Virus record (IMG/VR): IMGVR_UViG_3300049595_001759
Coordinates: 1 to 39,920 of that record
Length of the DNA stretch: 39,920 nt
DNA from: a virus
Reading direction: 5' to 3' (one strand)
Position 1 is the first letter of the stretch. The number at the start of each line of letters is the position of its first letter. The position numbers and the translations under genes were made by a program. Shown one piece after another: positions 1 through 39,920 of the stretch. Under the pieces are notes generated by a model. The model did no database searches and was not told where the DNA came from. It worked only from the letters and a program-made list of their open reading frames with translations.

Positions 1-86
1 ACGAGCAAGCAGAAATAATTGGTAAATTATTCTCTTGGGTCGTAGTAAAAGCAATAAAAGCAACGCACAAAGTAATTTATAAATAA
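1..86 (+). CDS. 3' end of a truncated plus-strand gene (uncertain)
   Basis: An open frame enters from the left edge in the third frame and stops with TAA at 84-86. The visible tail is about 27 residues, hydrophobic in the middle (LFSWVVVKAIKA) and lysine-rich at the end. It sits just before the promoter of the next gene, which fits the end of an upstream transcription unit. Too little is visible to assign a family, and it could be chance. Confidence 0.35.
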   Translation, partial: EQAEIIGKLFSWVVVKAIKATHKVIYK

Positions 87-89
87 AAC

Positions 90-119
90 TTGACAAGGGC
101 TATTCCTATGGTCTAGCCT
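90..119 (+). promoter_or_regulatory. Sigma70-like promoter for the DUF3846 gene
   Basis: TTGACA at 90-95 is followed after 18 bp by TAGCCT at 114-119. It would start transcription about 20 bases before the ribosome binding site AAAGGA of the gene at 148. The -35 box is a perfect match; the -10 box is moderate. Confidence 0.55.
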
Positions 120-147
120 TACACTTATCAAACAGAAAGGAAATAAA

Positions 148-483
148 ATGCTTGCTATCAAACTAAATGCTGAAGGACAAGCAGAGGAAGTCCAACTAGC
201 AGATGAAGGTTCTCAACTAGAGCAACTTCAATCTGCCGTAGGCGGACTTGTTCAAGCGATAGACTTCACCGCAGACTTGACAATCTGGGTAAATGAAGAA
301 GGAAAACTTTATGGGTTGCCAATCAACCCTATGGCAACTTTCTTATGGGAAAAGTATTTCGGACTTACTGACTTTATTTGTGGAGATGTAATCTTCACAG
401 GTGGCACAGGTGAGGAAGGCGAAACGCTAGGACTCAATGATGAAACCGCGAAACAACTTCGTGAGTTTCTCCGTATTGACTAA
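148..483 (+). CDS. DUF3846-like phage protein
   Basis: A 111-residue acidic protein whose centre and C-terminus match what I recall of DUF3846: a 'VGG' turn, then LTIWVNEEGKLYGLPINP (about 44-61), then GDVIFTGGTGEEGETLGL (about 79-96). These proteins are common in actinophages and plasmids and their role is unknown. ATG is preceded by AAAGGA at good spacing. It is followed 17 bases later by the HTH gene at 501, with its own ribosome site, so the two are probably co-transcribed. Confidence 0.65.
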   Translation: MLAIKLNAEGQAEEVQLADEGSQLEQLQSAVGGLVQAIDFTADLTIWVNEEGKLYGLPINPMATFLWEKYFGLTDFICGDVIFTGGTGEEGETLGLNDETAKQLREFLRID

Positions 484-500
484 CTCAAACAAAGGACAAA

Positions 501-1166
501 ATGACAACCGCAATCAACTTCCGCACTAACCCCGGCCAACTAGAAAAGGCTCACGGGGCACGCTACGCAATTAGAACAGAAAGACCTACTTTCTATCGCA
601 GGGCAGGGCAGAACAAAATAGCAAAACTACAACTACCTGAAAATGTGGTTGTGGCTTTTTCTATGCTGACAAGCCCACTAGATAAAAAAATGAGAAACGA
701 TTATGTAGTGGCGTTAGTAGGTGCTGGCTGGACACAAGCGTCCGTAGCGAGAGCGTCTAAATTATCTCCGCAGATGATTAGAGTAATTCTAAACTCTCAC
801 ACTAGCACAGGCGTTCCGCCAACGCTATTTGTTCCACCCGTTCCAAAGCACGCACCAAAGGTAGGGCAATCTCGTTATGTAATGCCTACACCTGAACTAC
901 TGGCAAGGCTGAAGGAACTTCAACCCTACGCACAGCAGGTAAGAGCAAACAGCCCTCGCTTTCGCGCTGAGGCTGAGGAATACACCTACCTACTCAATCA
1001 AGCACACAACGAACAAAAAGTTACTCTCTATCGCTTGGCAAAGTTATTAGGAGTAACTACTTCGGCACTTGCTTTCCGCTTGGTTCGGTATGGATACCGC
1101 ACAACTACACTAGGAAAATCTTCTTCCTACAAGCCCGTTCTACACAAAAACAGAAGCACAGTCTAA
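501..1166 (+). CDS. HTH DNA-binding protein, paralogue of the gene at the right end of the window
   Basis: A 221-residue basic protein. A helix-turn-helix lies at about 74-100 (YVVALVGAGWTQASVARASK, then LSPQMIRVIL). The C-terminal third has a second HTH-like stretch (VTLYRLAKLLGVTTSALAFR). That part, from about 134 onward, is clearly homologous to the truncated protein starting at 39347, sharing for example AQQVR, SP+FR-EAEEYT and LYRLAK-LGVT. AAAGGA precedes the ATG. A rho-independent terminator follows directly. It is likely a transcription regulator; its target is not visible. Confidence 0.7.
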   Translation: MTTAINFRTNPGQLEKAHGARYAIRTERPTFYRRAGQNKIAKLQLPENVVVAFSMLTSPLDKKMRNDYVVALVGAGWTQASVARASKLSPQMIRVILNSHTSTGVPPTLFVPPVPKHAPKVGQSRYVMPTPELLARLKELQPYAQQVRANSPRFRAEAEEYTYLLNQAHNEQKVTLYRLAKLLGVTTSALAFRLVRYGYRTTTLGKSSSYKPVLHKNRSTV

Positions 1167-1184
1167 GTTCTGGTTCTGGAATAA

Positions 1185-1222
1185 AGAAAGCCCCCTAGTT
1201 TTTGCTAGGGGGTTTCTTTTTT
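1185..1222 (+). terminator. Rho-independent terminator after the HTH gene
   Basis: A stem of CCCCCTAG with CTAGGGGG, extended by GAAA with TTTC, closes a six-base loop and is followed by a T run. It sits 19 bases after the stop codon of the gene ending at 1166, so it ends the left plus-strand unit. Confidence 0.9.
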
Positions 1223-1275
1223 GACGCCTTATGCCGTCCTTCCAAACTCCACACAAGGACGCAAAAAGTAAAAAA

Positions 1276-1317
1276 CAACGCCCTGCAAGTCAAGTTTAAG
1301 TGACGAGCAAGGCGTTG
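1276..1317 (-). terminator. Probable terminator of the minus-strand lysis genes, ending in a motif-B T tract
   Basis: CAACGCC at 1276-1282 pairs with GGCGTTG at 1311-1317. Read on the minus strand, the second arm is followed by TTTTTTACTTTTT, which here is the reverse complement of the repeated motif B (1263-1274). The stem lies 14 bases beyond the stop of the gene ending at 1331. The loop is 28 bases, long for a terminator. Confidence 0.6.
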
Positions 1318-1330
1318 ATTTTGTTAATAC

Positions 1331-1810
1331 TTAGTTAGTGACTTCTACTGAAGTCCCTTCGAACAAACAAGAGATTAGTTTCTCGTCCTGAGCATTGACT
1401 TTTTCTACCGAAGTCTTAGCAAACTGAGCGAGAGACTTCATAGTCCCTGCACTTAGCCAACCAAACTTGTCACTACCCGCATCGAGAAAGCCGAGTTCGA
1501 CAAGACGGAATTGCACCAAACCAACTGATGCAGAATTTCTGGATTTCGACTCGAAAACAAGGTTCGACAACGAAACAACTTTTTTAGATGCAGCAAGTTT
1601 TGACGGGGCTGGTGCATCATTTTTACTTTTTGCCTCTTCGACAGGTGCAGCAACAGCAACAACTTCTTCAACAACTTCTGCTTCTAGAGTTTCTGGCTCT
1701 GTCCACACGGGTTCGGGTTGCGCTGGTGGGGCAAATGTAGGGACAACTTCCGCACTCTCAAGCACGGGTGTTGGCTCTGAGACCTCAGGTTCTTTGGCGT
1801 TCTCTATCAA
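1331..1810 (-). CDS. Peptidoglycan-binding-like acidic protein coupled to the transglycosylase
   Basis: A 159-residue protein if it starts at the TTG that overlaps the upstream stop as TTGA (1807-1810), with GAAGGAG placed 7 bases before it. A longer frame to 1843 lacks such a site. The first 90 residues are Pro/Glu/Val/Ala-rich and look disordered. The C-terminus (LVQFRLVELGFLDAGSDKFG, then LSAGTMKSLAQFAK) resembles a PG_binding_1 fold, which binds cell-wall glycan. Tight coupling to the lytic transglycosylase suggests a two-protein wall-degrading unit for virion entry or lysis. Confidence 0.6.
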   Translation of the reverse strand: MIENAKEPEVSEPTPVLESAEVVPTFAPPAQPEPVWTEPETLEAEVVEEVVAVAAPVEEAKSKNDAPAPSKLAASKKVVSLSNLVFESKSRNSASVGLVQFRLVELGFLDAGSDKFGWLSAGTMKSLAQFAKTSVEKVNAQDEKLISCLFEGTSVEVTN

Positions 1811-2439
1811 GGGGTTACTCCTTCGGGAAACTTCTTGAGCCAAGATTCATAGCGTTCTTGGTCTACACCATTATACCCGCTACCAACTTTCCAAGCCTCC
1901 CATTTTTCGCCACCATTACTCATGTGATAAGCAATCTCAGCATTGACTACTGGGTTGAATAGTTCCGCATTTGATTTGAGGTCAAACTTTTCTCGGCGGT
2001 CTACTCCTAGTCCGCCAATCATATTAATCTGGAAGATTCCGTATGAAGAGTCGCCTGTTCTTGTATTGCCATTGAAGGCAATAGGGCGACCATTAGACTC
2101 CTTCTTCACAACAGCCCAAGCGACCTTTAGGGCTTTGCCCTCAAACCCAACGGCATAGAGCAGTTGAGCGAGTTCTTCGTCCGTGAAGGTGGTTCGCTGG
2201 TCAGCAAACCTCTGGAGTTGTAGAGCCTTGATTTTTTCCTTATGGGCGACGATTTCAGCCTCGATAAGTTGTTCGTAGGTTTTCTTTTCTTGCTGTTGCT
2301 GCTGCACTTCGACAACAGTTTTTACTTTTTGTTCGTCTGCGTTGGACGCTTGAACATAGGTAGAGAAAGTCGAAATAACTCCAACCGAAAGCAATACGCT
2401 CAAGATTTGTTCGACAACTCTGCTCTTAGTTTTCTGCAT
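1807..2439 (-). CDS. Secreted SLT-type lytic transglycosylase
   Basis: A 210-residue protein that would cleave the MurNAc-GlcNAc bond of peptidoglycan. A signal-like hydrophobic stretch spans about 10-30, followed by a Gln/Glu/Lys coiled coil (about 40-75). The SLT/lysozyme-like domain follows: the catalytic glutamate is probably E114 in VVKKESNGRP, followed by SSYGIFQINM and, further on, NAEIAYHMSNGG and WEAWKVGSGYNG. I chose ATG at 2439 because AAAGGA stands just upstream; an in-frame ATG further up lacks a site. Its stop overlaps the start of the peptidoglycan-binding gene. Confidence 0.8.
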   Translation of the reverse strand: MQKTKSRVVEQILSVLLSVGVISTFSTYVQASNADEQKVKTVVEVQQQQQEKKTYEQLIEAEIVAHKEKIKALQLQRFADQRTTFTDEELAQLLYAVGFEGKALKVAWAVVKKESNGRPIAFNGNTRTGDSSYGIFQINMIGGLGVDRREKFDLKSNAELFNPVVNAEIAYHMSNGGEKWEAWKVGSGYNGVDQERYESWLKKFPEGVTP

Positions 2440-2468
2440 TGATTTTCCTTTGTTTGGGGACATGGACT

Positions 2469-2568
2469 CTGCGTTGTATAAACCGCAGTTGGGTTGCTGA
2501 CTAAGCCAACCGAGCCACCCTCATTGGGGAGACAGGTATTACTTACCTTTCCTAAGTTTGTCGTTAGG
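2469..2568 (-). promoter_or_regulatory. Structured 5' leader of the transglycosylase gene
   Basis: The roughly 180 bases between this gene and the next upstream one hold no convincing ORF but four small inverted repeats in a row: CCTAA/TTAGG (2551-2568), AGGTA/TACCT (2534-2548), GGTTGCT/AGCCAACC with one bulge (2492-2511) and CTGCG/CGCAG (2469-2488). A weak promoter (TTCCTG, 17 bp, TATTAC on the minus strand near 2580-2608) could start a leader covering all four. No known riboswitch class is recognised. Confidence 0.4.
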
Positions 2569-2623
2569 TCGTATGTCGTTCATAGGTAATACTCTATCAC
2601 AGGAAAGTCAGGAAGGTAGCCTT

Positions 2624-2740
2624 TTACAGGCACTTTCCGCAACAAGCCCCGTGGTTGTAGTCGTTTTCATACAGGGAAAACTGGCTACCGCACTTCCAAC
2701 AGGCTATGTAAATGATTTGTTTTTTCTTGGTTTTTGTCAT
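2624..2740 (-). CDS. Small zinc-ribbon protein
   Basis: A 38-residue ORF with a lysine-rich N-terminus and two cysteine pairs, CWKC at 14-17 and CCGKC at 33-37, which is a typical zinc-ribbon layout. AAGGGGAAGAAA precedes the ATG and a full promoter lies upstream at 2762-2790. Function unknown; such peptides are frequent in phage early regions. Confidence 0.7.
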   Translation of the reverse strand: MTKTKKKQIIYIACWKCGSQFSLYENDYNHGACCGKCL

Positions 2741-2761
2741 TTTCTTCCCCTTTCATAGACA

Positions 2762-2790
2762 ACAATACAATAGTCCAAGTTCTTTGTCAA
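2762..2790 (-). promoter_or_regulatory. Promoter of the small zinc-ribbon gene
   Basis: On the minus strand TTGACA (2785-2790) and TATTGT (2762-2767) are separated by 17 bp, starting transcription shortly before the ATG at 2740. Confidence 0.7.
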
Positions 2791-2808
2791 GCGACACGCC
2801 AAAAGAAT

Positions 2809-2850
2809 AGAGACCCTCTGACGGGGGAAGGTTTGTGTCAGAGAGCCTCT
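2809..2850 (-). terminator. Hairpin terminator after the membrane-protein gene at 2894
   Basis: CTCTGAC pairs with GTCAGAG, with an outer AGAG/CTCT extension across a small internal loop. On the minus strand the stem is followed by a T-rich stretch. It separates the gene ending at 2894 from the next promoter at 2790. Confidence 0.65.
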
Positions 2851-2893
2851 AGTCCAACTTCATTATGTCATACTATTGACAGGAAATCAAGTC

Positions 2894-3049
2894 CTAAGGT
2901 TTCTCCCTTATGGACAGAACAGCCGAAGTAATCGCCACAGCGCCGAGGGCTAAGGACACATCTGAGTCTCCCCAGATAGCCATTACAACAGCGAGCGCAG
3001 ATGCCACGCTGGCAACTACCGCAGACCAAACTACATTGAGATTATTCAT
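2894..3049 (-). CDS. Small membrane protein with two predicted spans
   Basis: A 51-residue protein with two hydrophobic helices, about 6-25 (VVWSAVVASVASALAVVMAI) and 31-46, and a short basic tail. AGGCAGGAA precedes the ATG, which overlaps the end of the HTH gene by 8 bases, implying translational coupling. Holin or superinfection-exclusion roles are possible from shape alone; nothing specific is seen. Confidence 0.6.
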   Translation of the reverse strand: MNNLNVVWSAVVASVASALAVVMAIWGDSDVSLALGAVAITSAVLSIREKP

Positions 3050-3245
3050 TTCCTGCCTTCTTTCTTTTAGGGCTAGTTCTACCTCTGAGACGGGCTGAAG
3101 GGTCTCTCAAAACAACTCCACTACTACGAATCGCTTTCCTCGCTGTCCTATAACAGACACCAAGTTCTTCAGCCACATCATCTATGGCAAGACCAGAGTT
3201 GTATAACTTTGCAGCATCAATCTCTATCTTTTTACTTTTTGCCAC
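3042..3245 (-). CDS. Small HTH DNA-binding protein
   Basis: A 67-residue very basic protein. Residues 11-41 (AAKLYNSGLAIDDVAEELGV, then CYRTARKAIR) form a resolvase/HTH_7-like helix-turn-helix, followed by an Arg/Lys tail. The apparent start is GTG, and its first codons are themselves the repeated motif B (3229-3240), so either the motif is translated here or a later start is used. Part of a run of small overlapping genes from 3744 down to 2894. Confidence 0.6.
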   Translation of the reverse strand: MAKSKKIEIDAAKLYNSGLAIDDVAEELGVCYRTARKAIRSSGVVLRDPSARLRGRTSPKRKKAGNE

Positions 3246-3252
3246 TTCTGAA

Positions 3253-3429
3253 TTACGCCTTTCGTTTCTTCTTTTTTATCGCTTTGTAGATGAAATAAGA
3301 AAGCACACCAACTATCAACGCAGGTGTATAGACAGCAACGCTGAAGAAGTTTGATGATACTTCTATCCACTCAAACTGACAGGCAAGACCGCAATCCATT
3401 GGGTCAAGCATTACATTAGTTTCTTCCAT
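3253..3429 (-). CDS. Small single-span membrane protein
   Basis: A 58-residue protein with an acidic N-terminus, one hydrophobic helix (about 30-49, VAVYTPALIVGVLSYFIY) and a KKKKRK tail, suggesting an outside-N, inside-C topology. Its ATG overlaps the previous stop as TAATG and GGGAGG stands at good spacing. No family recognised. Confidence 0.65.
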   Translation of the reverse strand: MEETNVMLDPMDCGLACQFEWIEVSSNFFSVAVYTPALIVGVLSYFIYKAIKKKKRKA

Positions 3430-3596
3430 TAGATTCCTCCCTTCACCTTCTCGTAGTGAAGTTCAGTTAGTTCTTTACGAAGTCTGTTGTTCTCCCGTAT
3501 CAACTTACCTTGCGCTCTGATACCAACAACCATAACAAAGCATGAACCCGCAAGCGCAATAATTATTGCGAACATTGTTCCATTATCAAGCAACAT
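3429..3596 (-). CDS. Small membrane protein with cytoplasmic coiled coil
   Basis: A 55-residue protein starting at the ATG within the end of the upstream zinc-finger gene, with AGGAAGGAA ahead of it. A helix (about 8-24, MFAIIIALAGSCFVMVVGI) is followed by a charged coiled coil (LIRENNRLRKELTELHYEK). The layout resembles Rz-like or holin-accessory proteins, but this is not diagnostic. A longer frame upward overlaps another gene and lacks a ribosome site. Confidence 0.6.
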   Translation of the reverse strand: MLLDNGTMFAIIIALAGSCFVMVVGIRAQGKLIRENNRLRKELTELHYEKVKGGI

Positions 3597-3744
3597 TTGA
3601 TTCTTCCTTCCTGTTAGATAAAGCAATCGCATTGGCGCAGGTGTAGCACCACTTCTCTGTTTCAATACCACCAAGCAAGAACGCATCTACGCCTGAATAA
3701 ACTAACTCCGTGCTTTCGCAAGTAGCATTTATACATTTCTTCAT
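3586..3744 (-). CDS. Small zinc-finger-like protein
   Basis: A 52-residue protein with CINATC at 4-9 and CYTC at about 33-36, consistent with one zinc site. Motif B (3744-3755) abuts the start codon directly, with a GGG just before it, so this is one of the genes whose translation start is fused to the repeat. The end overlaps the next gene by 11 bases. Confidence 0.6.
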   Translation of the reverse strand: MKKCINATCESTELVYSGVDAFLLGGIETEKWCYTCANAIALSNRKEESNVA

Positions 3745-3757
3745 TTTTACTTTTTCC

Positions 3758-4009
3758 CTATCTTTCTTCTTTGTCTAGTTTGATAAACACTTCATTTGTT
3801 TTTATTTGAGGCATTGGTAGTGCTTCCATAAAGGCTCTTGCTTCGGCACTTGTCTTTAGTTCAGACCATTTCTCAAACTGCTCATCACTCATAAAAGCAA
3901 ACTTTAGTAAAAACTCCGCACGAGGTGTGCTAAGTCTTTCTCTGCTTTTGATAAAAGAGGCTTCTCTTTTTGCTAAAGCATTTGCTTTTTTAGTTCTCCA
4001 ACCTGACAT
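3758..4009 (-). CDS. Conserved-looking small phage protein of unknown function
   Basis: An 83-residue protein, basic in its first 30 residues (Lys/Arg/Ala-rich) and helical after that. AAAGGGGG precedes the ATG at 4009. No domain recognised. Confidence 0.6.
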   Translation of the reverse strand: MSGWRTKKANALAKREASFIKSRERLSTPRAEFLLKFAFMSDEQFEKWSELKTSAEARAFMEALPMPQIKTNEVFIKLDKEER

Positions 4010-4030
4010 TATTACTACCCCCTTTAGTTA

Positions 4031-4186
4031 TTATGGATACAACAGGTCTAAACAAAATTGATTCATTTGTTCTGTCGGCACTTTACACATCTCAGGTGTA
4101 GTAGCGTCAAGAGCCCAAGCGAACAAAGCAAGCAAAATAAGTCCAACGGCAATTCTGCGTCTAATAAACTTTGCTTCTGTTTTCAT
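4031..4186 (-). CDS. Small secreted or membrane-anchored protein
   Basis: A 51-residue protein with KFIRRR then a hydrophobic helix (about 13-26, AVGLILLALFAWAL), followed by an outside segment with two cysteines (34 and 45) that could pair. Driven by the promoter at 4232-4260. Confidence 0.6.
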   Translation of the reverse strand: MKTEAKFIRRRIAVGLILLALFAWALDATTPEMCKVPTEQMNQFCLDLLYP

Positions 4187-4231
4187 TTTGTCTTTCTCCC
4201 TTTTCTATTGACTTTCCTAGTCAATACCCTA

Positions 4232-4273
4232 AGATTACAGCCTTCCTGACCTTTTGTCAAACCTTCCTGACTT
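4232..4273 (-). promoter_or_regulatory. Promoter with GTCAGGAAGG operator-like repeats
   Basis: On the minus strand TTGACA (4255-4260) and TAATCT (4232-4237) are 17 bp apart. The spacer contains GGTCAGGAAGG, and a second copy (AAGTCAGGAAGGT) lies just upstream of the -35 at 4261-4273. TGAC and GTCA also form an inverted repeat across the -35. Confidence 0.7.
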
Positions 4274-4283
4274 TCGGCGTGTC

Positions 4284-4817
4284 TTAGTTTCTCCACGCCG
4301 AAACATCAACTTCACTCAGCCACTTCTCAAAGCGACCATTGAACAAGGCGTGCTTGCTTCTCTTAGCCCGTATCAAGTCAATCGCTTCTTGTGGCGTGTA
4401 GCCCTCACGAATAAGGACTAGAGCCATAATTAGACCACTTCGGTTCATACCTGCTTGGCAACGAATAAGGACACGCTGTCCTCGCTTCCACTCTGCGTGA
4501 GCCATACGAACAATTCCTTGTAAATCATTTGGGTCAAAGTCTGCCATGTCGCTGTCATAAAATCCGAAACGGATTTCCTTGACAAACCAATCAACAGGAT
4601 TAGCCCAAGCGTAGGCTGTAATCACAAAATCAAAGTTCTTTTTTGTAATTGCTGGCGTTGCTAGTTGGTCATAAATGTCGTCATCATCAGTTCCACCCTG
4701 CCATAAGCCGGGCAATAACTCAGACCACAATTCTTTTGGATAGTCAATCGTATAAGAGCGTGGTGCTATTTTTGTTTCTAGTAGTTCTAGTGCTTCATCT
4801 TGTGGAGAAGTGTTCAT
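4284..4817 (-). CDS. Dual-specificity / tyrosine phosphatase-like protein
   Basis: A 177-residue protein with the cysteine phosphatase signature CX5R (CQAGMNRSG, about 119-127), which forms the phosphate-binding loop, and a following helix GLIMALVLIREG typical of dual-specificity phosphatases. The N-terminal half (LWQGGTDDDD, then FDFVITAYAWANPVDW) fits the fold's start and general-acid loop region. The histidine usual before the cysteine is replaced (IRC). AAAGGGGAAA precedes the ATG. The substrate could be a phosphoprotein or phosphorylated RNA or nucleotide; not decidable here. Confidence 0.7.
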   Translation of the reverse strand: MNTSPQDEALELLETKIAPRSYTIDYPKELWSELLPGLWQGGTDDDDIYDQLATPAITKKNFDFVITAYAWANPVDWFVKEIRFGFYDSDMADFDPNDLQGIVRMAHAEWKRGQRVLIRCQAGMNRSGLIMALVLIREGYTPQEAIDLIRAKRSKHALFNGRFEKWLSEVDVSAWRN

Positions 4818-4840
4818 TTGTATTTCCCCTTTCTATGGAG

Positions 4841-4870
4841 AGTTTATCATACCTTCCTGACATTTGTCAA
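4841..4870 (-). promoter_or_regulatory. Promoter of the phosphatase gene with operator-like spacer
   Basis: Minus-strand TTGACA (4865-4870), 18 bp spacer containing TGTCAGGAAGG, and TAAACT (4841-4846). TGACA-AA-TGTCA forms an inverted repeat overlapping the -35. Confidence 0.75.
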
Positions 4871-4876
4871 ATCGGC

Positions 4877-5110
4877 TTATGAAACTTTTTTCTTGCGCTT
4901 ACGCACTACTTTCTTTTTCAAGTCATACTTTTGCTTGGCATACCAGCCAAGACCAAAGAACAGAACAAGACCTAGAGCAGAGGCGTCAATCATTATCATA
5001 ATGAACAGAACCGCAATAACTACTAAAGCGATTTTCTTATAGATAATCTTCTCTACCTTCGTTGTTCGGTATGCGTATTTGAAATCACCGAATAGCCAAT
5101 CTCTAAACAT
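4877..5110 (-). CDS. Small membrane protein with very basic tail
   Basis: A 77-residue protein starting at ATG 5110, preceded by GAAGGGGGAA. Two adjacent hydrophobic helices (about 25-55, IALVVIAVLFIMIMI then LGLVLFFGLGWY) are followed by a Lys/Arg tail (KKKVVRKRKKK). Holin-like in shape, but located away from the lysis genes. Function unknown. Confidence 0.65.
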   Translation of the reverse strand: MFRDWLFGDFKYAYRTTKVEKIIYKKIALVVIAVLFIMIMIDASALGLVLFFGLGWYAKQKYDLKKKVVRKRKKKVS

Positions 5111-5135
5111 AAGTTCCCCCTTCTTAGGTATCCAC

Positions 5136-5165
5136 ATACTATCAAACCTTCCTGACATTTGTCAA
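5136..5165 (-). promoter_or_regulatory. Promoter of the basic-tail membrane gene with operator-like spacer
   Basis: Minus-strand TTGACA (5160-5165), 18 bp spacer with the same TGTCAGGAAGG word, and TAGTAT (5136-5141). With 4232 and 4841 it makes three successive promoters sharing the word at the same place. Confidence 0.75.
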
Positions 5166-5185
5166 GTCCCTTCAGCAAACAACCC

Positions 5186-5281
5186 AAGTTGTTTTTACTT
5201 GCAGCGGATCTGAAGGAGAGTTTTTACTTTTTGCTAATGCACCACCGGGCCCTCGATTTGACCAAGTTGTTTATAGTTGCC
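5186..5281. repeat. Intergenic A-B-A repeat module
   Basis: Element A (AAGTTGTTTTTACTTGC, 5186-5202), motif B (5221-5232) and a second element A (AAGTTGTTTATAGTTGCC, 5264-5281) are arranged in one ~100 base block with the word GGATCTG between. It lies between a terminator and the next promoter and contains no ORF. AACAAC and GTTGTT just before it can form a small hairpin. Role unknown. Confidence 0.7.
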
Positions 5282-5285
5282 AAAG

Positions 5286-5314
5286 AAAAAACCCCCGCAT
5301 CAACGGGGGCTTCT
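5286..5314 (-). terminator. Terminator after the gene ending at 5332
   Basis: CCCCCG pairs with CGGGGG around a CATCAA loop, with flanking A-rich and T-containing arms. It lies 18 bases past the stop codon on the minus strand, where it is followed by an A/T-mixed tract. Confidence 0.75.
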
Positions 5315-5331
5315 CTAAAATCTGTTGGGCT

Positions 5332-5556
5332 TTAGTTCTTGACCAGAACCGCTTTATCAAACTCTTTGGCACACTCTCTGCCTATGTTCCAGAACCCCTG
5401 TGAGTCTGCTTCGCTGGCTGGGTGTAGCACCGCACCACCTGTGGATACATTTACTAGGTAAGCGTTCTTACCTGTCTTGCGTCCGCATTGAATACAGTAG
5501 TTCTCGTAGTTGCCATTAGGCTCTACCCAATTTACAAAATCTCCGAAAGAAATCAT
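5332..5556 (-). CDS. Small zinc-binding-like protein
   Basis: A 74-residue protein with CIQC at 21-24 and a third cysteine at 62 (NIGRECAKEF). The motif W(N)IGREC resembles short actinophage zinc proteins; I cannot name a family. A promoter (TTGACT, 17 bp, TAAGAT) stands at 5589-5617. Confidence 0.6.
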   Translation of the reverse strand: MISFGDFVNWVEPNGNYENYCIQCGRKTGKNAYLVNVSTGGAVLHPASEADSQGFWNIGRECAKEFDKAVLVKN

Positions 5557-5588
5557 TTATTTCACCCCCTTCCTTCTTTGATAAGTTA

Positions 5589-5617
5589 ATCTTACTACAT
5601 CTCTAAACAAAAGTCAA
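5589..5617 (-). promoter_or_regulatory. Promoter of the gene at 5332-5556
   Basis: Minus-strand TTGACT (5612-5617), 17 bp spacer, TAAGAT (5589-5594). Confidence 0.65.
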
Positions 5618-5624
5618 ATACCTT

Positions 5625-5792
5625 TTATTCACCCCCACCCAAACCTAAGACTTCATCTAGCCAAACTTCCGTGTTGAGCCTAAAGGCTTCGTGTTCCATA
5701 GCGTCTAGGTCAGGTGTGTCCATTACTAGCACTAACTCATCTTCTGGCTCGTATTGCTTTCTTGCCTTTCTTGTTTGTTTCAGTTTTAGCAT
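5625..5792 (-). CDS. Small acidic protein
   Basis: A 55-residue protein: basic first 15 residues (LKLKQTRKARKQ) then an acidic helix-rich body ending in GLGGGE. GGAGGAAGAA precedes the ATG. Its leader hairpin (5824-5846) is related to that of the next upstream gene. No family recognised. Confidence 0.6.
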   Translation of the reverse strand: MLKLKQTRKARKQYEPEDELVLVMDTPDLDAMEHEAFRLNTEVWLDEVLGLGGGE

Positions 5793-5823
5793 TTCTTCCT
5801 CCTCTTGGGATTATTTATCCCTC

Positions 5824-5846
5824 TACTTATTAACGACGATTAAGTA
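5824..5846 (-). promoter_or_regulatory. Leader hairpin with conserved ATCGTC loop (copy 1)
   Basis: TACTTA and TAAGTA (6 bp) flank an 11-base loop; on the minus strand the loop reads ATCGTCGTTAA. A sister hairpin at 5988-6012 has a different stem but nearly the same loop, followed in both by GTAGAGGGA. It lies in the leader of the gene at 5625-5792. Confidence 0.55.
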
Positions 5847-5865
5847 AGCCAAAAGTCAATGACTC

Positions 5866-5958
5866 TTAGTCTTTCTCCACTTCATCTAGCAAATCCCACA
5901 GGACAGGTTCTAAGGCTTTACTTAGTTCGTCTAGTTTCTGTTGTAGTGTCTTTTCCAT
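5866..5958 (-). CDS. Thirty-residue acidic peptide
   Basis: A 30-residue, strongly charged, helical peptide (MEKTLQQKLDELSKALEPV, then LWDLLDEVEKD). AAGGAGGAAA before the ATG is a near-perfect ribosome site, which supports it despite its size. Confidence 0.55.
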   Translation of the reverse strand: MEKTLQQKLDELSKALEPVLWDLLDEVEKD

Positions 5959-5987
5959 TGAGGCTTTCCTCCTTTCTGTTTTTCCCT

Positions 5988-6012
5988 CTACCTCTTATGA
6001 CGATTGAGGTAG
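5988..6012 (-). promoter_or_regulatory. Leader hairpin with conserved ATCGTC loop (copy 2)
   Basis: CTACCTC and GAGGTAG (7 bp) flank an 11-base loop that reads AATCGTCATAA on the minus strand. The stem differs from copy 1 by paired changes, while loop and 3' flank are kept. It heads the leader of the 30-residue peptide gene. Confidence 0.55.
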
Positions 6013-6113
6013 GCATTTCTCAATGGATTATTTTTGTGACCTATTTCACAGGCAAAATGTCCGTTTTGTCTTCACATCATTTGGGTCAGGGTTTCTGGGA
6101 TTTTAGACTTCTC

Positions 6114-6167
6114 AAATTGTTTGTAGTGTGCAAATGCACTGGGCGCTATTGCAGGTTTTTACTTTTT
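6114..6167. repeat. Intergenic A-B repeat module
   Basis: Element A (AAATTGTTTGTAGTGTGC, 6114-6131) followed by motif B (6156-6167). It lies between the terminator at 6197 and the peptide gene at 5958, in a 276-base stretch that otherwise holds only the leader hairpin. Confidence 0.6.
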
Positions 6168-6196
6168 GCCACAGCGTCCCACTGCAAATTAAATAA

Positions 6197-6223
6197 AAAT
6201 ACCCCGCACTAGGCGGGGCATTT
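6197..6223 (-). terminator. Terminator after the gene ending at 6235
   Basis: CCCCGC pairs with GCGGGG around a short loop, with AT-rich arms on both sides. It begins 12 bases beyond the stop codon on the minus strand. Confidence 0.8.
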
Positions 6224-6234
6224 CTAATTGTTTG

Positions 6235-6552
6235 TTAGTCGTCTTCAGCAAAATCTCCTTGACCAATTAGGGTTTCGAATCCAGCATTAGGATTTTCGTG
6301 ATTAGTGCTAACCGCTTCAATAAATCTAAGCCCGCAAGAATCTTCATACCACTCTTGCAGTGTCGCAAGCATTACATCAGGTGTGGCATCTTCTTTAGTA
6401 ATAAGTGGGTCGTAGCCATAAGTTCTCATTAGTTCTACCTGTTCATTGTCCATAAGCAGATAAATCTTGTGGCAAGTATCAAAGGCAATAGCCTTAGCCT
6501 CGCTAACTCTTTCTTTTACCAAAGTATCAAATACTTCTGTTAGTGTGCTCAT
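6235..6552 (-). CDS. Phage protein of unknown function
   Basis: A 105-residue acidic protein, helical, with one WYEDSCGLRF segment. It starts in a TAATG overlap with the upstream gene (6552-6785) and so belongs to a three-gene unit 6913 to 6235 that ends at the terminator at 6197. No family recognised. Confidence 0.65.
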   Translation of the reverse strand: MSTLTEVFDTLVKERVSEAKAIAFDTCHKIYLLMDNEQVELMRTYGYDPLITKEDATPDVMLATLQEWYEDSCGLRFIEAVSTNHENPNAGFETLIGQGDFAEDD

Positions 6553-6785
6553 TACCTATCCAATCTAAGTATTCTTACAAGTTCGCTAGCAGTTATTTCC
6601 CAACCAGCATCTGTCTTTACGGCAGTAGCAGGGTGAGGCACTATGTCGGCAGGTAATACGACTACCGCATCATAGTTTTCTTCTTGATAAAACTCCCAAG
6701 CCTTGATAGCAGGTTCTGCATAGTCAAGTGGTAGTGGTGGATAAAAGTTTCCACGCAAGTGATAACTCATTGAGATAGTGTTCAT
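6552..6785 (-). CDS. Phage protein of unknown function
   Basis: A 77-residue protein with several Tyr/Pro residues (GNFYPPLPLDYAEPAIKAWE). It overlaps both neighbours by one base (TAATG at each junction), so translation is probably coupled across the unit. Confidence 0.6.
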   Translation of the reverse strand: MNTISMSYHLRGNFYPPLPLDYAEPAIKAWEFYQEENYDAVVVLPADIVPHPATAVKTDAGWEITASELVRILRLDR

Positions 6786-6913
6786 TACGCTACCTCACAA
6801 TCGTGTCCATACCCAATTTCATTGGGTGTAAGTGCTTTCTCGCACTCACCGCAAATAGGGACAACCTTGCCACTCGCATAGAGTGCTAGGTGCTTTAGAA
6901 TCATGTCGGACAT
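6785..6913 (-). CDS. Small zinc-finger-like protein
   Basis: A 42-residue protein with CGEC at 21-24 and a C-terminal GHDC (36-39), a C2HC-like set. AGGGGG precedes the ATG and a good promoter lies at 6946-6974. First gene of a three-gene unit. Confidence 0.6.
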   Translation of the reverse strand: MSDMILKHLALYASGKVVPICGECEKALTPNEIGYGHDCEVA

Positions 6914-6945
6914 TTACTTACCCCCTGTAAGTTGTTGTTGTAGCA

Positions 6946-6974
6946 AGTGTAACACTTTACCAAAGTAAAGTCAA
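6946..6974 (-). promoter_or_regulatory. Promoter of the three-gene unit 6913-6235
   Basis: Minus-strand TTGACT (6969-6974), 17 bp spacer, TACACT (6946-6951). Confidence 0.75.
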
Positions 6975-6977
6975 GTA

Positions 6978-7208
6978 TTATTTCTTATTCTTTTTTGAGT
7001 CTTGAAACTTTTTTTCGCAGGTATCGCTAAAGCAAACATTATCTTTGTCGGTGTTGTAAATAGAAAGTTTCTTTTCGCAGATAACGCAGAAACGAATCTT
7101 TGTGTTTATTTTTGTTGGTGTTCTACCCGGCCCCGCAATACCACGACCCGCGTAATAAGTTGGGCGAAGATAAACTCTGCCAAACTCGTCAAACTCTACT
7201 GAATCCAT
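6978..7208 (-). CDS. Small zinc-binding-like protein
   Basis: A 76-residue protein: a Gly/Arg/Pro-rich N-terminal half, then CVIC at about 41-44 and a later cysteine pair (about 59 and 64), ending in KKNKK. AAAGGGGG precedes the ATG. It is preceded by the 77-base folded leader at 7225-7301. Confidence 0.6.
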   Translation of the reverse strand: MDSVEFDEFGRVYLRPTYYAGRGIAGPGRTPTKINTKIRFCVICEKKLSIYNTDKDNVCFSDTCEKKFQDSKKNKK

Positions 7209-7224
7209 TTTTCCCCCTTTTAGG

Positions 7225-7301
7225 TTCGGTAGGGAGTCGTATTGTTTCCGCCCCTTGCAAGTTATAGGCGTTCAGGTGACCAGCGACTTCCCCCTACCGA
7301 A
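7225..7301 (-). promoter_or_regulatory. 77-base 5'-terminal leader RNA element (copy 1)
   Basis: TTCGGTAGGG (7225-7234) pairs perfectly with CCCTACCGAA (7292-7301), continued inward by AGTCG/CGACT and a possible CGCC/GGCG helix. The promoter at 7309-7337 predicts transcription start at about 7302, so the RNA would begin with this closing stem. The 3' flank on the minus strand is CCTAAAAG. A second element at 20043-20119 has the same length, position and flank. Confidence 0.65.
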
Positions 7302-7308
7302 TAACTGA

Positions 7309-7337
7309 AGGATAGCATTTTAGGATAGGCAAGTCAA
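7309..7337 (-). promoter_or_regulatory. Promoter for the 77-base leader and gene 6978-7208
   Basis: Minus-strand TTGACT (7332-7337), 17 bp spacer, TATCCT (7309-7314). Confidence 0.7.
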
Positions 7338-7457
7338 GTAGTGTCGCAAATTATTTTTACAAGGGCTAACGCAAATCGTTTCATAGGTTGTTCAACCAGG
7401 TATTAACGACTACCAACAATTCCAGAAGGTCACCAGCAGCGGCAGCAGTGCATCAGC

Positions 7458-7517
7458 AAAAAGTAAAAATCTACGGCACGCCGGTCCTCACAGCACAGAA
7501 GTTGTTTGTAGTTTGCC
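7458..7517. repeat. Intergenic B-A repeat module (opposite B orientation)
   Basis: Motif B lies in plus orientation (7458-7469), followed by element A (AAGTTGTTTGTAGTTTGCC, 7499-7517). Together with the leader at 7225 and its promoter it fills the 320-base stretch 7209-7528; no gene is seen there. Confidence 0.65.
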
Positions 7518-7528
7518 TTAACTAGGTA

Positions 7529-8095
7529 TTAAAAATGCTGCACATTTATATAGATAGGCGCACTTGTGTTAGGGTCAAGTTTGGCAGAGATAGTCAATGC
7601 TTGTCTGATTAGCGTCTTGGCAGTTGCCAGAGTCCTCTTTCTTGTTTCTAGAGTCCCCAGCAAAGCACCCAGAGCGTAAGCACTTCCAGAACCAATGGCA
7701 TAAACCCCACTCTCGTCCCGTGCCCACGAATAGTCGTTGCCAATCTCATAGACAGTTCCATTTATAAGAACCATCACTTGGCTATCTTGGTCGCCATCTT
7801 TTGAGTATGAGTTGTCCTCAAAGCATTTCTTCAGTTCAGGTATAAAAATGGCAGTCATAAACTTGTCGAGTTTAACTCCATAAGTTGTTGGTGTTATTGC
7901 AGGCGGCTTGAACACAAATGATAATAAGTTGATAGCCCTCATGTCGCCGGCTACCCCAATAAGGTATGCCCCGTTCTTAAATAACTTCCCATTATCTTTT
8001 GGAAGTGTGTAAATCTTTTCGTTTTCTTCAGTTACTCGTGAGTCATAACCAACGACAGCCCAGTTTTCACCCTGAACAGCAGCAATCGTAGTCAC
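7529..8095 (-). CDS. HslV / proteasome beta-like Ntn hydrolase
   Basis: A 188-residue protein with the N-terminal pattern of HslV and 20S beta subunits: MTTIAAV, where Thr2 would be the nucleophile after Met removal, then VGYDSRVT (Asp equivalent to the conserved Asp17), GKLFKNG (Lys near the conserved Lys33) and IGVAGD. The C-terminal half has VYAIGSGSAYALGALLG, the 'GSG' helix region of the fold. These enzymes cleave peptides in threaded chambers. No HslU or proteasomal ATPase neighbour is seen. The start is GTG with GAGGG upstream. It could be an inactive fold, but the key residues are present. Confidence 0.75.
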   Translation of the reverse strand: MTTIAAVQGENWAVVGYDSRVTEENEKIYTLPKDNGKLFKNGAYLIGVAGDMRAINLLSFVFKPPAITPTTYGVKLDKFMTAIFIPELKKCFEDNSYSKDGDQDSQVMVLINGTVYEIGNDYSWARDESGVYAIGSGSAYALGALLGTLETRKRTLATAKTLIRQALTISAKLDPNTSAPIYINVQHF

Positions 8096-8132
8096 AGCGC
8101 ACCCTCAACCCTCGTAAGTTTTTACTTTTTGC

Positions 8133-8378
8133 CTAGCCAGCAAACCCGTCCCACAAGTCTAAACGCAATCTTTCGTATCTATCCCCGTGGTATCCATTGT
8201 TTCTTGCTGAAATGTCCTCGTCTCTTTGTAGAGAGTCAAGTGATAAAACCGCAACATAGTCAGTTTCATCAAACATTATTACCAGTTTAGTGTCCCCGTC
8301 CGCAGGGTCATCAACAATCGCAATCATAAAAGGTGCAGCCGAACCATTTGGGTGATAATCCTTAGAGACAATTTCCAT
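8133..8378 (-). CDS. Phage protein of unknown function
   Basis: An 81-residue acidic protein starting at ATG 8378 (MEIVSKDYHP). It has no clear ribosome site. It ends just beyond motif B (8119-8130), which sits between it and the HslV-like gene. No family recognised. Confidence 0.55.
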   Translation of the reverse strand: MEIVSKDYHPNGSAAPFMIAIVDDPADGDTKLVIMFDETDYVAVLSLDSLQRDEDISARNNGYHGDRYERLRLDLWDGFAG

Positions 8379-8465
8379 ACACAAAATAGTAATGGGGTCT
8401 GTAAGAAGTGATTTTAGATTTTATAACATAACATAAACCGCACAGAAGTCAAGTAGTTCTAGACA

Positions 8466-8572
8466 CTAACCCCAGTCTCAGACAGGGAGAAAGAGGTTAG
8501 CGGAGTGGAAGGGTATGCCACTCTCATCTCAGGGTGGGTGAAAGGGGGATAACTCCCACACCTAAGGAGTTA
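8466..8572. other. Run of three hairpins in a gene-free stretch
   Basis: CTAACC/GGTTAG (8466-8500), GAGTGG/CCACTC (8503-8523) and TAACTCC/GGAGTTA (8550-8572) follow one another in the 219 bases between two genes. No ORF or T run marks them as simple terminators. It may be a 3' untranslated structure of the gene ending at 8598 or a small RNA. Strand is undetermined. Confidence 0.45.
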
Positions 8573-8597
8573 CCACTTTAACATACTTTTAGGTTTT

Positions 8598-8942
8598 TTA
8601 CTTTTTCCTATCAACAATCTCAATCGGCACAACCACATCTGAGGAGTAGATAGTTCCGTCTGAGTTCTTGCGAACAAATCTGCCCGAAGGGTTATCAAAC
8701 TGAATTGTTATCTTGGTTCTGCGAATACCAACAATGGTCGCTACTTCACCACGCAAATACTTTGTGCCACATCTTTCGTTGATAACAACCCTATCCCCAA
8801 TGGAGAAGTCGTCTATGGATACTCCTGTTCGCAACAAGTTCTTTCGCTCTTGAATTGCTTTAGCAATCGTGTCCAGTTGATTATCTACTTTGCCAGTTTC
8901 AATGGCTTCAGTAATAGATACTAGAAAGTCAAGGTTAGACAT
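8598..8942 (-). CDS. Phage protein with SH3-like KOW-type segment
   Basis: A 114-residue protein. The centre (FSIGDRVVINERCGTKYLRG, then EVATIVGIRRTKITIQFD) resembles the beta-barrel 'GDRV...G..ATV' pattern seen in small phage proteins of unknown role. It overlaps the end of the upstream gene by 8 bases, so is coupled. Motif B follows its stop codon (8595-8606). Confidence 0.6.
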   Translation of the reverse strand: MSNLDFLVSITEAIETGKVDNQLDTIAKAIQERKNLLRTGVSIDDFSIGDRVVINERCGTKYLRGEVATIVGIRRTKITIQFDNPSGRFVRKNSDGTIYSSDVVVPIEIVDRKK

Positions 8943-9168
8943 CTTCCTCTACCTCATCTCCATTTTCATCAACAACACCAATGCTATTAGATACTGCCTC
9001 AACATCAAATCCGTAATACTCGTTCATAAAAATAGAGGCAACACGAACCGCAAAGTCATTGTCGCTTTCATTTTCGTTGCGTAGTTTTTCGTCTAAGACA
9101 ATAGTGGTCATTAGCGTAAAGTAATCGCCAACAAACATCACAGTTCTACTGAGAAGTATGCTATCCAT
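8935..9168 (-). CDS. Phage protein of unknown function
   Basis: A 77-residue acidic protein starting at ATG 9168 (MDSILLSRTV), with GAAAGAGG at good spacing. It overlaps its upstream neighbour by 8 bases and its downstream one by 8. Part of the four-gene unit 9588-8598. Confidence 0.6.
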   Translation of the reverse strand: MDSILLSRTVMFVGDYFTLMTTIVLDEKLRNENESDNDFAVRVASIFMNEYYGFDVEAVSNSIGVVDENGDEVEEDV

Positions 9169-9331
9169 TTTTACCTCTTTCATAGTCAATCAAAACTTTT
9201 AGTTGTCTTTCGTCTATGACGCTAGTTAGTCTGCCAATCAAATACTCAACGGCATTTTTTCCGTAGTTATCTCTTACCAACTTAGCAAGAGTGTTTGGCG
9301 TGTATTCCAACTCTACTTCTTTGATTACCAT
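9161..9331 (-). CDS. Phage protein of unknown function
   Basis: A 56-residue protein (MVIKEVELEYTPNTLAKLV...), helical. It lies between two genes with overlaps and a two-base gap. The ribosome site is weak, implying translational coupling to the gene ending at 9334. Confidence 0.6.
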   Translation of the reverse strand: MVIKEVELEYTPNTLAKLVRDNYGKNAVEYLIGRLTSVIDERQLKVLIDYERGKNG

Positions 9332-9333
9332 TA

Positions 9334-9588
9334 TTAGTTCTGCTCTCTTAGGTGTTCTGCTATGTCCTCAGGGTCAGCACCACAGGTAACTAGAACCTTG
9401 CGCCACAAACTACCTACGCCCATTTTTGTATCCATAAGGAACATCAACTTTTCTAGGTGGTGGTCTTTCTTTAAGTTCGCCACCCTGTCAATGTCCTCAC
9501 TCAACATCTCAAGTAGCAGAGCCAAGCCCATATTAATAAATGCGCCTTCTTCTGCGTCAATCTCTAAACTTATAACTTCGTTAGTCAT
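9334..9588 (-). CDS. Acidic helical phage protein of unknown function
   Basis: An 84-residue acidic protein, helical throughout (LALLLEMLSEDIDRVANLKK). AAGGGGG precedes the ATG, and the promoter at 9616-9644 makes it first in its unit. Confidence 0.6.
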   Translation of the reverse strand: MTNEVISLEIDAEEGAFINMGLALLLEMLSEDIDRVANLKKDHHLEKLMFLMDTKMGVGSLWRKVLVTCGADPEDIAEHLREQN

Positions 9589-9615
9589 TTGACTAACCCC
9601 CTTTCCTTATACCTA

Positions 9616-9644
9616 AGTAAATCATACTTTGATAGTTTTGTCAA
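9616..9644 (-). promoter_or_regulatory. Promoter of the four-gene unit 9588-8598
   Basis: Minus-strand TTGACA (9639-9644), 17 bp spacer, TTTACT (9616-9621). The words TATGAT and TTTACT in the spacer and -10 recur in the promoter at about 12882-12911. Confidence 0.65.
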
Positions 9645-9656
9645 GTATCTATTTAA

Positions 9657-10871
9657 TTATTTAGCGAGAACATAAACCCTTTCCTTCATCACTAGAGGTT
9701 TATCTTCCGGACCTTTCACATAAGGGCTAATCCAAATACGCTTTTTGATTTCCCCACCACTCGCAGGGTCTTTGTATGGTTGCCAACGCCAATGCCCACC
9801 AACCAACCACCTGTGCGACCAATCTATCTTTTTACTGTCCTCAGTTTCTTCGCCTTTTTCATTGTAATACTTACGCTTGCGGAATTGAATAACAACAACC
9901 TCTGTTGGGCAACTTTCGCGTTCTAATCTTCTGCGTTGTGTTCTATCGCCAGTTTCTTTTGCTTTTTCAACAATCGTCTGCGACATAAGTAGCCAGTAAG
10001 CGTGAAGTATCCGCACCAAGTTTGTAGGGTTTGTAACTACTCTTTTTCTGTATTCTTCCCATTGCTCATCTGTAAGTTTATCCCAACCCAAGTTGCTTTG
10101 TATTTGTGCGCCAATTTCTTTTGTTCTGTGTGTGTTGTCCTTGACTACTTTATCTATTAGTTTTTTAGTTCCATCAACATCTTCCACGCTCTTGTCTAAC
10201 CCGTGGCTATTTTGGAAAGTGATTGCTCTAATTTCTTGCATCTGTTCTTCTGTTAGTTCTATTTGCTTAGCACCAACAATAGTTCCAGACTTTACAGTTT
10301 GGCTCTTTATCCATTGGAAGCGACCCAGTTGTCTTACAAACTCTTGATAGTCTTTGTCGGGGTTAGACATAATCTCAACTGCAACATCATCAGGTGTTCT
10401 TGCAGTATCGTTCCAGCAAGACATAGTTACTTGAAACTCACCAGTTGTTTTGTTGAATAGTTTTTCCCAAGTAATAACATTTATGAAAAGTGTTCTACCT
10501 CGAACATCTGTAAGTGGGATAGGCTTCTCAAAGTAAGCAAACCCTTTATCTGTCGGCGCAAGGGTTGGGTCAAATAAATCTGTTTCATCTAACTTCTCTG
10601 AAGCAAAGAGAACAAGGTCAGTCATTTCATCTTTGACGAAGAAGCACTCTCCTGAAGAACCAGCACGAATAATGTCCTGAACATAAACATCTATTGCTTT
10701 TTCTCTTAGTGTTGTGTTCTCGTCCTTATGGTGAATAGAGACCAAGTTTCCTGCAAGAAACTTTGCCCCTGAAGAAATCATAATGTTTTGTTTTACTATT
10801 TCTTTCCATCGAGCATCGCCACACTTACTCTTGAAGTTAGCGCGTATGTCTAGTGCGTCTGTTGGTTTCAT
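9657..10871 (-). CDS. Large conserved-looking actinophage/plasmid protein, function unknown
   Basis: A 404-residue protein, one of the longest here. The C-terminus (WSHRWLVGGHWRWQPY, then KKRIWISPYVKGPEDKPLV) matches a tryptophan-rich tail I recall from actinobacterial phage and plasmid proteins of unknown role. The middle has TQRRRLERESCPTEVVVIQF. No catalytic motif is clear. The start at 10871 has only a weak upstream site; the 5' region carries the repeat module at 10905-10957 and a possible leader peptide. Confidence 0.65.
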   Translation of the reverse strand: MKPTDALDIRANFKSKCGDARWKEIVKQNIMISSGAKFLAGNLVSIHHKDENTTLREKAIDVYVQDIIRAGSSGECFFVKDEMTDLVLFASEKLDETDLFDPTLAPTDKGFAYFEKPIPLTDVRGRTLFINVITWEKLFNKTTGEFQVTMSCWNDTARTPDDVAVEIMSNPDKDYQEFVRQLGRFQWIKSQTVKSGTIVGAKQIELTEEQMQEIRAITFQNSHGLDKSVEDVDGTKKLIDKVVKDNTHRTKEIGAQIQSNLGWDKLTDEQWEEYRKRVVTNPTNLVRILHAYWLLMSQTIVEKAKETGDRTQRRRLERESCPTEVVVIQFRKRKYYNEKGEETEDSKKIDWSHRWLVGGHWRWQPYKDPASGGEIKKRIWISPYVKGPEDKPLVMKERVYVLAK

Positions 10872-10898
10872 AAATGCACCCTATCAGGTTTTCCCTTT

Positions 10899-10946
10899 CT
10901 ACGCAAGTTGTTCGTAGTTTCCCTCGAAGATTTGATTAACTTCCAT
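10899..10946 (-). CDS. Possible 15-residue leader peptide made by the repeat module
   Basis: Directly after motif B (10946-10957) an ATG opens MEVNQIFEGNYEQLA and a TAG stop. Its last codons are the reverse of element A. The frame ends 28 bases before the start at 10871. There is no Shine-Dalgarno, but several larger genes begin with ATG abutting motif B in the same way. It could be chance. Confidence 0.3.
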   Translation of the reverse strand: MEVNQIFEGNYEQLA

Positions 10947-10957
10947 TTTTACTTTTT
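10905..10957. repeat. Intergenic A-B repeat module
   Basis: Element A (AAGTTGTTCGTAGTTTCC, 10905-10922) followed by motif B (10946-10957), between the terminator at 10975 and the large gene at 9657-10871. Confidence 0.65.
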
Positions 10958-10974
10958 GCCAAACATCTTTATAG

Positions 10975-11007
10975 AAAAACCCCCCACCCGAAGGTGAGGG
11001 GCTTTTC
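10975..11007 (-). terminator. Terminator after the gene ending at 11017
   Basis: CCCCCCACC pairs with GGTGAGGGG around CGAA, flanked by an A run on one side and a T run on the other, 10 bases beyond the stop codon on the minus strand. Confidence 0.85.
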
Positions 11008-11016
11008 CTTTGGAAA

Positions 11017-11403
11017 TTACTTCCCTGTTTTCATAGCCTTGTAAGGGGCTGGGATTGTGTATGCCTCGAACACAGGTGCGAGTTCAGGCTTGTCGTTGAG
11101 AAGTCTATCCTTCTCAAACTTTGTTGCGTTGATTGTTGCGACCTTCACAACAACATTACCAGCGATTGTGCCAACCTCTGCTTCGCCAACCCACTCACCA
11201 TTTACGAGTGTGTATCCAAGTAGAGGATAAATGTCTGCCTGAAGGGCTTTCGCCTTGTCCTGAGCAGTTTTGATTGCGTCTTTTGTCGCATTGAGTTCTG
11301 CGATAAGTGCGCCAGCGTTTGTAGCGTCAAGTGCTACTTCCTTTGTTGCTACTGCGATAGTAGTTTTGACTACTACCTCTTGTGCGATTTCGGTTCTAGG
11401 CAT
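11017..11403 (-). CDS. Ala/Lys-rich phage protein of unknown function
   Basis: A 128-residue protein. Residues 25-60 form an alanine-rich helix, likely coiled coil (ATNAGALIAELNATKDAIKT). The C-terminus ends in APVFEAYTIPAPYKAMK. AGAGGG precedes the ATG. It has its own promoter, leader hairpin and terminator, so it is a single-gene unit and possibly highly expressed. Confidence 0.65.
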   Translation of the reverse strand: MPRTEIAQEVVVKTTIAVATKEVALDATNAGALIAELNATKDAIKTAQDKAKALQADIYPLLGYTLVNGEWVGEAEVGTIAGNVVVKVATINATKFEKDRLLNDKPELAPVFEAYTIPAPYKAMKTGK

Positions 11404-11442
11404 AAGCCCAATTCCCTCTTTCGTTTGTCATTTTGTCCTTCA

Positions 11443-11459
11443 TTAGGTATCCGACCTAA
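11443..11459 (-). promoter_or_regulatory. 5'-terminal leader hairpin (TCGGA loop, copy 1)
   Basis: TTAGGT and ACCTAA pair around CGGAT (minus strand). The promoter above predicts the start of transcription at about 11461, so the hairpin caps the RNA. A related hairpin stands at 15260-15278. Confidence 0.55.
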
Positions 11460-11467
11460 CAAAACAG

Positions 11468-11497
11468 ACTTTACACGAGTAGGCTTACGCTTGTCAA
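11468..11497 (-). promoter_or_regulatory. Promoter of the gene at 11017-11403
   Basis: Minus-strand TTGACA (11492-11497), 18 bp spacer, TAAAGT (11468-11473). Confidence 0.7.
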
Positions 11498-11524
11498 ATC
11501 AAAAGGGCATAAATCTTATGTGAT

Positions 11525-11680
11525 TTAGACCACACTTTCGGCAGGGGCGAGATACTCCTTTCGGACTATCCCTTCAACCCATTTGTCCAAAGTTTCTACT
11601 CCCACAATCTTTAGTTTCTGCTCAGGGGTCTTTGAGTTCCACCAAGTCATGGCATTTGCATACATCTCCAAGTTGTCCAT
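11525..11680 (-). CDS. Small phage protein of unknown function
   Basis: A 51-residue protein (MDNLEMYANAMTWWNSKTPE...) with a Trp pair and a helical C-terminus. AAAGGGAA precedes the ATG, and motif B lies 33 bases upstream (11713-11724). No family recognised. Confidence 0.6.
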   Translation of the reverse strand: MDNLEMYANAMTWWNSKTPEQKLKIVGVETLDKWVEGIVRKEYLAPAESVV

Positions 11681-11737
11681 AGTTCCCTTTCGTGACTAGC
11701 GATTTTGGTGAGTTTTTACTTTTTGCCTTTGCAGAGA

Positions 11738-11902
11738 TTACTCCTCAACAACTTCAACATCAAACTCTGTGGCACGAGCAAGGTCGTGTCCGTATTCGTT
11801 CTGCAACCAAGCAAGGGCTTTAGTCTCTGCTTCTCTTTTGGTATCAGCGTCTAGTTCAGTTCCGAAGTGGGATACGAAGGTAGCCTTCCAAGTCTTACTC
11901 AC
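11738..11902 (-). CDS. Small acidic phage protein of unknown function
   Basis: A 54-residue protein if started at GTG 11902 (MSKTWKATFVSHFG...), which overlaps the upstream stop by 8 bases. An ATG at 11914 in the same frame is the alternative. The body is Ala/Glu-rich and helical (ADTKREAETKALAWLQNEYG). Longer frames run through the upstream gene and are unlikely. Confidence 0.5.
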   Translation of the reverse strand: MSKTWKATFVSHFGTELDADTKREAETKALAWLQNEYGHDLARATEFDVEVVEE

Positions 11903-12143
11903 TAGCAACAACATCTCTAGCCATGTCAGTAAAATCTTGTGCAGCAGAGGATTGCCAATGCCACTCTCCGTCATCATACTTATCAACAACATCAAGCCAT
12001 TGGTCGTCCGTAAGCACGAACCTATCTTGTTCGCCCCAGCCAGAGGCGTAGCCTTCTACTGTTTCTTTATCCCAGTAAGCAACAATCAGTTCAGTATCAG
12101 GTGTGTATGCCTGTAATTGTTCAATCAGATTTTTTACTTTCAT
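11895..12143 (-). CDS. Small acidic protein, paralogue of the gene at 19586-19843
   Basis: An 82-residue protein beginning MKVKNLIEQLQAYTPDTELI, close to MKARELVDQLQKYDPDEEVI of the protein at 19586-19843. Both continue with a Trp and LT/LTDxxWL. This N-terminal pattern is widespread in small phage proteins; role unknown. Motif B (12143-12154) abuts the start codon, with AAGGA just above it. Confidence 0.65.
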   Translation of the reverse strand: MKVKNLIEQLQAYTPDTELIVAYWDKETVEGYASGWGEQDRFVLTDDQWLDVVDKYDDGEWHWQSSAAQDFTDMARDVVASE

Positions 12144-12154
12144 TTTTACTTTTT
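12143..12154. repeat. Motif B (AAAAAGTAAAAA), representative of a 19-copy family
   Basis: This copy abuts the ATG of its gene. My count of the family, as spans of the core: 1263-1274, 3229-3240, 3744-3755, 5221-5232, 6156-6167, 7458-7469, 8119-8130, 8595-8606, 10946-10957, 11713-11724, 12143-12154, 12854-12864, 13325-13336, 17636-17647, 18761-18770, 19032-19043, 20829-20840, 21236-21246 and 22443-22454. Sixteen have the A-rich strand in the direction of the minus-strand genes; 1263, 7458 and 19032 are reversed. None was seen right of 22.5 kb. Confidence 0.85.
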
Positions 12155-12163
12155 CCTTATCCG

Positions 12164-12304
12164 TTATGCGTGTGCAAACTTTTTTATTGGTTCGTGTTGG
12201 CGTGGCTCATCTCCTACCCAAAAACAAACAGGGTGTTCCCAAGCGTCAATCCATACGCCAAAATCTTGTTTTACTTCCCAGCCACAATGCTTACAGGTTT
12301 CCAT
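12164..12304 (-). CDS. Small zinc-finger-like protein
   Basis: A 46-residue protein with CKHC at 4-7, a third cysteine at 27 (HPVCFW) and several Trp and His residues. It ends KKFAHA. The ribosome site is weak. It lies between two genes with short gaps. Confidence 0.55.
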   Translation of the reverse strand: METCKHCGWEVKQDFGVWIDAWEHPVCFWVGDEPRQHEPIKKFAHA

Positions 12305-12320
12305 TTTTTATCCGTTTCTA

Positions 12321-12854
12321 TTAGTAGTGAAAATCAACAGGAACAATGAATTGTTTTTCAGGTGCGGTTTCCAGCCGTGCCTTGAAATACTCTAGGTTCG
12401 CCGTATAGTCTTGTATGTCGTAAATGTATGTGTAAGGACACCAATCGTTATTGAGTATCTTTACAAGGCTCTGTGCCCGCCAAAGGTTCATACCTGCGTC
12501 ATTGAACTCTTGCTTGTATGGGTCGTAGGCTTTTACATAAGTATTGAAATCAAAGTCCCCAGCAGTTTCAATCTGACTTAGAAGGCTTTTCATTTCTTCT
12601 AAACGATAACCAACAAATTGTTTGATGATGTCGTCAGCAAGAACCTTGTTCTCGGTGTATTGAAGAACATCTCTGTTTTCTTCCCAGCCCTCAAACAAAC
12701 CTGACCAGCGTCCAGCAAGTCCTTCATCAAATCCGCCGTGCCAATCAGACCAAGTCGGATAGTTTCCTTCCTCAGGCTCAATCGCTGATTGAACCTTTGC
12801 CTTTGCTTCTTCTGCGTCCTCTGCTTCAATGAGCAGTAAATGACAAGTGTGCAT
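12321..12854 (-). CDS. Phage protein of unknown function
   Basis: A 177-residue acidic protein starting MHTCHLLLIEAEDAEEAKAK, with many aromatic residues (GNYPTWSDWHGGFDEGLAGR). The N-terminus resembles a ferredoxin-like fold seen in phage proteins starting 'HxxLIxAED', an inference only. Motif B (one T shorter) abuts the ATG, with AAGGGG upstream. Confidence 0.6.
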   Translation of the reverse strand: MHTCHLLLIEAEDAEEAKAKVQSAIEPEEGNYPTWSDWHGGFDEGLAGRWSGLFEGWEENRDVLQYTENKVLADDIIKQFVGYRLEEMKSLLSQIETAGDFDFNTYVKAYDPYKQEFNDAGMNLWRAQSLVKILNNDWCPYTYIYDIQDYTANLEYFKARLETAPEKQFIVPVDFHY

Positions 12855-12897
12855 TTTACTTTTTCCCCTTTCCTAGTCTTTGCTTAGTAAATCATAT

Positions 12898-13311
12898 TTA
12901 GAACGCTTTGTCAAGTTCTTCAGAGTTTTGCCACTCTTGCTTCACATAGTTAGTCGCTATGGCTAGGGCTTCATTGAGTTCGTGAGATACCGCATCAAGG
13001 TGTTCGCCTTCGCAATACAAATCAAACCAAGAGTTATTTACCCAATCAAGAAGTTCTTGGTCGTTAGCCACTCGCAAGGCGTCATCTGTATCCAGCCCTG
13101 CTTCAATAAAATCTGAAGGATTGTAGAGACTAGAAACAACTTGCCCTTGTGGTGCGTCTAAAAGATTTACTCTCGTTTCTCCGTCGCAATAAACATCAAC
13201 ATGGAAACCTTCCCAAATCACAGTAGCAATTAAACCCATGCCCGTATAAAAGATTGCGTCTTGTTGCGCTGGGTCAGGGTCAATAGCGTTGTATTTAATT
13301 TCGTATGTCAT
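12898..13311 (-). CDS. Acidic phage protein of unknown function
   Basis: A 137-residue protein from ATG 13311 (MTYEIKYNAIDPDP), which has AAAAGGGGAGA at good spacing. A longer frame to 13377 runs through a hairpin and motif B and is unlikely. It is very acidic with repeated aromatic residues. The promoter of the next gene (TTGACA at about 12906-12911) overlaps its end. Confidence 0.6.
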   Translation of the reverse strand: MTYEIKYNAIDPDPAQQDAIFYTGMGLIATVIWEGFHVDVYCDGETRVNLLDAPQGQVVSSLYNPSDFIEAGLDTDDALRVANDQELLDWVNNSWFDLYCEGEHLDAVSHELNEALAIATNYVKQEWQNSEELDKAF

Positions 13312-13347
13312 TTTGTCTCTCCCCTTTTTACTTTTTGGTTGAGTAAG

Positions 13348-13377
13348 TGAAGCCCCGAAAAGGGGGTGGGGCTTCAC
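13348..13377. other. Hairpin with 10-bp GC-rich stem
   Basis: GTGAAGCCCC and GGGGCTTCAC pair perfectly around an 11-base loop, between the VWA gene and the gene at 12898-13311. There is no T run, so it may be a leader element or an RNA processing or stability structure rather than a classic terminator. Confidence 0.55.
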
Positions 13378-13386
13378 CTACATAGG

Positions 13387-13442
13387 CTCTCGGTTCGGTT
13401 CTTGGTGGGAAATGCGTTGGAAGGACGCACCCGAACCGAGAG
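13387..13442. other. Inverted repeat with 12-bp stem
   Basis: CTCTCGGTTCGG (13387-13398) and CCGAACCGAGAG (13431-13442) are perfect arms around a 32-base loop that holds its own TGCGT/ACGCA hairpin. On the plus strand a TTCTTTTT run follows. Located 22 bases past the end of the VWA gene; terminator, or a leader akin to the 77-base elements. Confidence 0.6.
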
Positions 13443-13463
13443 TTCTTTTTGAGCAAGAACGAC

Positions 13464-15242
13464 TTACGCCACTCGTTGCCCAATTCTCGTCATTACTTTT
13501 TCTGCTGAACGACCAATAATTTCAGAGGCTTCCGCAGGTCGGCTTATGTCCAAAACAACTTCGGCATAATCTCCACCAATCGCTTTCGCACTTCTGCCAT
13601 TATCAAAAGGTAGCCATAAAATTGCGACACCTGCCTCTTTACATTTGGCAACAATCTCTTTGGCATTTCTTGTTTCATCTGAAGTGTATTCTCCGTCCGA
13701 AACAATTACCAACAACTTTGCGCCATTTCCGTGAAGTAAGTTAAGTGCGCCTTCCAATGCTGAGAACGCTTTACTAAACTTCTCAGTTCCGTCCGAAGCA
13801 GAATAAACATTTACTTCAGAAAGTTTTTGTCCAACCTTTAGAGTTGGGAACACATCATTTCCGTAATAGACCATAGCGCAGTTTCCTTGAATACGATTTA
13901 CTGCGTTAGCCATTACCCACGCAGTTGTAGCCATAGGGTTCATAGCACTTCCCATTGAACCTGAAATGTCGACCATAATTCCAACATTGAGTGTTGGGTC
14001 GTCTGTGTGTTTGCGAACAGTTCTACGGAAAGGCTCTACTCGCTGATTTACTCCACGAGATTTCAAGGCTGCATTTTGGACGATTGCTCTAGTGCGAAGG
14101 CGTCCGGGTGGAAGCACGCTTGCGATTTGTAGTTCATCTCGCTCACGATACTTTGCTTTCTCTAACCATTGTCCAATACGAACAGAGGCAGATAGTTCTT
14201 CACTTGTTGGTTGGCGTTGTTCAATCAACTTGCTATTGGTTTTTGATTGCCCCGGCCCTGAAGATTTAGAGAACACTTGATTAGCAATTTCACGATTTTC
14301 GTTTTGCTCTTGTGCGTCAGAGGCTTTTGCCTTGACTTCCTCTCTCATGTCCTCACCCTGCTCTTGGTCGCCCAAGTCGGAGAAGTTGTTTGCCATTACT
14401 TCATCTGAAGCCTCAGACAACGCTTCCATGATTGCTTCCATGATTTCAGAAGGAATACCTTTGTTACCTTCAGGCTTTTGTTCATCTCCACGCTCTTTAG
14501 CAGTTTCACGAACAATTCGTGCCCACTCTTTTGCTAGTGGATAAAGTTCTGTGGCGTCTTTGTGGTTGTCGTGCATTTGTGCTGAACGAGCGATTGTTCG
14601 TAGTTGCTCAACAACATCTACACCAAGTTGGTCTGTAATCATTTCTGTAATCGCAAAGACTTCGTGTTCATCTAAGATACCTGCGTCAATGCGAGCAAAG
14701 ACAAGACCAACTAAATTAGTTAGCGATTGTGTTTGTGTTTCGTTTTCCATACCTTCTTTTGTATCGCCAATAACAATTTCCATAGCGCAAGCACGAAGGA
14801 AAGGACGAGCGATAGATAGAGACTTGACACCTTGATACTCAATGCGACTTTCCTCTAAAAGAATAAGTGCGTTGTATTCGTCCTTCTCTAATTCCTCATA
14901 CGCCTTAGGCATAGACCATTGTGAGAAGCGAGCGTGGAAGGCTTCGTGCATAATCGCACCTGTCGCCTTAGGAAACTCGTATTGTGTTTTGCGAAGTGTT
15001 ATGTCGCCAATTTCCTCAGGTGTAATACCTTTAGCAAACGCAACATCAACATTTACTTCAACTTCTGCTTGTGTAGGTGAGTAGCACGCAGGTGCCGGAC
15101 CACCAGCACCCGGACCAACATACGCAACTAAATCATCTCGTAGAGACCACTTGTTAGCCATGTAGCCAATGTCTCTACCAACTTTGAGCCACTCAACAGG
15201 AGTAGCCTGTGCTTTGGTTTCACCCATTTTTAGATGAGCCAT
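13464..15242 (-). CDS. VWA-domain protein with HExxH metallopeptidase-like region, CobT-like
   Basis: A 592-residue protein. An N-terminal region has HEAFH (about 99-103) followed by LLEESRIEYQG (about 128), the zinc-metallopeptidase-like pattern found in DUF2201-type VWA proteins. An acidic linker covers about 270-340. The C-terminal von Willebrand A domain has a MIDAS motif, DISGSMGS (about 425), and later a DGEYTSDE loop. It is next to a MoxR-type AAA+ ATPase; such AAA+/VWA pairs act as metal-dependent chaperones, and CobS/CobT is one member. No CobN is present, so cobaltochelatase activity is not supported. Its promoter and leader hairpin are at 15260-15313. Confidence 0.75.
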   Translation of the reverse strand: MAHLKMGETKAQATPVEWLKVGRDIGYMANKWSLRDDLVAYVGPGAGGPAPACYSPTQAEVEVNVDVAFAKGITPEEIGDITLRKTQYEFPKATGAIMHEAFHARFSQWSMPKAYEELEKDEYNALILLEESRIEYQGVKSLSIARPFLRACAMEIVIGDTKEGMENETQTQSLTNLVGLVFARIDAGILDEHEVFAITEMITDQLGVDVVEQLRTIARSAQMHDNHKDATELYPLAKEWARIVRETAKERGDEQKPEGNKGIPSEIMEAIMEALSEASDEVMANNFSDLGDQEQGEDMREEVKAKASDAQEQNENREIANQVFSKSSGPGQSKTNSKLIEQRQPTSEELSASVRIGQWLEKAKYRERDELQIASVLPPGRLRTRAIVQNAALKSRGVNQRVEPFRRTVRKHTDDPTLNVGIMVDISGSMGSAMNPMATTAWVMANAVNRIQGNCAMVYYGNDVFPTLKVGQKLSEVNVYSASDGTEKFSKAFSALEGALNLLHGNGAKLLVIVSDGEYTSDETRNAKEIVAKCKEAGVAILWLPFDNGRSAKAIGGDYAEVVLDISRPAEASEIIGRSAEKVMTRIGQRVA

Positions 15243-15259
15243 TTTATTTCCCCTTTTCT

Positions 15260-15278
15260 GTCAGGCTTCCGACCTAAC
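15260..15278 (-). promoter_or_regulatory. 5'-terminal leader hairpin (TCGGA loop, copy 2)
   Basis: GTTAGG and CCTGAC (with one G-U pair) flank TCGGAAG on the minus strand. The promoter at 15285-15313 predicts the transcript to start at about 15278, the first base of the stem. Confidence 0.6.
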
Positions 15279-15284
15279 AATTAG

Positions 15285-15313
15285 ATACTACACTTTTTGC
15301 TTTTCCTTGTCAA
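15285..15313 (-). promoter_or_regulatory. Promoter of the VWA gene
   Basis: Minus-strand TTGACA (15308-15313), 17 bp spacer, TAGTAT (15285-15290). Confidence 0.75.
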
Positions 15314-15323
15314 ATCTAAAGGT

Positions 15324-15380
15324 GGGGTGTTGGGGAGAGCGAAGGACACCCAATGAACCACGCTCAATCCCCAACTCCCC
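15324..15380. other. Long GC-rich hairpin between ATPase and VWA genes
   Basis: GGGG, TTGGGGA and GAGCG pair with CGCTC, TCCCCAA and CCCC in order, interrupted by small mismatches. It lies between the terminator-like hairpin at the end of the ATPase gene and the VWA promoter. It is probably a second transcription barrier or RNA-stability structure. Confidence 0.55.
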
Positions 15381-15385
15381 GAACC

Positions 15386-15415
15386 AAAACCTAAGGACAG
15401 GGATACTTAGATTTT
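15386..15415 (-). terminator. Terminator overlapping the end of the ATPase gene
   Basis: AAAACCTAAG pairs with CTTAGATTTT (one mismatch), overlapping the stop codon at 15407; the minus-strand 3' side has a TTTT run. Confidence 0.6.
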
Positions 15416-16462
15416 GGCTGGTTTCATCTCTTCCCCGAAGGCACGAGACAAAACATCTGCGACAACTGCCCTATCGTTTTCAGGGGCAGAAGCAATCAGG
15501 TTGGAAAGCGCAAACGAAGTTCCGAAAGTTATTGCTATGTCTCTAAACGCAAGAAGTTCTCGCATTTGTGGAGACCAAGAAACACCTTCTCTAGCAAGTT
15601 GTTTGCGATAAAGATTTTGAGCAGAAGTTACCAAAAGTGTTGGCACACCTAACTTACGAGCAAGTGCCCAATCAGTTGTCATTTCTGCCTGAACAGTAAA
15701 GCGAGATACTAACGCTTCACTTAGACGAACTCCGGGAGCATTTGGATTTGTCGCTGCAACTACGAAGAAGTTTTCGTGTGCCTTGACAACACCTCTCTCA
15801 GGGTTTGTAGTGATAACAATTTCTCGGCGTCCGTCCATAGCACCATAAACAAGTGCGAGAACCTTTGGGTCAATCAGACCAATTTCGTCAATGAAATAAA
15901 CCCAACCATTTTCCATAGCCCGAATTAGTCCGCCGTCAATCCACTCAAAGTTTCCACTTGGAGTTTGGACATAAGAACCAATTAGGTCAGAGGCTTCAAT
16001 GTCGCCATTACCCATAAGAGTAATAACTTCATTTCCATAAGACGCTTCAACTAGCGCAGTTTTTCCGCACCCCGGCGCACCATAAAGAAGTGGGAACATT
16101 GGAGAACCAACACCTGTAAGAACAGATTGAGTTGTTGCTTCTCGTGCTTTGCGTAGGGCTTCCACATCTTTGTGTTCTCCCCACATACGAGCGTGGTAGG
16201 CAGAACCATTTGGACGCAGGTAAGTTTCCGCACCAATAAGTCCTTCAACATTTGGAAGTTCCATTTTCAGTTTGGAGTTTCTTGGCGCACGCTCTGAACC
16301 AATCGCTCTTTCAACATAGCGACCCTGTGGGGCAACGCTTGCGTTGAGTGTAAGTGAAGCATTTTCATTTACTCCCTGTGTGGCAACTTCAATAATCATT
16401 TCCCACAATGTAGGTGTGAGATTTGGACTAAGTGAAGCATAACGCTCTTTCATAGTTTCCAT
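15407..16462 (-). CDS. MoxR/CobS-type AAA+ ATPase
   Basis: A 351-residue protein. Walker A is LLYGAPGCGKTALVE (about 128-142), Walker B is VYFIDEIGLID (about 193-203), a sensor-like VVAATNPNAPGVRLSEALVSR follows (GATNP type with Arg fingers), and the C-terminal helical lid ends the protein. This is the MoxR/dynein-like clade that remodels proteins with a VWA partner, which here is the next gene. AAAAGGGGAAAA precedes the ATG at 16462. Together with the 16480 gene it forms a unit read toward the VWA gene. Confidence 0.85.
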   Translation of the reverse strand: METMKERYASLSPNLTPTLWEMIIEVATQGVNENASLTLNASVAPQGRYVERAIGSERAPRNSKLKMELPNVEGLIGAETYLRPNGSAYHARMWGEHKDVEALRKAREATTQSVLTGVGSPMFPLLYGAPGCGKTALVEASYGNEVITLMGNGDIEASDLIGSYVQTPSGNFEWIDGGLIRAMENGWVYFIDEIGLIDPKVLALVYGAMDGRREIVITTNPERGVVKAHENFFVVAATNPNAPGVRLSEALVSRFTVQAEMTTDWALARKLGVPTLLVTSAQNLYRKQLAREGVSWSPQMRELLAFRDIAITFGTSFALSNLIASAPENDRAVVADVLSRAFGEEMKPAKI

Positions 16463-16479
16463 TTTATTTTCCCCTTTTC

Positions 16480-16935
16480 TTACGCTGACAACTCAGGGAA
16501 GCCAAGTGCTTTCCTAGAGATGTGCGCCCTGTAAAGTAATTTATTAGGTGTTTTGCCTTTTGCTAAATCATCTGCGTCGTGGCGAGAAGTCTCTAGCAAG
16601 ATTGGCTTTTTTTCTAGTTCCCAACCTTGATTTATTACTAAGTCAAAGTAGGAAGTTGCGTAGCGCATACGAGTCTCTGTGAAAGTTTCCTTGTCGCTAT
16701 CTGCGACCAATTCACCTTTAGAAACCATTTCGCTGAGGTTATCTCTGAAAGAAGTAATTTTCCATTGTTTCTTTGGCGTAATTTTAGTTACAATTCTACG
16801 AACCATAGTCATAGGAATAAGACTTCCTGAAGTCGTGTAGGCGTCAGGTGTGATAACTATTTGCATAGTCTCACCGGGCTTACGGAACTCGGCATAGATT
16901 GCTATACCTTGAACCTTCTTTTCTTTGTCCAACAT
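16480..16935 (-). CDS. Phage protein of unknown function upstream of the ATPase
   Basis: A 151-residue protein with a mixed alpha/beta appearance (GIAIYAEFRKPGETMQIVIT) and a basic C-terminus (KLLYRAHISRKALGF). AAGGAGAAA precedes the ATG. It lies 17 bases before the ATPase, so it may work with the AAA+/VWA pair; that is inference from position only. Confidence 0.6.
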   Translation of the reverse strand: MLDKEKKVQGIAIYAEFRKPGETMQIVITPDAYTTSGSLIPMTMVRRIVTKITPKKQWKITSFRDNLSEMVSKGELVADSDKETFTETRMRYATSYFDLVINQGWELEKKPILLETSRHDADDLAKGKTPNKLLYRAHISRKALGFPELSA

Positions 16936-16981
16936 TTGTATTTCTCCTTGTCTAGTGTTGGTCTTGCTATTACGAAGTATT

Positions 16982-17029
16982 CCATAGGTGGGGGGCTTTT
17001 GTCAAGTTTGGGTTGCCCCCCACTTATGG
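16982..17029. other. 14 of 15 bp inverted repeat with a TTGACA box in its loop
   Basis: CCATAGGTGGGGGGC (16982-16996) and GCCCCCCACTTATGG (17015-17029) are complementary apart from one G-T. The 18-base loop contains the minus-strand TTGACA (17000-17005) that could drive the gene at 16480-16935; the nearest -10 (AATACT) is 19 bp away, so the promoter is weak. Terminator and promoter functions may be superimposed. Confidence 0.55.
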
Positions 17030-17035
17030 CGTGTC

Positions 17036-17395
17036 TTATACCCTTTCTAGGCAGTAATGCTCAAAGGGTGTGTTTTCTAGTTCTACGCTAGGCGCAGAGG
17101 CTTGGCGTGTGGATACTGATTGAGAGTGCCACTCTACGACTTGAATTGTGTCGTAGTCAGGCATAGCGAAGTTATTGACAGAAAGACCGAATCCTAGATT
17201 GTCTTTCCAACTATCGCCAATGATTTGTGATACGACTATGCGAGTTCCATAATCTGAATCGTTCCAGCGACCTTGTGATTTGTTGAGTGCCTCAGCCAAG
17301 ATTTTTTCTTGTGCTTCGCCACCCCAATGTGAGTAAAGATAGAGGATTGGGTTTTCAGGCTTATCCTGAAATCCAACTACGAATCTGTCTCCCAC
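17036..17395 (-). CDS. Phage protein of unknown function
   Basis: A 119-residue protein with GTG start at 17395 and AAAGGGGAAA ahead. Motifs ILYLYSHWGGEAQEKILAEAL and IVVSQIIGD recall a small phage protein family ('LYTHWGG'), function unknown. Confidence 0.65.
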   Translation of the reverse strand: MGDRFVVGFQDKPENPILYLYSHWGGEAQEKILAEALNKSQGRWNDSDYGTRIVVSQIIGDSWKDNLGFGLSVNNFAMPDYDTIQVVEWHSQSVSTRQASAPSVELENTPFEHYCLERV

Positions 17396-17427
17396 TTGGT
17401 TTCCCCTTTCTAGTAGGTGTAAGAATT

Positions 17428-17456
17428 ACAATACACTAAGCGTATTTGTTTGTCAA
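17428..17456 (-). promoter_or_regulatory. Promoter of the gene at 17036-17395
   Basis: Minus-strand TTGACA (17451-17456), 17 bp spacer, TATTGT (17428-17433). The -35 lies inside the last codons of the upstream gene. Confidence 0.75.
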
Positions 17457-17636
17457 ATCAAGAGCAACCTGCGCCCTGTCTGAGTCTCCTGCTTCGTCAA
17501 TCTGAGTCCAATCGTCCTCAGACCATTTGGTCGTGTCAATGACAACCATGCCTTGCGCTTCGCCATAATTTCCGTCCAGAGCAAAGTAGGTAGTTGAGTT
17601 GTCTGTGGTTGGTTCTATTGAAATAAGTTTTCCCAT
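17436..17636 (-). CDS. Small acidic phage protein
   Basis: A 66-residue acidic protein (MGKLISIEPTTDNSTTYFAL...), beta-rich at the start and helical at the end. Motif B (17636-17647) abuts its ATG. No family recognised. Confidence 0.6.
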   Translation of the reverse strand: MGKLISIEPTTDNSTTYFALDGNYGEAQGMVVIDTTKWSEDDWTQIDEAGDSDRAQVALDLTNKYA

Positions 17637-17645
17637 TTTTACTTT

Positions 17646-17786
17646 TTATCCCTTGACTTCGTAGATGTTGCAGATTTCTTCTACTGACTCATTGAGGGAG
17701 TTGATAAGCAAACTTATTTCTTGTTCGCTCAGGTGGGCAATCATTTCTTCTGTGAGAGTTGATTGCCAAGCCACATCATTACTCAT
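17646..17786 (-). CDS. Small acidic helical protein
   Basis: A 46-residue protein (MSNDVAWQSTLTEEMIAHLS...) that is helical and acidic. Its ATG overlaps the upstream stop as ATGA at 17783-17786. It ends within motif B of the next gene. Confidence 0.55.
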   Translation of the reverse strand: MSNDVAWQSTLTEEMIAHLSEQEISLLINSLNESVEEICNIYEVKG

Positions 17787-18457
17787 TTGACTATCTCCAT
17801 TTCTTTTACTGCTTTTAGAGTTATTGTTTTTCCTTTAGCACCGGGGCAATCGTCATACCACTCGCTTTTATCTTCTTCACGAGAGCAGACACAACTATCT
17901 TCTCTATCTCTATCCACATAATCTTTATGAGAGTCTGGAGAGTCGTATTCATCAACACTCACTTCTTCGCCAGCAAGATACTCAATCTCGCCACCCCACT
18001 CTCCCTCTTCTTCGTAAGAAAGAGTTATTGTCAGTTCAGGGTATTGACTTGATAGTTCTTGAATTGCTGGAGTTGGTGGAGACCACGCAGTATCAAAGCG
18101 ATAGCGTAAATGAGTTGGTTCATCATCTTCTAAAGAAGTTTCTGAATAACCTTCTCCATCAACAACGCCAATGTCCCACTTAGTTCCCCACTTAGTGTTA
18201 TTGAAGTTATACCAGTTGTATTCAGTATCGCCTTGCTTTCCACCATCAGCGTATCCATGAACACCAAAGTATTCTTCTAGTTTGTCCTCAGGTGGCGCAA
18301 CAATGTTCCAAAACGCAATTACAGGATTGGAATAAACTGCTGGGTCTTTTTCCTCGCTGAATTGTTTTGTAAATGGTTTATTGAGTTGAGCCTTTACTTT
18401 TGCTATGTCTTCCTCTGAACCTTCTATGGTCAGATGATTAAATACCCAGTTTGGCAT
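17783..18457 (-). CDS. Api92/YubB-type ferredoxin-fold phage protein
   Basis: A 224-residue acidic protein beginning MPNWVFNHLTIEGSEEDIAK, the hallmark of the Api92-like ferredoxin-fold family (DUF1281/YubB), with NNTKWGTKWDIGVV and FDTAWSPPTPAIQELSSQYP following as expected. The family occurs on plasmids and phages; function unknown. A short Asp/Glu/Cys-rich insertion (about 185-205) is not typical. Promoter at 18486-18513. Confidence 0.75.
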   Translation of the reverse strand: MPNWVFNHLTIEGSEEDIAKVKAQLNKPFTKQFSEEKDPAVYSNPVIAFWNIVAPPEDKLEEYFGVHGYADGGKQGDTEYNWYNFNNTKWGTKWDIGVVDGEGYSETSLEDDEPTHLRYRFDTAWSPPTPAIQELSSQYPELTITLSYEEEGEWGGEIEYLAGEEVSVDEYDSPDSHKDYVDRDREDSCVCSREEDKSEWYDDCPGAKGKTITLKAVKEMEIVK

Positions 18458-18485
18458 TTGTTCCCCTTTCTATGAAGACAACTAC

Positions 18486-18513
18486 ATACTACTCTTTTTT
18501 ATTCCTTTGTCAA
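18486..18513 (-). promoter_or_regulatory. Promoter of the Api92-like gene
   Basis: Minus-strand TTGACA (18508-18513), 16 bp spacer, TAGTAT (18486-18491). Confidence 0.75.
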
Positions 18514-18515
18514 GT

Positions 18516-18761
18516 TTATTTGCGAAACTCAGGTAAAGTAAAATCAGGAAGTCCAAACATAAATCCACCACCATTACCTTCAGGGTCTTGGGATAAAACA
18601 AGTTCTACAATTTCGCCATTAGAAAGTTGTGCCAAGAACTTAGGAAAGCCAGTTCCACCAAACTCGTCCTCATCTGTTCCTACGAAGTTGATAATCTTCG
18701 CCCCGTTGAGTGCTGAGTAGTATCCCTGATTCCAGCGTTGTTCCGTTGTGTCTTTCGTCAT
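18516..18761 (-). CDS. Small phage protein of unknown function
   Basis: An 81-residue protein with a glycine-rich centre and C-terminus (DEDEFGGTGFPKFLAQL, then GNGGGFMFGLPDF). A shortened motif B lies directly before the ATG, and GGAG sits in the overlap with the end of the upstream gene, implying coupling. Confidence 0.6.
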   Translation of the reverse strand: MTKDTTEQRWNQGYYSALNGAKIINFVGTDEDEFGGTGFPKFLAQLSNGEIVELVLSQDPEGNGGGFMFGLPDFTLPEFRK

Positions 18762-18768
18762 TTACTTT

Positions 18769-18918
18769 TTACTCCTGTTCGTTTAGGGCACGCCGTTTTT
18801 GTTCGGCACGACTTTTGTTTCTCTTAGACCGCTTATCCGCAAACACCTGTGCTTTTTGGTTCAGCACGAAGCGACCTCGCAAGCGAAGCAAGCCGTCAAG
18901 TGGGTTTCTCTTTTTCAT
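18769..18918 (-). CDS. Very basic small protein from a leaderless message
   Basis: A 49-residue Lys/Arg-rich protein (MKKRNPLDGLLRLRGRF...), likely nucleic-acid binding. A near-consensus promoter (TTGACA, 17 bp, TATGAT at 18925-18953) puts the transcription start exactly on the ATG at 18918, so I start it there although the frame stays open upward to 18969. Confidence 0.6.
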   Translation of the reverse strand: MKKRNPLDGLLRLRGRFVLNQKAQVFADKRSKRNKSRAEQKRRALNEQE

Positions 18919-18924
18919 ACCCGT

Positions 18925-18953
18925 ATCATAGAGCACGCCGTTCTTTTTGTCAA
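18925..18953 (-). promoter_or_regulatory. Near-consensus promoter giving a leaderless mRNA
   Basis: Minus-strand TTGACA (18948-18953), 17 bp spacer, TATGAT (18925-18930), then six bases to ATG. Confidence 0.8.
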
Positions 18954-18989
18954 GCGTAGGAAGTAGCAACTTATCGGGCGGACATCAAG

Positions 18990-19077
18990 AAGTTGTTTGT
19001 AGTGCAGCAAGCCCGAACGCCGGATCTGAGCAAAAAGTAAAAATGCACGGATCTTCTGGTGCACATCGGAACAACTT
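18990..19077. repeat. Intergenic A-B-A' repeat module with inverted ends
   Basis: Element A (AAGTTGTTTGTAGTGCAGC, 18990-19008), motif B in plus orientation (19032-19043) and an inverted AACAACTT end (19070-19077). GGATCTG and GGATCTTC words lie between. TGCAC/GTGCA next to B forms a hairpin whose minus-strand 3' side is the T-rich face of motif B. Confidence 0.65.
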
Positions 19078-19126
19078 ATTTAGATTGACAGCGGGTTCTG
19101 TTTCACGATGTGGGCTTGCCGTTAAA

Positions 19127-19185
19127 TACAAAAGCGAGCGCTTGCCCGTATCACTGCACGGAACTTAAAGCGCTCGCCGTTTGTA
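19127..19185 (-). terminator. Strong terminator after the gene ending at 19195
   Basis: GCGAGCGCTT pairs with AAGCGCTCGC, extended by TACAAA with TTTGTA, around a 24-base loop with its own CCGT/ACGG pair. On the minus strand a TTTT run follows the stem. It begins 10 bases after the stop codon. Confidence 0.8.
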
Positions 19186-19194
19186 TAGAGAGTA

Positions 19195-19584
19195 TTACAC
19201 AGAAACCCGTTTCTTCCAACCCTCGCCTGAAAACTTTAATCGGAACACTTGCTCAAAGGCTTCGGCAACCAAATCCGTTATGTCCGTGTAGGACTCAGAC
19301 TCCGCATAGAGCGAGCCGACATTAGGGATAGACGGCACATCGGAATCTTCCGTGTAGTCTCCAAGAACTAGAACTCTGTCGCCAGCCCAACGGCTAGAGA
19401 TGTTTGTAGATGGGAAGTCTCCACCGCCTCTGGCTGGACTGGTCATCATTAAAATGTACATGGCATCTGCGAGCGTGCCGTTGAACTCGCCAATGTGTTC
19501 GTATTGCTTTAGACCCAAGCCGAGCCCGTGAGGCACAACAGTTTCTTTCTTGTCTACATTGACAAGGATGTGATATTGACCCAT
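19195..19584 (-). CDS. Conserved-looking actinobacterial/actinophage protein, function unknown
   Basis: A 129-residue protein starting MGQYHILVNVDKKETVVPHG, with LGLGLKQYEH following. I recall this 'MGQYY.IVNLDK.E...PH' start from actinobacterial phage and chromosomal proteins of unknown function. It ends the unit 20019-19195. Confidence 0.65.
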   Translation of the reverse strand: MGQYHILVNVDKKETVVPHGLGLGLKQYEHIGEFNGTLADAMYILMMTSPARGGGDFPSTNISSRWAGDRVLVLGDYTEDSDVPSIPNVGSLYAESESYTDITDLVAEAFEQVFRLKFSGEGWKKRVSV

Positions 19585-19585
19585 C

Positions 19586-19843
19586 TTATTTCTCCTCTGC
19601 TTTTATGTTTATGGTTGAATGTTCAACTACTGATTCTGAAATGTGCTCAGAGATTTGTTGCTCGCCTGAATCAATCCCGCCAGACTCTTCCATCTCTTTC
19701 ACGACTTTAAGCCATGCCTCATCAGTAAGGGTGAGGTCGTCATTGTTATCAAAATCAAATGTATCTTTGAACCAAACTAAAGCAATGACTTCTTCATCAG
19801 GGTCATACTTCTGTAGTTGGTCTACTAACTCTCGTGCCTTCAT
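19586..19843 (-). CDS. Small acidic protein, paralogue of the gene at 11895-12143
   Basis: An 85-residue protein starting MKARELVDQLQKYDPDEEVI, then LTLTDEAWLKVVKEMEESGG; compare MKVKNLIEQLQAYTPDTELI and LTDDQWLDVV in the paralogue. It overlaps the upstream gene as TAATG and is followed by the next gene after one base. Confidence 0.65.
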   Translation of the reverse strand: MKARELVDQLQKYDPDEEVIALVWFKDTFDFDNNDDLTLTDEAWLKVVKEMEESGGIDSGEQQISEHISESVVEHSTINIKAEEK

Positions 19844-20019
19844 TACGCCACCACCAATTCTTGACCCTTGCCAAGTCCAAGCCCTACGCCATAGTCAGCG
19901 AAGCAACCTTCGCATTGGTAAGCCCAAGGTCCTCGTGTTGTCATTGCGTCATACTTTGCGATTTCGTTTTGGCAGATGTCGCATTGGGGAATAACTGCCA
20001 TCTTTACTTTTGTAGACAT
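19843..20019 (-). CDS. Small zinc-ribbon protein heading a three-gene unit
   Basis: A 58-residue protein with CDIC at 13-16 and CEGC at 36-39, a classic two-knuckle zinc ribbon, and a Gly-rich tail. GGAG precedes the ATG at 20019. It is preceded by the second 77-base leader element. Confidence 0.7.
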   Translation of the reverse strand: MSTKVKMAVIPQCDICQNEIAKYDAMTTRGPWAYQCEGCFADYGVGLGLGKGQELVVA

Positions 20020-20042
20020 CCTGTCTCCTTTGTCTTTTAGGT

Positions 20043-20119
20043 GTTCGGAAGGAACTGGGTTTTTGGCCTAGGTCCGCACCCCTCTACATCATCCCGCATC
20101 AGGTTTCTGCCTTCCGAAC
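20043..20119 (-). promoter_or_regulatory. 77-base 5'-terminal leader RNA element (copy 2)
   Basis: GTTCGGAAGG (20043-20052) pairs perfectly with CCTTCCGAAC (20110-20119). The promoter at 20127-20155 predicts transcription start at about 20120, so the RNA starts with the stem. As in copy 1 the element is 77 bases and its 3' flank on the minus strand has CCTAAAAG. The stem differs by a swapped pair (GGAAGG/CCTTCC against GGTAGG/CCTACC). Confidence 0.65.
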
Positions 20120-20126
20120 AAAACTA

Positions 20127-20155
20127 ATTAAAACATAGTAAATCTAGATTGTCAA
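20127..20155 (-). promoter_or_regulatory. Promoter of leader copy 2 and the unit 20019-19195
   Basis: Minus-strand TTGACA (20150-20155), 17 bp spacer, TTTAAT (20127-20132). Confidence 0.7.
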
Positions 20156-20158
20156 GTT

Positions 20159-20344
20159 TTACTTTGGAAGACACTTGGTGATTCGCCACCACTTCCAACA
20201 ATCCATTCCCTTGTACTTCATGTACTTGCTGGTTGCTGGCATCTTCCACTCAGCGGGTGGGGTTGGGTCACTTGCTTGAGCACTTGCTGGAACCACCAAT
20301 GTTGATACTGCTGAAATCAACAGCACCGCTAATACTTTTTTCAT
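20159..20344 (-). CDS. Small secreted protein
   Basis: A 61-residue precursor: Lys2-Lys3, a hydrophobic core (VLAVLLISAVSTLVV) and an Ala-x-Ala site (ASAQA), so cleavage near residue 28 is likely. The mature part is about 30 residues, Trp/Lys/Tyr-rich with two cysteines (WKWWRITKCLPK). It could act on the cell wall or exclude other phages; no family recognised. Start chosen at ATG 20344 because the signal peptide begins there. Confidence 0.65.
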   Translation of the reverse strand: MKKVLAVLLISAVSTLVVPASAQASDPTPPAEWKMPATSKYMKYKGMDCWKWWRITKCLPK

Positions 20345-20394
20345 TTCGTCTCTTTTCTCTATAGGTCTCATCCGTTACTACGGTCCTTACAACA

Positions 20395-20423
20395 ACGCTA
20401 CCCCTACTGTTATTCCTTGTCAA
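20395..20423 (-). promoter_or_regulatory. Promoter of the small secreted protein gene
   Basis: Minus-strand TTGACA (20418-20423), 17 bp spacer, TAGCGT (20395-20400). It overlaps the last codons of the upstream gene. Confidence 0.65.
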
Positions 20424-20589
20424 GTTCTGCTTTTAGGGCACGCCGTTCTTCACCACGGTCAACTAATTTCAAATACCAGTCGTCAAGGATGTTTGCAAGC
20501 GTCTGCTCAGAAAAGGACAGCGGTTCACTCTGCTTAAGGGATTTCGCAGCACTGTTTAGGCGGGCCGCTATAAAAAGTTCTATTAACAT
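20410..20589 (-). CDS. Small helical protein, possibly leaderless
   Basis: A 59-residue protein (MLIELFIAARLNSAAKSLKQ...) ending in a charged helix (GEERRALKAELDKE). It has no ribosome site. The promoter at 20597-20625 puts the transcript start on or one base before the ATG. A second promoter lies upstream at 20706-20735. Confidence 0.55.
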   Translation of the reverse strand: MLIELFIAARLNSAAKSLKQSEPLSFSEQTLANILDDWYLKLVDRGEERRALKAELDKE

Positions 20590-20596
20590 AATCTAC

Positions 20597-20625
20597 AGAT
20601 TACACACCCGTTATCAATGTGTCAA
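20597..20625 (-). promoter_or_regulatory. Proximal promoter of the gene at 20410-20589
   Basis: Minus-strand TTGACA (20620-20625), 17 bp spacer, TAATCT (20597-20602). Confidence 0.75.
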
Positions 20626-20681
20626 GGGCTCGCCGCTAAGCGCGGGCCGCTTCGAAAAGTTGTTGAGTTGTTCGTGTTTGA

Positions 20682-20735
20682 CTTTGCGGCTAAAGCCGCA
20701 AAGCGAGTTTAGTATCGAAACCCCTCCGTTGTCAA
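20682..20735 (-). promoter_or_regulatory. Distal promoter followed by a 9-bp hairpin
   Basis: Minus-strand TTGACA (20730-20735), 18 bp spacer, TAAACT (20706-20711). The predicted start falls in the hairpin CTTTGCGGC-TAAA-GCCGCAAAG (20682-20703). There is no ORF in the next 90 bases, so this makes either a small RNA or a long leader for the gene at 20410-20589. Confidence 0.55.
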
Positions 20736-20784
20736 GCCGACACGCTCAAGTGTCTGGAGGTGTCTGGCAGCGGGCCGCCTGGTC

Positions 20785-20879
20785 CAAACTACAAACAACT
20801 CTAGAAGTCCACAGCAGATCCGTCACCGTTTTTACTTTTTGCTCATGGGCCCTGGCCGCTGTCAAACTATAAACAACTT
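20785..20879. repeat. Intergenic A'-B-A' repeat module
   Basis: Inverted element A (CAAACTACAAACAACT, 20785-20800), motif B (20829-20840) and a second inverted A (CAAACTATAAACAACTT, 20863-20879), with CAGATCCGTCACC between. Confidence 0.7.
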
Positions 20880-20886
20880 ATGAAAG

Positions 20887-20943
20887 ATGCAACCAGGCGG
20901 CGGAGGCGGTGGTTCTGGTTCTGGAGGAGGCGGCGGACGTTAA
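20887..20943 (+). other. G-rich tract that can encode an 18-residue Gly/Ser peptide
   Basis: The plus strand reads ATG then MQPGGGGGGSGSGGGGGR and TAA. There is no clear ribosome site. The purine-rich run of GG doublets is unlike the rest of the window and could form a two-tier G-quadruplex. I regard coding as unlikely, but the tract is real. Confidence 0.4.
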
Positions 20944-20950
20944 AGTGGAG

Positions 20951-21246
20951 AAGTTGTTGGTTGTTAAATTCGATCACCAGGCAGCCGTTCAAACGTTCAA
21001 ACGTTCTGAACTTTTAGGGGCTACGTTCAAACGTTCAAACTCCGACTGAGTCCATCCGTTATACGTACAGTCTTAGAACTAACCTTGTACGAACCCTAAC
21101 ATACCGTGACGGTTATCAACGGTCTTCCTGGTGCAACTACAGACAACTCTGGTACCCGTTAGTCGGATCTGCGATCCAGGCAGCACCCGTTATATATCCA
21201 GCGCTTTGCGCTCGCCGCTTATTGGCGCACGCCGCTTTTACTTTTT
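20951..21246. repeat. Extended repeat region with A elements and motif B
   Basis: Element A-like AAGTTGTTGGTTGTTAAAT (20951 on), inverted A (GCAACTACAGACAACT, 21133-21148), GGATCTGCGATCC near 21160, and motif B (21236-21246). Words like CGCTCGCCGCT and CCCGTTA recur. The stretch 20590-21347 has no convincing gene; it holds promoters, these repeats, the G-rich tract and the iteron-like array. Confidence 0.55.
20986..21039. repeat. Iteron-like CGTTCAAA repeats
   Basis: CGTTCAAA occurs in tandem at 20986-20993 and 20994-21001, degenerate at 21002-21009, then again in tandem at 21024-21031 and 21032-21039. Tandem units of 8 bases arranged in two blocks are typical of initiator or repressor binding arrays. 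Confidence 0.7.
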
Positions 21247-21299
21247 GCTATCCGTTAGGCATATATAGGCGCGGGCTTTCCCCAGGCCGCTTTTTGGAT

Positions 21300-21357
21300 T
21301 TGACAAATGTAAGTTCTTTTACTAGACTATCCGTTAGGACAGTCTAGTTAAAGAACT
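21300..21357 (+). promoter_or_regulatory. Plus-strand promoter inside a 16-bp hairpin
   Basis: TTGACA (21300-21305), 17 bp spacer and TAGACT (21323-21328) on the plus strand. The -10 lies in an inverted repeat: AGTTCTTT-T-ACTAGACT pairs with AGTCTAGT-T-AAAGAACT (21312-21357) with one T-T mismatch. It would transcribe antisense into the gene at 21348-21524. The hairpin also overlaps that gene's stop, so it may instead be a terminator. Confidence 0.55.
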
Positions 21358-21524
21358 GTGTTAGCGCTCGCCGTTCTTACAACCGTCAACAATTCAGCGG
21401 CTTCATTAGCGCGGGCCGTTACTCGGATATGTTCCTCGCGGGTTTTACTTAGTTCGATGTCCTCCTGGAGTCTGGCCGCTAGCCGCTCCACTAACATCTC
21501 CAAGTTGTTTTCACTTGCCGTCAT
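21348..21524 (-). CDS. Small helical protein coupled to the possible terminase
   Basis: A 58-residue charged helical protein (MTASENNLEMLVERLAARLQ...), starting at ATG 21524 inside the end of the larger upstream gene (14-base overlap), with GAGGG upstream. Longer frames upward are shadows of that gene. Confidence 0.6.
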   Translation of the reverse strand: MTASENNLEMLVERLAARLQEDIELSKTREEHIRVTARANEAAELLTVVRTASANTVL

Positions 21525-22443
21525 CTTGAGGTCCCTCGTCATCCGTTGGTTTAGTTGATTCTTCAAGCACTGGTTCAGCATCAATAACTTTCACATCTGG
21601 CAGACTCGCCGCTGCATACACAGCGCTAGAGGCAAGCCGTTGTAACCGTTCAGCAATAATGTCTGCGGGTGAGCGCAGGCTTACGTCCACGCCGACATCT
21701 ATCTCCACGCCGCCTCGAACTCCAGCACGGTCAAGGATTTCAGTAGCCGCTTTGAGTCGGACGGGTTCTGACTGAGCCGTCTCCATTAGTTCTTCTACAA
21801 CGTCCACAGCGTAAGCCGCTGACTGGACAATCTTGGCGCGAGCCCGTTCCACATCTTGACCTGGCCGACGCAGTCCACCTAGGTGTAAACGGCAGAGGCC
21901 GTCATCGGCTGGCCTTCCGCTGGACCATAACATACATCTGATGCCGTCCGTCTTTATCATCCGACAACGGTGTGGTAGAGCCAGTGGCTTACGGTTCGGA
22001 TTGTCCGAGCCGCCTTTGCGTTGTTGCTCTACATATTTGCGACTTGCCGCTACGACCCAAGGGGGTGAGAGTTTGATGGCGGCATCTTCCAAGATTAGAT
22101 CCAGGCCCGTTAAGAAATCTGAGTTGTTGTTAGTTGGGTCCGACAGCAGCGGACGCTTTTCGGTTAGCGAAAGTATTCGGCGCTCGCGGAGCGCTTCTTC
22201 GGAGCGGGCAATGATGAGACCCATTGGGCGACCCATGCCGTCATAGACCGTATCCCATTTCAGGCCAGCCCGTCTTAGAGTTGTGCGGTTCTCGGAGGTA
22301 TCCTCACAGACGCCGCGTTCATGTTCCATAATGCCCAATTCGGACAAATCAGGCCGTAGGTCGTAAGCCGTGTTAATGTCAGGAAGGGAAGCCGTCTCGT
22401 CTTCTTTTTCGTCTGATTCAAATATGTTGATGTCATCTGCCAT
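21511..22443 (-). CDS. Possible terminase small subunit / zinc-binding phage protein
   Basis: A 310-residue protein. A cysteine/histidine cluster (RCRMIKTDGIRC ... GLCRLHLGG, about 158-190) resembles the C-x-C-x-CxxHGG zinc patch of phage packaging and HNH-associated proteins. The part after it (AAYAVDVVEELMETAQSEPV, then RLKAATEILDRAGVRGGVEI) recalls the 'VR..AA..ILDRAG' repeat of actinophage small terminases. An acidic tail follows. Motif B abuts the ATG at 22443. Base composition is clearly richer in G+C than its neighbours, hinting at recent transfer. The terminase role is a hypothesis. Confidence 0.5.
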   Translation of the reverse strand: MADDINIFESDEKEDETASLPDINTAYDLRPDLSELGIMEHERGVCEDTSENRTTLRRAGLKWDTVYDGMGRPMGLIIARSEEALRERRILSLTEKRPLLSDPTNNNSDFLTGLDLILEDAAIKLSPPWVVAASRKYVEQQRKGGSDNPNRKPLALPHRCRMIKTDGIRCMLWSSGRPADDGLCRLHLGGLRRPGQDVERARAKIVQSAAYAVDVVEELMETAQSEPVRLKAATEILDRAGVRGGVEIDVGVDVSLRSPADIIAERLQRLASSAVYAAASLPDVKVIDAEPVLEESTKPTDDEGPQDDGK

Positions 22444-22466
22444 TTTTACTTTTTGCCTTTGTTAGA

Positions 22467-22525
22467 GTCAAGCCCCGCCCCAGAGGAATATTTTGATTAT
22501 TTTTTACCTGGGACGGGGACTTGAC
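22467..22525. other. Long inverted repeat carrying TTGAC boxes on both arms
   Basis: GTCAAGCCCCGCCCCAG (22467-22483) and CTGGGACGGGGACTTGAC (22508-22525) pair with one bulge and one mismatch around a 24-base AT-rich loop. CTTGAC at the outer ends is a -35-like box in both directions. It follows the gene ending at 22545 on the minus strand, so a terminator role is likely. Compare 16982-17029. Confidence 0.6.
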
Positions 22526-22544
22526 AAATCTACAGAAGTTGTTT

Positions 22545-22823
22545 CTACTTGGCTTTCTTTTTTGGAGCCGCTGCCAATTTCTTTGAAACTTCTTTTGCCG
22601 CTACTTCTGCAAGACGCCCGAATGCAGGGTCTTTCTTATTGACCCAACGTAAGGCGACAGGGATTACTGATGCCCAGAGTGCGTTGGCTACTAGGAGCCA
22701 TTCACCTGAACCGAAGTCGAGAGGTGAACCGATACCTGAGGTCTGGCTGACAATCATTACTGCGCCAATTACCTGACCTAGAAGGTTGCGGACATACGAC
22801 TCGATTGCTGCTTTGTTAATCAC
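22545..22823 (-). CDS. Holin-like small membrane protein
   Basis: A 92-residue protein if GTG 22823 is the start (INKAAIESYVRNLLGQVIGA...). Two hydrophobic helices (about 13-30 and 45-62) are followed by RWVNKKDPAFGRLAEVA and a Lys/Ala tail. The 'N-K-D-P-A-F-G-R' segment recurs in actinophage holin-like proteins. A longer frame to 22970 has no ribosome site. Element A overlaps its stop codon. Membrane location is clear; the holin role is not proven. Confidence 0.6.
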   Translation of the reverse strand: MINKAAIESYVRNLLGQVIGAVMIVSQTSGIGSPLDFGSGEWLLVANALWASVIPVALRWVNKKDPAFGRLAEVAAKEVSKKLAAAPKKKAK

Positions 22824-22902
22824 GAGTACTCGTTTCTGCTGGTCATTGATATAAGTCCAGCAATACACCAATATAGGGCTATATGATGCCGACGAATTTT
22901 GG

Positions 22903-22929
22903 AAAAGTGGGCTGATAGCCCCTACTTTT
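22903..22929. terminator. Hairpin, possible bidirectional terminator
   Basis: AAAAGT and ACTTTT enclose GGGCT/AGCCC with a small bulge. Located between the gene ending at 23062 and the holin-like gene. Confidence 0.5.
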
Positions 22930-22978
22930 ACATAAACAACAAAATCTAAAAATGCCGAAACCCCGCACAAAATAAGGG

Positions 22979-23006
22979 TTTATTGTAATTAAATATCTAC
23001 AATAAA
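22979..23006. other. Perfect 9-bp inverted repeat
   Basis: TTTATTGTA and TACAATAAA flank a 10-base AT loop. It lies in the 238-base gap 22824-23061, which has no gene. It could be an operator or a weak terminator. Confidence 0.5.
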
Positions 23007-23061
23007 AACTTTAGGAAAAGAATCTAAAAAGTGCTTTTGCTTTCCCTAAAAAGTATGATAG

Positions 23062-23367
23062 TTAAGCCCTAAAGTCTTCTTCATCAATCGGTTTATATTC
23101 TTTGGAATTGGTTGGCGCAAGTCCTCTGATGGCATCAACACCATGGCGAAGTCCTAAAGTATAGAGAGATTTATCGTCTCCATCCATTGTATCTTCCCAG
23201 TTACGAATCTTAGAAGTTAGAGTCTCAATGATGCCAGCGTCTCTGTCTCGTATTACTAAATCAAAGACTTCAATAATCTTCAACCCAGTTTGAGGGTCAA
23301 GTTGTTTTTCATAGACAAGGTTTTCTAAGTGCCCAATGAAGGCTTGTCTCATAAGTTTGTTATCCAT
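23062..23367 (-). CDS. Phage protein of unknown function
   Basis: A 101-residue acidic protein, helical, with GGAGG well placed before the ATG at 23367. It is last in a four-gene unit (24358 to 23062) separated by overlaps or tiny gaps. No family recognised. Confidence 0.65.
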   Translation of the reverse strand: MDNKLMRQAFIGHLENLVYEKQLDPQTGLKIIEVFDLVIRDRDAGIIETLTSKIRNWEDTMDGDDKSLYTLGLRHGVDAIRGLAPTNSKEYKPIDEEDFRA

Positions 23368-23369
23368 TG

Positions 23370-23855
23370 TTATACCTCCTCGAAGCAGTCATCACATAGC
23401 AAGGCATCGTAGCCAACGCTATAGGGAGTCTTATATCCCTGTTGAGTCAAGCAGACTGGTCTTACTGCTTTTTCTTCTCCACAGCGTTCGCAAGTAAGAG
23501 GGGTGTTAATCCAACTGACCGTTGCTCCCACTTCTATAGATTTGACCATACCTAGCATCAAAGCGTGTTGTTCCCCATGACCACTTGTCTTTCTCATAAA
23601 TGGTCTGATGTTGTCTGACTTTAGAACTGCGTGCATTCTCTTACAAGGACAGCGATGTCTTGAAGGCACACAACTAATCAATCCGCTAGATGTGGTCTTG
23701 TGTTTAGACATAGTGTGTCCGCAGATGCAGACTCGGTCATCCTTTGTAGGAGTTGTTAGTAATGTTTCAGAAACTTTTTGGATTGCTTCATAACTCAGAC
23801 CAGTAGCAGCCAATGCTTCTAATGAAGAGTTTTTAGGGGTAGTCTCATTGCTCAT
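23370..23855 (-). CDS. Cysteine-rich zinc-binding phage protein
   Basis: A 161-residue protein starting at ATG 23855. Two zinc-like clusters are visible: CICGHTMSKHKT with a later CPCKRMH (about 43-75), and CERCGEE with CDDCFEEV at the C-terminus. The first resembles an actinobacterial CxCGH..DH..C.CK.F motif. Possibly a DNA- or RNA-binding protein. It overlaps the upstream membrane gene by 11 bases. Confidence 0.65.
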   Translation of the reverse strand: MSNETTPKNSSLEALAATGLSYEAIQKVSETLLTTPTKDDRVCICGHTMSKHKTTSSGLISCVPSRHRCPCKRMHAVLKSDNIRPFMRKTSGHGEQHALMLGMVKSIEVGATVSWINTPLTCERCGEEKAVRPVCLTQQGYKTPYSVGYDALLCDDCFEEV

Positions 23856-24075
23856 TGCCAAAGTCCTTTCTGAATCGTTTTACTATCTCGTTGAAATCTT
23901 CTTCTGTCTGAATCTTTGATTGAAGGTTATCTATGAAATCCTCAATCATTCTTCTTCTAAACATCTGCTCTCTCCATCTAAAGAAATACAATGAAGATGT
24001 ATGACCTAGAAATACAATGAAATAAAGGCTTATAGCAATTACCAATATCTCAACTGGACTGAGTTGGCTCAACAC
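23845..24075 (-). CDS. Small membrane protein with cytoplasmic helical tail
   Basis: A 76-residue protein: a hydrophobic helix (about 8-31, VEILVIAISLYFIVFLG...) followed by an Arg-rich turn (WREQMFRRRM) and a charged helix. It starts at GTG 24075 within the end of the upstream gene (26-base overlap); a nearby TTG is possible. Confidence 0.55.
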   Translation of the reverse strand: MLSQLSPVEILVIAISLYFIVFLGHTSSLYFFRWREQMFRRRMIEDFIDNLQSKIQTEEDFNEIVKRFRKDFGNEQ

Positions 24076-24358
24076 CTGTTACCGCCTCTACTAAAAGAAT
24101 CTGCTTCTCAATCAAGTGCTTGACTACAGCAGTTGAATCAGCCAAAGCAATCTCAGTCCACTTTTCAAAATCATCACCTACTGGCAATCTTTTTGGGAAC
24201 CATCGCTTCAACAAAGCAGTAGCAACTTCTTCAATAAGAAACTCTTCCATCTCAGAAATCTTTTGTAGAAACTCTGTCTCCATATCAATCTCTTCTGGAG
24301 TTGATGGGTTGTCCACAAGGTGCAAACGTGTCTCAACTTCTCTTTCGTCTTGCGTCAT
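24050..24358 (-). CDS. Acidic helical phage protein
   Basis: A 102-residue acidic protein, first of its unit, with AAAGGAGAGA before the ATG at 24358. It contains LLKRWFPKRLPVGDDFEKW in the middle. No family recognised. Confidence 0.65.
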   Translation of the reverse strand: MTQDEREVETRLHLVDNPSTPEEIDMETEFLQKISEMEEFLIEEVATALLKRWFPKRLPVGDDFEKWTEIALADSTAVVKHLIEKQILLVEAVTGVEPTQSS

Positions 24359-24723
24359 TTGTCTCTCCTTTTGCTTTCCTTTAACATACTCCTACCCTTT
24401 CTTTTTGTCTAATCTGAATTCCTCTATCCAAAGAATCCACTTAAATATCCTACCACTATTTTTCAATTCAACTATTATTTGATTATTCAAAACTCAACTA
24501 TATTTTCCTTACGCGTTAAGGGTTTCGTTCCGAAGCCTCTAAAATATTACTTAACTTTTAAGATATTACATAATTCAATAATAGTGATACGGTCAGCAAA
24601 AATCAATTACGGCATCACTATTTCTAGACCGTAATTTTCATTATTTGACACTTTATCCAACTAGGATACTATACCCCAAAAGGGCAGAAAAAAGGGCAAT
24701 CCTACTACACTTTTAGTAAGAAA
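24359..24723. other. AT-rich gene-free region with inverted repeat and plus promoter
   Basis: No gene is seen in these 365 bases. They are strongly AT-rich between about 24420 and 24640. AATAGTGAT/ATCACTATT (24580-24622) is a perfect 9-bp inverted repeat; ACGGTC inside it recurs inverted as GACCGT near 24627. A plus-strand promoter (TTGACA 24645-24650, 16 bp, TACTAT 24667-24672) points into the glycosyltransferase gene in antisense. Candidate control or replication site. Confidence 0.5.
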
Positions 24724-25383
24724 TCAAACCTCGTAGACAGTTTCTTTATGGTGTTTTATCTTGACCAGAGGGTCTACAAAAATCTTAAAACCAGCCCTTG
24801 AAGCATTGGCACACCAAGAATAATCTTCCCCAACATTGACTTTCAGGTCAGGATTTAAGGGGCTCCATTGAACCCTGTTGATTAGAAACCAAGGTCTAGC
24901 CATCTTTTCAAAGACCCCAGCCTTGATAGCCACAAACCCAAACCCCACCCCACCGACCTCTACAGGGGCATCGTGGAGCAGGAACTCAACCTTATTGACC
25001 CTTGTTGGCGCCCCATACTCATTAGGGTAATTCACAGCCACAGTTCCAGCCCAGTCCAACTGATAAAGCCCAGAGACAATATCCAAATCACTTTCATACA
25101 ACTTTAGGAAGTCTTCAGGCTCCCATTCTATATCTGAATCAATCCAGATAATCTTTTTATAATCCCAGCCCCCAGCAACCGAAGTTGTTCCGAAGTCGTG
25201 TTGCGTGCTGTCTAAAGCAGTTAGTTCTCTGGCGGTTGGCACAAATGATGAATACTGCGAAATAAAGCGATATGTCAGCCCTCTTTCATCTAAGGCTTTA
25301 CAAGTCTTTACAAGGCTTTTTACATACTCCATTTTTGCTGAATGTCCAGGAGTTGCTATCAAAATGTCAGAGCGTGTTGTCAT
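24724..25383 (-). CDS. GT-A type glycosyltransferase
   Basis: A 219-residue protein. It begins ILIATPGHSAKMEYVKSLVK, a nucleotide-sugar-binding start, has the metal-binding DxD as WIDSDIEWEPEDF (about 95), VSGLY further on, and VGEDYSWCANASRAGF near the end, the acceptor-side loop typical of phage family-2-like enzymes. It would transfer a sugar to a phage component, a host glycan or modified DNA; the acceptor is not visible. A second enzyme of the same style is at 38344-39177. Confidence 0.75.
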   Translation of the reverse strand: MTTRSDILIATPGHSAKMEYVKSLVKTCKALDERGLTYRFISQYSSFVPTARELTALDSTQHDFGTTSVAGGWDYKKIIWIDSDIEWEPEDFLKLYESDLDIVSGLYQLDWAGTVAVNYPNEYGAPTRVNKVEFLLHDAPVEVGGVGFGFVAIKAGVFEKMARPWFLINRVQWSPLNPDLKVNVGEDYSWCANASRAGFKIFVDPLVKIKHHKETVYEV

Positions 25384-25407
25384 AGCCGAAAGTCTACCCT
25401 CAACTGT

Positions 25408-25413
25408 TAAGAT
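25408..25413 (+). promoter_or_regulatory. -10 box for a leaderless GTG message
   Basis: TAAGAT followed by six bases and the GTG of the first gene of the right plus-strand block, which has no ribosome site. The -35 is poor. The geometry equals that at 18925, 33420 and 34010. Confidence 0.5.
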
Positions 25414-25419
25414 TATCTA

Positions 25420-25623
25420 GTGACCTCACCGACTCTGACTATCCGTTGCAGTTGGGAAGGCTGTCCGTCTCACACTAGGGCAAATGTAAGTGGCTCAGGG
25501 ATAATGGTTCTTGTATGGGGCAACCAAGTAAGGTACTTTCACTCTACTGACTGCCTAGCATTTTTTGCAGCCAGTTTTCCAGTTGGCTATGAAACTACGG
25601 GTGAAGATGTCCAAGAAAATTAA
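25420..25623 (+). CDS. Small zinc-finger-like protein, first gene of the plus block
   Basis: A 67-residue protein with CSWEGC (10-15) and later HSTDC (about 41-45), a C2HC-like set as in short actinophage zinc proteins. The GTG start probably coincides with the transcript's 5' end. It is divergent from the glycosyltransferase with only 36 bases between. Confidence 0.6.
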   Translation: MTSPTLTIRCSWEGCPSHTRANVSGSGIMVLVWGNQVRYFHSTDCLAFFAASFPVGYETTGEDVQEN

Positions 25624-25867
25624 GAACAACATAAAGAAGTCAGCAAGTGTTTTTATCTTTGCCAAAGCCGAAGATGGAGAAGCACTTTCCATAAGTGATG
25701 TAAAGGCGTGGCTTACAGAGGTAGAGAAATTGAATCTGCCAGATAGCACAGAGATTGAAGGCTCTTTGTTTTTGTGTCTAGATTTAGAAGACCCGTCTGC
25801 TGAAACAATCTATTGCGGAGAGTGCGACTACCAAGATATTCTGCTTGCTACGCACCCACCTCACTAA
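25607..25867 (+). CDS. Small acidic protein with two close cysteines
   Basis: An 86-residue protein from ATG 25607 inside the end of the previous gene, with GGGTGAAG upstream (an ATG at 25589 is possible). Basic N-terminus, acidic body, and CGEC near the end (about 71-74). Function unknown. Confidence 0.55.
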   Translation: MSKKIKNNIKKSASVFIFAKAEDGEALSISDVKAWLTEVEKLNLPDSTEIEGSLFLCLDLEDPSAETIYCGECDYQDILLATHPPH

Positions 25868-25875
25868 GGAGAACA

Positions 25876-26199
25876 TTGATTTATTTATCGGGACCGATGA
25901 CAGGAATCCCTGAATACAACTACCCTGCTTTTAGACAAGCATCTAAAACTTTACGAGATTTAGGGCACTTTGTATTTGATCCGTCAGAAGCATTTGAGGG
26001 AGCAACAGACCTACCAAAAGAAGTTTATATGCGAAAAGACATTGAAGAACTTTTGAAATCAGATGTAGTTGCTTTACTTCCAGGATGGGAGTTATCCACA
26101 GGGGCTCAACTTGAAGTTGCAGTTGCGACCCAGTGCGGTATTCCTGTTAGATTACTTCAAGAACTACTAGCGACGGAAGGACAGATATTTGATGTCTGA
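25876..26199 (+). CDS. DUF4406 / nucleoside 2-deoxyribosyltransferase-like protein
   Basis: A 107-residue protein starting at TTG 25876, with AAGGAG four bases upstream; this puts the family start IYLSGPMTGIPEYNYPAF at the N-terminus as expected. Later GHFVFDPSE, MRKDIEELLKSDVVALLPGW and STGAQLEVAVA match the DUF4406/NDT fold, including the catalytic-type Glu region. These enzymes cleave or exchange N-glycosidic bonds of nucleosides, which fits a phage nucleotide-salvage set beside the reductase. Confidence 0.8.
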   Translation: MIYLSGPMTGIPEYNYPAFRQASKTLRDLGHFVFDPSEAFEGATDLPKEVYMRKDIEELLKSDVVALLPGWELSTGAQLEVAVATQCGIPVRLLQELLATEGQIFDV

Positions 26200-26419
26200 A
26201 GACACAGCCTTTACTTGGAGCAGTTATGACCAACACAGGACTCGTATTGAATATGAGACGAGACATAAAATTGCTGAAGTTATAGAACAAAAAATAGAAC
26301 AAGCACGCTCTCGTGGAGTAACGAATCATTTCATTTCTGGAATGGAACTCGGTCTTGCTGTAGTACTAGACTTACATAAAGAGGGAAAGGCTTCAGAAGA
26401 GCAACCTGAGTTGTTCTAA
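26192..26419 (+). CDS. Small phage protein of unknown function
   Basis: A 75-residue helical protein (ATG 26192, overlapping the previous stop by 8 bases). Mixed charge, with KIAEVIEQKIEQARSRGVTN and ELGLAVVLDLHKEG. It lies immediately upstream of the nrdJ leader. No family recognised. Confidence 0.6.
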   Translation: MSEDTAFTWSSYDQHRTRIEYETRHKIAEVIEQKIEQARSRGVTNHFISGMELGLAVVLDLHKEGKASEEQPELF

Positions 26420-26435
26420 GACGCTGTAAAATTTA

Positions 26436-26462
26436 CGTCTAGGGTTCGAAATACCATAGACG
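26436..26462. promoter_or_regulatory. Hairpin upstream of nrdJ
   Basis: CGTCTA and TAGACG (6 bp) enclose GGT/ACC with a mismatch between, around TCGAAAT. An A run follows on the plus strand. It lies in the 79-base gap before nrdJ. It may be an operator or a leader hairpin; it has none of the marks of a cobalamin riboswitch. Confidence 0.5.
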
Positions 26463-26498
26463 AAAAAACAAATTCGTAATTACTAAGGGAGCATATCT

Positions 26499-28541
26499 AT
26501 GTCTGTTTCATTTTCTTTCAAGTTGTCTGATGATTTCGTAGAGGGCTTCCGCAATAAAAAAGCACCATTTGGTTATCGTGATGCTGCTGGAAACTCTGTA
26601 GGAGAAATTACTTTTCTACGAACATATTCACGACTAAAAGAAGATGGACATAAAGAAACTTGGGTTGATGTATGCGAACGTGTTATCAACGGAATGTATT
26701 CATTACAGAAGGAACACGCTAAGAACAACCGTCTTCCTTGGTCTGACACTAAAGCAGCGGCTTCTGCTAAAGAAGCATTCGAGCGTTTGTTTGAGTTGAA
26801 GTGGTCTCCTCCAGGACGTGGTCTATGGGTTATGGGAACTCCAATTGTTAATACTCAACGCAACTCTGCTGCACTTCAAAATTGCGCATTTGTTTCAACA
26901 AAAGAAATGAGTAAGGCAGACCCATCAAAACCATTTACATTTTTAATGGAAGCATCAATGCTTGGCGTTGGTGTTGGATTTGATGACAAGGGTGCTGATA
27001 AAGAATTCCAAATCTATGAACCAGAAGGAGAAGAAACATATGTCGTCCCAGATACCAGAGAAGGTTGGGTCAAATCCCTCGAACTCATCATCAATGCTTA
27101 CCTACGACCAGATCAGAAGACTCCACTATTTGACTACTCAGAAGTCCGTCCAGAAGGCACCCCAATCAAAACCTTCGGAGGAACAGCAGCAGGACACCAA
27201 CCGTTAGAGCGTTTACACAATCACATTACTAAGTTGTTCGCAGGTCGCAAGGGAGAGAAAGTAACTCGCAGAGACATTGCTGACATTGGAAATATGATTG
27301 GCGTTTGCGTTGTATCAGGAAACGTTCGTCGTTCCGCAGAACTTCTTATTGGTCGCATTGATGACGAAGACTTTTTGAACTTGAAGAACGCAGAGATTTA
27401 TCCAGAGCGTAACTCTTATGACCCAGAAAATCCTGGCTGGGCTTGGATGTCTAACAATTCTGTAGAGGCTTACGTTGGCGCAAACCTTGACCCTATTGTT
27501 GAAGGTATTGCTCGCAACGGAGAACCTGGAGTTATTTGGCTAGATGTCTCTAGACAGTATGGACGTTTGGTTGACCCACCTAACAATAAAGATTATCGTG
27601 TAGAAGGTTATAACCCTTGCGCTGAGCAATCACTTGAGTCTTACGAAATGTGTACTCTTGTTGAAACATATCTCAACCGACACGAGTCACTGGAAGATTA
27701 CAAGCGCACTCTTAAGTTTGCTTATCTTTACGCAAAAACCGTGACACTTCTTCCTACCCACTGGGCAGAGACAAACGCAATTATGCAGCGTAACCGTCGC
27801 ATTGGAACTTCAATGTCAGGCGTAGCAAACTTTGCAGACAACCGTGGTCTTCCACTTCTTCGTGAATGGATGGACAAGGGATACGAGACAATTAAGTATT
27901 ACGACACTACTTATTCAGAATGGCTCGGAATCCGTGAATCTATCAAGACAACAACCATTAAGCCTTCTGGCACGGTTTCCATTCTTGCTGGTGAAAGTCC
28001 TGGCGTACATTGGACTCCTGGCGGTAAGTATTTTATGCGTACCATTCGCTTTGCTAATTCGGACCCTATGCTTCCCTTATTTAAGATGGCGAACTACAAA
28101 GTTGAACCAGCGTCGGAATCACCGAACACTACATCGGTTGTCTATTTTCCAATCAAGTCTGAGTCCAAGAGGGCTGAGAAGGATGTCTCAATCTACGAAA
28201 AGATGGCGTTAGCAGCATACGCACAACGCTATTGGTCAGATAACTCTGTCTCAGTAACTATCTCCTTTGACCCTGAAAAGGAAGCAAGCGCAGTCGGAAC
28301 TGTTCTCCATCTTTACGATGGTCAACTAAAAACAGTTTCATTCCTTCCATCAGGAAACTTTACATACCCACAGATGCCATACACACAAATCACTGAAGAA
28401 GAATATGAAGAAGAGGGAACTCTAAAACTCTTTCCAATTGACTTCTCAGGAGTTTATGCGGGACTTGCGGCTGATGCTATCGGTGAGGCATACTGCACTA
28501 CTGACGCTTGCGAGGTGAAACTTATTAGGGAAAACCAGTGA
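26499..28541 (+). CDS. nrdJ: Adenosylcobalamin-dependent (class II) ribonucleoside-triphosphate reductase
   Basis: A 680-residue monomer-type enzyme that reduces ribonucleotides using a thiyl radical made with adenosylcobalamin. Motifs: QNCAFVST (C129, active-site pair), FLMEASMLGVGVGFDD, NPCAEQSLE (C374 as the thiyl radical, with the Glu two on), TIKPSGTVSILAGESPGVHW (about 487), and a C-terminal CTTDAC (C666, C671) spaced like the swinging disulfide pair of Lactobacillus RTPR, which passes electrons from thioredoxin. Length fits the monomeric NrdJ. AGGGAG precedes the ATG. The stop overlaps the next gene as GTGA. Confidence 0.93.
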   Translation: MSVSFSFKLSDDFVEGFRNKKAPFGYRDAAGNSVGEITFLRTYSRLKEDGHKETWVDVCERVINGMYSLQKEHAKNNRLPWSDTKAAASAKEAFERLFELKWSPPGRGLWVMGTPIVNTQRNSAALQNCAFVSTKEMSKADPSKPFTFLMEASMLGVGVGFDDKGADKEFQIYEPEGEETYVVPDTREGWVKSLELIINAYLRPDQKTPLFDYSEVRPEGTPIKTFGGTAAGHQPLERLHNHITKLFAGRKGEKVTRRDIADIGNMIGVCVVSGNVRRSAELLIGRIDDEDFLNLKNAEIYPERNSYDPENPGWAWMSNNSVEAYVGANLDPIVEGIARNGEPGVIWLDVSRQYGRLVDPPNNKDYRVEGYNPCAEQSLESYEMCTLVETYLNRHESLEDYKRTLKFAYLYAKTVTLLPTHWAETNAIMQRNRRIGTSMSGVANFADNRGLPLLREWMDKGYETIKYYDTTYSEWLGIRESIKTTTIKPSGTVSILAGESPGVHWTPGGKYFMRTIRFANSDPMLPLFKMANYKVEPASESPNTTSVVYFPIKSESKRAEKDVSIYEKMALAAYAQRYWSDNSVSVTISFDPEKEASAVGTVLHLYDGQLKTVSFLPSGNFTYPQMPYTQITEEEYEEEGTLKLFPIDFSGVYAGLAADAIGEAYCTTDACEVKLIRENQ

Positions 28542-28990
28542 AGAATAAACTAATACTGTCTTTTTTAATTATTAGTTTTACTTACATTGGTTTGTCTTTT
28601 TTAAGTAAGCCCGACAGTAATTGCGTGAACTTGTATGTTGATTTTGGTTCTCTCAATGCTGAAACAAAAGTAGAAAAATGTATAGATATTTCTGCTGAAA
28701 CAAACGCGTTAGAATTGCTAAAAATCTCTGGCTATATAACAGAAGGCACACAAAAATATGGTGATGCTGTTATTTGTAGACTTAATGGTCTTCCAGATAA
28801 ATCTGTAGAGACTTGCGAAGTTATGCCACCAGAAGATGCCTACTGGGCTGTCATAGTAAAAGAAAAGAAACTACTTCCATTTTTTAACGAGTGGGGCTGG
28901 GCTCAAACAGGAATCAACGAAATTTCTTTATCTGAAGGCGACTCTTTAGGTTTAGTATTTTCTACAAATGGAGACCTACAATGGCCTTGA
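28538..28990 (+). CDS. Secreted DUF4430 / transcobalamin-C-terminal-like protein
   Basis: A 150-residue protein: a hydrophobic N-terminus (LILSFLIISFTYIGLSFL) as signal or anchor, then a domain with VNLYVDFGSL, SAETNALELLKISGY, CRLNGLPDKSVETCEVM, YWAVIVKEKK, NEWGWAQTGINEISLSEGDS and GLVFSTNGDLQWP. This is the pattern of the DUF4430 domain, which is related to the cobalamin-binding C-terminal domain of transcobalamin and intrinsic factor. GTG overlaps the nrdJ stop. By position and fold it may capture B12 at the surface; binding is an inference. Confidence 0.75.
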   Translation: MKNKLILSFLIISFTYIGLSFLSKPDSNCVNLYVDFGSLNAETKVEKCIDISAETNALELLKISGYITEGTQKYGDAVICRLNGLPDKSVETCEVMPPEDAYWAVIVKEKKLLPFFNEWGWAQTGINEISLSEGDSLGLVFSTNGDLQWP

Positions 28991-29112
28991 TGTTAAAAAC
29001 TAAAAGCAAGACTTCTGCTGAAATTATTCTTCAACTATCAATAACTTTGATTACTATGTATGTAGCCAACAAAATTACTGTAGATATTTGGCGCTCAATG
29101 ACAGGACACTGA
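28981..29112 (+). CDS. Small membrane protein of the cobalamin cassette
   Basis: A 43-residue protein with GGAG seven bases before its ATG, overlapping both neighbours. One helix (about 14-30, EIILQLSITLITMYVAN) is followed by a short polar tail. It is squeezed between the DUF4430 protein and the adenosyltransferase in three overlapping frames, so it probably belongs to the same function, such as a membrane partner; this is speculative. Confidence 0.6.
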   Translation: MALMLKTKSKTSAEIILQLSITLITMYVANKITVDIWRSMTGH

Positions 29113-29675
29113 TGGTCCACCTAACTCGAATTTATACAAAGACTGGCGATGACGGAACTACATCTCTAGGGGATATGAGTCGCACCTCAAAGAATGATCC
29201 TAGGCTAGAAGCCTTTGCCACAGTCGATGAGGCAAATTCTTATATTGGTGTATTGCTTTTAGATATAACAGATGAAGAAATAGAAAAACTATTGTTGATT
29301 GTTCAGAACAATATGTTTGATGTGGGGGCAGATTTATGCACTCCAGTTGTAGATAATCCAGAAGTAAAACCTCTTAGAGTTACCGAAGAACAAATTGCTT
29401 ACCTTGAGCAGCAAATAGATAAATACAATTCAAACTTGGAACCTCTTCATTCTTTTGTTTTACCTTCTGGCTCCCCTGCTTCCTCCCACCTTCATGTAGC
29501 AAGAACTATTGTTCGTCGAGCAGAAAGGCGTACATGGGGGGCTATAAGTAGTTTTGGAGAAGGGGTAAATCCTTTGACAGCAAAATACCTAAACAGGTTA
29601 TCTGACCTTCTCTTTGTTCTAGCCAGATATGAAAATAGAGAAAGTGGAGACCAATTATGGCTTCCAGGAAATTGA
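29112..29675 (+). CDS. pduO: PduO-type ATP:cob(I)alamin adenosyltransferase
   Basis: A 187-residue protein that would make adenosylcobalamin from cob(I)alamin and ATP. It has the ATP-binding N-terminus LTRIYTKTGDDGTTSLGDMS, then RLEAFATVDEANSYIGVLL, FVLPSGSPASSHLHVARTIV with RRAERR, and LNRLSDLLFVLARYENR, all signatures of PduO/MMAB. The length is normal for the stand-alone domain. The ATG at 29112 overlaps the previous stop (TGATG). A host-like metabolic enzyme next to a B12-dependent reductase gives it an obvious client. Confidence 0.92.
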   Translation: MVHLTRIYTKTGDDGTTSLGDMSRTSKNDPRLEAFATVDEANSYIGVLLLDITDEEIEKLLLIVQNNMFDVGADLCTPVVDNPEVKPLRVTEEQIAYLEQQIDKYNSNLEPLHSFVLPSGSPASSHLHVARTIVRRAERRTWGAISSFGEGVNPLTAKYLNRLSDLLFVLARYENRESGDQLWLPGN

Positions 29676-29684
29676 CTCTAACCC

Positions 29685-29693
29685 TGTTATACT
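29685..29693 (+). promoter_or_regulatory. Extended -10 promoter before the AdoMet decarboxylase-like gene
   Basis: TGTTATACT is an extended -10 (TG-n-TATACT) with a poor -35. It begins at the end of pduO and would give a leader of about 25 bases. Confidence 0.5.
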
Positions 29694-29724
29694 AAACTCA
29701 GACAAAACAAAGAGAGGCGGTACG

Positions 29725-30108
29725 ATGAGTATTGAGCATAAGCACATTCTTATCAATGCAAAAATCAATGACCCGTTAGAGACTTTTGATGATGCTATCA
29801 ATTTCCTAGAGGATTTAGTTGACAGAGTTGGTATGAAGATTTTGATGGGACCACACGCTACCTATGTAGACACCCCAGGAAACAAAGGCGTTACAGCGAT
29901 TGTTGGAATTGAGACCAGCCATATTGCTTTTCATATCTGGGATGAGGAAATGCCAGCAAGGCTTCAGTTCGACCTCTACACCTGCGGCTCATTGGATAAA
30001 GACATCGTGATTGAGGCAGTTAAAGAGCGCTTCCAAGTCGTCAGTGCGGACTATAGAATCTATGACAGAGAGCACGGTTTCGTTCTTCTAGAAGAAGGAA
30101 CTATCTAA
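29725..30108 (+). CDS. S-adenosylmethionine decarboxylase-like protein (SpeD/SpeH type)
   Basis: A 127-residue protein starting at ATG 29725. Characteristic parts are HKHILINAKI, GPHATYVDTPGNKGVTAIVG, SHIAFHIWDE (the Ser would be the cleavage and pyruvoyl residue) and LQFDLYTCG (the conserved Cys). The residue before the Ser is Thr, not the usual Glu, so self-processing may differ. The product, decarboxylated AdoMet, feeds polyamine synthesis, or the protein may serve another AdoMet use in the phage. No spermidine synthase is seen. Confidence 0.78.
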   Translation: MSIEHKHILINAKINDPLETFDDAINFLEDLVDRVGMKILMGPHATYVDTPGNKGVTAIVGIETSHIAFHIWDEEMPARLQFDLYTCGSLDKDIVIEAVKERFQVVSADYRIYDREHGFVLLEEGTI

Positions 30109-30170
30109 AACCTCCAAATCACGCTTCTTTTCCGCCTATAAAATAGAACTCTCGGTGGAAGGAAGCGTTG

Positions 30171-30407
30171 ATGCTTAAGGCGAAATTTATTGTAGGTGCT
30201 GCTTTGTGCACCCTGTTACTGACCAGTTGTGGGTATCAAGGTCAATATCGCTACCAATGTCAAGACCCAGTAAATTGGGAAACACCAGAATGTAAGCCTC
30301 CAGTCTGCTCTGTTGCTGGAACTTGTCCAGTAGACTTAGTTGGCAAGGATATTTTTGAAGGAACTACCGAGACACAGACGACACCAGAAGGCGGAACAAA
30401 TGAGTAG
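30171..30407 (+). CDS. Small lipoprotein
   Basis: A 78-residue precursor with a lipobox (LLLTSC, Cys about 20) after a hydrophobic core, then a short Cys-containing exterior (CQDPVNWETPECKPPVC, then SVAGTCP) that could form disulfides, and a Thr/Glu tail. GGAAGG precedes the ATG at 30171. It is followed in overlap by membrane genes and the endolysin, so an envelope-spanning lysis or exclusion role is possible. Confidence 0.7.
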   Translation: MLKAKFIVGAALCTLLLTSCGYQGQYRYQCQDPVNWETPECKPPVCSVAGTCPVDLVGKDIFEGTTETQTTPEGGTNE

Positions 30408-30807
30408 AACTAAATACACTGGAGCAGAATTAGATGCTCGACTAAAATTTACCCTTGGAATTATCCTTGGGCTAATCTTGCTATTCACAGCAATAGGAAT
30501 TTTATATGGTCTTCTTTTTGTATCTCAGCCAATCAATGCTCAGTCAGAAAATGACAAAATGTTCTTCAACGTCTTAGGTTCAATTGCAACATTTATTACA
30601 GGAACTCTTGCAGGTATTCTTATTGGCAACTCTGGTGCTAAAGACATTATGCAAGCACAGATGGATAACAAGAAAATTGATGCCGAGAACACTATGGCAG
30701 ACAAAAAATTAGAAGCAGAGATTGATGCAACAGCAGCACGTTTGGCAGCAAAGCCAGATGGCGCAACTCCAGAACCACAACCAGTTGATGAAGACTGGGA
30801 TAAGTAG
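30400..30807 (+). CDS. Two-span membrane protein, holin candidate
   Basis: A 135-residue protein from ATG 30400, overlapping the lipoprotein end by 8 bases. Two hydrophobic helices (about 17-40, FTLGIILGLILLFTAIGILY; about 58-77, VLGSIATFITGTLAGILIG) are followed by a charged coiled coil (AKDIMQAQMDNKKIDAENTM...) and a Pro/acidic tail. It lies upstream of the CHAP endolysin, supporting but not proving a holin role. Confidence 0.6.
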   Translation: MSRTKYTGAELDARLKFTLGIILGLILLFTAIGILYGLLFVSQPINAQSENDKMFFNVLGSIATFITGTLAGILIGNSGAKDIMQAQMDNKKIDAENTMADKKLEAEIDATAARLAAKPDGATPEPQPVDEDWDK

Positions 30808-30980
30808 TGGAACCATTATTAGTCTATCTAGGTATGGCCATAGCAATTTCTGTTGTGACCATACGAGAAGACCGTCTACAAAAAAAGATAGCCGATGGAT
30901 TTAATCCTAACGCAAAAGATAATGACAAAGATGGTTTAGTCCAAGAAGGTACTAAGTGGGAACGAAAGGTTAAAAGATAA
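30807..30980 (+). CDS. Small membrane-anchored protein with EF-hand-like loop
   Basis: A 57-residue protein with GTG start overlapping the previous stop by one base. An N-terminal helix (about 3-18) is followed by NPNAKDNDKDGLVQEGTKWE, a calcium-loop-like DxDxDG motif with the VQEGTKWER tail that I recall from actinophage proteins near lysis or structural genes. Confidence 0.6.
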   Translation: MEPLLVYLGMAIAISVVTIREDRLQKKIADGFNPNAKDNDKDGLVQEGTKWERKVKR

Positions 30981-31675
30981 TGGCTGATAAAAATGGAGAC
31001 GGAATTGTTTATCATCGCTCAGATTGTGGCGACGATTATGTAAGAATGTATGGCGGAGGTGGAGACTGCTCTGGTTCAGCCTGTGGTACTTGGGGGCTCA
31101 CCTCTGAAGCAATTAAATACATACACGACCATCCTGAAATAAATCACAGAGCCGAAGACATCTGGGCTATGGAATTTGCACCAATAATTGAACCAATAAT
31201 TAATAAAATTGAAGACGGCTATGAAAAAGTAGAAGCGGGTGTAATTGATGCTTACCACTGGGCGGATGCAAACGCTTGTAACATCGGAGTCACTGCGGCA
31301 ATTACAGCAGCATTTGTAGCAGCCTTTGAACCAGTACAACCTGAAGGTGCAGCAGCGTCAACTGCTCTATCACTTATGGCAGACCCAATTCTTTATACCG
31401 TAGACAAAGCAGAAAAGGCAGCGGTAGTAATGGAAATGACTAAAATCCTGACAGATTTACTTCTAGAAGTGCCATTTGTTAGTGACAGTATTGACCACAC
31501 ACTGTTGACCAACATAATCTCAAATTGTTTGGGTGAGAGCATAAAGAAACCAGAACTATGGGCAACACCAGCAGGTGTTGGTATTGCACTTGGAGCAGCA
31601 TTTGCACCTGTTCTTGCAGATTTAATTTGCACAAAGACTTGCCCTGAAGGATTTACGAAAGCGTTTGCAGGATAG
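30980..31675 (+). CDS. Phage protein with EF-hand-like N-terminus and hydrophobic segments
   Basis: A 231-residue protein. The start MADKNGDGIVYHRSDCGDDY echoes the calcium-loop motif of the previous gene; a Gly/Cys-rich part (GGGGDCSGSACGTWG) follows. From about 90 there are alanine-rich hydrophobic helices (VTAAITAAFVAAFEPVQPEG; PAGVGIALGAAFAPVLADLI). It overlaps both neighbours by one base. Possibly a membrane-active lysis or minor structural protein; no family recognised. Confidence 0.55.
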   Translation: MADKNGDGIVYHRSDCGDDYVRMYGGGGDCSGSACGTWGLTSEAIKYIHDHPEINHRAEDIWAMEFAPIIEPIINKIEDGYEKVEAGVIDAYHWADANACNIGVTAAITAAFVAAFEPVQPEGAAASTALSLMADPILYTVDKAEKAAVVMEMTKILTDLLLEVPFVSDSIDHTLLTNIISNCLGESIKKPELWATPAGVGIALGAAFAPVLADLICTKTCPEGFTKAFAG

Positions 31676-31836
31676 TGAACCACGACCACCCTACAATAAC
31701 AGCAGGGTCTCCTATTACTGAGATGGAGGCCATGTGGGTTCTTATGGCAGTTATGTTTGCTTGGAACTTTGTTATGGCATACCAACACTACAGACTAAAG
31801 AAAAAAGCAGAATGCTCTTGTAAGGAGAAAAAATAA
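31675..31836 (+). CDS. Small single-span membrane protein before the endolysin
   Basis: A 53-residue protein with GTG start. One helix (about 17-36, MEAMWVLMAVMFAWNFVMAY) is followed by a basic tail with CSC. It overlaps the endolysin start by one base (TAATG), a typical place for a holin or holin accessory. Confidence 0.6.
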   Translation: MNHDHPTITAGSPITEMEAMWVLMAVMFAWNFVMAYQHYRLKKKAECSCKEKK

Positions 31837-32405
31837 TGGCAGACCAAGGAACAGCAGCCCGTCTTATTGAAGTTGCTACAGCAGAAGTTGGCGTTATCGA
31901 AGGTCCAAAAGATAACGAAACAAAGTATGGTGCCTACACTAAGGCTAACTTCCAACCATGGTGCGGAAGTTTCGTTAACTGGTGCGGAAACGAAGCGGGC
32001 GTAAAAATCCCTAACACTGTCTACACTCCATCAGGAGCGCAAGCATTTAAGAAGGCTGGCTCTTGGGTTGATGGAGATATTGCAGATCCAGAACCAGGAG
32101 ATATCGCCTATTTCGACTTCCCTTCAGATGGCGTCGATAGAATTTCTCACGTTGGAATTGTTGTAAAAGATAATGAAGATGGAACCGTTTGGTGTATTGA
32201 AGGAAATACTTCTTCAAAGAAAAAAGGAAGTCAGCGAAATGGCGGAGAAGTTTGTAAACAACTTCGTGCTTTCAAGAAAAATAAAGCAGGACTTCAAATT
32301 TCAATTGTTGGATTTGGACGCCCTAAGTTCGGTAAAGCAGCCTCTTCTTCTCCAGCACCTAAATCAGCAGCAAAATCAGATAAGTGCCCAACCTGCGGTA
32401 AGTAG
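31836..32405 (+). CDS. CHAP-domain endolysin
   Basis: A 189-residue cysteine amidase or peptidase of peptidoglycan. The N-terminal half has ARLIEVATAEVGVIEGPKDN, the catalytic Cys in PWCGSFVNWCG (about 47), DPEPGDIAYFDF and the catalytic His in RISHVGIVVKD (about 107), then NTSSKKKGSQRNGG as in phage CHAP endolysins. The C-terminus is an Ala/Ser/Pro linker ending in KCPTCGK, a half zinc knuckle. AAGGAGAAA precedes the ATG. Confidence 0.85.
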   Translation: MADQGTAARLIEVATAEVGVIEGPKDNETKYGAYTKANFQPWCGSFVNWCGNEAGVKIPNTVYTPSGAQAFKKAGSWVDGDIADPEPGDIAYFDFPSDGVDRISHVGIVVKDNEDGTVWCIEGNTSSKKKGSQRNGGEVCKQLRAFKKNKAGLQISIVGFGRPKFGKAASSSPAPKSAAKSDKCPTCGK

Positions 32406-32422
32406 TAGGAAATAAACAACCT

Positions 32423-32830
32423 ATGTACGAGTATCGAGTAAAAAAGGTTACTGGCGTTGTCGATGGCGACACCATTGATGTTGATATTGATTTAGGTTTC
32501 AACATAGCCTACTCACAACGAGTCCGTCTTGCTGGTATTGATACTCCAGAGTCCCGTACCACTAATAAGATGGAAAAAGTTCTTGGTCTTGAAGTAAAGC
32601 AAAGACTAAAGGACATTCTTACTAAAGCATCTGTTGTAGTTATTCGTACTCAAAAACCAGACTCCACTGAGAAATATGGCCGTGTGCTTGGCTGGCTCTA
32701 TGTTGATGGAGCAGAGCAATCCGTCAATGATGCACTCATTGCCGATGGATACGCTTGGGGCTATATGGGAGAGACCAAAGTAAAAGATTTTGCAGCACTA
32801 GAGGCTAAGCGTAAACAATCAGGTAAATGA
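32423..32830 (+). CDS. Staphylococcal nuclease-like (thermonuclease) protein
   Basis: A 135-residue protein with the SNase fold's motifs: VVDGDTIDVDIDLGF (metal Asp), RVRLAGIDTPESR (Arg, and Asp/Glu of the active site), EKYGRVLGWLYVDG (second Arg) and VNDALIADGYAW. It would cleave DNA or RNA with calcium. No signal peptide, so it acts inside the cell, perhaps on host DNA or RNA for nucleotide recycling. The end overlaps the thioredoxin start (ATGA). Confidence 0.85.
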   Translation: MYEYRVKKVTGVVDGDTIDVDIDLGFNIAYSQRVRLAGIDTPESRTTNKMEKVLGLEVKQRLKDILTKASVVVIRTQKPDSTEKYGRVLGWLYVDGAEQSVNDALIADGYAWGYMGETKVKDFAALEAKRKQSGK

Positions 32831-33141
32831 AAAATATAACTTCTCACGATTTTGCTGAAGAAGTTTTATTATCTGAACTTCCAGTCGTTGTTGATTTCTG
32901 GGCAGAATGGTGCGGACCTTGTCGTATGGTCGCTCCAATACTAGAAGAGTTGTCTGTAGAAAATACCGAAAGATTCAAGGTTGTCAAAGTAAACTCAGAT
33001 GATAACTCTGGGCTAGCAGCACACTACTCAATCCGCTCAATCCCTACTATTCTTATCCTCAAGGGTGGGGAAGTAGTGAAGACTATTATTGGCGCTAAAC
33101 CAAAGGCAGCCCTCCTCAAAGAGATAGAGGAAGTTCTATGA
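32827..33141 (+). CDS. trxA: Thioredoxin
   Basis: A 104-residue protein with the active site WAEWCGPCRM (about 26-35), a cis-proline region SIRSIPTILILKGGEV and the usual fold length. Thioredoxin can recharge class II ribonucleotide reductase through its C-terminal cysteine pair, so it fits the nrdJ cassette 4 kb upstream. Confidence 0.92.
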   Translation: MKNITSHDFAEEVLLSELPVVVDFWAEWCGPCRMVAPILEELSVENTERFKVVKVNSDDNSGLAAHYSIRSIPTILILKGGEVVKTIIGAKPKAALLKEIEEVL

Positions 33142-33230
33142 ATAGTGATATGACTTTTATGTTTATGGGTTTTGGCAGTATGGCTGCTGGAATGATTGTT
33201 ATGTATATCTGGATGAAATACGGAAAATAA
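33138..33230 (+). CDS. Thirty-residue membrane peptide
   Basis: A 30-residue, Met-rich hydrophobic peptide (MNSDMTFMFMGFGSMAAGMI, then VMYIWMKYGK) whose ATG overlaps the thioredoxin stop (ATGA). One span with a basic end. Function unknown. Confidence 0.55.
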   Translation: MNSDMTFMFMGFGSMAAGMIVMYIWMKYGK

Positions 33231-33234
33231 ACTA

Positions 33235-33414
33235 ATGGCAACATACGAATACATATGCGACAAAGGACACGAGCAAATACAACAAAGGTCAATGACCGAA
33301 GAGCAAACAGTCTTCACTTGCTGTGCCCCTATGTGTGAGGCTGAACTTAAACGAATCTGGGATAAGCCAGCAGTGTCTTTCAAAGGGCGTGGTTTTTACT
33401 CAACAGGAGGCTAG
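33235..33414 (+). CDS. FmdB-like zinc-ribbon protein
   Basis: A 59-residue protein starting MATYEYICDKGHEQIQQRSM and ending KPAVSFKGRGFYSTGG, both ends characteristic of the FmdB/CxxC zinc-ribbon family. The cysteine set is altered: a single Cys8 with His12, then CCAPMC (29-34), so the first knuckle is CxxxH-like. Function of the family is uncertain (regulatory). Confidence 0.8.
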   Translation: MATYEYICDKGHEQIQQRSMTEEQTVFTCCAPMCEAELKRIWDKPAVSFKGRGFYSTGG

Positions 33415-33419
33415 TCTGT

Positions 33420-33425
33420 TATTAT
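33420..33425 (+). promoter_or_regulatory. -10 box for a leaderless message
   Basis: TATTAT followed by six bases and the ATG at 33432; no ribosome site is present. Confidence 0.5.
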
Positions 33426-33431
33426 TGAGTT

Positions 33432-33608
33432 ATGCCAACAGTAACTAAACCAACTACAAAAGAACTGCAAACAAATGATAATGTTGCAGGATATGTCTGT
33501 TCAATATGTAGTCTTAAGTATAGATTTTTAGAAACAAAAAAACGTTGTGAAACTTGGCATGAATTAAATGAGTCTAGACAGACTCTAAACGCTTCTGAGC
33601 CCGAATAG
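33432..33608 (+). CDS. Small zinc-finger-like protein
   Basis: A 58-residue protein with CSIC at 23-26 and C39 with H43 (CETWHEL), a C2HC finger as found in small actinophage proteins. Its 3' end overlaps, antisense, the basic protein gene at 33574-33735. Confidence 0.6.
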   Translation: MPTVTKPTTKELQTNDNVAGYVCSICSLKYRFLETKKRCETWHELNESRQTLNASEPE

Positions 33609-33735
33609 CCAATTTCTCTGGTGAATAACCACCAATAGTTTTACCAGTTTTCTTAGCAGTCTTGGGGTTTTTCTTTGGAGCCTTCCCATTTTTACGATTG
33701 GGATTAGGACCAGTTCCACCTTTACCTCTTGCCAT
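33574..33735 (-). CDS. Very basic small protein
   Basis: A 53-residue protein (MARGKGGTGPNPNRKNGKAP...) rich in Lys, Gly and Pro with KKTGKTIGGYSPEKLAIRAQ at the end; a likely nucleic-acid binder. It converges on, and overlaps by 35 bases, the gene at 33432-33608. The codons and a continuous frame support it; ribosome site is weak. Confidence 0.5.
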   Translation of the reverse strand: MARGKGGTGPNPNRKNGKAPKKNPKTAKKTGKTIGGYSPEKLAIRAQKRLESV

Positions 33736-33740
33736 AAAAC

Positions 33741-33959
33741 TTATTTTACTTTCTTGCCAAACTTAGCCCATGCTCTTTCGTGAAGAAAGAACCCAACCAT
33801 TTCACAACCAGTGTAAATTAAAGCAAACGCTCCAGCGTATTCCCAATGTGCTTCTCCTGTAATTGCTTTTTCAAAAAAATAAACTAGTGTTCCAACAAAC
33901 CCAATGTGAACTACTGGCCATGTAATTGATTTTAGACCACTTCTTTTTTTGCTGTCCAT
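33741..33959 (-). CDS. DUF2061-like membrane protein
   Basis: A 72-residue protein: RSGLKSITWPVVHIGFVGTL, EKAITGEAHWEYAGAFALIY and CEMVGFFLHERAWAKFG match the DUF2061 pattern (S-x-T-W, then Glu and HERxW). Two spans. AAGGAGAAA precedes the ATG; a TATACT -10 lies upstream on the minus strand. Confidence 0.75.
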   Translation of the reverse strand: MDSKKRSGLKSITWPVVHIGFVGTLVYFFEKAITGEAHWEYAGAFALIYTGCEMVGFFLHERAWAKFGKKVK

Positions 33960-33987
33960 AATACTTTCTCCTTCTAGGCGAGTTCTA

Positions 33988-34015
33988 TTGTCTATTAGTA
34001 TAATTCAACTATAAT
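33988..34015 (+). promoter_or_regulatory. Promoter of a leaderless methyltransferase message
   Basis: TTGTCT (33988-33993), 16 bp spacer, TATAAT (34010-34015), then six bases to the ATG at 34022. A divergent promoter for 33741-33959 overlaps it. Confidence 0.75.
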
Positions 34016-34021
34016 CACTAT

Positions 34022-34798
34022 ATGTTCAAAGACACGTATAAAGGCATACCTGATTTTATAAAGGACTGTATGGAGTCCCTTATTGACAAGTCAGACCATT
34101 ACCATTACATAAACCACAAGCGTAGGTATGCACGAACAATTCAAGTACTTCTAGACCAACAACCATCAGGACGTTTATTAGAAATCGGAACCAGCAAACT
34201 TATCCCTAGAGCATTAAAAACTCTTGCTCCAGAGGTGGAAGTATCCGTTACCCATTTTGATTTAGATAGTCCAGAAGAAGGCACCATTGAGATAGATGGA
34301 GACTTTTTTCCCGCTTATTGCGTTGATTTAGAAAAGAAAGCGTTACCAGCACCTGATGACTATTTTGATTATATTCTCTGCTGTGAAGTTCTTGAGCACA
34401 TGGAGATTGACCCAATGTTTATGCTTTCAGAGATAAACCGTGTAATGAAGCCAGGAGGAACTCTTATTCTCACAACACCCAATGTTGTTAGTAGTAGAGG
34501 TCTAACAAAAATGCTTGCTGGCATAGAGCCATATTTTTATATGCAGTACAACATAAATGGAGATTACAACAGACATAACTATGAATACAGTGTTCATACT
34601 TTAGTAAGAGTTCTACAGGCAGCAGGGTTTGATGGCAGTCTGTGGACGGAGGATACCTTTGAAGATTCAATGCCTAATGTAGTAGATAGACTTACTAAAG
34701 CAGGATTCAATATTTCTCATGTCGGAGATAACATAATGAGCATTTCTAAAAAACAAGGACCTGTTTTTGATAGATACCCAGCGTGCCTATATGTCTAA
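34022..34798 (+). CDS. SAM-dependent class I methyltransferase
   Basis: A 258-residue protein with a class I (Methyltransf_11-like) core: motif I is GRLLEIGTSKLIPRALK (less canonical than E/DxGxGxG), then DLDSP, DYFDYILCCEVLEHMEIDPM and VMKPGGTLILTTPNVVSSRG. It has no ribosome site; transcription should start at the ATG. It overlaps the next gene by 8 bases; with the glycosidase-like neighbour a sugar-directed substrate is likely but not shown. Confidence 0.8.
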   Translation: MFKDTYKGIPDFIKDCMESLIDKSDHYHYINHKRRYARTIQVLLDQQPSGRLLEIGTSKLIPRALKTLAPEVEVSVTHFDLDSPEEGTIEIDGDFFPAYCVDLEKKALPAPDDYFDYILCCEVLEHMEIDPMFMLSEINRVMKPGGTLILTTPNVVSSRGLTKMLAGIEPYFYMQYNINGDYNRHNYEYSVHTLVRVLQAAGFDGSLWTEDTFEDSMPNVVDRLTKAGFNISHVGDNIMSISKKQGPVFDRYPACLYV

Positions 34799-35762
34799 AA
34801 AATACGACTACCAACCACGAGAACAAGATGTTCCCCTTATTACTGAGATTGGTGGAACAACTCATCAAATACGTCGCCTAGTAAACCCTGACGACCAACT
34901 CTGGTCTGCGACTAATCCTTCTATTGGCGTCTCTCCTAAAGGAAATTACGCAGTTATGTTGCGCTCTAGTAACTATGTAATTATGCCTACTGGAGAATAT
35001 AGAGTCACAACCAATGGAACTATTCGCTCAACTGTCTGGTTTTCAGAGTTAGATAAAGATTTTATGATTAAAGAACTAAAACAAGTAGATGTCTCAGACC
35101 TTGGAGTAAAGATTGAAAGAGGACTAGAAGACCCTAAACTTTTCTGGCGTGATGGCTCTTGGCACTTTACCTGTGTAACTATGGAAAAAGACCACACACC
35201 TATTGCTCGTATGGCTACTTGCCGTCTTGATACTAAAAAGATGAAAGCCTTTGATTTTGTAAAGTATCCAGGTATAGACCAGAAGCGCCCTGAGAAAAAC
35301 TGGTCTGTCCCTTACGAACCTAATCCAAATTTTGATTTTATCTATGGCCCTAACGCAACTATAAAAAACAATGTTCTAACTACTCATATGACAGAAAATG
35401 AAAACATCTCTGCTCTAAGAGGCAACACAAATCTTGTTAAGTTAGATGATGGAACCTATCTAGGAGTTGTTCATAGAATGTTTGGAAAGGCAGAAACAAT
35501 ATGGGTACAACAGACTTTTGGAACAGTTAACGGATACATTAGAAGATATGTACACTACTTTGCTCAGTATGACAACTATGGAAAAATTATTGCCATATCT
35601 AAAGGATTTAACTTCTTTCACAGTGGAGTGGAGTTTGCTGCTGGTCTTGTAGAGCATAAAAAAGACCTGCTCATTTCGTGGGGAAAGAAAGACATTTCAT
35701 CACATATTGCCTCTATCCCAAAAGCAACAGTTCTCAAATCACTACTACCACTTGAATACTAA
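34791..35762 (+). CDS. GH130/GH43-like beta-propeller glycosidase or phosphorylase
   Basis: A 323-residue protein with repeats of the five-bladed propeller: WSATNPSIGVSPKGNYAVML, ERGLEDPKLFWRDGSWHFTC (catalytic-type Glu-Asp), EKNWSVPYEPN, NTNLVKLDDGTYLGVVHRM and SGVEFAAGLVEHKKDLLISW with GKKD. This resembles GH130 mannoside phosphorylases and related proteins encoded beside glycosyltransferases. I chose ATG 34791, which overlaps the methyltransferase stop. Confidence 0.75.
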   Translation: MSKKYDYQPREQDVPLITEIGGTTHQIRRLVNPDDQLWSATNPSIGVSPKGNYAVMLRSSNYVIMPTGEYRVTTNGTIRSTVWFSELDKDFMIKELKQVDVSDLGVKIERGLEDPKLFWRDGSWHFTCVTMEKDHTPIARMATCRLDTKKMKAFDFVKYPGIDQKRPEKNWSVPYEPNPNFDFIYGPNATIKNNVLTTHMTENENISALRGNTNLVKLDDGTYLGVVHRMFGKAETIWVQQTFGTVNGYIRRYVHYFAQYDNYGKIIAISKGFNFFHSGVEFAAGLVEHKKDLLISWGKKDISSHIASIPKATVLKSLLPLEY

Positions 35763-35771
35763 AATTTACAT

Positions 35772-36014
35772 ATGAGCGAAACTGTCTACGACACCGAAAC
35801 AAACACTCGTCTGTCACATGAAAGCGGTGATCACGACAGGTTTGCTCACTATGTTGAAAAAGGAGAAGTAACAGAGGCTTTGGTAAATGGGTGGCCTGTT
35901 ATTGCTCTCTGTGGAAAAGTATGGGTTCCCTCCCGCGACCCTAAGAAGTATCCAGTGTGCCCTACCTGTAAAGATATACACGCTGAGATGGGAGATGTTA
36001 GTGGGAGTGATTGA
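35772..36014 (+). CDS. DUF3039-like actinobacterial protein
   Basis: An 80-residue protein: GDHDRFAHYVEKGEVTEALV, VIALCGKVWVPSRDPKKYPV and CPTCKDIH match the actinobacterial DUF3039 family, with a C...CxxC zinc-like set. It is among the best host-lineage markers in the window. Confidence 0.85.
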   Translation: MSETVYDTETNTRLSHESGDHDRFAHYVEKGEVTEALVNGWPVIALCGKVWVPSRDPKKYPVCPTCKDIHAEMGDVSGSD

Positions 36015-36225
36015 TGAAACAAATAAAATTCTTACAGCCTTAGACCGTTGCGATAGGTGCATCGCTCAGGCGTACTACATGGTTGCCTTAAAAAACGGAG
36101 ACCTGTATTTCTGTCGTCATCATTTTGCTAGGTATGAAGATGACCTTATGGATATTGCTATAGATATTTATGACGAATCAGATAGTCTAGAAACTAAACA
36201 AGAACCAGTTTTGGATAAGGCATAG
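36001..36225 (+). CDS. DUF7455-like actinobacterial zinc protein
   Basis: A 74-residue protein. LTALDRCDRCIAQAYYMVAL, YFCRHHFARYEDDL and AIDIYDESDSL match the actinobacterial DUF7455 family (CxxC plus CxHH). The start is GTG 36001 with GGGAG six bases above (ATG 35995 possible). It overlaps the previous gene by 14 bases and its end converges with the Mom-like gene. Confidence 0.8.
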   Translation: MGVIDETNKILTALDRCDRCIAQAYYMVALKNGDLYFCRHHFARYEDDLMDIAIDIYDESDSLETKQEPVLDKA

Positions 36226-36829
36226 TTTTATATCTAAGTTTGTTTAGTAACTCTTTCTTTCTTCGCTTGTCGCAGTTAAAGTATATGTATCTATGCTTAC
36301 GAGGTCTTTCAACAAAAGTAACATTCTCTGCCCCAAACTTCTCAACAACTTGAGCATTGGTCAATCCGTTTGCGTATGTAGCGTGGTGCATATTTTCTTT
36401 GCCAACAACCTTAGGGTCCTTAAACTTTGCCGATAGCCCTGTATAAATAAAGTTTGCTGCTTGATAGATATAGCCAACGTGCCCCTGAGACGTATCAGCA
36501 AAGGAAACAATAATCTCTCTGTCTAATAACTTCATAGAGTTAGCCACTAAGTAACTTTCTCCATTTTTAGCAACCTTATCGTCAACCCACAAACGATTTA
36601 GTTCATAGACATTTCGTGCTTCTTCTGGACCACAGATTCCTTTGAGCAGCGTAGAAGAAGGGCTGACTCCATAAGTAACAACTCCCACCACCTCCCCACT
36701 TTGTATATCAATCAATCCATACGCATGGGACACAGGGCATTTTCTATGTAGGTAGTGTTTTTCAACAACAATATCCATAGCCTCTTTGTAAGAGATAGGC
36801 TTTATAGAATATGTTTCTTTAAGACTCAT
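36194..36829 (-). CDS. Mom-like DNA base modification protein
   Basis: A 211-residue protein with the acetyltransferase-like Mom family pattern: AMDIVVEKHYLHRKCPVSHA, VVGVVTYGVSPSSTLLKGIC, YELNRLWVDD, ADTSQGHVGYIYQAANFIYT and the ending RKHRYIYFNCDKRRKKELLN, LRYKTMPYPK. Phage Mu Mom modifies adenines to block restriction. I chose ATG 36829, which overlaps the methyltransferase end by 11 bases. It is thus probably co-expressed with the DNA methyltransferase. Confidence 0.82.
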   Translation of the reverse strand: MSLKETYSIKPISYKEAMDIVVEKHYLHRKCPVSHAYGLIDIQSGEVVGVVTYGVSPSSTLLKGICGPEEARNVYELNRLWVDDKVAKNGESYLVANSMKLLDREIIVSFADTSQGHVGYIYQAANFIYTGLSAKFKDPKVVGKENMHHATYANGLTNAQVVEKFGAENVTFVERPRKHRYIYFNCDKRRKKELLNKLRYKTMPYPKLVLV

Positions 36830-38186
36830 CTTCAGCCAGAACCGCTTTGATTCTCGCTTCAGCAAGAGCAACATACTCTTCGCTCATTTCAATTCCAAGA
36901 AAGTTGAAGTTATCTAGAACCGCTGCTTTGCCAGTAGAGCCTGACCCAGTAAATGGGTCAAGCACTGTTCCACCAACAGGTGTAACCATTTTTACGAGAT
37001 AGCGCATAAGCGCTGTTGGCTTTACTGTTGGATGATTATTTTTCCGAAGGTTAACGCCACGATTGCGAGGATTATCGCCACCAGGATTGCCTTCTTTACG
37101 AGAGTCATCAGTCTTTTTCGGTTCAAAATCTTCTAGTCCCTCATTTCTATCTTTAGAGTTTGCCTTAGCACAGTAGAAGAAACGAGCAGCAGAGCCGTCA
37201 TCTCCCATAACTCTTGCTTGGTTTGGTTTGTCTTTATGTGTTCCACCATCAGCAAAAGCACCGATGTCGCTACTACCACGCTTAGAAGGATAAACTCCGC
37301 CTTTAGAACGAGGAAACAGTTCAACAACTTCTTCGTCCCCATCGTGAATAAAGTTTGCTGGAAATCTTCCTTTGTTATTTATTTCTTGCTCATACTCTGG
37401 CTCAACTTTTTGTCCAAAGCCAGACCACTCTTCTAACTTGTTGACAGGAATGGCTTCTCCAGGAACTCGTGATTCATCAATGTTGATGCCACCAACCCCC
37501 CACTTGAGGATGTTGTTTATAACAGTTCCATCTAAAGGCTTTCGTGCCATAACAATTGGCTCGTGGGCTGGCTTGAGTGCGGTGCCCCAACCTTCCCATT
37601 TCTTCGCATCTTCTGTTGTTGGCTTCGTTATGTAATCTGTTTTTCCAACTATTCCTGTTTCAAAAAGGGTATCGTCTTTTGAAGAATTTTCTCTACTGTT
37701 TGGATTTCTACCAACAACTTCTGGTTCTGCGCCAAACTTCTTGTCTATTGCTTTGTCAATTGCCATTGACTTAGGAAACCCTGAGCCATAAACCCACATA
37801 ATTTGGTCTCGGATTTCAAAGTTAGCCTCTTCAATGGCACAAGCCATACGGTGATATGTTCGTGAACCGCCAAAAACTAATATGTATCCGCCAGGCTTTA
37901 AAACTCTATAGACTTCTTTAGCCCACTCTGTAGACCACTTTTGAAACTCCTGCATTTCAAATAGACCACGAGAGAATCTAATTCCGTGATTAAAGCCTTT
38001 ATCGTGAAAAATTCCGTTTGTTGATTTGTCAGTTACACTAACAACTTCCGAGTTCTTCCAAGGAGCGTCCCACTCTTTTCCCATAAACTCAAGACCGTAT
38101 GGCGGGTCTGTAACCACAGAATCAACACTATTTTCTGGAAGAGTCTTTAGGACCTCGATGCAGTTTCCTTGAAGAATATTGTACAT
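36819..38186 (-). CDS. DNA adenine or cytosine-N4 methyltransferase (beta type)
   Basis: A 455-residue protein with DPPYGLEFMGKEWDAPW (catalytic, D27-Y30) near the N-terminus, VLKPGGYILVFGGSRTYHRM, WVYGSGFPKSMAIDKAIDKK, and the AdoMet motif DPFTGSGSTGKAA at about 410, followed by FLGIEMSEEYVALAEARI. The DPPY-before-FxGxG order places it in the beta group. Base specificity (N6-A or N4-C) cannot be read here. No restriction partner is seen, so a protective role is likely. Confidence 0.9.
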   Translation of the reverse strand: MYNILQGNCIEVLKTLPENSVDSVVTDPPYGLEFMGKEWDAPWKNSEVVSVTDKSTNGIFHDKGFNHGIRFSRGLFEMQEFQKWSTEWAKEVYRVLKPGGYILVFGGSRTYHRMACAIEEANFEIRDQIMWVYGSGFPKSMAIDKAIDKKFGAEPEVVGRNPNSRENSSKDDTLFETGIVGKTDYITKPTTEDAKKWEGWGTALKPAHEPIVMARKPLDGTVINNILKWGVGGINIDESRVPGEAIPVNKLEEWSGFGQKVEPEYEQEINNKGRFPANFIHDGDEEVVELFPRSKGGVYPSKRGSSDIGAFADGGTHKDKPNQARVMGDDGSAARFFYCAKANSKDRNEGLEDFEPKKTDDSRKEGNPGGDNPRNRGVNLRKNNHPTVKPTALMRYLVKMVTPVGGTVLDPFTGSGSTGKAAVLDNFNFLGIEMSEEYVALAEARIKAVLAEDES

Positions 38187-38237
38187 AACCGAATCTTAAC
38201 AAAGGTTGGTGCCTTTGCTGTATCGACACGCTTAACC

Positions 38238-38360
38238 CTAAAGTTTATTCATCAACCACACAAAGACGTAGACAGCAACAACCCTTATAAAAACTCTTCC
38301 AGCAGCAGCGCCTATAGAGGTTTCTTCTTCAGAGTCTTGGTCTTTACTTTGGCTTGACAA
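38238..38360 (-). CDS. Small membrane peptide
   Basis: A 40-residue frame from TTG 38360, with GGAAG upstream, overlapping the glycosyltransferase end by 17 bases. A polar acidic start (SSQSKDQDSEEETS) is followed by one hydrophobic helix (RVFIRVVAVYVFVWLM). Short and with a rare start, so moderate support. Confidence 0.45.
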   Translation of the reverse strand: MSSQSKDQDSEEETSIGAAAGRVFIRVVAVYVFVWLMNKL

Positions 38361-39177
38361 TACTTCTTCCCACAAACGTGTAGGAGCCAATATGACTAAG
38401 AGTGGTGTTCACATCTAAGTAAATCTTTCCACCTAACTCTTGCCATCTGCGACAAAAGGTGTAGTCCTCACTGAGGTAGCGCTTATCAGAGTCAATCATT
38501 GTGTCAAAGAGCGCATAGCGCTTTCTTTTTTCTAGTTGTTCTGTCATATCCTTATCACTGTAATACATTGTGTCTGGATAGGCTTCCATCATTTTTTCAA
38601 GAACATGACGCTTCATCAACATAAAACCAGTTCCAGCATCATAAACTTCTAAAAGACCGTTTTTGACTTGAACATCTACTTGCTTTCCCACCATTTCTGG
38701 ATCTGGCTTGTGGACATTGATTACATACATTGCTGCCTCTACAGCAGCATCTTGAGCAGTAAATTCGGAATAGTCATATCTAGACTTATCTACTACAGAT
38801 TCCCAATTCAAAGTCTTGAGTGGGTATGCCCCAACAACAACATCTTGGTCAGCAAGTAGCATACGAACAACTGATTTAGGGTCAAACTTAATATCTGCGT
38901 CAATAAACATCATATGTGTGGCTTTAGTGTTTTGTAGGAAAGCATGAACAAGTTCATTTCGTGCTCTTGTTACAAGGCTTTCATTAGCAATAGTTGCGTA
39001 TCCAACGCCAATTCCATATTGAGCACAAACGCCAGAAAGAGTAAACATCGCTTGTGCGTACGCTTCAGTAACTACTCCGCCATAACAAGGAGTACAAATA
39101 ATAAGAGTTACGTCTTTTAGTTTTTCAAAACGTGGGTCTTGGGGCTTGTCTTGGTCTTTAGTTTGTTTTTTCACCAT
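38344..39177 (-). CDS. GT-A type glycosyltransferase
   Basis: A 277-residue protein from ATG 39177 (a TTG at 39201 is less likely). LIICTPCYGGVVTEAYAQAM, TRARNELVHAFLQNTKATHM, FIDADIKFDPKSVVRML (DxD metal site), VVGAYPLKTLNWE, YDAGTGFMLMKRHVLEKMM and YLSEDYTFCRRWQELGGKIY are typical of phage-encoded glycosyltransferases. It may act on modified DNA, given the neighbours, or on surface glycans. Confidence 0.78.
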   Translation of the reverse strand: MVKKQTKDQDKPQDPRFEKLKDVTLIICTPCYGGVVTEAYAQAMFTLSGVCAQYGIGVGYATIANESLVTRARNELVHAFLQNTKATHMMFIDADIKFDPKSVVRMLLADQDVVVGAYPLKTLNWESVVDKSRYDYSEFTAQDAAVEAAMYVINVHKPDPEMVGKQVDVQVKNGLLEVYDAGTGFMLMKRHVLEKMMEAYPDTMYYSDKDMTEQLEKRKRYALFDTMIDSDKRYLSEDYTFCRRWQELGGKIYLDVNTTLSHIGSYTFVGRSIVKPK

Positions 39178-39286
39178 AAGTAAAACTTTAGCAGGTAGCA
39201 ATAAAAAATGCTATGCCAGAGTATGCGTGTCTATTACAAAAATACAAATCTATGTTAGGCATAAAAAGTCAGGAAAGTACCCTGGT

Positions 39287-39315
39287 TTGCCTAATTTGTA
39301 AAGTGCCTGTACTCT
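39287..39315 (+). promoter_or_regulatory. Promoter of the right-end HTH gene
   Basis: TTGCCT (39287-39292), 17 bp spacer, TACTCT (39310-39315). The operator-like word GTCAGGAAAG lies just upstream at 39269-39278. Confidence 0.6.
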
Positions 39316-39346
39316 TACATCTATGACAACAAACGAAAGGAACACA

Positions 39347-39920
39347 GTGACAAGTACTTATGTAAAAGTTAATCATAAGTTGCCTCAGGAAGTAGTTGAC
39401 GCTTTTACTAAAATTGGCGAAGACACCCTAAAGCGCAATGCTTATATTCGACTTCTTAGAAAAAATGAATGGAGCCTTCAGTCTATTGCTGACGCAGTAG
39501 GAGGGTTGACTCGTGAACGAATTCGTCAAATTGTCGTTGGTTCATATGATGGGTCAGATACAGCAGAGAGTTTAATTTCTTCTTCTGAATTTATTGTTCC
39601 AAACCCACCATTGAAGCCAGTAAAAGAGCCAAAGGTATATGTAGAACCATCAGCCGAGACTCTCCAAAAACTACTTGAACTACAACCTCTTGCTCAGCAG
39701 GTTCGCTCGCACTCTCCTAAGTTTCGTAAAGAAGCCGAGGAATATACAGCGTTGCTCAACCATGCTTATAAAGTTGAAGGCGTGAGTCTTTATAGACTTG
39801 CTAAACGACTTGGAGTTACTCACGGCTCACTACGATTCCGTATGGCTCGTTATGGATACCTAACAGGTCATAAATCAAACAGCACTTGCTATCGACCAAT
39901 CTTGGAGAAGAATAGATATG
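39347..39920 (+). CDS. HTH DNA-binding protein, truncated by the window edge
   Basis: At least 191 residues, running off the right end. HTH-like segments are NEWSLQSIADAVGGLTRERI (about 46) and SLYRLAKRLGVTHGSLRFRM (about 147). Its C-terminal half matches the protein at 501-1166: LQPLAQQVRSHSPKFRKEAE against LQPYAQQVRANSPRFRAEAE, and both end RYGY...KN. I chose GTG 39347, with GAAAGG six bases above; an in-frame ATG at 39323 at the transcript's predicted start is possible. Confidence 0.75.
   Translation, partial: MTSTYVKVNHKLPQEVVDAFTKIGEDTLKRNAYIRLLRKNEWSLQSIADAVGGLTRERIRQIVVGSYDGSDTAESLISSSEFIVPNPPLKPVKEPKVYVEPSAETLQKLLELQPLAQQVRSHSPKFRKEAEEYTALLNHAYKVEGVSLYRLAKRLGVTHGSLRFRMARYGYLTGHKSNSTCYRPILEKNRY

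Follow-up and report, generated by a model that had tools for sequence, protein, structure and literature searches.

The window, which here means the whole analysed stretch of 39,920 bp (a virus record representing a freshwater-type phage fragment), contains overlapping genes for a Mom-family DNA-modification protein and a DNA methyltransferase. In our reading, which draws on sequence comparison and is likely correct, these would provide two parallel adenine modifications against restriction, the adjacent glycosyltransferase gene being an unrelated neighbour. The locus comprises the following features:

35772-36014, plus strand: gene for a DUF3039 protein (PF11238, 1.6e-28), conserved flank of the Mom locus.
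35995-36225, plus strand: gene for a small DUF7455 protein (PF24254, 1.5e-21), conserved flank with the same arrangement in relatives.
36194-36829, minus strand: gene for Mom (211 aa), assigned to the GNAT-fold adenine-N6 modifying (methylcarbamoylase) family by PF25680, phrog_1384 and the Mu Mom structure 8bv8.
36819-36829, minus strand: 11-bp overlap of the methyltransferase stop and the Mom start, as given by the ORF coordinates.
36819-38186, minus strand: gene for a predicted beta-class N6/N4 DNA methyltransferase (455 aa), assigned by PF01555, similarity to CcrM, and motifs.
38344-39177, minus strand: gene for a predicted GT-A glycosyltransferase of the phrog_1574 family, with a DAD motif at residues 93-95; the acceptor is probably not DNA.
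39323-39919, plus strand: gene for an HTH protein, cut by the window end, conserved flank on the opposite side.

The minus-strand genes are transcribed in the order glycosyltransferase, methyltransferase, Mom. Their coordinates agree with the original prediction, as do the Mom-like and DNA methyltransferase identities, which were confirmed by Pfam, PHROGs and solved-structure matches; matches of all three genes to their families are far beyond chance. The predicted overlap of 11 bases is exact: Mom starts (ATG) at 36829 and the methyltransferase gene stops at 36819. In addition, the glycosyltransferase gene (ATG at 39177, possible alternative TTG start at 39201) indeed lies upstream of the pair, separated from the methyltransferase gene by 157 bp. 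The DUF7455 gene is convergent with Mom and overlaps its 3' end; together, the DUF3039 and DUF7455 genes may point to an actinobacterial host. Promoter and terminator scans of the region yielded matches no more numerous than in shuffled sequences, no inverted repeats were found in 36000-39920, and PADLOC reported nothing for Mom or the glycosyltransferase and only generic methyltransferase models for the methyltransferase.

The methyltransferase matches N6_N4_Mtase (PF01555, 9e-39) and phrog_67 (4.9e-85). In METHYLTRANSFERASE, DPPY is found at residue 27 and FTGSG at residue 412; this order, with DPPY motif IV before FxGxG motif I, and the N6_N4_Mtase domain are shared with CcrM and the beta-class phage methyltransferases of phrog_67, and the protein can be assigned to the beta class of amino-methyltransferases, from which it differs in having a long central region between the motifs. 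CcrM is the nearest solved relative (6pbd, 6.8e-23) and also the nearest NCBIfam model, with a score far under the model cut-off. The DPPY motif and the similarity to CcrM favour N6 of adenine as the most likely target, but N4-cytosine enzymes match too. No cognate restriction enzyme was recognised near the methyltransferase gene.

Mom matches PF25680 (Pfam) over positions 2-202 of 202 with E=1.1e-42 and 146.4 bits against a cut-off of 27.1, and phrog_1384 (PHROGs, 'Mom-like DNA modification protein') with 2.3e-51. Mu Mom (8bv8, 'Methylcarbamoylase mom') was found at full length (E 7.4e-20) by a profile from 14 relatives. The predicted model of the window protein is of moderate quality (pLDDT 70.6); its best Foldseek match is also 8bv8 (E 4e-9, TM 0.54), followed by GNAT acyltransferases, and a GNAT fold like that of Mu Mom is predicted for it. 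The 8bv8 entry represents an inactive S124A mutant of Mu Mom: S124, whose replacement by Ala inactivates the Mu protein, aligns with S92 of the window Mom, while H58-Y59 of SfMu Mom (HY motif) align with H25-Y26. All three residues (S92, H25 and Y26) are invariant in 10 aligned Mom members from Mu-like, Listeria, ICP1, Roseobacter, Microbacterium and other phages. Likeness to Mu Mom (8bv8; PF25680) extends, then, to full-length homology, a GNAT-type fold, the catalytic serine, the HY motif and an overlap with the upstream gene; however, the window Mom is only ~29% identical to SfMu Mom, and, unlike the com-mom operon of Mu (cf. SfMu com-mom), the overlapping upstream gene is that of the DNA methyltransferase, not com. 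A com gene overlapping the Mom start is absent at the window locus; the DUF7455 gene was considered as a Com-like candidate and rejected, as it is convergent with Mom and carries a DUF7455 domain. In cultured phages Mom occurs without an adjacent methyltransferase or glycosyltransferase: near DNA polymerase I in the Microbacterium phage Cassita, and beside a VRR-nuclease and a helicase in the Roseobacter phage CRP-902. Two loci from a different background (L095:8001-9489 and L096:8001-9488) contain two tandem Mom-family genes, the second being 21-23% identical to the window Mom.

Sixteen syntenic loci of uncultured related phages were compared (L081, L002, L082-L093, L097 and L105), of which L081 is identical to the window at this locus, while L084 and L085 may be one phage, so that not all 16 are independent. 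Mom is present in all 16, before the same convergent DUF7455/DUF3039 flank, although most of the loci were collected by a Mom search, so that its constancy is in part a product of the selection; L106 and L107, which were found by means of the methyltransferase, serve as an independent check. In most loci, a mannosyltransferase-like gene and a gene for a SAM methyltransferase come next after the flank. The DNA methyltransferase adjoins Mom in five loci (L081, L002, L082, L092 and L105), and the glycosyltransferase adjoins the pair in all of these but L105 (4/16). Of the remaining loci, L088 and L090 have a PnuC-like membrane gene in the place before Mom, L083, L091, L093 and L097 a small gene of unknown type, and L084, L086 and L087 a variable stretch that includes tail-type genes. 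The overlap of 11 bp recurs between the methyltransferase and Mom genes in L105, and between the PnuC-like and Mom genes in L088 and L090. In L106, a second N6_N4 methyltransferase is found in the Mom position, between the same methyltransferase and DUF7455/DUF3039, and the 11-bp overlap (6139-6149) is retained between the two methyltransferase genes; no Mom was found in the L106 record. Because of this substitution with the same overlap, the Mom position between the HTH gene and DUF7455/DUF3039 may be read as an exchangeable slot for DNA-modification genes. Moreover, the replacement of Mom in place by a second methyltransferase gives support, of a purely positional kind, to phage Mom relatives doing a methyltransferase-like job. 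The trio appears to have some stability, as the glycosyltransferase still adjoins the pair in L092, with all three proteins diverged to ~69-79% identity. The complete lake actinophage DSL-LC01 has the SAM methyltransferase and mannosyltransferase-like genes of the flank in common with the window; neither Mom nor phrog_1574 was matched in it by the searches that succeeded in the window and its relatives.

Under the preferred reading, Mom would add a bulky acetamide-type (methylcarbamoyl) group to N6 of many phage adenines, and the sites so modified would not be recognised by host restriction enzymes; the overlapping methyltransferase, most likely a site-specific N6-adenine enzyme, would independently protect its own target sequence. 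Both proteins may be translated together, forming a small anti-restriction cassette in the exchangeable slot, and the glycosyltransferase would be separate cargo, most likely directed at a glycan of the virion or of a surface. Should the methyltransferase be an adenine enzyme, both marks would involve the same N6 atom, and they would therefore be alternatives at different sites rather than layers. The comparison establishes which families the genes belong to, that two of them overlap, that the catalytic serine is conserved, that the synteny is modular and that the genes are under purifying selection; the enzyme activities and the anti-restriction function are those expected from family membership, and we infer the N6 target of the methyltransferase, the coupled translation and the acceptor of the glycosyltransferase.

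The glycosyltransferase matches phrog_1574 (4e-44) and, slightly below the Pfam cut-off, Anp1 (6.7e-6). The DxD motif D93-A-D95 and RYLSEDYTFCRRWQ are invariant in 25 aligned relatives, and the predicted model (pLDDT 77.7) matches GT-A enzymes in Foldseek (E 6e-7), which supports a GT-A fold. Among the fold matches are the LH3 structure, one of whose domains is a glycosyltransferase, STIV A197 and the capsid glycosyltransferase of PBCV-1; the named matches are protein, lipid or capsid glycosyltransferases, not DNA glucosyltransferases. Neither sequence comparison nor the 50 best Foldseek matches yielded a known DNA glycosyltransferase (T4 or base-J type). With at least 597 matches, the family is very frequent among viral contigs. 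The window protein shares full-length homology, the DxD motif and RYLSEDYTFCRRWQ with phrog_1574 GT-A enzymes of pelagiphages, cyanophages and the phiM12 group, but only in the window's lineage does the gene stand beside Mom and this methyltransferase. A second phrog_1574 glycosyltransferase is encoded in the window at 24724-25383 (minus strand), away from the Mom-methyltransferase pair.

It had also been proposed that the modification may help to escape restriction or CRISPR and may be layered, the glycosyltransferase adding a sugar to a modified phage base on top of methylation and the Mom modification. An anti-restriction role is most likely for Mom and the methyltransferase, whereas the part assigned to the glycosyltransferase was not supported, and layering of this kind is very unlikely. 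It would be consistent with the same-strand adjacency of the genes, with its 157-bp gap, which is kept in L092, and with the T4-like phages phiM12 and Cr30, where a glycosyltransferase relative is found among replication genes and a DNA role for it is conceivable. However, in a neighbourhood survey of 79 loci clustered around the glycosyltransferase, Mom or this methyltransferase was found nearby in four, all belonging to the window's lineage, and the gene was uncoupled from both in 75; 38 of the 79 have another glycosyltransferase gene at a distance of at most 1.5 kb. In relatives of the phage, the gene is separated from Mom and belongs to clusters of tail-fibre genes or of several glycosyltransferases: in a 101.6-kb relative with Mom (L007 and L085 are its parts), it lies ~45 kb from Mom in a run of glycosyltransferase genes after large repetitive genes; in L106, beyond the HTH gene and next to a gene matching tail-fibre assembly; and in L005, close after a tail-fibre-like gene.

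The known DNA glucosyltransferases act on a hydroxymethyl group, in the case of the T4 alpha and beta enzymes that of 5-hydroxymethylcytosine, and neither N6-methyladenine nor the adenine product of Mom offers such a group. The T4 enzymes are likewise phage-encoded glycosyltransferases, but they show no sequence or fold match to the window protein, and neither a gene for 5-hydroxymethylcytosine synthesis nor any other enzyme making a glycosylatable base was found in the partial records searched. In particular, a thymidylate-synthase-type hydroxymethylase (PF00303) is absent from 12 related partial records, in a search whose controls worked, and no Tet/JBP was seen in a search without a positive control. 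DNA glycosylation by this enzyme is unsupported by family neighbourhoods, fold and the hydroxymethylase search, and the specific claim that a GT-A enzyme of PHROG 1574 adds sugar to a modified base of the DNA, in addition to Mom and methylation, is highly doubtful; if true, it would imply a DNA-modifying role for a large unassigned family and a new layered modification. The locus is a caution against taking a neighbouring phage glycosyltransferase for a DNA glycosyltransferase. Beyond the window end, an overlapping contig (L001, 3283-3954) contains a sugar-nucleotidyltransferase-like gene, a weak match that is in keeping with a glycan pathway. A search of a limited literature collection retrieved reviews of Mom systems and no paper on Mom with a glycosyltransferase.

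It is quite improbable that the methyltransferase is regulatory, its methylation controlling expression of Mom or other phage genes. The direct overlap of the methyltransferase and Mom genes would suit such control, and a parallel exists in phage Mu, where host Dam methylation permits mom transcription (PMC10434257); however, Mom lacks an adjacent methyltransferase in 11 of the 16 syntenic loci, several such records (G002, G004, G005) show no methyltransferase at all, and no com gene precedes the window Mom.

Purifying selection acts on all three genes: dN/dS estimated by the Nei-Gojobori method against L082 was ~0.04 (Mom), ~0.11 (methyltransferase) and ~0.12 (glycosyltransferase), and against L092 all three values were well below 1, with synonymous sites near saturation. 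A fortuitous grouping of decayed cargo genes that no longer function, in line with the variable gene content at this spot among relatives, is exceedingly improbable in view of the full-length frames, the conserved catalytic motifs and dN/dS of ~0.04-0.12.

With Mom and the methyltransferase as the anti-restriction pair, the locus is an ordinary but well-supported case of known anti-restriction genes. Its contribution is a clear-cut pairing of Mom with a methyltransferase, in an uncultured, actinophage-like lineage that swaps the genes next to Mom.

Several other genes of the window were noted. The phage encodes both a B12-dependent ribonucleotide reductase (26499-28541, plus strand) and a PduO-type cobalamin adenosyltransferase (29088-29675, plus strand; PF01923, 6.2e-62; TIGR00636, 1.8e-53); the adenosyltransferase has no PHROGs family match and is also carried by the relatives L084, L085 and L092. 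A phage-supplied B12 cofactor enzyme for the phage's own ribonucleotide reductase would be noteworthy. The end of the adenosyltransferase gene is overlapped by an S-adenosylmethionine decarboxylase-like gene (29629-30108, plus strand), conserved in relatives. At 34022-35762 (plus strand), a SAM methyltransferase gene overlaps the gene after it, which has no match in Pfam or PHROGs and whose homologue in DSL-LC01 is annotated as beta-mannosyltransferase; these two genes are conserved as a pair among relatives. The two ends of the window each encode an HTH protein (501-1166 and 39323-39919, both plus strand); these are paralogues with 43% identity. Finally, an HslV/proteasome-like peptidase gene is located at 7529-8095 (minus strand), and L001 and L092 carry a related copy close to the Mom locus, past the end of the window.
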